Shown here piece by piece: positions 1 to 64,000 of a stretch of DNA of 64,000 nucleotides. Each line of letters begins with the position of its first letter. The first letter of the stretch is position 1. The translations under genes were made by a program, and so were the position numbers. The notes beneath the pieces are model-generated. The model was given only the letters and a program-made list of their open reading frames with translations. It did not search any database and was not told the origin of the DNA. This DNA comes from Acanthochlamys bracteata (Eukaryota; Streptophyta; Magnoliopsida; Pandanales; Velloziaceae), in the NCBI GenBank assembly GCA_019914995.1, contig CM034129.1, positions 8,115,725 to 8,179,724 of the forward strand, in the 5' to 3' direction.

Positions 1-2184
1 AGGTATGTCCTTATTTTTATTAATCATGAATAATGTCATTTTTATATATATCTTTACTCCTGGATTACCTAATTTTCTTCGAAAACTATCTCACGCTATT
101 TGCGTTACTTATAACTATTATTAATACTTTTGAAAATGCTTAAAAAGTAAATTTTTGCTATCCCAAATTGTTTTCAATTCTATTGAGCTTACCTTCATTT
201 ATATACTTTGAAGTTAAATAAGGTTTATTAATAAATTAATGTTAGATTATGTTATATTTTATATTAAATTTATTCGATAACAATTTCAATAAGCACCGAT
301 TAGAATGTAGTAATAGAGAAATACATCCAAAGTAGACAAAAGTTTTTATAGTTAGTTAGAATTCTAATTAAGCAGCAAAAGCAAATTGTCTATTTTCCTA
401 CTGTAGTTGGTAGTCCAATCAAGTCTATTTTCATTTTTATGTTTCATAATTATCACATCGACTACCCACGTAAATTTCAAGAGCATTCATTAAATTTTGC
501 ATTTCTTATTTGGTGTATCTTGCATATACATGTGCAAAAAACAAAGGGGCGGATTGGCCCACCCTGTAAAAAACCTCTAGGTCGGATCGATTCAAACTGA
601 TTTTATTTTTTTATAATTCGATTATTTATTTATTCAAATTATATTTTTATTTTATATAAAAAATAGATTTAAAAATTATTTTTAAAATAAAAAATAAATA
701 TTATTATTTTTAAAATTTATTTATTAAATTTAATCTAGTCAACGGTCAATGTTGACCAGGTCAACTGTCAATATTTGACCGGTCAATATTAACAGTACCC
801 GAGCAGACGGGCCGTCCGACAGGCCAATTTAGTCGGTCCATCCTATCCGTTGGACCGGGCCAGCCCGGTCCTGTCACTGTTTACCGAAATCGGGTGGGCC
901 GATGATCGAGCCAACTGATCGGGCCGTGGGTCGGCCCGTTTGGTTCGGCCTATTTTTACATCTCTACTTGTATATAAATTCATACTAGAAAATTTATTGG
1001 TTAACATATCAATAATAATAGAAGATAAAATCAATGAAACAAACTATTATAAAAATCTTATTCTTGCTGATTATAGTGCAATCAAGATGTATTTGAAACC
1101 TTGTCATGGCTCCTTCAAATATTTTCTAAATATTTATACCAACATCTGTGCAATGAATGTGTAATGGGCAAAGAAAGTATGTTGGCTTGAAAAGGATTAG
1201 AACATCTTTGACAATGAGTGCAGTAGGTAAATTTGACATAGGCACTATTCAAACCATTCAATCAATGGGAGCACACCATTCAAACAAATGCTAAACAATA
1301 TTTTTACATCAAGCTGTTTATTTTTTCAGGCATTATTTATCACTGGAGAAGATGATTTGAAAACAACCATGTTGTTTATAAATTTCCAGAGTTGTACTTT
1401 TGATCCTGGCAATTAATTGATGCAATATCATAGTTACTTCATAGTATATAAGTTTGCTAAAGACAAAAAAAGTTGGTACAAAAAGTCCTCGAACACCAAA
1501 GCATCGCAAAAAAAAAAAAAAATTCTAATTATACTTCTGAAGACTAGCAAAGCAAAATCTTATTGGAAGACCTAAAATAAGAAAATTGTTCCAAATTAAA
1601 AAGCATACATCATTTAACTAACTAATTATAAGACAATAAATATAATAGATAGCTGAAAATAAAATATATAATAAGCTTCTTTCTCTAAGAAAAAATATAA
1701 TTAAATTACTAAAACTATACATGCAGTTCCATTTAGTTACTCGAGAAAAAGAATCTGAATCACCGAGATGCATAGGCTAAATGAAAGATAAAAACAACTA
1801 TCAACGTTCAATCCCAAGGACCAAAGCCACATACCTCACAGAAAACTAAATTTGCTATAAGCATCCATTGAAACCATTTATATTCTAAAAATACCACCGG
1901 ACAAACATAAAACAAATGACTAAAGCCAATATTAATTAAATAAAACAACATAAATTGATAAGAAAGTTAAGGACACAACTCCGTATAAAGTTAATTAAAT
2001 CGGAACTCGATTTAAATAGGTTAGAATGGGATTGATGTTTCGGATCGGATCATATATTATCATCTCTTCACAAAAGCATTCATTATGCTTTCTTAAAAGA
2101 GATCTCTCATAAATTATCTATTAAGACTTGATTAGATCATTATAATATTCTAAAGAATTATAAGTGTGTATATATGAATACTCT

Positions 2185-2450
2185 GGTGCGTTTGGAATTG
2201 CTTATGAAATAGAGTTTTTCTGAAATGAAAAATATTTTTGTCTTTTTTGAAAAACGAGCTTTATTTTTTTACTTAAAAAAATAATAATAATATGTAATAA
2301 AAAGATCTTATTACATTGAATTTTTCTACACTTTCTAAATTTTAAAATAATTTTTTCTAAATATTTATAAAATATATATTGAAAAACGTAAAATGAAAAA
2401 TTGAAAAGTTTCGTTGGAGAAATGGAAAGCCAAACTCACCTTAGGGTATG
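2185..2450. repeat. MITE-like repeat, copy 1
   Basis: A ~260-bp AT-rich block that begins near GTTTGGAATTGCTT and ends near AGCCAAACTCACC. It shares its order of words with blocks at 3595-3865 and 16805-17040 and, inverted, at 19729-19961: GTTTGG, then GAGCTT, a TAAAAATTTT core, and TGAAAAGTT near the far end. GTTTGG at one edge and CCAAAC at the other suggest short terminal inverted repeats. The superfamily is not determined. Confidence 0.4.
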
Positions 2451-3185
2451 TTTGGATTCATAGGTAAGAAATAAGAGTAAGAGAACGGATAAGAAAAAAT
2501 AATAAGAGAACGGATAGTTAATTGATGTTACGATATTTAGATATATGGTAAATGTAATAAATTAACTATGTTTGGATAGATGGGTAAATAAATGAGTAAT
2601 AAAAGTAAATTTTTTATAAAAGACTCAAATACTATTTTTATTTATATTAATCTAACTTTTATTAATATAACTTTAAACTAATTTAATTAATATAATTTAA
2701 ATTAACTTTATTAATATAACTTTTAGATTAATTTTTATATTAATTTAATTTTTTATTAATGTTTGATATAATTTAACAAAATTAAATAAAATTAAAAAAA
2801 TTTGATCATATAGGTTTATTATTTTTTCTACTAACTAAAATTAATTAAACTTAAATAAATATAAAAATTATAAATTATTATAATAACAAATAACACATAT
2901 TAATTAAAATAAATATTTAATTAAAAAATATCAAATTAAAGTAAATATTAAATAATTAAAAATTAAAATATAAAATGACAAATAGGGAAGCAAATTTGCT
3001 TCTCTATTTGTCACCATATGTACCCACCAAATTGGTGGGTACACATTTCACCATGAAATATGATAAGGAATGGGGAACAATTCTCCTTTCCTTCTATTAA
3101 TAAAATCAAAATAAACATAGTTAACATAGTGAAATGCTTCACAATCATCACCATTCACCATCAACAACCACAATCCAAACAATCC
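2444..3185. repeat. MITE-like element with GTTTGGATT termini
   Basis: The segment opens with GGGTATGTTTGGATT and closes with AATCCAAACAATCC, which are inverted copies of each other. The interior is almost pure A/T and has no coding potential. The structure fits a non-autonomous DNA transposon. I could not fix a target-site duplication, so the borders are approximate. Confidence 0.4.
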
Positions 3186-3594
3186 ATCAGTATATAGATG
3201 TGTAAGGATATATATGTTGTAATTTTAATATCTTATTATTACAACTATGTCCATTGATACCATGCATGATTTTAAGCACAAGTATAATATACATTATGTA
3301 TAAATTGTTGTATTGAAAAAATAATAATTACTAACATAAACGTTACAAACCGTATTTCGTATTTTGTTTTGTATCATTATCTCATTTGCATGTCTGATTA
3401 GATAAATATGTAAATATAAAATTACGTATATACGTATATAAACAATTGAATTGATTTATATATAAAAAAATGAACTTAGTGGTGAAGGTGAATATGAGCA
3501 ATGTCAACAATATGCACAAATATAACAAAAAAAAGTATGAGTAATATAACAAAACCCTTAAACAAATATATGCAAATATGCACAAATGACTACC

Positions 3595-3865
3595 AATATG
3601 ATATCAGAAAATATTTGGGAAGTATTTTTGAAATAGAATTTTTCTTTAATGTAAGGTATTTGGGAGATATTGAGTAGACGAGCTTGATTTTTTTGACCTA
3701 ATAATAATAATAATAATATTATTATTATAATAATATACATATAAAAATTTTGTAACATATAATTTTTCTATATTTGTTAAAATTTTTAAAAATTTTAATA
3801 AAATATTATAAAAATTTTATTAAAAATATGAAATATTTATTAAAAAATGCCAAATATCACCTTTA
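3595..3865. repeat. MITE-like repeat, copy 2
   Basis: Resembles the block at 2185-2450 in length and word order: a GAAATAGAATTTTTCT start, a GAGCTTGATTTTTTT segment, a TAA microsatellite near 3700-3735, a TAAAAATTTTGTAACATA core, and an AAATATTTATTAAAAAATGCC tail. Non-coding. Confidence 0.35.
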
Positions 3866-3955
3866 AGTTGTGAGCTAAGAACCATAATTGCAATGTGATT
3901 CTAACAAAGTCACATAAGTACAAAAATATAATCATTTTATTTTTTAATATTTTTA

Positions 3956-4074
3956 TAGGGGTGATAATTTTGATATGTATAAATTTATAGATTCTATTAA
4001 GATTGAACAAATTTGATCCTCTTATTAATTAAGTTAATCTGAAACCGATCCACCAATCTGAATTGCCACCATTA
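3956..4074. mobile_element. short hAT-like MITE remnant
   Basis: It starts TAGGGGTGATAAT and ends TTGCCACCATTA, which resemble inverted copies of the TAGRGGTGGCAA terminus seen at 63311-63868. The interior has the same style of words (TTTGATCC, ACCGATCC). No perfect 8-bp duplication flanks it, so it is probably old or internally deleted. Confidence 0.4.
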
Positions 4075-5050
4075 GAAGGAATAAATCTTTTCTCATTTTT
4101 TTTGGCAACGATAAAAAAACGATAATAATAATTTGTAAATTATTATAATTATATTATATTTATAATTAATTACTTATTTTTATATCTTATAATAATATTA
4201 TCAAAAATATTACTACGTAAGTGTTTATTTAATGACAAATTTTAGATTTTATAAAAAGATTTTTATTAAAATTTTGTCAGTTAGATATATTTATCAAAAT
4301 TTTTATCGAAAATATTAATATGTATTATAATCATAAAATTTCAGTTATTACCATATAAAAATAAATTTCAGTTTTCAAAACATAAAAATAAAAATAAAAT
4401 TCTTTTAGAACATTCTAAAAACAGATAAATATATTAAGAAATGCATATTTTGATTGGATACTAACTAGATCTCTTCACTAAGAATATTGTACAATTTTCA
4501 TTCCAACTGAACTTAATTATACTTTCACTAAGTTTAAAAATATAGAAATAAAAGTTAATAATTTTCATTATTAACTAGGTAGATTCGAATTTGATCTAAT
4601 TATTAAATAAATTGGGTTATGATTGGAAATCTTGATCCGTATTAATTCATTGTTAGGTTAGGTTGAATAAATTTGACCCGATAATTAAATAGGTCGATCC
4701 GAAATCGACCTAACAATTCGAATTGTCACTTCTATGTTTGTATCTCTTCTCTCTTTAGAACGTTTTGTTTTTGTTCTTCGCTCATTTGTTTTTCCTTTCA
4801 ATTCTGAAAAATCTACTCTTAATCCAATCTAGAGGTGACAAAATATGACATGATCGGCAAATTCTTTTCGAACTTGACCCATTTAAATCGAGTTCGGATT
4901 TGATCATAGTCTAGTTCGGGTCAACTTTTGGTTCGGGTTTGAATTCGAAAGTAACCTAAATTTTTAAATAAATTCGGATCAGATTCAAAATCGATCCATT
5001 TAATTATTTATGTAATATATATTATATAATAATTAGAAAATATTTAGTTT

Positions 5051-5052
5051 AA

Positions 5053-5083
<31 letters not shown>

Positions 5084-5098
5084 ATTATATATATATAT
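5051..5098. repeat. AAAT/TA microsatellite
   Basis: A run of AAAT tetranucleotides followed by a short (AT)n tract. Simple sequence, no gene. Confidence 0.8.
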
Positions 5099-5273
5099 AG
5101 AGCTTATTAATTTGTACTTAATTTATAAATTTTTTGAAATTAATATTTTTTTAGATAAATAATACATAACAATTTTTTACCTATTATTGTTAGAAGATAA
5201 TTTTTATAATTTTCATTTTAAAATTTTGATTATTGTTGATCCGAATTTGTTTTTGTTATTAAATAGGTAGAAT

Positions 5274-5722
5274 TAGTAGATGCGTAAATATGGACCAGTC
5301 CGAGACTCGGTCTTCTTAGTCCATAAAAAGTAATAAAATTGAACTGATTCGGTCCGATCTACCAGATAGTATAGGATCGATATTGTCGGCCAGCTCACCC
5401 AATCATTGTGCATATTGACTAGTGAACGACGATATTTGACCTTATCAATATTCATCATTGATCATGTCAATTTATAATTAAAAATTTTAATATACAAAAT
5501 TATTTGTAATTTATTTTATATTAATTATATTTTTAATTTAATTATGTTTTATTATTTATTTATTATATAAAAGTTAAAATGGATAAAAGTGTGGAACTGG
5601 ATCATAAAAAATGTAGCTAAGTCCGGCCGACCCTGACCCGGATGTGCCGATGTGGGAACCAGGGCCGATCTGGTCGAATTCGGCCGGGTTGGCCCTGACC
5701 TACCCATATTTTTACACTTCTA
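5274..5722. mobile_element. MITE with GTGTAAAAATATGG-type termini
   Basis: The left end reads TAGTAGATGCGTAAATATGG and the right end CCATATTTTTACACTTCTA, which are imperfect inverted repeats. The interior carries GC-rich words (GGCCGGGTTGGCCC, GTCCGGCCGACCC). The block at about 780-967 ends in the related sequence CCTATTTTTACATCTCTA and is probably the same family. No clean target duplication was found. Confidence 0.45.
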
Positions 5723-6318
5723 AAGATTAAAATTGACAATTTGAACTAGTGATCCTATTATTATATAATTAATCCGAATCTGATAAGTGAACTCATATTG
5801 CCGCCCCTATTCCGGTGATTCCCTTTCTACACTGAAAATCGTCTCGAAACTTGATAAATGTATCTTCACGGAAACGAAGTGAAGATCGGGTCTCTACATC
5901 AGCAGATAGTTATTTTCCAAATTATTTCCAATTTCAAGCTCGATATTTAAAAAAAGAAGAAACGTTTAACCAAAACTCGAAGCAAGATTGAAGTTCTTTT
6001 TATCTTGGTATAATATGATCTAGTGATCTATTAGGTTTTGATCTTGTGTGTGAATATGATCTTGTTATTCGTTGCTATTAAGCAATGAAAGCTGGAATGT
6101 GGTAGGAACTCCTTGAAATGTGAGCTACAATTTTATTATGTTATCCCATTCTTATGCAATTGAGGATATGTAGGTGTCCTGTGATGGCTACAATTTCTAT
6201 TGAAACCATCTTTCTTTCTCGTTTTTTCTTTGTTGAAACCATTTTTGTTCGTGATATTCAAGATTTTGAGTAGAGTTTTTGCGTTTTGCGCCTGAATCAA
6301 TTCCTTCGAAGTTCATCA

Positions 6319-9300
6319 ATGGAAGAAAACTTCGATCCTGTAATTTTTCTTTCTCTTTAGAGTTTTGATAATTAATCGGTAGTATGCATCCCTATTCTAA
6401 TTGTTCCTCTTCCTCTAAGGATTTGATTCATTCCATTTTCAAGCTCGTCTGGAGCCGGAAAGCTGATAAACACGAAGATAATGATGTGATTGAGCTAGAG
6501 GTAATTTTTATTTTAATCAATCTTTTAATTTCAGAAGATTTTTCAAGGGACTTGTTTATGTACCTAAAACTTTGTACACATTCAATCAGTTTTCTAGATT
6601 GCATCGCTTTATGAACGTTGCTTTTTTCCAAGTAGTTATTTTAAATTATTAAAAGAACTTGGTACGATTAGAGTCAGGTTTTCAATGCAAGCTTGTGTCT
6701 AAAGAGTGCAATGAAATTTATACTTTTTGGAGGTATAGCAATGTTGGGAGGCATGACTATTAACTAGAGGGGATGATATCAAGACTTGGAGATGTACATG
6801 ACTTGATTTGTGGAAGATGCTTTCACAAAAGAGAGTAAAGGATGGATAAAGTTGGAGGAGTGAAGGTGATGAAGTACAGTTGTTAGAGTCTGAAAATTCT
6901 GATTACAATCCACATCATAATTTGAGGTTTAGCCTTGTGGTGGTGTAGCTGTTTAATAATAGAAATTTTCCCTGCAAGCATGGCCTCTTCTAAGATAGAA
7001 GTCTAGAACTGATATGAATTGGCATGTAATGTTATCCTAGGAAATTTGAGAACATATTGCCATTTTTTTTGCTGTAGAAGATTAGTTGATTGATTTTATG
7101 TCAACAAAAGAATGGAACGAGAAATTTAAGAAAGCCAAACATAGGAGCTTGTTGTTTGCCTATACTCGAAGGTGCAACATGAGAGCCCTTTATCCTTCTA
7201 ATAATGTTGCACCCTTTGTCCTATTAATGTTATTCCTTCTTCTAGTTGAATTGAGTATCCTTGTGAGTATATCTATGTTATTTCTGATTTTTTTGCCAAA
7301 TAGGACATATGTGTTTGTCAACAAAACTTTTCAAGTACCTAAGCCTACTTCTCAATTTGGATGGGATATGGTTTTTCCTTCTTCAACATTCTACCTTATA
7401 GTTGGTCTCAAGTATACAGGTTCTGTAATCTGGACTCCAAAGCTTACCTTGTGGTCTAAATTGTTTCTTAGATTTCATTTGGAAAAGTCCCTCAACCCTA
7501 ATGACGCAGAAGGAAGATATTTGATAATAATTATTTAGATTGTAAGAAATTTGTTAGAAAGTTTTATTTGTTAAGAATTATATTTAGTAACAATTTGTGT
7601 TAGGAATCCAAGTTAAATTCTATACTTTTAGACATGTTATTTGAATTTCAGCAGCTTTAGACTACGGAATAAAGTTATGAGGTGGTTTCGCATGTTTTTC
7701 TTCTATTTAGTCTGGTTTTTTCCGTATTCGTCACTAACAGTTGATTGTAACGATATTTTTCTGCAATCTCTCTCTTTTTTGAACTAAATACTTTCATAAG
7801 AAGGAGCTTTATTTTGGCAGGTTGGTGGTGGCACATCAAAGAAAAATCGACCAACAGCAGGTATATTGCATAATTTTCATAACAATGTTGCTTGTATCAT
7901 GATTTCTGTAATGAGTTACTTGTGTGCTTGATTTTGCTAAGACATGAATTTGATTATGCCATTCTTCCAAGTTTCTTCTGTTTTTGAAAATTTTCTATCT
8001 CAAGATTTGTAGCACATCAACACTTGATAGAGTTTATAGAGACACTTAGTGTTGATCACCATATTATCATCTCTATGTTCTAGTCACTATTTGAGTATTT
8101 TCTCTTTTCCATCATGTTTTGATTTTACTCATGTAAAATTATGTTCTTTGATTTGCATTTCTTGTGTGATGTTATTTTTGTTTTTCATCATGTTGTATGT
8201 CAGTTGTAAAGCACCTTACATGCGTCCATCAAAACATTGAGAAGGAGGAGAATGAACATGTTCAGTTTTTCCTTAGAGGCCATGACTACGTTCAAGAGTG
8301 GGCTTGAAGGACTGAGAACTAGCACATGTTTAGGTCGGTTTCTTCAACTAGATATATGCAGAGAGCATAATTGCAGTTAAGGTGGAGTAGGATTACTGTA
8401 GAAAAATAGTTTTTATGGCTTCACCAGTTCGCTAAGCCATATCAAATTAGCAGATTGGTCTTATGATGATCAGGGTGAATCACCAACACCAAAAAGTTGG
8501 TAGGAGGAATATGAACATGTTCATTCAATTTCTAGTGATCATACTGAAGTTGAGGATAAGCATGAGGAAGGGAAAAAGGGGTACATGTTGAGGTAGGTTT
8601 CTACAACTAGATGTGTGAGGGCATGATTGGAGTTTTTCCTTATAGTAGAGATGTAGTTGTTAGAGTTTCACCTCTTCCGCTACTTGGCCACACCAAATTA
8701 GCGGGTGGTCATATGATGGCTAGATTGAGTTTAGATTGATCCACATGGTATAAGCAAATCTCATCCACATACTACAAGAGAAATGGCTGTATGGACATGT
8801 AGCTGTTGTGGATTAAGTGAGATGGATATTGTGTTGTCCTTAATCTACTATTGAGAATATAAGAGGCACTTCTTGTAAACAGAAGATGACTAGTTTTCCA
8901 TCTCATAGAGACCATCCAATCTGATGAGGAAATGTTCTGCGCATTGCGTTGCAATATAAAAGGAATGATATTTTGCAATACCGCAAATACAAGTATGGGT
9001 GGTCTGGCCGAGTCAACTTAACTTGGATTTCCTATTTGCTTTTCACCGACGAACATTTTAATTGACCAATTATATGGGCTTCCACATTGTTTCGAACTTT
9101 GGTTCAATTTATGTTGATTTACTATTCGGGACTTTTGGATGGAATTCAATTTGATAGGATTCTTTTCAACTTAATTATGGTTCACTAACTTTAAACCTAA
9201 TTGAGTTAGGCACCTTCTTAAGAAAGAATATGTCTAGGCCTAAATCAATCAGCCCAAACCCAAACCAACTTAAACCTAACCTAACCTAGCCTAACCACAT

Positions 9301-12300
9301 CTCTCGTATCAGTTATGTTAGGTTATTTATTTACTTATATTTTTCTTGTTTGTTCTATTTCTCTTCTACCTTCCACTTATCCCCACATTGGAAGTTGACC
9401 ATGATCTGCTGGGATGAATTAGCATTGAGCTCGCAAGCACCTTTCCCTGCCTTCCTCTCATTTCACTTCTCAATCTTGCAGACAATCATTGCTACCATTA
9501 CCTCTGTCAATGTCACTGCCTGTGTTTGCGAGCCTTTTTGCAGGTGGCACTATTGTTGCTGGCTATTGATAAAGAACCCTTTATCTCCTCCAACTCAATA
9601 GGAGGGACAACGGAAGTAAGAAGAAAGATGATGAACAAACTAAATAACATACTGAAATGAAGATAGACATATTGATAAGATTAGTTAAGGTTTTGTTTTG
9701 ATTGACTTTGAAAAAGTCATAGTTAAGTTAGGGTAAAATGAGTGAGTTATAGTTAAGTTAAAACGAAACCTATGAGTAGAGTTCGATTCAAAATAATTTG
9801 AGGTTGATTTAGTAAATTAATATCATTACACCAAGGTTTAAAACAACATACATGCCAATTAAATGATAAGCTAAGTAGATTGCAAAAGTATGTAGTAATT
9901 CCATATTAGCCGATTTGTCCGAAATAATTGAAGTCGGATATGTGGTATTACTATATCTAGTATATATCTACTATGAAGGTTACAACTCGAAAGCATCATA
10001 ATCATTTGACTTGTTTTTAAATATATTTGAAGGCTTGAACATTGGATTTTCTTCTAGGGCATAGAAAAGATGTGGTTCATCGGATGACCACTTTGTAGTT
10101 TGTTATTATGGCATACTGTTTCTTTTATAACTTTGATTAGAATTTGTGATTAAGTAGAATATAGTTTGAATAGAGAACATAGCTGAAAAAGTCAATTGAA
10201 AGAGCAAGTTGATTTCAACCTAAGCTTATACTACACATATGTTTTATAAGTACTTCTTGCTTTGCTATGGATTTGGTTAAACTGGATCATGGAAACTCCA
10301 CTTCTCACAAATTCTACCTATCACTTAATTGTCTTTTTTCGCTCATATTTTCTTTCTCTTCTAGCTTTCAGGCTTTTGTACTAAATTGGAACCTACCTTT
10401 CCTAGAATTTAAGATTTTAAGTTGATTTGAGTTAAATTATCTTCTTTATGGTATTCTTAGTAAATAATTGTTTTCCTGTGTGTACTAAGGATATTCATGG
10501 TCATTATATTTATTGGAAACTTTAACAAGTAGCTTACTTGATATGCCAAATTCAATAAAAAAACTTGGGCATGATGTTCTAAACTACTAAAATAATGATA
10601 AAATTTAATTATTGACATATATAAATTTAGTGCTGCTCATTTAGTACTTTACAAGTAGGATGGATCATTCGTTGTCATGGCACCATTTTTTCACATGTAT
10701 TCTCTATATCAAATCAACGAAATAATCAATACTGGCATTTCGAAACTTTCTATAGGCTATATCTTTGCATCGCAAAAAAAAAAAAAAATGGTTGTGTGAT
10801 TGTTACAGTGAAATTAATAATTATAATTAGTAAAATAGAACCCTTTATTTTATTATAGAATTAGTATTGATGTATGAATATTAGTGAAGATATAAAAATT
10901 AACTCTTACAAAAATAGAATTATAAATTTCTATTTGTTAGGTGTAAATAAATCTTTTTGAATTAGTGATAGGTATATAATTCTAGACTTTAAAAAATTAA
11001 AAAGAAAAGTAATTGTCCAATATGATAAGTTTAAATTTTGTCGAATCTTAGAAAATAAGTTTGATTGTTGTTTTGTAAATTTCATATTATGTACAATGTA
11101 TTTGCAAAATTTGAAGAACTACTGTATAGTCGCTTGATTATAAAAATGCAGAGTTTTCTTGCTTTTTCAAACACAGACTATACTAATCCATTTTTGAAAA
11201 TAGAACTTCAAAATTTGCCTTTTTTATGTTAAATACCTAATGGCCTAGTTTTGTAAATTTTTCTATTAAGTAGCCCGATTTCATAAATAAGTGGCCTTTG
11301 TAAATTGTTCCCTAAGTGGAAAAGTTTGCATACTCTAGCCTTATTTAACTGTACATATCGAGCGATTTTCTCACATGTTTTAGAATACATATCTATATGG
11401 ATGGGGATAGAGGCACCCCATCCTTAGGGGCACCTTAAGGGCACTATTTTCAATCTAAAATTTCAAATTCAAATCTTCACAATTAGATATGAAGAACTAT
11501 TAGTAAAAAATATGCTGATAAAATTTCAACTCAATCGGAATACAAATTAATCTCCATCCGACGTTTGATCAAATGATATAAATAATAAATTTTGATAAAG
11601 ATGTTTTTTTCTTTTTTATGTTATTTTGATCAAGAGATTTGATGGAGATCAATTCATGATCCGATTGAGCTAAAATTTTGTCGCCGTCTTTGTAACTCAT
11701 AATTTTTCATATCCAACGGTGGAAATTATATTTAAAATTTTTTACGCATCTTTTTAGAAGGGGGTGCCCTAAGGTGACCCTAAGGGTGAGGTGCCCTATC
11801 CCCACCTTATATATATATGTATATATGTATGTATATGTATATATAGGGAAAGGATATAGGCACTCTAATTCTTATGCACACTCCACGGCCGTTTGTGACC
11901 GTGGAGAGCTTAAAATCTAATTTCTATCGTCGGATATGAAGAATTACAAGTCGTTAACATACTGACAAAATTTCATTTGAATCGGAATACAAATCGATCT
12001 CCATCCAGCCACTTGATTAAGATGACTGAAAAATGAGATATATATATTTTGTTAACTTTTACTATTTGTGTTATCATTATCAACTGACCGGATGAAGGTC
12101 TATTCGTAGTTCGATCGAGATAAAATTTTATCAATATGTTAACAACTCGTAGTTCTTCATATCTAATGGTAGAGATTAGATTTGAAGGTCTCCAAGGCCA
12201 CAAACGGTCGTGGAGTGCGCTGAAGTGTGCATAAGGATTTGAGTGCTCCTATTCTTTTCTATATATATATATATATGGTGAGGATATGGGCACCCTCTTT

Positions 12301-13610
12301 CAAAAAGGTTGATAAAATATTATAAATATAATTTTCACCGTTGAATATGAACAATTATGAGTTATAAATACGGTGACAAAATTTAGCTCAATCGTGCCAC
12401 AAATCGATCTCCATTAAATCTCTTGATCAAAATGATATAAAAAAGAAAAAAAATATTTTAATGAAATTTTATTATTTATATCATTTGATCAAGTGTTGGA
12501 TAGAGGTTAATTCGTATTCCGATTGAGTTGAAATTTTGTCAGCATATTTTTAATTAATAGTTTTTCATATCTAACGGTGGAGGTTCAACTTGAAATTCTA
12601 GATGAAAAAGGATGCCTCTAAGGATGGGGTACTCCTATCCCCATATATATATGAGAGATAGGGGCACTCCATTTTCTAAAGACACTCCACTACCATTTTT
12701 TGCCTTGTAGATTTCCAAATCTAATCACTATAGTTGGATATGCAGAATTACGAGTTAGTAATATACTGACATTCATCCGATTATTTGATCTAGATGATAA
12801 AAAAAAGATAATATATATATTTTAGAATTTTTTAATTTTTATCATTTTGATCAAGTAATTGGATATAGGTTAAAATTTTGACAGTATGTTATCAACTCAT
12901 AATTCTGCATATTTAACGATAGAGATTATATTTGGAGGTTTTTTAGCTGTGGAGGATGCTAGAGTGTCTTTAGGTGAGAGAGTATTCTTATCCTTCCCTC
13001 TATATATATATATGGATGGGGATAGTGGCATCTTAGGGGCACCCTTTTTAATCTAAAGTTCCAAATTCAATCTCCACCGTTAGATATGAAGAACTATTAG
13101 TAAAAAATATACTAATAAAATTTCAAGTCAATCGGAATACAAATCGATTTTTATCTAAAGTTATAAATAATAAAATTTGATAAAGATGTTCTTTTTCCTT
13201 TTTATATCATTTTTGTTCAAGAACTTGATTAGATAAAAATATACTAACAAAAAAATTTTTTATGCAAGTCAATCCCTAAGAGTGAATACAATATATCTAA
13301 TATCTATATCCATCCTATATATCTATGATCAATAGATCTATATATCTATATAGATATATAATAATAATATTGATAAAGATGTTCTTTTTCCTTTTATAAT
13401 ATTTTGATCAAGAGATTTGATGGAGATCAATTTATGATCCTATTGAGTTAAAATTTTAGTAAAAATTGACAAAATGTATATATTTTCTTTTTATATTATC
13501 TTTTTCATATCCAATCACGGTCCGATTGATTATATTTAAAATAATTTTTATATCTAACGGTAAAAATCTTTTTAGAAAAAGGGATGCCCTAAGGTGCATG
13601 CATCTATCCC

Positions 13611-13650
<40 letters not shown>

Positions 13651-16236
13651 CATATGTATACATATATATATATATGATTTCATATATATACATATAATAG
13701 GAGTATTCCTCACTCTTAGGGGCATCGATGGGGTGCTCCCCACTTAGAATGCTTTAAAGTAATCTCCACTGTTGAATTTGAGAAATTGTGAGTTTGGATC
13801 TCTGTGAAAAAATTATATAATTGGATAACGAATCGACCTCTTAATCAAGAGGCCATATATATCTTTTAGTTTTTTTTCTGTCATCTAATCAAGATGCCGG
13901 ATTATTGTTGATTCGTAGTATGAGTGGACCGAAATTTGATCATAGGGATTCGATTCATAATTCTTCATATCTAACTAGGACATGTTCTTCTATATATGGA
14001 TAAAGATAGGGGCACCCTCGATCCTTATGGGCACTTATAGAGCACTGTCTATTTAGAATAGTTCAAATTCGATTTCTACCGTTTGATTGAGTAAGAAAAT
14101 ATGTGATAAAATTTTAGATCAATTGGAACACGAATCGATTTCCATCTGACTTCTTAAACAAGAGTCAATATATATATTATTTAGTTTTTTTTTGTCATTT
14201 TTATTAATATGTCGAATGGAGGTTGATTAGCAGTTCGATTGCACTAAAATTTTATCACTAATATCCTGACACATAGTTCTTCATATTCAAAAGTGAAGAT
14301 TGAATTTGAAACATTCTATGTAAGGGTGCTGCATAAGTGCCCCTAAGATTAGGGTTATCCCTATCCTCTCTATATATGTGTATATATAGGCACTCCTGGC
14401 AATATATAGGCACTCCTTGACTCTAAATTTCGATCATCCGATCTTTTGATTGGGTGGTTGTGACTCAATCAAATTGTTGGAGCGTGGAAGGCAAACTCAT
14501 CAGTTTTTAAAAAAATACGGTGTGAAACATGACCGTCCGATTAAGATTAAATAGTCGAGATTTGGAGTATTGAAGTGCCTCTAAGATTGGGAGTGCCTAT
14601 ATTCTATAGGGTTAATAAATATGTATATATATTTAGTATTTGTATATGTATTTGTATATGTATAAGTATATATATCTAGATATATACATATGTATTTATA
14701 TTGTACTATGTTTATATACATATTTATATATACACATATATGTACATATGTATGTGTATGTATATATGTATGTATGTATTTATATACATACATATATATA
14801 ATTTTAGTAATATAAGTTAAAAGAAGGAATTCATCACTTAGAGACCATATCAATGGTTGAATGTGATGCAGCTTAATATCAAGAGTCCTTGTAGTGAAAT
14901 TCTCTTAAGGAGATTTTCTTTCATAAAGTACCAATTTATTTGCTCATTTCGAGCAAAATACAAACGGATATGATACTAGTTAAAATACGATACCTAAAAT
15001 TCATCTATTCTTACGAATAAAACTATGAACCAGCACATTTATAATTAGATTACTGAAGAATGATTTTGGCGCTCATTATCAAAGGTTCTATAGTTCGAAA
15101 GAGAAAGGGACCGAAGAAAGTTTTGAGTTGGACAAAGGGATCGGAGAAAGTGTTGGTCTTGTCGATGGTTTAGTTACAAGATTGACAAAAGTATGTATGT
15201 TTTCATATCGTAGTTACAATAATGTGTTTCTTAGTTGCAAGGTATGGTTGGAAAATGGGATTGTTGTAGTGCATGCTTGACACAAATGGACACTGCACTT
15301 CATTGACAATCCTTCGATATTTATCAGGACACTCAAATTGTTGTATCTACCTGAGACACTTTAAGTAAATTTTATTACACTTGTTAAACTATCTTAATGG
15401 CTAAAAATTTTATGTAGGGAACAATTGTACGAAAGAATGATGGAAAATTACTTGCTTATCTAACATGTTATCTAAAAGATGAAGAACTTATTATTTATCA
15501 AAGTATCATATATGTTTGTATCCAAGTGATGTTGTCTTTGGGTACACTTAAAAAGTTGAGTCCACGTAGAGGGACTCCAGCTTCTAACATGCATTTAATT
15601 TGAAATAGTATGTTTATAGGACATATAATTTGCTTGGATTAGTTATTTACATATTTTCATGCTAGGTGTGCTTGTATTTACTTTCGTCTTAGCAATATGT
15701 TTAGTCATGTGATGTCCTAAAGTACCTTAAAGGGCATTGTAATGTGTTTATTTTGTTATGGACATGTATCTACGTCAATACAAATGTTTTTTTGAGGCTA
15801 AGGGTTTAGAATTGCATCTTGGTGCAGAATAGATGCAATAAGAATAGAAATTATGTACGACATCACTTATTCCATATGCTGGTTTAAATAGGAATCAATT
15901 TCATGTATTAAGATTTTATCTTGCTTACGTTAAGTGTATTATTTTATTCTATGCTGCTAAAATTTTAGTGTATCTTTGCTTCTTGTTGATTTCTGCAGCT
16001 AATTCAAATGCTTTGAGGCTGAGCTGTGAACTCTTAAGGATCTTTGTTATAGGTATACATATTGCAACTTTTCCTGCAACTTATATAGTAAAATGGTTTC
16101 CGCTAATGTGATGTTGGAGTATGCGTTGATAGAGGCTGTACAACGAGCTACTACTATTGCTGAAGCAGAGGGCAGTAACAAAGTTGAACCTACACATTTG
16201 GAGAGGATACTTCCTCAGTTGCTTTTGGACTTTTAA
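6319..16236 (+). CDS. MHF2: CENP-X / MHF2 histone-fold protein (5 exons)
   Basis: Encodes a 99-aa CENP-X/MHF2 protein. In this family it pairs with CENP-S/MHF1 to form a histone-fold DNA-binding complex that acts with FANCM in fork repair and meiotic crossover control and sits at kinetochores. Exons read from splice sites: 6319-6339, 6420-6500, 7821-7860, 15999-16052, 16133-16236; all junctions are GT-AG and the frame stays open. Seen in the translation: MEENFDP, then DLIHSIFKLVWSRKA, a short acidic linker, SKKNRPTA, NALRLSCELLRIFV, and EAVQRATTIAEAEG..HLERILPQLLLDF before the stop. Length and the C-terminal PQLLLDF are as remembered for plant homologues. The unusual feature is intron 3 (7861-15998), about 8.1 kb for a 300-nt coding sequence and full of repeats. 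No lesion is seen; transcript support cannot be judged. Confidence 0.9.
7086..7538 (+). other. open frame inside CENP-X intron 2, probably not a gene
   Basis: A 150-codon frame within intron 2 (6501-7820). It contains a hydrophobic run but no motif I recognise, and the upstream and downstream CENP-X exons splice cleanly around it. It may be the remnant of an inserted element or chance. I see no other gene in this intron. Confidence 0.15.
8241..8760. repeat. diverged ~260-bp tandem duplication in CENP-X intron 3
   Basis: Two neighbouring segments, about 8241-8497 and 8498-8760, carry the same ordered words: GAACATGTTCA, AGGTNGGTTTCTNCAACTAGAT, GCATNATTG, and CCANATNAAATTAGC near the end. They differ at many bases, so the duplication is old. 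No open frame runs through either copy. Confidence 0.55.
11392..14607. repeat. series of about eight foldback MITEs separated by (TA)n, in CENP-X intron 3
   Basis: Successive units of ~220-600 bp at about 11400-11805, 11844-12259, 12277-12643, 12653-13000, 13013-13610 (internally expanded), 13697-13990, 13998-14372 and 14386-14607. Most open with GGATAGGGGCACC-like and close with GGTGCCCCTATCC-like sequence. Inside, the left arm carries a CACCGTTAGATATGAAGAAC-like word and CAATCGGAATACAAATCGAT, and the right arm carries their inverted counterparts, so each unit is nearly palindromic. In unit 2 the arms are ~155 bp with an 80-bp loop. Units are joined by (TA)n runs, as though each had inserted into TA-rich sequence next to the last. 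They are non-coding and differ clearly from one another, so they are not a young satellite. Micron-like TA-targeting MITEs behave this way; assignment to that family is inference. Confidence 0.7.
13612..13680. repeat. (TA)n microsatellite
   Basis: A long TA run interrupted by CATA/TATG variants, lying between two foldback units. Open frames across it translate to IYIYIY-type repeats and are not genes. Confidence 0.85.
14608..14812. repeat. TATG/TA-rich microsatellite
   Basis: Degenerate TATATG, GTATTTGTATATG and TATGTATG repeats that follow the last foldback unit. Simple sequence only. Confidence 0.75.
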
Positions 16237-19200
16237 GGTAACACATTAATATCTGTTTAAAAAGTATCCTATATTTCACTTTGTATGTTATCATTACCAA
16301 TGGCTATGGGTCAAATTTTTGTTAGATGGGCTTAAACTCAAACTTGAATTGATATTCAAAGATCCTAGTCAAGCCTAACTCACTGTGAGTATTGATTAAG
16401 TTTTAGACTTGGTCCATATTGTGTCGGATATTGGATTCTCAAGTTGAGATGCTCTTCTTTAGATTGTATACACTACTTTGTACATGAATCAGGTTGTTTG
16501 GATGAAACTGCCTATTATTATATCTTTTATGCAGAAATAATTAGTAAAGAAAACAAAATATTCTCATATATTTCTATATGTTTGTATTATCAACATTGAA
16601 TTAATTTCATTTACTTTATCTATAGTAAAATTGAAATTCACTACAAAAGTTTGTATTGAGAAATAAGGTAAGATACAATTATAAAGTGAACAAAAAAGAG
16701 AAAATTTCATTATTTCCCAAGTAACAAGTGAATGTTATTATGTCCAACATAACCAAATATTACTTTTTTCCATATAAATTGACACAAGTTCACTTCTCAT
16801 ATAAGAGACGTTTGGGAGTGCTTAAAATAAGACCTATTCTTAAAAGGAGCTTAATTTGAGACTTTTCGGAAAAGAGTTGGTTTTTACCTAAAAAGATAAT
16901 AAAAATTATACATATAAAAATTTTATGATGTACAATTCACTTATACTTTCTAACTTTTAATAAAATTTTAAAAAAATACTATACAAAATTTATCGAAAAA
17001 TGAGAAGTTGAAATGAAATGCTTTGCAAAACATGCCTAAATGAAAAAGCAAACCATAGGCGAACGATAGAAACTATTACATTATAAACCAAATGAAAGAG
17101 GTAGTTGTTTAAGCAGTGAAGCCATAACAAAGTATATCGAGTGAGAAATTCAAAATAAGTCATAATACCAAATAAGCGATGAAGTTATGTAATTAGGTTC
17201 ATTCATATGCAAAACCATATTGGAAAGCTCATCGTAAAGTCTAACACTATAGCTTTACTCTAGAAGTAGTTGTTTAGTCATCAATGTTGGGTTATATTAA
17301 AAAGTTTTGATGTTGATGAGTTTATAAACCCACCATGCAGTGCTCTTATAAAATACATAATTTAATAATTAAGTCATTATCAATGATAATAAGTAAAACT
17401 TATAATTAATTGTTACTTACAATAGTGGAGCAGGAGTCTATTGTTTTGGTCATCAAAATCATCTTGATTTCATATGCTTTAATCCATGCCACGTCCTACT
17501 GAGTAATAATAGTTTGAAGGTCCGATCTCACCTCGTGCAACATTTTAAGGTTATTTGAGAGTATCCAAAAAAATTATAATAGATATTTCTTACTTCTAAA
17601 TTGTTGAAATATAAGCATTTACTCACAAAGTTTAATAGATGTTCTTTAAAAATTTACTCACAAATTATTATAAATAGTTGATTTAAATTATCTTTCATTA
17701 TTTTAGTGCAATTAGAGATATAATAAATATATCTTTTTTGAGCAAATTGGAAGGCAATTATTCGTGTCTTAAAAAAATTAGGTTAAAAACTTACATGAAC
17801 GATTATTTTAAGCAAGAATAAAATGTTATCGAAATTAAATACCCAAAATATTTAGTTTCGCCATCTCCGAGCGCTATCTTCTATCTCCTCGTCTTTATAT
17901 CCCTTATCTTTCCCTCATCCGAATCTTCTAATCTCCTTTTCATCTCTCTTGTCTATCCTCTCATCTCTATCCCCCTTATCTTATCCTTCACAAAAATCCC
18001 TTTCTCGCTTTACAAATCCTCTCAATTCTCTTTAAAACTTTCGTAATCATTGTAATCTTTTGAACCACTGTAGTGAGATGAGTAAGAAATTAATTTTGTC
18101 GAAAGAAAAAAATGCTAAGTGAAATAGAGGAATCGAAATATATAAGGCATTGAAAGAAATTAAGCAAGATTCTTCACAATGGGAATGTGGGGCTTGATCA
18201 TCCTTCGTCATTACATTGAAGCTAGCATCCACCTCACTATTTAAGTTGATAGGGTTGAAATATTAGAAAACTCAAATGATGAGTCTGAACAAATTCAAAG
18301 CAAATCGTTATTATTTTTTATTTTATAATACTGCATAGAAGTCCACATCATATAGGAAAAAATAATTTTTTTCTCTTGAATCAAATAATACAAGAAATAA
18401 GCACTTATGTTGAAAAGGTTATAACTATATCCTCCTTTTAGCAGGGTGTTGTAGCTGATTAATAATGGAGAACCTTGCTTGCAGCTTGCATATGCTTGCT
18501 CTTTATGATCTTGTCCAGAGTGTTGTCATTATTAATGGTTTGGATTGTTTTCTCATACTTGATATTGTATGCGTCCACAAGTTAAAGTTAACAATCCGCT
18601 TGGTTAGGTGCTCCGAACAAACGTGCACTTGATATATGTACCAAGTAATCATGGGTTTGTAATTGCTTTACTAAAAGACATACATTCTTTTGAAAGTACT
18701 TGACACCCTTATAAAATATGTGGATTTACTTGGACATGAGGTGTCTATCCTATTAATTCGAAATCTTATCAAGTCTAATATCGGAAATGTTTGCATCCTC
18801 TAACAAATGTATCCTGCAAGAGATATCGATCAAGCTAAGTACTTCTCCAAAATGAAATTGATTAAGGTGTAGTACAGAATAATATTTTGTCAAATTTCTT
18901 ATTGTCTCGGATTTGCTCGTTTGATAGTTTGAAATTTTATGACGTTTAAATTGAGTCCATCTAAATGCAGTTGTAGTTGATGTTCTTATTAAGAGATGAG
19001 GGAAGATGAAGTTTCAAATTCTAACTGTGAAGTGTTTTTCTCGAATTTCTTTGATGCCTTATATTCAAATTGTTATGCTTCAACTAATTTTTTTTCCGAC
19101 AAACAATTGATTTATGATCCGTTTTGCTATAGTTGTTTAGAAGATTACAATGGTTCTAAAAGTTCTAGAAGGGAGAGAATCTATTAAGTGGGAAGAGGGA

Positions 19201-19394
19201 GATCTTAACAATTAAGGTAAAGTAAAGTGGGAGAGGTTAAGGAGAACGAGATTGGGAGATGGAAGATAAAGGCTGGACATGATGTGAACACTCTCAACTT
19301 GGGGTTAAACCTAATGTTGGTTGGACCAAATTAAGATCGACTCTTAAATAACCTAAACTAATATAGTAAATCCGATTATTAGAGATACATAATA
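16237..19394. other. intergenic region downstream of CENP-X
   Basis: No gene is recognised. It contains a MITE-like copy at 16805-17040 and a strongly pyrimidine-rich stretch at about 17865-18050 (TCTCCT/TATCTC words on the plus strand). The short open frames in both strands have no family character. Confidence 0.55.
16805..17040. repeat. MITE-like repeat, copy 3
   Basis: Has the same word order as the copies at 2185 and 3595: GTTTGGGAG start, GAGCTTAATTTGAG, AAAGAGTTGGTTTTTACC, a TATAAAAATTTTATGATGTA core, GAGAAGTTGAAATG and an AAACATGCC end. Confidence 0.4.
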
Positions 19395-20470
19395 TCAAAC
19401 TAGGTTAAGTAGAAGTCTAATTGGTTTGTACATTTTATGCACACGAGTTAAGATTAATCCAATTGATTTGATAGTTTGTAAATAGGCCTACCTTTAGCCA
19501 AATTGGCTTATATACTATACAAATGTGGTCAAGATTAATCTAATTGGCTTATAAACAATACAATTATTCAAGAGTAGTCTAATTAATTCATACACTATAT
19601 ACATGGATCAACATTAATCGCACTGACTTGTTATTATGCAAATAGGTCAAGATTGAGTTTAATTAGCTTGTACACTATAAGAGATTAGTTTAAGTGACTT
19701 GTACTATCTAAAATGCATCAAGTGTTTGGGGGCGTTTGGCACTCCATTAAATTTCAACTTCTCGTTTCCTGATAAACTTCTACGGTATTTACTTTTTTTT
19801 AAAAAAATTAGAAGGCACAGGTATATTGTGCGTCATAAAATCTTTATATGCATAATATTTATTATTTTTTGAGGTAAAAGAGCCAAACTCGTTTTTCAAA
19901 ATGCTTCGGAATAAGTTTATTTTTATAAAAATTTCTTTTTTTAAGTACACCCAAATGACCCTTGAGTCTAGTCCTCTTGTGTACTATGCAAATGGGTCAT
20001 GTAGTAGTTCGATTGGCTTCTACACTATACAAATGTTTCAAACTTTAGTCTAATTGGCTTGTCCGATATAAAAATATGTTGAGTGGTCTATACAAATGGC
20101 TTAGTCAAATTGGCTTATGTACTATATAAATGGGTCGAGATTAATGTAATTGACTTTTACACTATGAAAGTGCATCAAGTTTTCGGAAAACTAAGTTGAT
20201 ACTATACAGATGGGTCGAGTATTAGTTCATTTGGCTTGACACTACACACATACGTTATGAATTAATCTAATTGACTGGTACACTATAAAAATGCATCAAG
20301 TATTTAGTCCAACTGGCTTATATGCTATACAAATGCATCAACTTTTAGTCAACTTGCCCTATATTTGGCCTATATTATATATGCACTTGCATCAAGATTA
20401 GTCTAATAAACTTTTAAACTATAAAAATACATTAGCTATTAGTCCAATTGGATTTATCACCTACATAGCA
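19395..20470. repeat. degenerate ~50-bp minisatellite, interrupted by a MITE
   Basis: About fifteen to twenty degraded copies of a ~45-60-bp unit. Recurring words are AAGATTAGTCTAATTGG, GGCTTGTACACTATA, CAAATGGGTCAAG and AATGCATCAAGT. Copies vary in length and sequence, so the array is old. It is split at about 19729-19961 by an unrelated ~235-bp block. No open frame follows the repeat period. Confidence 0.65.
19729..19961. mobile_element. MITE-like repeat, copy 4 (inverted)
   Basis: Opens GGGCGTTTGGCAC and closes CACCCAAATGACCC, imperfect inverted repeats. Read on the minus strand it resembles the blocks at 2185, 3595 and 16805, sharing an AAACGAGTTTGGCTCTTTTACC-like start zone and TGACGCACAATATACC. 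It interrupts the minisatellite, so it arrived after that array formed. The border bases TTG on both sides could be a 3-bp duplication, but this is weak. Confidence 0.45.
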
Positions 20471-23129
20471 AAAAGGAAGCCTAATTATAGTTGGTGTCGA
20501 TCGAGGTTGAAAATGCTTATACAAAAGAAAAAGAGGGAAATTATCTGCTTTGTTGTCAATTCAAATTCAGTTGTCAAATCTTAAAATTGTATCTGAAACT
20601 ATTTAGCAACTGCGCGTCAGTACTTGAACCTGAAATTCAGATTAGAAACCAACAGTTACATTCTGGTTTTCAGTTTGGTGCGGCTTGAAACATATAGTGA
20701 ACATCCCTAGTTAAAAAGAGAGAAACAGTGGTTTTATTATTTATGACATCATGACATTATGTTACAAGATCTAATTCTAAATGGCCAACGCAAAGTAGTT
20801 GGAATTATATTTAGGGAGTTATATTTTGATTTAAACCTCTGCATGTTTCTATTTGGAATCTAATAATGGACTGTTTTTCAATCTTTCTCTATTTACTATA
20901 TTTATTTTCTTCTGCATTGAAACACTGGTTTTTCTCATTGTTGTTTTCTTTCTTCCTTATGATCTGTTTGTTCTTTTATGTCATTTTTTCTAATGCTTAG
21001 TGCAACCATCGATTTTTCAAAGAAGTGATTTTAAATGACAATTGTATTTTTGAGTATCCTATGCCATTTTTTTATGCAGAAAATAAGATCACTCTGTTTC
21101 AATTTCCTTTTGTTATTGTTACTTGTTGGTAGACTTATTTCCTCCTTTTGGATAGATGGGGAAAATTACTTCCAACTAGATAAAAAATTACTTGTAGAAA
21201 AGATTCACAAAAACAAACATCCAGTCCTATAGAAATGCCCTTAAAGATGTATGAATAGAATTGCATTAAGTGATAGCATAAAGATGTGATTGAGAAGGAA
21301 TGTTCATTGCTTATTGAAACTCAAATTACTGAAACTTTGTAGAATTTGCAGCTATGACTTGTCTTGGTTAAGTCAATTATATAGTTTGTAAACCGTAGGT
21401 AGTACCAGGTTATGTTTTAAGCTGTTTCTTGAAATTGATCTTTGTAGATGAGATGGCATTTGTGCAACATCGAGAAAAAAAGCTTGCGACTGCAATTGTT
21501 CTTCTGCAAAATGTCCTTTCTCTTTCCTCGTGCAGTTTATTTAAAATTAACTAAGATCTTGTATCTAAGAAATTTAAAGGGAAAAAAAAGGAAGAACTTT
21601 GTATTTCAGAAAAACATAGTACAATCTTTTGATGAAATAGGCTCCAGTTTGTTCCTTTATAGCACTAATGTTGATTGTTTGCAGCATATATTCATGTTAA
21701 TTTTTTTTGTTCACATACATACAGATGCTAGAAATCTTCAAGATTATGAGTAACTTCCTCTTTGTCCACGTCCCAGCAAAGTCATCTAGCCTGCTGCTGA
21801 CTCTGGATATCGCTTCTGCTTCCGGTTGTATGAAGTAACTCTTGTTTAGAGATTTGTCAATGAAGAGGACTGACAGAATTACTCAAAGCTGTGGTTGCAC
21901 TTACTACTGCAACTAGTCTAGGTATTCTAAGTTATCAAGGAACCTGATGCACCACTGACATTTTTGTCTCAGTAGCAAATGTACTCTTAGCATGGGTATA
22001 ATTCATTCTGCACCCTTGAGATCGAGGGCTTGATTCCTTAGTTGCACCAAGTGCAATGTTGCTGATGTGTGGGTGATAATGCTTGCTCAGCATGTGAAGG
22101 ATGAAATTGCTCATGTATGCTTTTATCTTACTAGATTCAATATTGCACTTGAAGAACATACTAGGGAATGAAGAAGTTTGTGGTGGGGTGGTTTACACAA
22201 TAATTCATGAGGATGTCTTTTGACGAAGAGAGCTGTGTCTTTTGATCCGACTGGTGGGGTGCTTCAACTGGTTCAGCTAATGACAAAGAAAGCTGTGTCT
22301 TTTGATCGATCATAAGTTGGTTAGAGTTGGTCCCATTGCTCCGCGATCCTCCTTGTGCAGTGCTGGTCTTTAATGTCTGAATATGATAGGATACCAAAGA
22401 GCATATGCTCGAGCATTGACATCCTAATCATCTTATTCCAGTATTCTTATGAAAGAACGCCAGATAAAGTGCAGTATCCAGGAAAGAATCATGCAGAAAA
22501 AGGCACTTGATTAGTACTTGCCGGTCCAGTTAGGGCCTTTGCGATTTTAGATATATGGCTCTTGATTAATCCTTCTTACCAAAAGATGAAAGCAAGCTGT
22601 TACGGGGCTCAGCATTTTTTGCTGTCGCCCTAGGTCCTTTTTCTCTACGCTTTCTATTGTTTGGTGTGTGCGCTGCTGTGCATGCGTGGGAGACGGGTAG
22701 AGGGAGTTACCTTGTTCATGTACTTGGGGTCTCAATAGTATTCGTTTTACTTGGGAGTTGGCATCGACTTCGTTGTTTCTTTATCTGGTCAATGAAAGTG
22801 TCTTCGTCCATCTTGAAAATTATGGTTTGGAAAATAGGATTGTGGTGTGTTGAGGTCTTCTTGTCACTGTACAAGCTGAAAAAAGTGATCAATCTAATTA
22901 TCTCTTTCAAATCAAAAGGTCGTCGCTTTTTTTTGTTTTCTGGACATGCTTTTCAACAAGGCTAACATTTGGCGGAAAGATCTTGATCTTTGCCATAGGA
23001 AATGTATCTCATAATTCCTAATCAGCCTTTTCTTCGTATATGCAGCAACTCAAATTCTCAGACATGCATGTACCTTTAGGGGAGAAATCCTTAAACTGTA
23101 AAACTCAGTGTCCACTGTTATCAAGTACC
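20471..23129. other. gene-poor region with one exon-like stretch
   Basis: No complete gene is recognised. At about 21447-21520 a TTTGTAG acceptor-like site precedes a frame reading EMAFVQHREKKLATAIVLLQ, which looks like real coding sequence, but the frame soon closes and I cannot place the family or find convincing partner exons. From 21,750 to 22,400 several frames show short amphipathic stretches broken by stops, perhaps a decayed gene. The rest looks non-coding. Confidence 0.35.
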
Positions 23130-24414
23130 ATGGCAGCAGCTATGGCCAACTGTGTCTAGCCGTCCTGGTTGTCTTGCTATCGAGGAGGATCGTTGTAACC
23201 TTTCCCGTTTCACTCTTCTTACCCGTTTATGGAGACCATGTCTATGACGCCTATGCCCGGCGCAGACTCTGATGCGTCAGGTTCAGACGAAATGCGTCCC
23301 AGTCATTACGGTGCCAAGGTTGTAGCCAGGGACTCCGTCTTTAGCTTACTGGTGGGTATCTTAATCGGCCTACTACTCTTCTTCGCATTCCTCTAGGTGA
23401 AGAACCGTAAGACAAAAGCTTTGACGATTTACAGCACACTCATCAAGAAGGCTAAGGACTTGGAGTTCTTACTATGGGACGATGGACTAGACAGGTTGGA
23501 TTTGATCGGTGAGGGCGGTTCCGGTCAGGTTTTCAAGGCACAGCTCCCTGGAACATCAAAGGGGCCGGGAAAGTTGCTTGCTATCAAGCGGATCATGAAG
23601 CCTTCTATTGGGAGGGTGCGGGGTCTTCAACCTGGTGGTGATCACGAGACAAATTTGCTCGACAAGTGGATGCAACAAACACATTCTGAGATCAAGACAA
23701 TGGCTCAGGCGCGGCATCGCAACCTCCTGCCACTTCTGGCGCACGTCAGGCGACCTGAGAGGCACTATCTAGTTTACGAGCTCATGAAAAATGGAAGTTT
23801 GCGTGATGCACTACGGGATGCAGCAAACGGGAGGCGGGAACTAGGTTGGCCTATTCGGATCAATATAGCACTAGGAGTTGCTTCAGGACTAGAACATCTA
23901 CATCACCACCACCACCCCTCGTATTATCCACCGTGATCTAAAGACCGCAAATATCCTTCTTGACGAGAACATGGAAGCCAAGATCACTGACTTTGGCCTT
24001 GCAAAGCGGGTCAAAGATGCATACACCCACATGACTACTTCAAAGGTAGCCGGAACAATAGGTTACATCGCACCGGAGTACTACCAGATTATGAGGCTAA
24101 CTGAAAAGTGTGACATGTATAGTCTAGGTGTAGTACTGATGTCGCTCGTGGTGGGCAAGGAGCCAACTGATGAATTTTTCATGGAAGCTGAGCATATAGG
24201 AGTCGTCGGATGGGTGAGAAATGCGATGAAGGAGGAGAACGCGACGGAGATGGTTGTCGACCGGAAGCTGAAGGGTAGAGGGCATGATTTGCAGATATTG
24301 TCCGTGCTCAAACTGGCATGCTTGTGCACTGCCGACAACCCTAAGGATCGTCCAAGTAGCAAGGAAGTGAGATTAATGTTGAACGTTATCAATTCTGATC
24401 TCAAATGTTCATAA
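23130..24414 (+). pseudogene. SOBIR1-like receptor kinase pseudogene without LRRs
   Basis: A broken relative of the intact kinase at 25560-27497. A start at 23130 gives MAAAMA; the signal-peptide-like continuation (LCLAVLVVLL) lies in another frame. From about 23229 a frame leads into a membrane span, LLVGILIGLLLFFAFL, which ends at an in-frame TAG at 23394-23396. The kinase then runs from 23397: KNRKTKA, STLIKKAKDLEFL, glycine loop GEGGSGQVFKA, lysine in LAIKRIM, LVYELMKNGSL. At the CCCC run 23915-23918 one extra C shifts the frame just before the catalytic loop; the other frame continues IIHRDLKTANILL, DFGLAK, GYIAPEYYQ to the TAA at 24412-24414. So there are at least two frame breaks and one stop. 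The pyrimidine-rich ...CCTCTAG at 23394 could instead be a splice acceptor, which would explain the stop but not the kinase frameshift. There is no intron at the point where the neighbour has one. It is tail-to-tail with the neighbour. Confidence 0.75.
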
Positions 24415-25559
24415 ATACTGTGCCAATAAATACTTGAAAATGTTCAGCATGCTCTTTATTCTAGATGAATAAAGATTTTTTGTAGCCAACTTGGATCTTT
24501 TGTTATTAATAACATCGTGTTTTTTTACGAGTTGTATCTCTTGTTCAAAATTTGTAATGACCTGTGAAAGTGGTTTATTGAACCAACGTAACTTCGCATC
24601 ACTCTGGATGATATATTAATATCGAGATACATATAGTTGAAGCGTTCTTTAAAACATACACCAAGAATGCACCATATAGAACTGAAAATCTTTACTTTTT
24701 CCAGCATGTTTTTTTGTCGCCATTTATTGACTTGAATATTGAATAGTCAGTCTCCTGAAGAAAAGTCGTTCTAGTTGGTCAAGGTTTTTCGTTTTGTCCA
24801 CCTTTTGCCGAGTGGAGTTTTCTCCTTCTGTTTGTTTGCCATATTCTGCTGCAACGTTTTCTCAGTAGATAAAACATGTTTGGACGTTCTGTCTTTAGTC
24901 GTTACTATCCTCGACAGAATGAGCCCAACCTTGGTCTGGGTCGTGACTCTATAATATATAGAATATGAAAATATTATAGAAATTCTTTATATGATATATA
25001 TTTGTGAAAAATCTGAAGATTGAATTTGAAGAATTGTCAATATATACACCATCAATTAGATCATAAAATGTGGTAAGATTTAAAAATCTTTACAGAACCT
25101 TGTGTTGTTTCATTTTCTGGTCTGTCAATCTCTTTATGTTTCCTTTTTTTTTCTGTGAAATCTCTTCGTGCAAGATGAATTAGCTTTGATTGTGAATATC
25201 ATGTATGAAGTCTGTTGGTTTTATCGTTAGGCATCTAAAAATTTTCATTAAGAAAAAACATGGACAAGAAATAGATTAATTAAATCAGAAAAGGTGATGG
25301 AAACAAATGATTCTATAAAGATTAAAATCACAGCACATGTCATGATTTAATTGTCGTCTATATAGTGGAGTAGAGAATATGGTACAGACGACTTGGTTCT
25401 CTATATTATATATAATATGGAACCATTCTTCGCAGATGATCTGGAATCAAGCAAGCGCGTAGCGAAACAATGAGAAAGCATCGACCTGATTGAACAAATT
25501 AAACCCAAATAACATTTCAAAATACAATTACTGCGTACGTATTCTGGGATTGGTGAATG
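24415..25559. other. spacer between the two convergent kinase copies
   Basis: 1.1 kb of AT-rich DNA holding the 3' ends of both kinase loci. No gene, tRNA or clear transposon is visible. An AATAAA-type word lies just after the pseudogene stop, near 24424. Confidence 0.5.
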
Positions 25560-27497
25560 TCACTGCATCTTGATCTGGTTGAGCATGGAGTGAACGTCTT
25601 TGCTACTCGGCCGATCTTTCGCGCTATCAACAGCACAAAAACATGCCACTTTCAGCACCAACATTATCTGCTCCTCGTACCCGCAGCCGATCAAACTCCG
25701 GTCGACAACAATCGCCACCGGGTCCATCATCGCCATAGCATTTTGCACCCACTTAACAATGCCGGTCATTTCCTCGCCAAAGAAATCATCGATTGGTTCC
25801 TTCCCTGATACCAGTACCATCAGTAAAACACCCAAGCTGTACATGTCACACTTCTCCGTAAACCGCATCGTTTGGTGGTATTCCGGTGCGATGTAGCCTA
25901 ATGTTCCAGCAACGTTAGCACTTGACATGTGTGTTTGTGAATCAGGGAACGCCTTTGCAAGTCCAAAGTCAGCTATGCGTGCCTCCATATTGTCATCAAG
26001 TAGTACGTTTGCGGTCTTCAGGTCACGGTGAATGACACGAGGGCTATGATGGTAGTGTAAATACTCGAGTCCCGACGCGATACCTAATGCGATGCGGAGG
26101 CGCGTTGGCCAGTCCAGTTCCCGTCGTCCAGATGCAGCATCAGACAGTGCCTCTCGCAAGCTCCCGTTCTTCATGAATTCATAGACAAGATAGTGTCTAT
26201 CAGGGCGAGCTACATGAGCTACTAATGGTAAAAGGTTGCGGTGACGCATTTGTCCTACTGTCTTGATCTCCGATCGAATTTGTTTCATCCATTTATCTAG
26301 TTGCTTTGTTTCGTCGTCGCCATGGGGTTCCCCTCCCCCACCTGAAATAGTCTCGTAACATGTCAAGGTTCCACATGCATTAAGTCCTTGAATATGGTTC
26401 CTATTAATGTTATAATTAACAGGTCGACTCTTTTATTGAAATTCAAAATTTCAAATCAACAAGCGTAGTTATTTGCATTAGCTCAAATAGAACATTATAT
26501 ATATACACGAGAAAGATATCTCTTGTCATAGAAAAATAAATTTAACAAAAATAAGAAAGAGGTTGTTGATATTCAAGTGGATTGTTACTTGTTCTATTTG
26601 AATTCTTTTCTCATACCTTCACCCTGCCAAACTTTTCAGCGAGCACAGGATTACCATTTTTGTTTTAGTGCTTTCTTTTGACTATTAAAGGGTTAATAGC
26701 TTAAAAAACGTAAGAAAAACTCGCTTGCAACTTAATAAAATATATAGTAATATGTCATGAATAATCCAAATTCCTAATGTGGCTAAATTATAATAAGTGT
26801 ACATATATGATAAATTCATAAAAAAACAACTAGATCTAGCAAAGTCAAATATAGTGATTTATATGGATCCAGAAAAAAACTTTTCCTCACCCGGCTTGTC
26901 AGACGATGGTGGCGGCTTCATGATCCGTTTAACAGCAAGCACCTTCCCCGGCCGCTCTGGCGTGCCGGGAAGGGGCGCCTTAAACACCACTCCACTACCA
27001 CCTTCTCCAATTTTCTCCAGCTGCTCTACTGCTTCATCCTTCTCCAAGAACGCCAAAAACTCGGCTTTCTTTATCATCGGGCTGTATATCATTGGTCCTG
27101 CAGGGTTCCGGAATCTTCTCCGAATACAGTTCACGAGCATCCGGTACAGAGCGGATAACAACGCTCCAGATAGCATCCCACCAATTGATCCAACGACTAA
27201 GCCGATGGCCCATTCCTTCACACGCTTCTTTCTGCTATGATGCTTATGGTCATGTGAAGCCGGTGCAGGTGCTGGTGCGTAAGCTGATACATGCGGCGAG
27301 GTTCGGTTCTTTGAACGTGAAGAAGAGGTGCTGTTGTTCGTTGACGATTCGGCGAGTACGCGATGTTTCGGCAACGCGTGAATTCTTCTGTTGGTTTTGA
27401 AATAAGAGTCTGGAATAGGAGAAGAGGTTGTGAAAGAGATTGTGAGCAGTGAAGCGAAAAGCAAGAGCTTTGCAGGCATGGCGAGCGTGTTAGGCAT
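25560..27497 (-). CDS. SOBIR1-like receptor kinase lacking LRRs (2 exons)
   Basis: A 462-aa receptor-like kinase whose cytoplasmic half resembles SOBIR1, the adaptor kinase that partners LRR receptor-like proteins in immunity. Exon 1 is 27497-26891 and exon 2 is 26341-25560, joined by a GTGAGG donor and TTTCAG acceptor that keep the frame. Order: signal peptide (1-25, LLLFASLLTISFTT), a short Ser/Asn/Pro-rich outer segment (26-90, with APAPAPA and NRT), basic HSRKKRVK, and a membrane span at about 96-122 containing G99, G103, G107, G111 (GxxxGxxxGxxxG). Then come YSPMIKKAEFLAFLEK, glycine loop GEGGSGVV (164-171), lysine K190, Glu227, HRDLK (307-311), DFG (327-329) and GYIAPEY. All catalytic landmarks are present, so activity is plausible. 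SOBIR1 is normally ~640 aa with about five LRRs; here none fit between signal peptide and membrane. An alternative start is Met7. Membrane location is inferred; partners are unknown. Confidence 0.85.
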
Positions 27498-29094
27498 TTG
27501 TCGAACACCTTTTCAAGTTGCAAAGGATATGAGCCGGCATTGAAAATAAATATACTGGATAAGGGTAGTTAGGTAAATTGATCACGTGTATGTTGGGGAG
27601 GTGTGAACTGTGACCGGGTGGAAGACTGCATGGATTGACTTATTAACGTGTCTAACTTAATTAGATAGAGAGATAATGTACTCCTAAAAGAAAAAAAAGA
27701 ACAAATTTGGTGCGTTACTGTGTTTGCTCTTTCCTTCCTAGTGACTGATTGCGGCGTTTGGTATCTGAACAGTGATAAGTTTGGAAACTAAAATAGTTAA
27801 GAAACTTTGATTTAATAATAATTAGATTTTAAATATATAAAATAAATAAATATATGAATAAGTCTCTAAACTTAGACTTACGTGTTTTTCCTTTGAAGTT
27901 TAGAAGAAGTGCAGCGGACAAACGTGTTGACGAGGACAAAATAAGACCCACCGTGATATGCAATAATTTAATTAATAGAGTTAGAAATGCGACATATATG
28001 ATTTGACTTACAAACTCAATTTGAAAAATCTATTTAAATTAGATTTGAATTTAATCTTTTATTAAATTTAGGTTTGATTTTAATCAAATTTAGATTAATA
28101 ATATATTAATGAAAAATAAATTATAAAAATAACATTCTCTAATTTTTATAAACGTACAACTCAACTATGTCACCGTCGGAGTTATCCAACTCTACTCTTC
28201 TAATGATTTCTATTATAGGAGTTAGACTCGCATTTCATACTTCTATAGCAAGGCTTATATCTCATATATGATTTCCTACCAAAATAAATAAATAAAAGCA
28301 AAGTTTGAGAACCTCCTCCTCCTCCTCCTTCTTCTTCTAATATTGAAAGAAAAGTAGAAAACGTTTACCTCACCATCATTTATAATTGATCTCACCTAAG
28401 GAAGAAGCCTACTAGCTGAGGTAGGCTTATAAATCAAGGATTAATTCCTGCGTCCTACCAATATTGTCCAATCATCAGCCTTATAGAGGCAATACGTCTA
28501 ACACCTTAACCACTATATTCTGTTTTTTCTTTCCGCTACTATTTTGTCGGATCGATACTCGAGCCATTGTCAGTTTTAGATTGTTCAGATTGATTCGAAA
28601 ATTATCGATTTGAATGCCAAATTAATTCAAATTTGCAGATCAATCTGGCCTACAATCAACCCGATTGATTCGAATTGATCCGATCGGATTCCTAATTAAA
28701 TCGCTGACCCGACTGTCTGAATTAACTCGAGTGTGAACTAAAAGAAATTAACAATTCAATTTTGTATGTCTAATATCTGTCGATTCGAAACAAGTGAATT
28801 TTTTCTTAATTATATCTTTACTTTTTACCAACTATCACTTCTTATGCTAATTGAATTAACTCTTCATTAATCCAAAACTACATTAAATAACAATCAACAA
28901 AATAAAAACTGAATCAATCAATCAAACCACTCGCTGCTTCTTCTTTCTCTTTACTGAGACTCAATTCTCTCTGTTTTTTCTTCCTTCTTGTCCTTCTCCC
29001 CCCAAATCTCATTGTAGAAACATAGAATAATTGGTTGAATAATTGATTGATCAAACCGAGAGTTCAATTTCAAGTTCAAGTTCAACTTGTAGAG
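27498..29094. other. intergenic region upstream of the minus-strand kinase
   Basis: Holds the kinase promoter (minus strand, from 27498 upward) and AT-rich DNA. At about 28550-28740 there is a fragment rich in GATTCGAATTGATCC words like those of the hAT MITEs. A CTC/CTT pyrimidine run lies near 28312-28340. No other gene is seen. Confidence 0.45.
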
Positions 29095-29700
29095 ATGAAT
29101 CTACGGTCAGATGACAATGCAACAATGATGGAAGCATTCATAGCTATGACAGACTACCATGCTTCACTTGGCCACCTCCACCAACACCTCCCCATTTTCC
29201 TTCAGCAATCAATCCTTCTTCTTCTTCTTGTTCTGTTGCTATGCCTTCGTCGCTACAGTAGCAATAACAACAATCTTACTTGATGCAAGACACTCTATAA
29301 TAGCATTTGTAGACTTTGATCGACGGCTCTTGGGAAAGCTTAATTTACACTATTTTCTGGCAGTCAAGCTGGACCCCGCCATCAGAGCATCGTTTCTCGA
29401 CTAAGAGAAGGATATACAAAGGCTTCGACGTGACAAACAAAAATCACGTCACACTTGTATGGCTGCCTAGCAAGTGCATCGCAAATGCGTTCTTTGTGAG
29501 CTCAATTTCTGATCAATTTGTTGTGATGAATTTGATGAAATATTTTTTAAATTACTTTGATGATCTGATGAGTGATGATCCGCTCTTTTCTGTTGGAACT
29601 TAGAAGATAAACTATGTTGATCCGACGGGTTAACCTGAAAACTGTCGACTCGGATAAGTTTTGACGTATAGTTCGGTTCTGCCAACTATCTCTAGAGTAA
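29095..29700 (+). pseudogene. decayed MYC2-like bHLH (bHLH-MYC_N) fragment
   Basis: The start at 29095 reads MNLRSDDNATMMEAFIA, much like the opening of MYC2-type bHLH factors (MNLW.DDNASMMEAFM). Further on, after a frame change, SWESLIYTIFWQSS (about 29325-29366) matches the family's ESWTYAIFWQSS, and YKG follows. In a third frame DKQKS (about 29430) and QVHRKCVLCELNF (29471-29509) match the family's DK.K and EQEHRKKVLRELNSL. Stops and frame changes separate these blocks, and the rest of the N domain, the bHLH and the ACT-like end are absent. This is a relic of a jasmonate-pathway type transcription factor gene, broken and truncated. No intron is needed, but MYC2 genes usually have none, so this does not show a retrocopy. 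Family recognition is from memory. Confidence 0.65.
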
Positions 29701-30841
29701 GCTTATAGAGCAAGTTTACGTAAACATATTCTAAATTGTACATATCTTAAGTTGAATTAGAATATGCATATAAATATAGTAATATACAGCTATTAGAGAA
29801 ATCACACGAAGTTTTGATTCATAGTAATATACAACTATCTCATTTCTTGCTACAAGACCATCTATGATTGTTGGAGAACACTTATATTCAAAGCCTAACA
29901 AATTTTTTGATTTCAAAAATTTTTTTTTATTGATTTTATAAGTTATTTTTATAATTATATATTACATATTATTAAATATAAATTTATTTAGTACAATATA
30001 GTTAAAACAAATTCAATTTGTTTTATCATATACTAGTGTAATCCATTAGCAATTCAAATGGAAAAGAAAATTTCTTTAGGATGTATCGTATTAAATTTGA
30101 TAACATTGAACGATTTGATACTATATTAATGTATCAAGTACCATTCGTTATAAATAAACATAAATAGCAGAATATATGTATATAGTTTCCTAAAAAAGTT
30201 CACAATGAAAAATATTGTTAAGAACACTCTTAATTAAATCATACTAACAAGAGATATTCTTCGCGTTCCTAAGAATTCAATTTCATCCTAATTGCAAAAT
30301 TAGATATTTTATTTTATATTTTAAAGCTTCTTTTACTATTCATGTATCATATTATAATCATGATAACATGGTAAAATTTTTGGTTATTTGTGTTGTATAA
30401 GAATTTCAAATAATATAAATCGATTGTAGGTGTTCAAGATTTTTAACTTTAATTTATTTATTACTTTATGTCTAAAATCTAGTGAAATGATTTAAATCAA
30501 GAACTTCGACTTGTTTAAAGAACACTATAGTTTTGTTTTAGTAGAGTATCCATTATCTCTTCAGTACATTTAGATGACCTTTACGAACATGTAAAATCGC
30601 ATCCCAATCTTGATTGATCACCTATTTATGATTTATTATATCTCTCACATATAAGAATATTTCTATTCCAACACCGAATTAATATAAGACAATTAAAGAA
30701 TGTGAATTATCAAGCCTCTCAAGAATTAATGAATAAATCTTCCCATCTAGATCTTCCTATCTTAACCTTTATAAATCAATCACCCACTGAAACTAAAAAA
30801 CATATTTATCTCTTTCCTAACCCCCTCAAACCCCCTTCCCC

Positions 30842-30883
<42 letters not shown>

Positions 30884-32685
30884 TTTCTATGTTAGAGCAG
30901 AAAATTTATTGATACGTGTGGCACTCAATCACAATTCTATGCAACTAAATCATCATTTATCTTAAACTAGCTATCAAGATAATGAATGGATTTCTATAAG
31001 CTAGAGGGAACTAAGGAAAACAAGGAGTAATACATAAAAGAATGTGGATCAAAAGAACTCTATTGCTAACAAGAATTCTTACAACTTTTGAGGATTTTTA
31101 CAATGCCAAGTATGGTAATTGTGACGAACAAGGATTCTATCTAAACCAATTGGCAATAACAAGAATTCTAAAGTCTTATCAATATCATCTCAAAAATATT
31201 GATATAATGTGGACTTAAACCTCTTTAACACATGCCTGCTCTCCTGTGAAGTAGTTTGCTTTTTTTTTTTTACTTGTTTTTGTCTGCATATGAGTTGCAT
31301 TAACACTAAAATTCGTAATTTGCATTTCTGGCTAAGTGAAAGTATCTAAATTTTTTTTTTAAAGTAACATACTTTCTCACACCTGATAAAATCTAAACAA
31401 AAGACAGTAAATAGTAATACATATACAAATAAATAGAAGATCAATTCCGATGTTCAATCCATATTACCGATTGCATTTGGACTTAGATTACCATCATCAA
31501 TAATTACACAAACCTGACTCATACTTTTGTGTCCCTAGAAATTCTTATCTAGCAAATAGATAATTTAATCTCGTCACAATTACTAGTTCTTCTAAACTTA
31601 CATTTCAGGAACCAATTCTCTCAAGAAACAAAATCATATATCCCAACCAGCCATAAACATATTAGGTACTCTTGTAACTGCAAATCTACTCCACCATGCA
31701 TATTTGAAGGCGAATCTTATACGAATATCTATGATGTTATAGGCTATAGCACAGTAATTTATTCTTAGTCTTGCATTTACATTGTTGTTTATAATGAAGT
31801 TGCAACAATAGGGCATATGAGATGGCCTAAACCAATATCGTCAGCATATGTCTTTCAAGTTTCCCATATAGGGCACCGCGAAAGCACAAACATACCTCGA
31901 GAAAGGAGCTATTTTTCTTGATTCTTACAACAAACACCATACAGTCTTCTGAAGCGGGTAAACAATTGAACATTTCATATTTTGAGGTTGCAAACTATGT
32001 AGTTTTGGCAGATTAATCGTTTGTAGTGATAAGATATTGATAAGAAATATGTCGCCATCTCGATATACAAGTAGGTCACTAGTTGCTAGAGACATGGGGG
32101 AACGTGATGTAATCTTTTAGTGGAAGGAGGCTTGTTTCCAACTCTGGCGCCTCACTAATCATGTTTGTCGAATCACTTTCATACTCTTTATTATTGAGGC
32201 TATTGTTTTGGTAGTTGAGAATAAGAGAGCATTAATTGTGATACTCTATTTGAATTTTGAATGAATATATATGAACAAAATTCAAAGTAAATAAATACAT
32301 ATTTTCTAACCCACCCAATCTTTGAATGAGCTATTTCTTTAAAAAGAGGAAAAAAAAAGGTATAGAAGTTTCAATATTATGGATTTCAAACCAATGCCTT
32401 TGTTAAGAGGTGGTCGTTCATGCTTCAATAATTCAAAACAACAAATTAACAATTCGATTTAAGAAAATTAATAACTACTTTCTTTCCACAACTTGATAGA
32501 GAGAATGAGATTGATACGTACTGTTGTTATCAAAAGTACAACAGGAAATGGTTATATTAACATACGAGGCTCCATCATCACTTCAACAAACTGCATAAAC
32601 AAAAAGAATTAGATTTATATTTACGTTATTGATTGAAAATATTGTTTCATTATAATCTCTCTATATAATAGATAGTGTAGAGAAT
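29701..32685. other. intergenic region
   Basis: AT-rich DNA between the MYC2-like relic and the copia element. It contains a (CA)n microsatellite at about 30848-30880 preceded by C-runs, and poly-T tracts near 31260 and 31350. No gene is recognised. Confidence 0.5.
30848..30880. repeat. (CA)n microsatellite
   Basis: About 15 uninterrupted CA units after a CCCC-rich stretch. Simple sequence. Confidence 0.9.
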
Positions 32686-32890
32686 TATATTCAATGACTT
32701 ATTTTTTTATTGATATGACCACATATATATATACTAAAAGTTTTCAAAAATTAAATATTCCTAAAATCAAATCTTTTTAAAATCAAGCCAAATCAAATCT
32801 TTTTAGAATAAAATAAAATCTAATTTTTTTAAATAAAATATTTCTAAATTAAGTATTCCAAATATAGGAATGAATCAAATATTCTTATCA
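32686..32890 (-). repeat. 3' LTR of the copia element
   Basis: Begins TGATAAG and ends TCTCTACA when read on the minus strand. It pairs with 37019-37230; both contain AAATATTCCTAAAATCAAAT on the plus strand. A purine-rich tract (GCGAGGGCA, minus strand) lies just before it. Confidence 0.85.
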
Positions 32891-35800
32891 TGCCCTCGCA
32901 AGATGAAGCTCCGATCGTTTTTTTATTTTGGACCGAAGAAAAAGAAAGCGCATCCGAGGAAGTGGTTTGGTGAGTGCATCAGCCAGTTGATCTTGTGATG
33001 AAACATGAGTGATGCGCAAAATACCACTTTGAGCTTTGTCCCTAATAAAGTGAAAGTTAATGGCAACATATTTCATCCTAAAATAAAAATTAGATTGGAG
33101 CACAAATGTGTAACACCAATATTGTCACAATATATGATAAGAGTAGTTGGAAGTTGAACATCAAACTCAGATAGAAGAGAGCAAATCCAACTGAGTTCTG
33201 CAGTAGTGGAGACAATAGAACGATATTCAGCTTCCGTAGAGGAACGAGTAACAGTCCGTTGTTTCTATAAACTTTAGAAAATTGCATTGCGATCTAAGTA
33301 CACCACATAGGCACTGGTAAAAAATAGAGTCATCTTTGTTACCTGCCCAGTTAGTATCTGAGAATGCATATAAAAATAGAGGTGATTTACGATATAAAAG
33401 TAATCCATGATTTAGTGTACCAGATAAATAGCGAGGGAAACGTTTGACGGCTGTCCAATACTCAGTTGTTGGTCGATGCATAAATTGAAAAAGCTTGATC
33501 ACTACAAATACAATATTCGGTCGTGTGAGAGACAAATATTGAAGGCTTCTAACTACAATCCGAAATTTTATTGGATCAGATAAAGCTGTGCCGGTATGAA
33601 GTGTCAATGTTGGATTGGTGGATAAGGGAGTCATGACGGGTTTGGCATCGACCATTTTAGTTCGGATAATGAGATCGGTAATGTACCGTCATTGAGAGAG
33701 AAAAAGATCATGGTTGTATAGAATAACCTCAACACTAAGAATAAGTGACAATGACCTAAGATCTTTCAATGAGAATCGTTGAGTAAGAAATTTCACAAAT
33801 TATTTTACCATATTCTGACTGTATTCTATAATGATCAGATCATCAACATAGATAAATAAGTAAATGAGATATCCATCTGTGTTAAAAATGAAGTGTGAGG
33901 TGTCCGCATAAGAGTTGATGAAGCCAGAGTCAAGTAAAAATATTTTGAACTCGTGATACCAAGCTCGTGGTGCTTGTTAGAAATTATAAATAGCCTTGCG
34001 AAGTTTGCAAACATGAGTGAAAAAGTCTTGATCAATAGAGCAAATGAACAAGACGAACGATTGTTGGTTTGATAATTGAACTAAATGTGTCATTATAGTT
34101 CACTCGGGATCGTTGATGAAATCTCTTAGCAATCAAACATGCTTTGTACCTATCAATAGAGCCATCAGATAGTCATTCAGTGCGAAAAATTCACTTACAT
34201 CTCACAATATTTTGTGAGGAGTCAAATGGAACAAGTTTCTAAGTGCCATTTCGAACAAGAGCATCAAACTCCTCGGACATGGCCCGACGTCATTTAATAT
34301 TTCTGAGGGATTGGGTCGTAATTGTTGGTTCTAATTCATCAGAGGCGGATAGTTGACCTGTCAAGTTGAGTTTTTAAATAGACTTGTGGATATTGTTCTT
34401 GTATCTGGTTTGCATGAGATGATTGTTATTAGTTAAAGTATGGGGTTCATTGAAAGACTGAGAAGTGTTGGTAGAATGGGACACAAGTGATGTAAGTGGT
34501 AAATTTGGATTGTTGGATGGGTCTTCTTGCGGAAATGGTGCTACGTTAGATTGCATTGTGAGTGGCACTCAGTGTGAAATTTGAATGGTGAAAACAGGAG
34601 CAGAGTAAGAAACCCATGTGTCAACAGTGGTGGATTCAGAACGGAAAAGACTACATTGAAGAGAGGAAAAGAAAAAAACAGATTTAATAAATTCAACGTG
34701 GTGAGACATATAGATTTTAGAGTTAGAATTGTCGAGACAAAAATATGCACTTTGTGTAAGAGAGTAGCCAAGAAAAATATATGGTTTGAATCGAAGGGTA
34801 AGTTTGTGAGGTGAATAAAGACGAAGTCAATGATAGCATAAATAACCAAATACTCGAAGTTTAAAATAGTTAGGTGGATGCCAAAATATTTTTTTAAAGG
34901 AAGATGAATTGAAGTGTTGGAGTGGGTAAACGATTAATAAGATAAACGGTGTAGTGAAAGCGTGAGACCAATATATGAGTGGGAGAGATGCATGAGAAAG
35001 AAGAGAGACCAGTTTCAACAATGTGGCGGTGTCATCGTTTAGAATATCTATTATGTTCTTGAATATATGGGGGAATGGTGAGAAATACCATTCTTTGAGT
35101 GAAAATTTTCAAAACTTTGATATTCTCTACCATTGTCAGTATAAAGAGTAATGATTTTGTGAGAAAAATAATTTTCTGTAAGAGCTTTGAAGCGAATAAA
35201 AATATCATGCACATTAGATTTTGTTTTGTGTCGGTAGAACCATATATATTTTGTGAAGTGATCGATGAAATAATATAATATTTGAAACCATCATAAGATA
35301 TAATAAGTGAAGTCCAAACATCAGAGAAAATGATTTCAAGAGGTTTAGAAAAAATAAGAGTGAATTTAAAAAATGATAACTTGTGACTTTTATTGTAGTG
35401 ACAATCGTTATAAGAAATTATTGTGAATATAGAAGTAGATAATTGTAACTGACCATTAGATATGATATATTTGAAGATTTAAAGAGATGGATGGCTTAGT
35501 CTATGATGCCATTCGGATGAAGAGCTTCTGACACTAGATAGAGTAAGTAATTGTGAAGATTGGATTGTTGTGATTGGTCACTCATAAACGTCATCTTTAG
35601 TTTGTCCTTAAAGAAGTTGTGCCCCCGTATGAAGATCCTTCACAAGAAAAAAATGTGGTAAGAATTCAACGGAAACATTATTGATGAGACAAAATTGAGA
35701 AATAGAGATTAAATTTTTTTCATGTTTGGCATACAAAGAATATTATTGAGTGTAAAATTATGGGTAGAGTAAGATAAAAAAGTAGAATCAGTGTGGGTGA

Positions 35801-37018
35801 TTGGTAAAGCCGTGCCATCTCCAATCATAATATTATCGGAACTATTGTAGGGAGAGTGAAGTGAAAGATTGTTGAGATCACCGGTAGCATGATGAGAGGC
35901 ACCACTATCAAGTAGCCAAGAGGGAGTTTCTATGCCGCTATTAGCTGCAAAGTTAGCTCGTGGCTGCCATAATATAAGATTTGTTCCAAATTCGCGGTTG
36001 ATTGATACTTGATTGATAGGCACTAGATGAAAGAAATAGCACCGTTTAGCTGAGTGTCATTGAGTGCCACAGATTTGACAACGACCAAAATATAATTTTG
36101 GTGAAAGACGATCACCATTAGATCTTGGCGTGGAGGATCCAGTGTTGACATAGTGGGACGAAAAGAGCCTATGTGATCAGAGTTGAAAGAGAGACGAGGC
36201 ATTGAATTTCTATATACTGGATTAGCAGTCGCTGGTATTGATTAAAACTTAGACGTTTACATTGCGATGAGTAGCTTTAAGAATAAGGAGTTTTTCATGT
36301 AGTTACTCAAGGAAATTGGGGTCTCGCGAGCTTGGAGAGCAATAACAAGATCATAAAATTCATCGCCAAGTCTATCTAAAATTTTCTCAAGTAGGTCTTC
36401 TACATCCATAGGGCTACAAAATAGTGCAAGTTCATCGGCATACCCTTTAATTCTACGTAAGTATTCAGTGACATTTTGAGAACCATTTTGAGGATTTTTG
36501 AGATGATTTCGAATTTATAAATAGCGACTACGTGTTGGCTTAGCATAGGTGTTGGCAAGAGTATGCCAAGCGTTACTAGAGGTAATGACATCGGCAATGA
36601 ATCGAATAATGTTTGGAGAGATAGATCCAATGATTGTATTGAGGATCAACTAATGTTGACATTTCTAGTGAGTATAAACTAGATTGATAATTACTGAACT
36701 GTATATAGTAATAGTGGGTGGTGAATACGGTTTAGATCTATCAATGAAGCCAATGAGATCAAAACTAATAAGAAAAGTGTTGAATTGAAATTTCCAGAAA
36801 AGATAGTTTGTATCATTGAGTTTTAATGGATCTTGAGCGACAACGTTAATGGCAATCAATTGTTGATTGGAGTTTTGAGTGATGATAGGAAAAGTACTAG
36901 ACGATGTAGAGATAGTCGCCATTGAGAGTATTTGAAACTACTAAGTTAGGAAAAGAAAGAATAAAAAAAAATGTAAGAGGAGATAGAGCTCGTTAGAGCA
37001 ATGGTGACTCTGATATCA

Positions 37019-37230
37019 TATAGAGAATTGTACTCAATGGTTTATTTTTCTTTATTAATATGGCCACATATATATACGCTCAAGATTTTCAAAAGTTAAA
37101 TATTCCTAAAATCAAATCTTTCTAAAATTAAGCCACATCTTTCTAGAATAAATTAAAATCTAATCTTTCTTAATAAAATTTTTCTAAATTAAGCATTGAA
37201 AATATAAGAAAGAATCAAATATCCTTATCA
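37019..37230 (-). repeat. 5' LTR of the copia element
   Basis: Begins TGATAAG and ends TCTCTATA on the minus strand, and is followed by the primer-binding-like site TGATATCAGAGTC. It differs from its partner by scattered substitutions and short gaps. Confidence 0.85.
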
Positions 37231-37549
37231 GATGGATGGTATGTGCTGTATATATTTTTATTGAATTAAGCGAGTGATTTGGTTCAGTTAGAATTCATCA
37301 TAATATGAGACACTATATTCTTATGGTTAGTAAGAAATTAAACTTGATTCTGTTAATTTTAAGATATAATACAAATATACATACTAAATTCATAGACTTG
37401 CGTTTGAAGTGTTCATCATCTATGCCGATGCAACAACTGGATTGCTTTGTTTACTTTAAAGTACAGCATGAATTATCTCTAGGATGGATTGTTCTTCTTA
37501 CTTTTCAAATGAACATGATACACTTGGTAAAAGTTGCTAGTGTTAGATG

Positions 37550-37830
37550 AGTTTAGGTAGAACTCAACCCCAAAAGCTAGCTTCAATGTAAGAGTAATCA
37601 AATCCATATAAGCAGGCACCATACTCAGCAAATAAGTAATGTAGGATTATCTAACACTCCCTCGTATGCATAGCGCAAGGGTTGGACCAAACACAATTCT
37701 CTTATGGTCCGATCTCCTTTCGGGGCCAATTTTTATATACAATATGCTCTGATACTATAACAAATGAATATAGATAGAACTCAATTTCAAAAGCTAGTTT
37801 AAAATATGAGAGTACCGAAACTCATATTGA
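37550..37830. repeat. retroelement-type repeat remnant
   Basis: The word TAGAACTCAA(C/T)(C/T)(C/T)CAAAAGCTAG occurs twice, near 37557 and 37776, around a segment with CTAACACTCCCTCGTATG and GCTCTGATACTATAACAAATGAA. This layout (CTCTGATACCAT plus AACTCAACCCCAAAAGCTAG) is familiar from dispersed plant retroelement-derived repeats. The exact family is not named. Confidence 0.4.
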
Positions 37831-38286
37831 CTAGGTAATTGAATGTGCATGTGCTTAATATAACATGTGCTTAATTTAAAAGATACTAAATTCTAATTGG
37901 TGCCCAATTATCTTATAAAAGAATTCGATTTTATAATTGGTCAAAGTCCGACAGGATAAAGCCACTAGACGTGTTGTTGGGAAAAGATTATTATACTTGC
38001 AAGTTAAATTATGCAATACTGAAAGGTCGGATAGGACTAGGGTGAAAAATAAACTATATAGTTAGGCCCTCATTAAATCAGAAAGGCCTATAGATGGTGT
38101 CTAATTAAAATCCAGGATGGTTAACTTGATAGGTGGATTGACAACTTAACTTAGATTTTGCCTATTAATCTTGGTGGACTTAATCACCCATGTCTATTAA
38201 TAATCTCACTGTAGATGTACGCTGGAATGAATATATGCTAATATGTAAAATATGTTAATCACTGATTGATTGACCAACTATTTACT

Positions 38287-38530
38287 ATGAAAATCTGACT
38301 CTATATGTACATTTGTGTTTCTTAGCATAAAAAGTTCCGTTTTCGTACATACCCTATTAACTAAAATCAAGACACTTTTGTGCTTGCTTATTGTATTGCT
38401 AACTTGGAAATCAGATTCTACAAGTACACTAGTGTTTCTCAGTATCAAACAGTTCCAATTTCGTGTAATACGATATAAACAACAATCAAGACAGTAACCA
38501 ATTTTGCTGTTGCTTGTTTTATTGCGAACT
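38287..38530. repeat. diverged ~120-bp tandem duplication
   Basis: Two adjacent segments (about 38287-38405 and 38406-38530) share GAAAATCNGACTCTA, GTACA.T.GTGTTTCT, AGTTCC..TTTCGT and CAATCAAGACA in order. Non-coding. Confidence 0.55.
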
Positions 38531-41500
38531 TTGTGCATGAACAAGATACAAACAGAAGCATTCATCAATCCATGCTGCATCACTAAGTAGCGTCAACTAG
38601 AAACAAATTCAAACTCAAAAAACCAGCAACCACCAGGACATGGAAGTATCAGCAACATGAATTGAATCAAAAGCAACAAAATCAAGGTTTTTTAACCATC
38701 TATGTAGCTGACTTGCTGGACGAATTTTCTGTCTCACCTCATTACTCAGTGGAAGTTACCATATCACAGTTTGAATTATGAAATAGTAGAACATATCTTT
38801 ATGGGTAAGTATGACCTCAGCATATTCATCTAGGATTTGGTACGACCTGTTTAGTGCCCATTTCCAGTAGTTGGAGACATCTTCACTTTAAAATAATGGG
38901 TTCAGATAATTAAACTCGATCCCTACAATATTTCAGCAAATCTGGAATAAACAAAACGTAGCAGTAACTTTATTGTAGTGATCCAAGGCAAGCATTGCTG
39001 CAGTTCTGTGCAAGAGCTTTTATAAACGGGCAGTGGCATCATTGTTCAATTGCTAGAGGAGCAAGAGGGAATTCATGAAACTGCTACGGTACTGGAATTA
39101 TCCTGACATACCAAGATGTCATCGGTACGGTTCACCATGTCAAATCAGCTGCATAACAGAAACAGATTTGAACGAAATGTTCTATCGTTATTTTCCTTGC
39201 AAATAATATCAGACAAAAAACCAGCAGAAAATTCTTACTTTAGACATATCACAGTCAGGCATGTTCATTCTCCCACTTTACTCAAGAATCCTGACATGCA
39301 CCAACTCAAGAATAATCCTCCAAGATAAAAGAAACTCTACAGTGTAAAGAAGCAAGAATATAACCAAAACGCGAGCATGTTCCCCAGTAGCACGCATCAC
39401 GAGGCTTTAGAACTTTTACTATTTAGGATATCCGGAAGCAGCCAAAACCTAGCATGAAGCAAGGTAGTAGATTCATATTTAATTTATTTTGAGCGTCTTT
39501 TGCCTTTAGGATGCTATATATACATTGGATTCCTACTGTACATGCACCACAGGCATTTGCCATTGTGCATCTACGACTAGCAGAAAGAAATGGATCAAAT
39601 GGCTGCAGCAACAACAGGAGCAAATAGTGCTGTGCAAAAGATGCAGATAATCAAGGGCGAACGGGGTCTCTTTTGCATCGTCAGATAACAGTGTTGTCAT
39701 GAGGCAGATACTTGGCACACATGCACCTGATGGCCGGGAGATTGATGTCCGGCCCATCTTGCATGTGGCAGAAGACATCTTACAAAGGGCCACCCCTACG
39801 ATGTTTTTGGTACATACACCAAACTTCATTACTAACACACTAGTAGCTTTTTCTATTCAACCATATGCAAAACCTCTTACCATAGATGCATACTTAAATT
39901 CAACTCAGCAAATGCTTGCAAAAGGTAAGCATCTACAACTGATTGAGTTACATGGTTGACAAAAGCAAGATTAAAAGACTTAGAAGCTACACATTCAATC
40001 AGATGAAGAACACATAAACCTTTTACTTGCAGAAACTAAGTGTATGCATCTGCATAAACCTTCTCTACTTCACCGTTTAAAAGTAATTGCTGCAAAATGA
40101 GATAAACTGCCTGCATGCCAGTAGTCCTACAATGTTGGCCTGTTGAGCGATCTCTTAAACCTCCTCTCTTGCTAAAACCGCCTGATCGTTTATAAGTCTA
40201 GCTAATTAGTCATGTGATGCATGCAAGTTAATATATTCTTAGGATGGAAGAAATCCCAAACTTCTAAGAGAAATAGCATATGTCTAAAGCTCTTTTCCAT
40301 TGCTTTTGTTACTAGAGTAATAAAAAGCAATATGTTACCGTTTATATTTATGACACCTTTCTTTCATTGTCAAGAGATCTATTCACTTTGTTTCTTTTTT
40401 ATGTGGTCATAAAAACAAATTCTGACTTCATCCTCCTTTAAATACAAACACAGTAAAAGATAGGATAGGTGTGCCATCCTACCTAAGTAACGGTAAGCAG
40501 GAAATAAGAGTAGGTATGTCACAATATTAGCAAATATACAGCATTACAATATGAATTGCAATGCTGCACTACAAAGAAGTAATTTACACTGCAGAAAAGA
40601 GCAATACCTTGTATGATGAGATTCTCATGAGAATTACAAGCCTTGACTCACTTTCATTTCAAAGTTTTCATTTACTTCTCCTAATTCTCCCTGTTTTCGA
40701 ATCTAATGGTGTTGTACTAAGATATATTCATTTCTTAAGTCTTTATGATGATTTAAACTTCAATCAAGGAAAGTTGTTGGCAAAAATCCTAGAATTTGAC
40801 TGCTCCTAGTAGGAAAATGTCTCACTTTTGTTGTCGATATGTTCCTTGCAGACACCACAAGATCAAACAGAAGGCATTGCCGACAGGATTTACCATCATC
40901 CTGGCGTAATTAGTATGTTTGAGGTCCTAGCATATGCCATCCACAAAATAACTTGCGAGGTTACTCACCCTACCCTACTTAACATGTTATCTATCCATTT
41001 TTTTAACATTATTTATGCCTTGAAAACTATTCTATGTTTCCATCCTAATAGTCTTCCCGGTATCTAATGCATCAAATGCACCTTTAAGTTACCACCATTC
41101 CTATGTGAAATATGTATCAAGCAGATCTTATAAGTAACAAGGTTGTTTGATATTTTGCAGTTAACTTGCAAATGCTCTGGAGCTACGGATGCACACGGAA
41201 CAACCTTGCACTTGTTCACTTCACTCTCAAGCTACGCTTGGGATGTCAAGGCAGTCTTGGTTCTGGCAGCCTTTGCTGTGGCATATGGTGAATTCTGGTT
41301 AATTCCGCAACTACACACCCTCAATCCTTTAGCCAAATCAATTGCACTCCTCAAGCAGGTTCCAGATATCCTGGAGCACACTGATCTCTTAAAACCTCGA
41401 TTTGATGCCATTAACAATCTCATTAGAGAAATGGTCGAGGTCACTAGGTGTATAGTTGAGTTTAAAGAGCTGCCAACCGAGTACATTTTTCCTGACAGTC

Positions 41501-43675
41501 CTGACATGGCCACAGCAATGGCACACATTCCAACTGCAGCTTATTGGATCATGAGGAGTGCAATCGCTTGCGCAGCCCAGATTGTTGGGCTAATTGGCCT
41601 AAGCCATGAGTATGTGAACCTAGTACTCTTTAAGAACAAAAAAATAAAATAAAAATTCTACAAATGAACACTAAAAGCAAAATCTTGGTTTTCGGTTCCA
41701 GGTATATTAGTTCCACAACGGACGCATGGGAGCTTTCAAGTTTGGCTCACAAACTGAGCAATATACATGGGCACCTCAAGAAGCAGCTGAGACACTGCCA
41801 TCACTACATTGGTAAGTCAAAGGGGCTAAGAAGTCGATATTATTTGCAGATGAAGGGATGTTATGCTCATAGTTTAGCAATTACCTACTTTATGTCTGAG
41901 ATATAAATCAATGATGTTGGACTTACAGTTTGCCAGTTTCAAGCTCACAACTCTCTTGCTGTATTGCTTTCCCTATCAAAGTAATTAACTTATATTAACA
42001 GTTAGAGGTAAGAACCTATGTCAGTCAGATAAATTGTAACTGACTTCCAGAAACATCAGAGCATTGGTCTTTTTTTCTTTTATTTCTTTATTTCTTCTTC
42101 TTAGAAGAAACCATCAAGTGTTCTATGCATGCATAATTAGTGCCAACCAATTTTAACCTTCAATTTCAAATTTGCAAACTCAAGCAATTAGCTCTATTTT
42201 GTTAATTATTTTTCCTTAAAAATAAATCAGACTCATAACTTAGTGTAAACTACATCGATGTGTAATGTAAGAGGAAGCACATTGGTTTCCAGCATGTTAA
42301 GTTCCTTATAATGCCAAAATGGAAACTTATGTAAATGGCACGTCAAAACTAGATTAGACTCATGACAGAGAGAAATTAAGTGATTACACTTAGGGAGCAA
42401 TGCTATAAAAAATATCTGTTTTATCATGTAGATGAGAGGAAGCACATTAAAGCTTACCAGAGCGTTGTGAGCCTGTTCGAGACCCCCCATATTGATAACA
42501 TGAAGATCCTCAAAGTACTACTTTACTCGAAAGATGATCTGCCACTCATGAATGGCACCACCAAAAGAAGAGTCAGCATTGACGTGCTCCGAAGTAAGAT
42601 TGTCATGTTCCTCATCTCAGACCTTGAAATTAGCCACGAAGAACTCGCTGTCCTTGTTCAGATATACAGTGATACACACGAGGGTGGACTTGAAAGGCAT
42701 TATGAGATTGTGTGGCTCCCAATTATTGACAAGCATATCCCATGGGATGATCCAAAGGAAGAGGCATTCAACCGAGTGGCATCAACAATGCCTTGGTACT
42801 TTGTGCATCACCCTTCCTTGGTTGAACAAGCAGTTATCAAATATGCAAGGGATGCATGGCACTTTGACAAGAAGCCATTACTAGTGGTACTGGATCCACA
42901 AGGAAAGGTTGTATGCCCAAATGCCCTCCACATGATGTGGATATGGGGAAGATTAGCCTACCCTTTCACCACCAGCAAGGAGGAGGCCCTTTGGAGAGAT
43001 GAGACATGGAGGCTGGAGTTCTTGGTTGATGAGATTGATACAGAAATACTTGCATGGGTAAGCACACTAGCCTCTTTGGGGAAATTTTAATAATCCTATA
43101 ATGCAAAAGTACAATGGAGTTCTGAACAATACTGGAAATAACTTTAGGGCTACAGGTTAACAGTTTGATACCAGGCTCCAACAGCTTAACTTTAGCACGA
43201 AACAGAGAGATTTATCTAGGCCCCTTGTTAACCTGATCATTTAATAAACTAAATGTAGAAATCACTGCAAAGAATTTCCAACCTAACATACCAAAAGTTA
43301 TTATCTGCTTCAAAAAACAATATCGTAGCCCCTAAAAGGATCGGTCCGGGCTTCTACTATATGCTCTATCCTGCTCTTCCTATACCTTCGCATGGGATCA
43401 TGCCTGACTACTTTGTACGTAGGTTCAAGAAGGCCGTTATGTTTGCTTATATGGAGGACATAACATAGAATGGATCAGGAGATTCACTACCCTTATGAGG
43501 GGTGTGGCAATAGAAGCTGGGATTCAATTGGAGATGGTCTATGTAGGTAGGAGCAACCCCAAGGACCGTGTAAGGAAAGCTATTGCAACAATCGGAGCAG
43601 AGAAGCTAAGCGGATACTGGCAAGACCTGGTGAAGGTCTGCTTCTTCTGGGTTCGGCTGGAGAGCATGCTCTACT

Positions 43676-46551
43676 CATTACTACAAATTGGGTCTTTACC
43701 GACCTCAAAATTTAGTCGGTATTGGCATCAAAATCAGTCGGTAATACCAATTACCGACTAAAAATATGATAGTCGGCCATCCGTCGGCAATGACTGGTCG
43801 CTAAACGATTTACCGACTACACGATAAATTCAGTCGGTAATGAACAGTAAATTACCGACTAAATTTAAAATAATCGATAATTTTAGTTTACCGACTAAAA
43901 TTTTCAGTGGCTAAATTCTGAATTAGCGACTGAAATTCAGTACGGTAATTTCAATTTACCCACTAAATTTTTAATCATTAAATTTGCCTAATAAAATTAT
44001 AATTAATATTTATTAAATGATAACAAAATCATTTATATTCATTAAAAATATATAGAATATTCACCAAGATTTACAATTTTATATCCATTAAAGTCATCAT
44101 CAAATTAAATATACCAATTCATCAACCACAAAAATTTTCTCATAATTAAGTACAAATTTTTTCTTATCATTAAGTACTCCAAACAAGCTCTTTGTCTGAT
44201 CAAGGTACACTTCAAACAGACTCTTAGTCTTATTGTTGAGTACTCCATATGGTCATTGGCTTTGAAAATCATTATCTGGATACCTCTTGTCACACTCTTG
44301 TAGTTATCTCAATTTGCCGGAGATTGGAGGGACAAGAATTGCTTGGAGATTCCAACAGTACTTCAGATTAGGGAGCACCAAAACAGAGAAACAACGTGAG
44401 TTCTAGCTCCTGTACTAAAGCTGCATAAACAAAGACCGAACTCATCTAGCTGTCTGAAAATGGCAATGCAAGAACCAGCAACATCTATATATCTGAAAAT
44501 TTTGATACGAGGATCAGCATATGAGATAACGAAAAATGGCTAAGATAAAACGAATAGCACCATGATTCATATACTTCATGCACACACCAGAAACTCAAAC
44601 TTCCAATATGCAATTCCAGATAACAGAACAACCAATGAAGGCAATGCAGCTAACGCCAAGAAAGATACCAAATACAATGAGGATACTCTAACAAATACCT
44701 CTTCTGTTCAGCTGCATAGAGCTTCGCCTCAAGCCGCGGACCAAGCTCTTCCTCTTGAGACGACCATGATGGGCTCCTAAATTCAATTCTGTCAAAGAAG
44801 AACTTCAAATCAAGTCTAAGCACTTTAATTCAATTCTACATTGATTCAGCAGTAACTTAGACTCAAACATGAAGCCATATAAGATGGAATAAACATCCCG
44901 ACTTCAAGAATGACTCAAGCTTAACCAGTCCCAACTTCCAAGAGGTTAAAGGAAATAGAAGTGATTCAAGCTATAAAATCCAAAGTAAGGCTCCAACAGG
45001 TAGAAATTTTAAGCTAGGCAGAAGCTTTGCATAGAAAATTAGATGGATGAGGATCAAGATCTGAAAAACCTCCTAAACATAAATTTGAGCTTTTAGAAAA
45101 ACGTTTTACTTTCATCTTTTGCAAACCAAAATAATAACAAGATCAAATCAGGAACTAAGGAAAGTACTTTTTTCTCTAAACTACTTGTTATTAAAATAAA
45201 AAATCTACTAGAGGAACTGAGGAAGTAGCTAACACAATCACAGGTGAAGATCGACCAGATTTCGATGTAATTAAGAAAAATCACAAGCTACACTGAAATT
45301 CAGGTTTGCAAACTATGCACAAGATCATAACGTAAAAAACTGAGTAACTCCCACAACTAAAACATGAGAAGAGGAAAACGACAGATTGCAAAACACCACT
45401 TAATCACAAAAAATAAACTAACATGCAAATCTCTCAACAAATAGTTCTCAATCACGCTCGAAAGATCTCCTACAGCTATACTATACAAAATCAATAAAAA
45501 CCTAGAATCAAGGAGTGCCTATTGAAGAAGGGAAACGGAAACAGTAGCCATAACAAAGCAATCACTATTTGTAGATAAATCGAGAACCAAAACCAAACAT
45601 TAGAATCAAAATTCCAGCCCTAAATCACTTGTCGTCTGAGATCAGCGTCTCTAAGCTTAGCTTCGATCTCCTCAGCGCTGAGCAGCGGCGGGCTGCTCCG
45701 TCTTTCGATTAACCTCCGGCGAATTCTCCGGGGAACCTCTCCCGGCATTGATCCAACTGAAAAATCCAATGCAATTGTCTAGGGTTCAACTACTGAAGCT
45801 ATAAGGTCACTTCATTCCCCAAATCAGAAACCAAACAAAATCAAATCAAAGCAAATAAAAAGAAAGGTTGGACTACTAGCTTGCTTCAGTTGGGGGCAAA
45901 AGTAAGCATTCACCAGCAGCAGTTAGGAACACAGAGACTGCAGAAAGCGAGAGCCGGTCTGCTTCCTCTCTTCACCAGAACAAACAAAACCAAAAAAAAT
46001 AAATTAAGGAGCAGGTAATCACTGTTGAGTAGGGAAGTATAGAATTAATTTATGAGGGGGATGTTGGCTACAGCAAGAATTGCTTACTTTCTTCGCCGGT
46101 CGTAGATGAAACCTGCAGTCACGCGCCGGAGAAGGAAGCGAGGTTTTCGGCGAGCAGGAGCAGGTGAGAAAGAAATAAGAGTAGTACTGATCGAACTGGT
46201 CAACTGGAACTTACTAAAACTGATAAATACCGAGTGACTAAAAAATTCAGTCCGGTAAAGTTACCGACTAAAAATATTTTTAGTCGATAATTAATATGAA
46301 TTACCGACTAAATTTATTTCAGTCGGTAAAATTATCGATTGAAAGTAAATTCAGTCGGTAATTAATATAAATTATCGATTAAATTATATTTCAGTCGATA
46401 AATAAATTGATTTATCGATCGATAGTCTAGTCAGTTGGTAAATACAAAAAAAATATCGACTAAATTTTTTTCGTCGGTATTGATAGATTTGATGACTGTA
46501 TTATTTCAGTCGGTATATTTTCAGTCGCTGAAAATTATTTTTGTAGTAGTG
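43676..46551. mobile_element. non-autonomous CACTA (EnSpm-type) transposon in SEO exon 6
   Basis: 2,876 bp with terminal inverted repeats: left CATTACTACAAATT, right (reverse complement) CACTACTACAAAAAT. It is flanked by the direct repeat ACT at 43673-43675 and 46552-46554, the 3-bp duplication typical of CACTA elements. Both subterminal zones (about 43700-43930 and 46226-46530) are packed with short repeats in both orientations, TTACCGACTAAA and CAGTCGGTAA, which in this superfamily bind transposase. No transposase reading frame is visible, so it depends on a partner elsewhere. The interior contains a host-gene-like fragment at 45629-45778. One TIR base differs from the canonical CACTA at the left end (CATTA). 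Confidence 0.88.
45629..45778 (-). pseudogene. captured TCP11-like first-exon fragment inside the CACTA element
   Basis: On the minus strand a frame reads IALDFSV, then MPGEVPRRIRRRLIERRS and SAEEIEAKLRDADLRRQ, followed at once by GTGATT, a plausible splice donor. As I remember the family, the N-terminus of plant T-complex-protein-11-like (TCP11) proteins has this order: an aliphatic ALDFPV start, VPRRLRRRLL, then VEEIEAKLR.ADLRRQ. The fragment stops where the first intron would begin, and the GC-richer sequence further upstream on this strand (45,860-46,150) could be its captured 5' UTR. There is a stop before IALDFSV, so any translation would start at the ATG at 45748. It is probably a transduplicated piece, not a working gene. 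The family name is moderately sure; that it is foreign to the transposon is more certain. Confidence 0.6.
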
Positions 46552-48780
46552 ACTCCAAAATGCAGTATGTCAGAAGTATTGCGGATGACCACATGATGCA
46601 GGAGGTAATGACATTGTTGAGCTTTGACAGCAGTGAAGAGGGGTGGACACTGATAACCAAGGGTTCCAAGGAAATGGAGAAGGCCAATGGGAAGAAGATT
46701 CTAGAATGTCTTGCGCAATTTGACCAGTGGAAGCCCAATGTGGAGGATCAAGGATTTATTCCTGCTCTCTCAAATGCATTGGCACCATTCCATACACGTG
46801 AACACTGCACTCGCCTCATACTCCCTGGGGACCCTAACATGATCGAGGAACGAGTGGTGTGTGCAGAGTGTAAGCGCCCCATGGAAAAGTTTGTCCTGTA
46901 CCGCTGCTGCAATGACTGAAACCAAAAGCTATGAGAAGGTCTAGGTAATGCACAACTCTTGCTGTTTCCTGTTGGTGCCAATAGCAGGTTGGTGGCTTAT
47001 TAGTCATTTTTAAAGGTTAGAATAAGAAGCGTGTGAACTTGCTGTAGGTTGTGTGTGTCCCTGTGTGTAGGTTGTGTGCATCTTCTGATCCTTATGAGAT
47101 CAAATTAAGACGTTGATTTCCTAATGCATTAAAACAAACTTCTATGAATTAATTGGTATGTTTGCCTCTGCCTTGCATTTTCTGATTGTTGTGAGTGTCA
47201 TTCAAATATCCCCGGGAAATTATTGCAACCAATATGCTACATTGAAATCATGTGGCAAAGTTCAAGTTTAGCCTAGTTATTAGTAGTTGATTAAAAATTT
47301 ACTCAGATATGGTAGTAATTGCCAATAACAGCAGATGTCTAATAATCATACTGACAGTGATCATTTGGAATATATGGCAACATATGTTTCCATTCATACA
47401 TAGCTATTTTTAGCTTCTTTGTTGTCTAGTATGGAATAATGCATAGTAGGTAGTTCTTCATGTACTGTAGCATCTATGTATATCTATATACCAAGGTGTA
47501 TTGAATCAAAAGTAAAGAAACTCCAGCACTAGTGTAGTGCAGTTTGTATCCAGATTCATTTTGTTTACTTGTTTAAGTTATTTTATCTGATCATGACTAA
47601 AAGAAAACGTGTTTGGAAGTCCATAAGAGTAAAACAAGAAGAACAATAGGATATTTAAACATTTTAGTTCTTGTGAACAAAAATCCAACAGTCTCCTGAA
47701 ACTCTAACCTTGCCCCTCAGGCAGCAGTACAGCTAGGGAAGCACCTAGGTAGAGTTTGTCAGATTATCTGATGCCATGGGGCTTTCAGCAACTCAAACGA
47801 CTTGCTTAACTAGAGAGATTAAAGAGACTCAGAATCATCCTTCTATTCACAAAACTAAGAGGTTTGCTACTCAAAAGGTTACTGCCCCGGAAAAGGTCAT
47901 TCTTATGAAAATAAAAACCGAAAAGTAAATATGAGCAGTTAAAGTGTTACAATGCATTTTACATGCTACACACAAAACACAAGGCAGATGTAAAAATTCA
48001 GTTTTACACGCTCCTTACGAAGAGACAGTTATCACAAGGTAAAATAGAGAAAAGAATGCCAAATGTGGATACCAACCTGCTTTTCTTTGCTGTTAACTAC
48101 TGTCTAAACTCAATAATCCCTGCAGCAGTTATCACTTCCCTTTTGGCCATGCAACATCTGATCAGTTATCTTCATAAAAATACCTGAATACAGAGTACGA
48201 AGCAAATTAATGATTGTGATATCAGACAAAAAGAACACTATGTTAGGCCATTAGGTTGTACTCCCTACTGAAGCGGCAACATAGGCACCAGTAAATTTCA
48301 AAGACTGCCAGGGATTATTGTCATAATAGGAACACGTAGGGACTACTGGCACTTATATATGTCATTATAATCAAAGAGAAATATTACATAGTAGAACGTC
48401 CTCAAAAGTGGCACCTCTAACTTTTCAACAAATACACGTACCTGCCTTTTCCATTTGTTTTATTCCCCACAAAAGAACATGCCCCTATCAAGGAACAACC
48501 CAAAGAAACATATATAGAATATGCTCCAAAAATAGTAAGAAAGCAGAAACTAATATGCATCTCTGCTACTTTAAGTTTGTAAGGGTGGTAAGAAATCCAT
48601 CAGTAAATTTGCCACTTTTGTACAGAAAACAGTTCTTTAAGTAAGCTCTCGGAGTAGAATGTCTATGCAAGTGTTTCTCTGTGCTGATTCAGTTCCTAGG
48701 CTTCCCTAACCTTACATTAGCATGCATGATCTCAGAAATGCATATTAAGCAATTTAAATTGGTAATGTCTTCCAAGAGAT

Positions 48781-48892
48781 ATGCTCCACTACTTTTACCT
48801 ACATAATACAAGCCCTTCGTTCTGTACGACAAATTTATGCTCCACTACTTTTACCTACATAATACAAACCCTTAGTTCAGTACGACAAATTT
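48781..48892. repeat. 56-bp tandem duplication
   Basis: Two adjacent 56-bp units, 48781-48836 and 48837-48892, each starting ATGCTCCACTACTTTTACCT and ending GTACGACAAATTT. They differ at only a few bases, so the duplication is fairly young. Confidence 0.85.
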
Positions 48893-50004
48893 CAACCCAA
48901 AAAAAAAAAAAAAAGGTTGGGGCGTAAACCGAATAACATAGTGTTCCATTTGCTAGGGGTGCCAGTATCCCGTACACAATCAGAATACTGAAGATGGGAA
49001 TGTTGCTTAAAGGTTACAGAGAAAAATTAGCTTTTTGGCACTCTGATTCCTTATAATTACAAAAGATACTTTCTTTTTACCTTTTCAAACTCGAGCCTTT
49101 ACTTATCAAAGAATGCGACATAATTTGGTAGCTTGACTAGATAAGGCCCACTATATCTTCTTTGCATGTCAAAGTTGAAAGTAACTTATAAGCATGCTTC
49201 TGATTTCCTTGCAAATGAATGTTAACAAGCGTCTCGAGCACAAGTTTGTAAAATACTAAGGGTCAGCAACTAATGCTGCTACTCTTAGATGAGAGTAAAG
49301 AGACATAAAAGAAGACTGCAACCAACTAAATATGTTCAAGAATATAAGATGAACATATTCTAACAATAAGGGTTGACTATTTTCTAGGAACTAGACTACA
49401 AAACTCATCAAATTTAGAACTAAGGCACTCCGAACTTCTGATTTTTTAAAATTTGCGGCCATGACCAACATTTAGTCCATTTGAATAGGAGTCCAACGCG
49501 CATAAGTTGTGATTCAAATCTTAAGCAGAAAACTGAATGGCCTAGACAAACAACAAAATCAGGATGCAACGGTGAATGCTGCTCTTGCAGTTATTATCAG
49601 TAACCTGTTACAGTCTCTTTTCTTCTCCACCATAAGCTAAACATGAACAATATATATATTCTTAACTCGTCATAGCAAACTTTTTGTGCAAAAGCTTGCC
49701 TGAGTAGTCTTAACCTATTTTATCCAAACTAGCTAGTTGAATCAATATTCTGCATTGATATAGTATATGCTTCTTTATAGGCAAATTGCATGTCTTGCAC
49801 CATAGAATGCTTTCACTCATATCTTCAACATAGGGGAACAAACTACTGCATTCTCTATTAACAATTGGAGCGTCTAGAGTTTTCCTCATTGCACCTAATA
49901 AATTAGGACCATTTTCACCTCATTCGTCAAAAAGTGATAGGCGTTCGACTACCTCATTTCCTCTGAATATGAGGGGTAGATTACTTTCTCAGCTATGAAC
50001 GGAG

Positions 50005-50165
50005 GAAATGATAGGAAAAAAATTTTAAAAAATATATATTGTCTCTTGATCAAGTGAATGGAAGTTAATAGTTTTCATATCGAGTGGTGGAGATTGATGT
50101 ACTTGTAAGTGTGACGGTGCCCCATAATGCCCCTAAAGATGGAGGTGCTTTATATATATATATGT
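50005..50165. repeat. half of a foldback MITE like those in CENP-X intron 3
   Basis: Carries TCTCTTGATCAAGTGAATGGA, TTTTCATATCGAGTGGTGGAGATT, and then GGTGCCCCATAATGCCCCTAAAGATGG before a (TA)n tract. These match the right arms of the units at 11.4-14.4 kb. The left arm is missing or eroded. Confidence 0.6.
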
Positions 50166-52539
50166 ATGTGGATTTATTTATTTTCTAATTAAAAAAGTAA
50201 TCTTGTTTCGAAAAGTTTTTTTATCAAAAATTTTATTTCACCAAAAGCCGACACAATTCCAAACCACCAATGAGAAAAGCGAAATTTCATAGCTAAACTT
50301 CTACTTACAAAAAATGCTATTATAAACTAATTGACTAACCAATATACGTTTATGAAAATTAATGAACAGCTTCAAAGAAAATAAACAGTATAATTGACGT
50401 GTTATGAAATCCTACGATTTAAAATATTTAAAATCTAATAAACAAAATTTTCCCAAATATATGAAATATAACATTTCGATTGATTGATTGAGTTGTTGGT
50501 TTTGAAAGTTAATAGACTCAACTGGTGATTTCAATTAAAACTTGTTAATAACTTTAAGCATTTACAAATTTGAGGAACCTCATGATAACTTAGAAGTTCC
50601 TTATTCCTAAAAATTACATATGATAATTTGTATTTAGAAAACTTCAAATTATCATTATTAGTGCAGAAGCATCAATATTACAATTAGGAAAAGATTGCCT
50701 TATATAAATAAAATAAACTAAGAAAAACTTTAAAAAATGAACTATAATTCCAGAAGAACGTTGGGTAATAAAATACAAATTATTAAAAAAGCAGAATCCT
50801 TTCTCTCACTAGAATATGAAAGAACTCTCTTTTTGGAACATGTCAGAACATTTCAGCTGATGAAACATTGATGGCAATAATGACATCTAGAACTATTGAT
50901 ACTATGAAGAATCATTTTCCCACAAGATGTGACCAGTCATATTCTCAGAATTTGGACAATCAAACAAAAGATTGTAACAGCACGCATATTTTTAGACATT
51001 GTTTACTCATTAGATTATTTTTTTTTCAAGAATGAGCTGTATGTAATAGTTTGCATATGATAAAGATATAGCATAAAACAAAACTGCATCATACCTTACT
51101 CAAATGGTCACTACTCTGTTTGCGTAAAGCTCTATATTCTATAGTTAGAATATTCATAAATTTGATGAAATTTGAACTATTAAAATTAGAAAAAAAAATA
51201 AATGAAGAGTCATTGGCGGTGGTCTTTGTAATCACCGCCTCAGTTAAAAAAACAACAAAATGAAGATAAATTTTGTTTCATTAAGTTTTCTTTGGAGCTT
51301 ATATAAGCTTATAAAAGACTACTATAACTTAACAATACTAATAATTTTACATCATTTAACATCCTCCCTTAAACTCACGATGTCCAGCATCGAGAGTTTA
51401 CAAATAAAAATATAAAATTTTGCTACTTGCATTACATTTTTTATGCTAGCTGCTTCAATAGAAATCGAGGAGAAGAAACCATACTAAGAATCACCAACAA
51501 TTCCCTTCCCGAGCCAAATGCAATTCAAATTTTTTTGGAACCAAATACAACTCCCCTTTCGAGACGAAAGAATCTAAATTTTCTTTCGGGATTAAATATA
51601 ACTCCCCTTTCGGAACGAAAGAATCCACATTTCTAAAGCAACAAGAAAGAACCACAATCAGCAGCAACAAATTTAGAATTGTAGAGTTAACAAACGAACA
51701 ACATCCAACACAAATAAAGGGGAGGGTTGTGACAAAAATATCTCCAATCCAAAATGTTATGAACACAAATGGCAATGCATCTCCAATCCCAAGGCCGATA
51801 GAGCATTTCGTCAAACACTTTTTATGCATCTCCGAGTCCCTATACTTAATATACCTATTTATAATACTATTTCAACAAATAATATCTACAACAATAACAC
51901 TAACATCAACCACAGCCAATAACAACAACTGCAACACCGAACTACAACAATAACTAACAACAATTAACAACGAATAAAACTAAAACCAATAACCAACAAT
52001 CAACAACAACCAACTACAACACTAAATAAACACCAACAACACCAAGAATAGAATCAAAAGGACCTCCCCGTCACCAGAAGCTCCTCCACGCTCACTGTAT
52101 CAGCAACACCTATTCTTCCACATCACCAATCAACAACCATCAACAATCACCACCATCATTCACCATCACCACCATCATAACATCTACACACATCAACAAG
52201 AACTTCATTCTTACTACTAATTTCTACTACCACGATCTAAGACCTAGCATTAGGAGCCCCAACACAACAACTAAAAAAAAAAAAAAAAAAACCAGCACCA
52301 ACAACCAAAATAACAACAAACAATAACATTATCACCACCTTCCGAATTTACAAAAAAAATTTCAAGAGCAGGAGAGACACCAACGTAAGCAAGGGTGAGT
52401 TGGATAAAAAATAAATTTATATCAAAGGAGACATAATATCTTGGATAAATAATTATATGAAAAAATGTAATTAAATAATTTTGGAAAATAGTTTACAAGA
52501 AATAAGTTTTTTTTGATAAAAAAGTATAATTAGTTAAAT

Positions 52540-52860
52540 GAATTTGAATGTTTAGCAATTTGGATATATATATCGATTTTGGATCGACTCATATAATAAT
52601 ATGAGTCAAACTTATTAATTCTAACCTAATTTATTTAATAACTGAATTAAATTCGAATCGATCTATTTAATAAATAAAATTATTAAAATAAAAATTAATT
52701 AAATTAAAATAAATTAAAATATATATATAATTATTAAATAATATACTATATAAAATTTTAAATAGATTAATTAAATTTATTTAAATTTTTGAATTAATTT
52801 TATATAGATCTGAAATTGATCCAAATACGGATAAGACTTAATTCGAACCCGTTTTTTTGG
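52540..52860. repeat. old hAT-type repeat fragment upstream of PIMT
   Basis: AT-rich DNA with GGATCGACTC, GAATCGATCTATTTAATAA, AAATTGATCCAAATACGGAT and ATTCGAACCCG words, in the style of the hAT MITE at 63311-63868. Clear ends are absent. It ends about 120 bp before the PIMT start codon, so it may overlap the promoter. Confidence 0.4.
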
Positions 52861-52980
52861 GCATCGAATTTTGGGGCGAGCCAGGTACATCTTGCACACT
52901 CACACGTGGCGAGCCAGGTGTCTTCGGAAAACCTCGATACTGGCAACAACAATGGGTATCAATTAAAGCAAGCGAGAGAG

Positions 52981-55900
52981 ATGCTCTCATCTTCTTATTC
53001 TACTACTGCTACTGCAGCACTCCTCGGCCTCCGATACGGCTGCTCTCCCTGCAATCGACCACAGCCGTTCAGTTCTCTCCGACGCCTCTTCACTACCGTC
53101 AATCGCCGTTGTCGATCTTGCTGTAGCGTTGCGAGGACTCTCTCGGTGCTCCACCCGTTCTCGAGAATGGAGGTACTGCGATTATCGCTTAGACGAATCT
53201 CGTTTCGTGTAAGTTAGGTGTCGACTATTTTTTTTTTGGGGGTTCTGATTCGGTTGGGATTTTTGTTTGTTTGTTTGCTTTCGCGTGCGGGTGATTGGTT
53301 GATTGATCGTTGTGCCTCGTGGTAGCTAGGGGTTTAGGAAGAATCTGAAAGAAAATAAGAGAACCAGAGTACAAGGCTACAGATTTTGGTTTCCTAGACC
53401 AGAAGGCGAAAAAAATTTTGTAAGACGATTGCTGGGAAAATTTATAAGAAAAAAGTGAGCTTCCAATCAGTAAAAGGAGGCTAAACAGTTCTTGGAAATT
53501 GAAGGTAGTCATTGGATCAATTGAAAGAATTCTGTAAAATTATTGATGGGAAAAGTGAGTTACAAAAATTAGTAAGAGATTCCTCAATTGAAAGAAAAGA
53601 AGTAAAGCGTATCTAAAGATTAGACATCCTGAATTTTGTCGTTTGAAAGAAAAGAAATCAAGCAATATCAAAAAATTAAACATCCTGAGATAAAGGTGTA
53701 AACCTCACCCTGCAACTGCAGGTAAAGCTACTCTAGAAAAATTTCACAACTGTAGCAAATGGCGCTAGACAGTACTACCTAAATGGGAAGGGTTTCCTAA
53801 TCCAAAAGATCTATTATGCTCAAGATAAACATCTGATAGGCTCGAGTTAATTTCGGTATTTGTCCTGATTGAAGTAAGCAGAAGGCTGTTGGCAGATTGG
53901 GCATATGTGATTGTTGTGGAAAGGACATTCAAACGAAGTTGAATTTTATCAGTATCCTGTACAGTACTTCATCAAAGTCTAATTGAAAATATGTAAAGCA
54001 AGAGATTAGGACGTATGGATAACAATAAAAATGAATTTATTCAGAGGATATAGTGCTTAAATACGTGAATGAAAGCATGAGATTTAAAGATCGACTCCAA
54101 AGAAAATATAAGATAGGGTGGAGAAGATGAAGGGGGTACTGAAGGACTTCAATTCCTCAGTTGCACAGGGTTGGTGAGCTCCTTAGTGCTTGTAGTCATT
54201 CCTTTTATTCCCCATGTTATTTTTGTTTCTTTCTAAGCATCTAATTTGGGTTTCTGTATAGAAACTAAATGCGTGAAGTGTTTTTAAATTCCAAAAAGCA
54301 TGTGCCTTGTTTCACACTGCTCAAGATACTCTTAGGGATTCTTTTTTCTACTTTTTCTTTCCTTTTGTTTTTAAAAGTTTCTCTCTTTTTTAGCAAATTT
54401 TGATTAATATGAAGATAGTGTTTAACTCAATCAACACTAATATGCGCTTCGTGCATGATAGATGTTCCATTTATTTATGTACTTGCTATTTGAGTGGGAG
54501 ATTCCTCAATGTTGATAGCAACATACTCCTATGGATTCTTTTTTCTACTTTTTCTTTCATTTTGTTTTCAAAGTTTTCTCTTTTTTAGCAAATTTTGAAT
54601 AATATGAAGATAGTGTTTAACTTAATCAACGCTAATGTGCTCTCCATGCATGTAGATGCTCCATTTATTTATGTACTTGCTATTTGAGTGGGACATTTGT
54701 ATATGTTAAAAGGATACCAACAACAACAAGCCAATAATTTTTTTTCTCTCTCAACCTTTTTAGATTGGATAGTCCTTAATGCCAAAATACATTTCTTGTT
54801 TAAAGATTTTAATATCAAGTTCTTTCTCACTTTTACTTGTTTTACTTGCTTCATGCAGACCTTTTTATGAGCTCTTTTCCTCTCTTTACATATATGTTAC
54901 TTGCTCAATTAAGAGAATTCTAAGGTTGAAATCTTTGCTGACTACCGATGCCTGTTTGCCCTTTCTATATATTGATTACTTGCTCCACTTGAGATTTTTC
55001 TTGTCTTCTTTTCCTCTTATCTATCACTCACTCGACATTATGTAATTTGGATGATGATTTCACTTCTTTCTTACATTATGGAACTTCATTTTAGTTTTAC
55101 GTATTGGTTCTATTGCTTTTTGAATGTGAATTAAGTCTGTAGTTGTTCTTTTTGAATATTGCTGTTATGTGGTTTTTATATGATTGGCTTTAGCATATTC
55201 TATTTATTCAGTTGGTTGATCCTTTGGGAGCTTGATTTTATTGTCGTAATGGGATCAACGCAAGCGAGGATGTTGTCTTCCTGAATTTCGGCTGCTTGAT
55301 TTCATAAGAATTAGAGTTTCGAATCAGAAATTGCTGTTGCTTGAAGAGCTTTTAAGTGAATTGAATTTTTTGTCATTCTCCTTAGGAGATTGATTATTTT
55401 TTTGCCTTTCAATGTGAAGGGAATGAGTTTCTAAGGAGAAATCACACTCTATGGGAGTTCGACAGTCGAAACGAGTGAGTTGTCATGTCTAGATGCCCAG
55501 CTATTGTGCTCAATTCAGATGACGTTTGAACCTAATACAGTTTGGTTTTCTCCGGGTCATCAAATGGTCTATGTTATCTTCTTCGTAGTTTTTAGAATCA
55601 GTACTGTGCACTGCATAACTTTCAAGAATAAGTAACATTAGAAACCATCAAAGGATAATCTTATATATGTTATTGTTGTATAACTACCACATGAAATTGT
55701 GATTTTACCTGATACTGAAGGAGGACATATCTTTATGTTTGCATTTTATTAATGGATTTTATTGGCTGTTGCATAAAAACTTCAAAAAAGAATTGAATGA
55801 AACATAAAGTGCACTATTTCCCAAAAAATAATTTATTCAAACTTCCTCATCTATTATAAAGGGACTGTTGGATGTTTATTGGTTACTCTGTTACAACTTC

Positions 55901-58900
55901 GATCGTAATAAAGTTGTCCACTACACAGATTGGTAATTGTACTAGTAGCCTATAGATTATACTAGTACAATGAGTAAAAACTTGAATGTAAGTTGACGGT
56001 GCTTAACAAATCGCAAATCAGGTGTAACCGTTATCACTTTACTGGTTTTGTGTTAGATTGCAAAAAGATGTGGGTCTTTTGACCAGTATTAGTCGCTTCT
56101 TCTACTCTTTAGACAGGGATTTACACCTTCCGTTCTCAAAAAGAACGAAGTACTTATTACTTTATTAAGCTTGGGGACAGTGAATTATTTTTAACAACTC
56201 AAATGAATTCTTAATGTAGCAATTATTTTTGGTTCACTTCAGTCAAGTTTAAGCCTCTGACTAGATTTTACGTCTAGTAACTTGAGTTGCACAAAATCAT
56301 GTGCCTTTCTGATATGCACCCGAGGGTAGCTATAAGTCGACTTAAAAGGGCTAAATTTAATACTGGGGCATAATTAGCTCTGAACCGTAGTTAGAAGTGG
56401 TTTAGACTAACATGTGGACCTGGGTCAATGGTAATACCAATATGTAAACTATTGCAGGTGCTTATAACTGCAAGTCTGACTTGTGATGACATAGCAATAT
56501 GGAAAATGGAAGATCCAGCTATGTCTCTGATGTTATAGTTAAGTCATGAATAGTTGTCTTCTTTAACTTACATTAAAAGTTTTGAATGTAGCTTAACTTT
56601 ATATTGAGCAAATTGAACTTTACCTACCTCACTTTTGTGGTAGTATTGCTTTGCCTACTTCACTTATATTACTTGATCTACCTTATGTTTACTCCACCAC
56701 TCCCCACCTCCCTTTTTTTTTTTTTTTCTCTGTTCTAGTCTTGATTACTTGACAACATAAGACCCTATTCTATAATGCCAACTCCAAAATGCCTGTTTCT
56801 CCATCTCATTTTTCTTCTTTAAGTAGTTACAAAGTTTGAAATGTAAACAATAGGAAGAACAAGGCAGGAAGAGCAAAGTGGTTATTTATTTATTTATTTA
56901 TTTAATAATTCTAAGCAATAAAAACCTACTTACAAGTAGGAAGAACAAAACACAACTTTGTCATTCTTCTTCGTTCAAATCTTTTGGAACCTTTGCTGAT
57001 GTCTAAATTTAGACAACTTGGGACTAAGTTTTGCGCAGCAACTCTTAGATATAGATGGAAAGATCATGCTAGATGTATTGTCAGTATTGTTTCCTGCTTC
57101 AAGAAGAAGATTTGTTCTAGGTGTTGGTGGAGCCTTTTGGTGGATGAAATTTGCAAATGACTATATCTTGATTAAAGAGCATTCAGATGCATTAACACTG
57201 GCCTGTATGGTTGCAAGAAAACTCTCTAGACACATAATTTTTCAGCTGGCTGTCAATGAGAATTAAATAAAAACTAATGAAAGAAATCTTAACGACAAAA
57301 ATAAAACAGGACAGAAGAGGGAAAAAAGAACCCCCTAAAGATGATTTAATGGGGTAAAACAAAACCATATGGAAAGACTATTCCATGCTCAAATATGGGA
57401 ACCCTAAACATGAGTAGATTGAAAGCTTTACTTATAAAAGATTTTATTCAAAGATCATATTGAGAAAACAAATTCAACATCAATTGGGAACCCAAATAAA
57501 AAATCTCGTTCTTATTGGAGCTTTAATTGACTGAAGTTATTCATTGAATGTTAAAAATAGTACAAAAAGGAACTGAATTCATGATTTAAATTCTCAAATT
57601 TGAATACTTAGATTTACATGCTAGTCAACAAATTTAGCAAAAGAAACAAGATAAAGTCTCAATTCAATCAAAAGGGAATCCACTGAGTAAAATATCACTT
57701 GTAGTGATTATTGATATGGAGCTATGACAATAAAGAACCTCAAATATGCTGTGAAAACTCATATTAGTAGCTTCTCAAAGAAATTAGAAGAAATGGATCA
57801 TGAAGTATAATGTAGAATAGAGGTCACATGTTGTGATGTGATCAAAATGAATAAAGATAGGAAGTGGGTAACAGTGATAAGTGAAGTAAAAGTAAGCTTA
57901 GCTAAGTGTAGTTTTAAAAAGTGGGACAGGCAAAATGGTAATGACCAAAAAATGAGGTGGGTAAAGGGCAATTTGGTCTTTAATTACCTCAAGAGGCCAT
58001 AGTTGTGATAGTATTGCTTAGCTGTACAATTCAGGCTAATATTGGTTTCTCAACATTATTTCGTGGTATTTGCTCTAGGAAAATGGAAGCTCCTCAAATG
58101 CAGTCTAAGTAGGAAGCTTTGTTTGTTTTTTGTTTTTTTCCCCTTCCTAATTTGTAATCTGGTCATCAGTGATGCTAAATTTGGCAAGCAATATATATAC
58201 TTGGCATCTTCTCATGGTTTTGAGTGCAGAAGCTTCAAGTGGGTACTTCATCAAACAGTGAATTGTTGAGGAAATATTATACTCTACATGTCTTTCATTC
58301 TGCTCTTAGTTATGTTTGTTTTATGAATATTAAAAAAAGTTTTGAATCAAATGGCTTTTGGTGAGTTCCGTATATGCTAAAGTGGTTTTAGTTTAGATAC
58401 CTTTTTGGTCCTTTTACTTCCCCACTCACTTGAGACACTTAAAGCTCTATAGTAGTTGTTCATTGAAGTTATTTTCTTTCTATAACAGCTAATTTTTAGG
58501 AAGTTAGCTTCAGTAATCTTCCTTTGTTCATTTTGGAAGCTGATGATCCAGATTTTGTTGACCACTATTTTGATGGTTAGCAACTGTTATTCCAATTTCA
58601 TTTAATCTATAAAGCATTGGGTTTGAGGGTTCTCTTCTAAAAGTAGTTATTTTTCTTTGTCTTTCCTCATGTTCGTATGGTCATATTATGTCAAGTTGAA
58701 CTCTTATCTTCAATTAATTTTACTTTGGTAGTCATACATAATTTTTTCGAAATTGTACTAACAGAGAGAAGTATGTACAGTAACTGAACAATGAAATCTA
58801 AAGGACTCATTAGTTTTTACACATGTTTCCTGAAATTTATCGGATTTTCTATATCCCAGTCGCAAATGCTCTTTATGAATATTGACATGCCGACATTAGA

Positions 58901-60892
58901 AGACGTCCTTGTTGGTTAATTTCTTATCTGGCAAGAGAAGACCTCATATATTGTGTCCTCTATTTACATTGCAGAATTTTTGGACTAGTGGATCGATAGA
59001 TAAAAACAAAGGAATGGTAGAGCAGTTGAAGCAGTATGGTATCATCAAGTCGAGCAAAGTTGCAGAAGTGATGGAAAGTATTGATAGGGGATTATTTGTA
59101 CCTGAAGGTACAGCAGCTTATGTTGATAGTCCTATGCCAATTGGGTACAATGCAACCATATCTGCTCCTCACATGCATGCAACCTGTTTGGAGCTTTTGG
59201 AGGAGCATCTGCAGCCAGGAATGCATGCTTTGGATGTTGGATCAGGTACTTAACTAAGTTTATTTTACTTTTCTTTATAGTTCTTCTTTTAAGTTCAATA
59301 ACAAAGTGAGCAGACGGCAAGTTGCGAGCTCTACTATTTCTTTTTTTTTTTTTTTTTTTTTTTTTTATGGCTTTCTGATCTCTTTGTTGTGTTGATGGTG
59401 ATTTCACAACAGAATTTGCTTGATGCTTGCCACCTCACAATACTTAGCTGCACTTGTTGACCTGCAAAATAATCTATACTACTTTATTAATTGCAAATGG
59501 AGGAGTCATTTTGTGTATATGCGTTGTTCTGTTGTTTTCTTTTCAACATCGAGCAACCTCGCAGTTGGTTTGCAATTAACTTGTATTTCGTGTAGGTACT
59601 GGATACTTGACAGCATGCTTTGCCATGATGGTTGGACCACAAGGTCGTGCAGTTGGAGTGGAACACATTCCTGAGCTAGTTGCTTTCTCTATTGAAAATA
59701 TAAAGAAAAGTGCAGCGGCTCCATTGTTGGAAGACGGTTCGCTTTCTGTGTGTGTTGGTGGTATGTCAATCTTTACTTTAATGCTTAGACTTTTATATTT
59801 ATATAAATTTGTTGTAGTGTGTAAGCATAAGGCTTGTCATTAGCATTTTTTGTCACTCTAATTCTCACTTCTTAAATTTTTATTGTCAGATATATACAAC
59901 AAAAACTAACCCTTCACCGAAAGATCTTGTGAAATAGTATTTCTATACAAAGGGAAACGTTATTGCCCACTTACTACGTGAAAAACTATTATAGTAGTGC
60001 CATAATAGGAATAGAAAGTAAGGAGATACAGAGAATAATGATTATTTCAAATACGTAGGATAGATGATAAAAGTGATGTGGTTGAAGTTGGATATATTTC
60101 CTAGCATCCAACAGTACATGTTGGATGATCATCAGGCACCAACATGTACAAACAGAGTGGTGCATGAACCCAAAAATTGATTTAGAAAATGTTCATTAAA
60201 AAATGATTTAGGAAATAAATAAATCTATCATTGTAAGTTTGAAACCAAAACCACTAATTTAAACTCTAATATGAGTTGCTACTATATATATAAAGAAGTT
60301 GGAAAACTGTTAATATATACATAAAAGTAGAATTCATTTCAAAATGAATAGCGAGCCTGTCAATTTCAACTTTGTTGGACTGTAGGTCTACTCAGGATCT
60401 TGTGTAACAATTCTCTGATCTTTTTGTTGTATTTAATAGTCCTGAAGCTCCAACTTGTTCACACGTTTAAGCTTCGTGTTTTGCATAAAGTTGTACATGA
60501 ACCTGCATTCTGCAGTTTGGTTATCTGAACTCCTGCAGGGTTCATTTTTCTTTGGTCGTTGTTATTGTAAGTTGATGCACATTGTTATGACATAGTTGCT
60601 AACTCAATTCAATTGTGTAAATTTTGATACATCGACACTAGATGGTAGGCTTGGTTGCCCTGAGTTTGCACCGTATGATGCTATACATGTGGGAGCTGCA
60701 GCTGCGGAGCTTCCGAAGTCGCTGATTGATCAGCTGAAGCCTGGTGGCAGAATGGTGATCCCCGTAGGTAATGTTTTCCAAGACCTAAAAGTTGTTGATA
60801 AGAAGCTTGATGGTTCTGTCAGCATTCAAAGTGAGACATCCGTCCGTTATGTTCCATTGACTAGTCGAGCTGCTCAGCTGCAAGGTTACTGA
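52981..60892 (+). CDS. PIMT: protein-L-isoaspartate O-methyltransferase (4 exons)
   Basis: Repairs age-damaged proteins by transferring a methyl group from S-adenosylmethionine to L-isoaspartyl residues; in plants it is linked to seed longevity and stress. Exons: 52981-53172, 58975-59245, 59596-59760, 60642-60892; GT-AG junctions, phases consistent, 292 aa in total. Seen: FWTSGSIDKNKGMVEQL, KVAEVMESIDRGLFVPEG, YVDSPMPIGYNATISAPHMH, the SAM-binding motif I ALDVGSGTGYLT across the exon 2/3 junction, VGVEHIPELV, APYDAIHVGAAA, LKPGGRMVIPVG and the family end VRYVPLTSRAAQLQ. The first 62 residues (MLSSSYSTTATAALLG... rich in Ser, Arg, Cys, with almost no acids) look like an organelle transit peptide; Met63 (MENFWTSG) could start a cytosolic form. 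The exon 1 donor is ATGGAG|GTACTG. Intron 1 is 5.8 kb. No lesion is seen. Confidence 0.92.
53173..58974. other. PIMT intron 1 (5.8 kb)
   Basis: T-rich intronic sequence with no recognisable second gene. It holds a ~197-bp tandem duplication (54325-54700), a poly-T tract near 56710, and an ATTT microsatellite near 56885. The 82-codon frame at 57018-57266 matches nothing I know. A 5' UTR exon or alternative promoter for the short PIMT form could lie near the 3' end, but none is clear. Confidence 0.5.
54325..54700. repeat. ~197-bp tandem duplication in PIMT intron 1
   Basis: GGATTCTTTTTTCTACTTTT recurs at 54336 and 54533. Both copies continue with TTTTTTAGCAAATTTTGA, AATATGAAGATAGTGTTTAA, then CCATTTATTTATGTACTTGC and TATTTGAGTGGGA. 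Copies are highly similar with a few substitutions and small gaps. Confidence 0.75.
59340..59366. repeat. poly-T tract in PIMT intron 2
   Basis: An uninterrupted run of about 27 T residues within intron 2 (59246-59595). It is probably length-variable. Confidence 0.9.
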
Positions 60893-63302
60893 TTCATAGG
60901 AGGCAACAATGCCTCTGGTATATATAAGTCATATAGTGTCTGATCATTTGGTTCGTCAGCAAGTAGTATTTGGTGTGCTTATGAAACGTAATCTGTAAAT
61001 AATGTACATGTGAAACGCATCAGCCACAGAATGTGGTGTTATCTGGTTAGGTTGCGCTAAGCATGTTTCTTTCTTGCGGGTCAGTTGTCCAAGGTAAGTT
61101 ATGTTCTTTAGTATTGCTATGTGCCCTTCGACGATAATATGCATTTTGTGCTGTTTATGTGCTTTAGGTCAACTCTGTGGTGTCCTATTTGTTAGCTATT
61201 TCTGTTTCCTTCTGAGCAGCAATGCTGAACCACAAGTTGGATGTTCTGGATGGTTAAGCAGAGTGTGCTGTTTGCTCTTCAGTAGGCTTATGATGCTCAT
61301 TTTGTGATGGGCCTCAAATTAATGATAGGTTTTTTCTCAATTATTTGGGAGCTTGGTCTCCGAATTTTCGATGTGAGAATTAGCTTGTAGTACATAGATG
61401 CTAAAAACAAAATGAACTGGCAAACACGTCAAAACTTCCATTCTTGATATTTTGCTCGTCAGTTCTCTTAGTGGGAACAATTACGTCCGTTCATTTGGCG
61501 TACTTGTTCCCACTAGGAGAATGAGATAACATTTGGAACATGCAAATGTTTAGACGAATCACATGCAAATATGGAAGCCATTCTTGGATTTCTCTTGCAT
61601 GAGAATTCGCAAACTTGATTTGAATAGATTCCTAGTGATTTCGACTTTGATATTTGAACGTTGTCCAAAGCCAGTAAGCAGTTCACGTTCTCATACATGA
61701 CTATTGATTAAGGATTATTTCGGACTACGCTATCATTTATTATTCCTGTCTCTCCCTTTAGGGTCTGCTTTAGAGGCTGCTTAGATCCAGAGTAAATAAG
61801 ATTAAAAAGGAGTAAGAAAATCGATTATTTTTTAATTTTTAGTTTGCGAACTTATTTTATTAGAGTAACAAAGAGTTCAATTTTTGTTCATTACTCTTAT
61901 ATAGAGAATAATCTTTAAACTCAAATATGGGATATTATCAAGGGTAAGAGTAATTAGAATTTTTTAAATATTTTTGTTGTCTCCGTTAAGTTAAAAAAGT
62001 ATGATATTTATGAATAATTCTGTTAAATTACCATATTATATAGATATTTTTATCCTTTTTCATGCCTGCATCAATTAAATTTTTTCTAACCAAGCAACTA
62101 ACAAATTTAAATTAATAAAAGTTATTAAAAATCAATCTCTTTTTTTACTAAATTCTATTCTTCATAATATGAATATAATTTAGGGGCATTGCAATTATTT
62201 GTAAAATTTATTATCTAGTCCTTATTTTACTCTTCTTTTCAAACAAAAATAATTATTTAATTTTCATCACTTTTATTAATTTATCCAAACAAATAAAAAA
62301 TACCTAATTACTCTATTTGGCAAGCAATTCATCCTCCATATTGCTGTCTCTATATTACTCTTCCGTTTGTTACTTTTATTCTAACTTATTCTTAATTATT
62401 ACTTTGGTATAACAGATTTTTGCTGAAAAATTGAAATTTAGATATAGGTAAAAATGTCTCTATGTGTAATTAATGCCACCTTCGCAACTAATAAATCTTT
62501 ATGCCTCACTTTGACAACGTTCATCGAATCATGCAACTTAAATAAATAAATATATATATATATAGGTATTTTTAGCATTTGCTGCCCAAACAATTATAGG
62601 TTCTTACCAAAGTTTTTATCAGCACCAACATTTACGGTGCGTTTTTTTATACTCAAAAGTCACTTCTTTTTTATTAAAAAGTCATTTCTAACTCACTTTT
62701 TATTATAAAAAGAATATAAAAAATCACTTCTAACATATTTTTTAATACAAAAGAACACATCACTTCTAATAATACTATTTCTGACAATTTATTTTTAAAA
62801 ATTTACTTTCAAAAAACTTACTTCAAAAGCCAAAAGAACACACCCTTGCACGCTAAAATTTATTAATCATTTATCTAGCAACAAAGTTAACCCATCACAA
62901 TCTTTTCTTTAGTCAAACCATATGTTTTGCGTAGACAACCAAACACTTATAAAAATGAGAAGTAACTTTCATGCCGAAATCTATTTTCGTCATGAAATTA
63001 AAAAGAACGGCTGCAAAATGGAACAACCACAATTTCACCTATGTGGAAATTATTGGTACAACCGTACGTAATGAATAGAAATGTCCAAACATTACAAAAG
63101 ATTGTGGCGTCAAATCTCATGGCTATCATATCAAGGTTATTGTTTACATAAAAATCTCGTCAACATATAAAATCCAAGTAGTGTTAACATGGAGAAAGCA
63201 AAACCAAGATTATAAAACACACCAAGATTATTGCAGTAAAATAGTCCAATCCCTAATCCAAAAAAAAAAAAAAAAAAAGAAATTCAATTTCATGAATGGA
63301 CA
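60893..63302. other. PIMT 3' region and MITE-rich intergenic DNA
   Basis: The first few hundred bases are probably PIMT 3' UTR. Beyond about 61,770 the DNA is AT-rich and contains two MITE-like blocks: 61770-62340 (opens CTTAGATCCAGAGTAA, closes ATTACTCTATTTGGCAAGC) and 62636-62850. No gene is seen. Confidence 0.5.
62636..62850. mobile_element. MITE-like element with GGTGCGTT termini
   Basis: Opens GGTGCGTTTTTTTATAC and closes AAAGCCAAAAGAACACACCC, imperfect inverted repeats. The interior repeats AGTCACTTCT / AAATCACTTCTAAC words several times. Non-coding; superfamily not settled. Confidence 0.45.
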
Positions 63303-63310
63303 GTTAAAAG

Positions 63311-63868
63311 AAGGGGTGGTAAATTTCGATGCGATCCGAAAACTAGATCCGAAAAGGTCGGATTCGAGTCAAATCTTATTCGGATTCGGGTCGATTTTGG
63401 GTCGATCCGAAAATAATCCAAAAAATTTAAACGGGTTCAAGTCGGATTCGAATTGATCCGAAATTGACCCGTTTAATCCGTATAACTATTTATATAGTAT
63501 ATATTACTTAATAATTAGAAAAAAATAACAAAAAATTTGAATTTAATGTGTATATATATATAATTTATCTTAATTTTAACTAAATTTTATTTATAAATTT
63601 TGTCAAAATTAATAATTTTCTTTTTAAATATATTATAATTAATAATTTATATATATTATTATTAAAAAATTAATTTTTATAATTTTTATTTAACAATTTA
63701 ATTATTAAATGGGTCGATTCGAATTTGATCCAATTATAAATAGGTTGGATTAGAGTTAACAATTTTGATCCATATAAATAAATGGGTCGGATTAGGATGA
63801 ATAATTTTGATCCGGTTATTATATGGGTTGATCCGAAACCGACCTATTAACCTATATTGCCACCTCTA
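63311..63868. mobile_element. hAT-type MITE with 8-bp target duplication
   Basis: 558 bp, flanked by the perfect 8-bp direct repeat GTTAAAAG at 63303-63310 and 63869-63876. The left end reads AAGGGGTGGTAAAT and the right end ATTGCCACCTCTA, imperfect inverted repeats of the TAGRGGTGGCAA type common in plant hAT MITEs. The interior has runs of GGATTCGGGTCG / GACCCG words at both ends and an A/T core. There is no transposase frame. The perfect duplication indicates it is the youngest of the hAT-like copies here. Confidence 0.8.
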
Positions 63869-64000
63869 GTTAAAAGACAAAATAAATTTGAAGTTCATGA
63901 GTAGTCATATACACTACCACCTTATTCTTTTTATTTATTTATTTTATATATAGAAAATAAATACGTAACTATTCAATCCAAAGCTAAATGGTTGAATTGC

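Follow-up and report, generated by a model that had tools for sequence, protein, structure and literature searches.

CACTA elements leave target duplications of 3 bp, as described in PMC8978399 and PMC8195511, and host gene fragments are described in PMC8195511 as typical of the non-autonomous ones. Such an element can also affect the transcripts of the gene in which it lies: Tgm-Express1, a CACTA element in a soybean gene, was described as giving transcripts with complex splicing (PMC1947982). On the side of the host gene considered here, a C-terminal cysteine motif was described for all SEO proteins in PMC3017817, whose authors thought that redundancy allows some SEO members to be unexpressed or to carry frameshifts.

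We analyzed an SEO gene that is interrupted by an element of this kind. The gene lies in the window, by which we mean the whole stretch of 64,000 nucleotides under analysis (C4:8115725-8179724, from a plant assembly of 195.5 Mb in 557 contigs). According to our own exon model, it runs from 39590 to 46919 on the plus strand and has six exons, the last of which is broken after position 43675 by an insert of 2,876 bp (43676-46551). The parts of the gene are as follows.

39590 to 39809, plus strand: SEO exon 1, with one extra base before 39699 relative to both C6 paralogs
40852 to 40959, plus strand: SEO exon 2, from the gene model
41161 to 41609, plus strand: SEO exon 3, with the SEO_N domain
41702 to 41811, plus strand: SEO exon 4, from the gene model
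42432 to 43057, plus strand: SEO exon 5, from a domain match and the gene model
43423 to 43675, plus strand: last SEO exon, part 5' of the element, from domains, paralog alignment and the gene model
46555 to 46919, plus strand: last SEO exon, part 3' of the element, about 120 codons with a cysteine-rich motif, open to the native stop

Both SEO_N and SEO_C domains were found in the parts of the gene, and its C-terminus carries the cysteine motif, which places it in the SEO family. Two uninterrupted SEO paralogs (L033 and L034) lie close together on C6, with a more distant paralog (L035) nearby. When the two parts of the last exon were joined and aligned with L033 and L034, 84% and 83% of 206 positions were identical, and the alignment was gap-free.

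These paralogs carry the site in uninterrupted form. At the junction, the DNA of both has one ACT followed by CCAAAATG; the joined flanks of the window read FWVRLESMLYSKMQYVRS, which aligns gap-free with the FWVRLESMLHSKMQHGRS and FWVRLESMLHSKMQHGKS of the paralogs. The sequence-only reading had claimed that the insert splits an SEO exon between two ACT triplets, and had predicted the sequence of the empty junction. Both claims were borne out, by the ACT on either side of the insert and by the single ACT of the two uninterrupted genes. It had further stressed that removal of the element restores the frame exactly. Removal of the element and one ACT does restore the frame, but the exactness adds no evidence: it holds whenever an insertion in an exon duplicates its target, proves nothing about use, and was rejected as a sign of function. 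The ends of the insert and its target site are laid out below.

43673 to 43675: target-site duplication ACT, left copy, where the paralogs have a single ACT
43676 to 46551: non-autonomous CACTA (Pack-CACTA) element, 2,876 bp
43676 to 43687, plus strand: left terminal inverted repeat CATTACTACAAA, third base T (C in 15/15 other copies read)
43676 to 43995: left subterminal repeat zone, 9 TACCGACTAAA-like units
43759 to 43761, plus strand: stop codon met when SEO is read unspliced into the element, about 28 codons in
46216 to 46551: right subterminal repeat zone, 10 TACCGACTAAA-like units
46540 to 46551, minus strand: right terminal inverted repeat (TTTGTAGTAGTG), from the reading of the end
46552 to 46554: target-site duplication ACT, right copy, read from the sequence

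The insert is a non-autonomous CACTA (En/Spm) element. Its right end, as the reverse complement, begins with CACTA (CACTACTACAAA), and its left end is the same with one base changed. A comparison of CATTACTACAAATT with the reverse complement of the right end, CACTACTACAAAAA, gave 11 matches in 14 bases, all 11 within the first 12. Short subterminal repeats in both orientations were found at the ends only: with up to two mismatches allowed, TACCGACTAAA-like units occurred 9 times in the left 320 bp, 10 times in the right 336 bp and not once in the middle 2,220 bp. Against these 19 units in 656 bp, shuffling both ends 200 times gave 0.26 units on average and never more than 3. End searches of the assembly listed 30 left-end and 46 right-end matches, the window's own included, from which 15 other copies could be paired. 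Their left ends start with CACTA in 14 cases and CACTG in one; 12 have exact 3-bp duplications, of 11 different triplets, and 3 lack an exact one. With the window copy and its ACT/ACT, an exact 3-bp duplication is thus present in 13 of the 16 copies read at both ends. Taken together, the inverted terminal repeats, the 3-bp duplication, the subterminal repeats and the relatives bear out the identification of the insert as CACTA that had been made from the letters alone.

A Pfam scan of the 15 ORFs of at least 50 aa that lie wholly inside the element gave no match and no transposase domain, and the element is therefore non-autonomous. A related right end was found on C15 (82% over 359 bp), near Transposase_21 and Transpos_assoc matches, and the Transposase_21 match contains three stop codons. 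This locus (L077, C15:3424500-3430500) is a decayed, transposase-bearing CACTA relative. It points to the kind of transposase that may be involved, rather than to an active source. The element would have been mobilised in trans by an En/Spm-type transposase.

The interior of the element is captured DNA, in three adjoining pieces.

44354 to 44487, probably minus strand: match to a C6 locus (98% over element 679-812), which we read as intron-like
44487 to 45772, minus strand: TCP11-family gene fragment, antisense to SEO, matching C5:7542826-7544114
45770 to 46055, probably minus strand: second match to that C6 locus (88% over element 2095-2380), which we read as leader-like

The TCP11 fragment (element 812-2097) is identical to the C5 gene in 1226 of 1324 alignment columns, or 93% counting gaps. 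By our own reading it would begin inside exon 1, take in intron 1 and part of exon 2, and extend into intron 2. Tcp11 domain matches were found in four ORFs further down the C5 gene, three above the curated cut-off of 27 and the fourth at 23.7 bits. Neither the captured pieces nor three ORFs that lie upstream in the C5 gene had a Pfam match when searched for this domain. The locus that matches the two flanking pieces (L026, C6:6596671-6599977) may be a second captured gene. A search of its 3.3 kb for a terminal-repeat pair found none, only one 12-base match with two mismatches, and it thus looks like host DNA and not like another copy of the element. Because the interior consists of this captured DNA, lying between CACTA ends with no transposase gene found in the 15 ORFs, we classify the element as a Pack-CACTA.

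Related elements on C4 and C7 agree with the window copy at both ends and over most of the leader-like piece; they lack the TCP11 piece. Most simply, the leader would have been captured first, and TCP11 afterwards, in the line that gave rise to the copies in the window, on C18 and on C8. We also noticed, on comparing window 44487-45772 with L032:1827-3115, that a 12-bp in-frame stretch and the exon-1 GT donor are present in the element's TCP11 piece and in a C3 paralog, and absent from the present C5 gene. The element seems to keep an older TCP11 state and may be a fossil of its donor gene.

The sister copy on C18 is full length, has the target duplication ATA and differs from the window copy at 59 of 2,871 aligned sites (K80 0.021). 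Of these differences, 56 could be compared with the C8 copy, which assigned 16 to the window branch and 38 to the C18 branch and left 2 ambiguous. They are dense towards both ends, the right above all, and sparse in the middle. In the comparison of C18 (L030, C18:4262400-4266400) with window 43676-46551, 46 of the 59 are transitions. Such mostly transition differences, concentrated at the ends, are what methylation-driven decay would give. The 16 window-branch changes, over about 2,300 sites, would set an upper bound of 0.7% on the stay at SEO. At a substitution rate of 7e-9 per site per year, this would correspond to about a million years, with a wide error. That the insertion is recent, as had been suggested from the window alone, is therefore supported in relative terms by the close C18 sister and the few window-branch changes.

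We next consider the state of the gene. Translation of an unspliced transcript would continue into the element for about 28 codons, as far as the stop at 43759-43761. This stop precedes the last 120 or so residues, so that the unspliced reading, taken from the sequence, loses them together with the cysteine motif; a loss of the Cys-rich C-terminus had been predicted, and it is supported here. The gene carries a separate change in exon 1. As it stands, the frame from the first ATG (39590) runs for 32 codons and ends at a stop in codon 33 (39686-39688). Both C6 paralogs are in frame across exon 1, and the window copy is one base longer. The extra base either arose as a lesion unconnected with the transposon or is an error in base calling. 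An ATG in the frame of the paralogs follows at 39699, from which the exons join as 673 codons to the native stop with no further lesion. The good conservation that had been stated for the rest of the gene is thus confirmed over the 673 codons from 39699, and exon 1 has its own lesion.

From 39699 onwards, the exons 5' and 3' of the element are all open and conserved (omega 0.20 and 0.27 against the two paralogs), and the SEO gene is one that was under constraint for most of its history. We also calculated omega for the exon part after the element (0.36 and 0.32 against the paralogs), as a possible sign of selection since the insertion. The value between the paralogs is similar there (0.37) and few changes are expected since the insertion, so this comparison was uninformative.

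The SEO locus is most likely a recent two-hit pseudogene. The whole explanation, to which we give a probability of roughly 85%, is that a Pack-CACTA insertion and the exon-1 lesion made it so and that this was tolerated beside uninterrupted paralogs. The element would have inserted at ACT in the last exon and duplicated the triplet, as the anatomy of the site indicates; the separate extra base, seen in the assembly, would end the first-ATG frame at codon 33; and the loss would have been tolerated thanks to the two uninterrupted neighbouring paralogs on C6. Three observations count against a pseudogene. The open and conserved exons from 39699, with their low omega, are also expected of a gene still in use; translation that began at the ATG at 39699 would avoid the exon-1 lesion and forgo 36 residues (by the count in the paralogs); and in-frame splice paths exist that lead round or out of the element.

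Compatible with the pseudogene explanation is the possibility that the insertion segregates or that the element still excises, leaving an uninterrupted exon in some plants or cells. A close full-length sister copy does exist on C18, and excision of CACTA elements has been described in soybean (PMC4219821) and in lettuce (PMC8195511). Against this, the third terminal base is changed (CATTA) in the window copy alone of the 16, which may hinder re-excision. Nor was an empty allele found: when the 557 contigs of the assembly were searched, using as queries the SEO_C family and the opening part of the last exon, the window gene and the C6 loci were all that came up. We regard segregation or continued excision as possible but doubtful.

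We consider it unlikely that the element has become a new intron, with splice sites at its ends that join the exon parts in frame and give a slightly altered SEO protein. The best candidate pair at the ends, a donor at 43719 (TCG/GTATTG) with tandem acceptors (TTTTTGTAG/TAG/, first exon base 46547 or 46550; slashes mark the cuts), leaves the reading open and in frame. Wholly inside the two 285-bp ends there are 11 in-frame, stop-free pairs, and the best score was reached by 10 of 300 shuffles that preserved base composition alone. However, such pairs are common, at least one being present in 101 of the 300 shuffled ends, and in-frame joins are thus weak evidence of function. The donor is also weak: with plant score tables, it scored -0.29. 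Of the 15 native donors in the three SEO genes, 12 have a higher score and the other 3 score -1.51. In a wider search, 67 of 504 pairs were in frame and stop-free; the candidate pair ranked seventh, and the top two used cryptic exonic sites on both sides. The earlier proposal that the element may be spliced out like an intron therefore keeps its in-frame terminal GT-AG pair but is weakened by the poor donor and by the 10 shuffles that score as high. Moreover, splicing out of the element would leave the exon-1 lesion unrepaired.

Precedents for such an intron exist. A dSpm element in maize A2 is reportedly spliced as a novel intron, according to the title of Menssen et al. 1990, and the exonic Evelknievel retroelement in Arabidopsis CMT1 has been described as spliced out. 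Like the SEO element, dSpm is CACTA-type with potential splice sites at its ends, which in the SEO element are predicted ones; the SEO side differs in its weak donor and in the second lesion of the host gene. An intron in a still-working SEO gene would have to use the left GT and the right tandem AGs, add a short peptide before SKMQ and start at 39699, and we judge this combination very improbable. Finally, an assembly artefact that wrongly joined the element and its flanks can be practically dismissed, given the target duplication, the family termini and the agreement of both flanks with the uninterrupted paralogs and the other copies.

The locus shows cleanly how a CACTA element with gene cargo can interrupt an exon in one of a duplicated set of phloem P-protein genes, in a genome that also holds uninterrupted paralogs, a full-length sister element and a matching donor-type gene. 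In annotation, it should be flagged as a probable pseudogene. It may also serve as a test site for the conversion of a transposon into an intron, and no general view is changed by it. With one of three closely related SEO genes interrupted by a Pack-CACTA, the case is an ordinary one of an already known kind.

A search of the literature on SEO genes with transposons or pseudogenes found no case like this one among the 12 titles listed of 5,128. The SEO pseudogenes of soybean and Arabidopsis described in PMC3017817 are likewise members of the family that are unexpressed or carry frameshifts; unlike those described there, the window gene also has its last exon interrupted by a transposon. The element itself resembles the Pack-CACTA or Pack-TYPE elements described in PMC8903248 in its CACTA ends, target duplication, captured host DNA and lack of a transposase, whereas the rice and maize CACTA elements of that source are given target duplications of 5 nt instead of the 3 bp seen here. 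LsC1, a CACTA element of lettuce (PMC8195511), is likewise non-autonomous, sits in a host gene and has a 3-bp duplication, but it is described as active and lies in the 5' UTR of ANS. Tgm-Express1 in soybean F3H (PMC1947982) is alike in being a CACTA element that carries host gene fragments inside a host gene; it is described as lying in intron 2 with five unrelated gene fragments, whereas the SEO element lies in an exon and carries pieces that match two loci.
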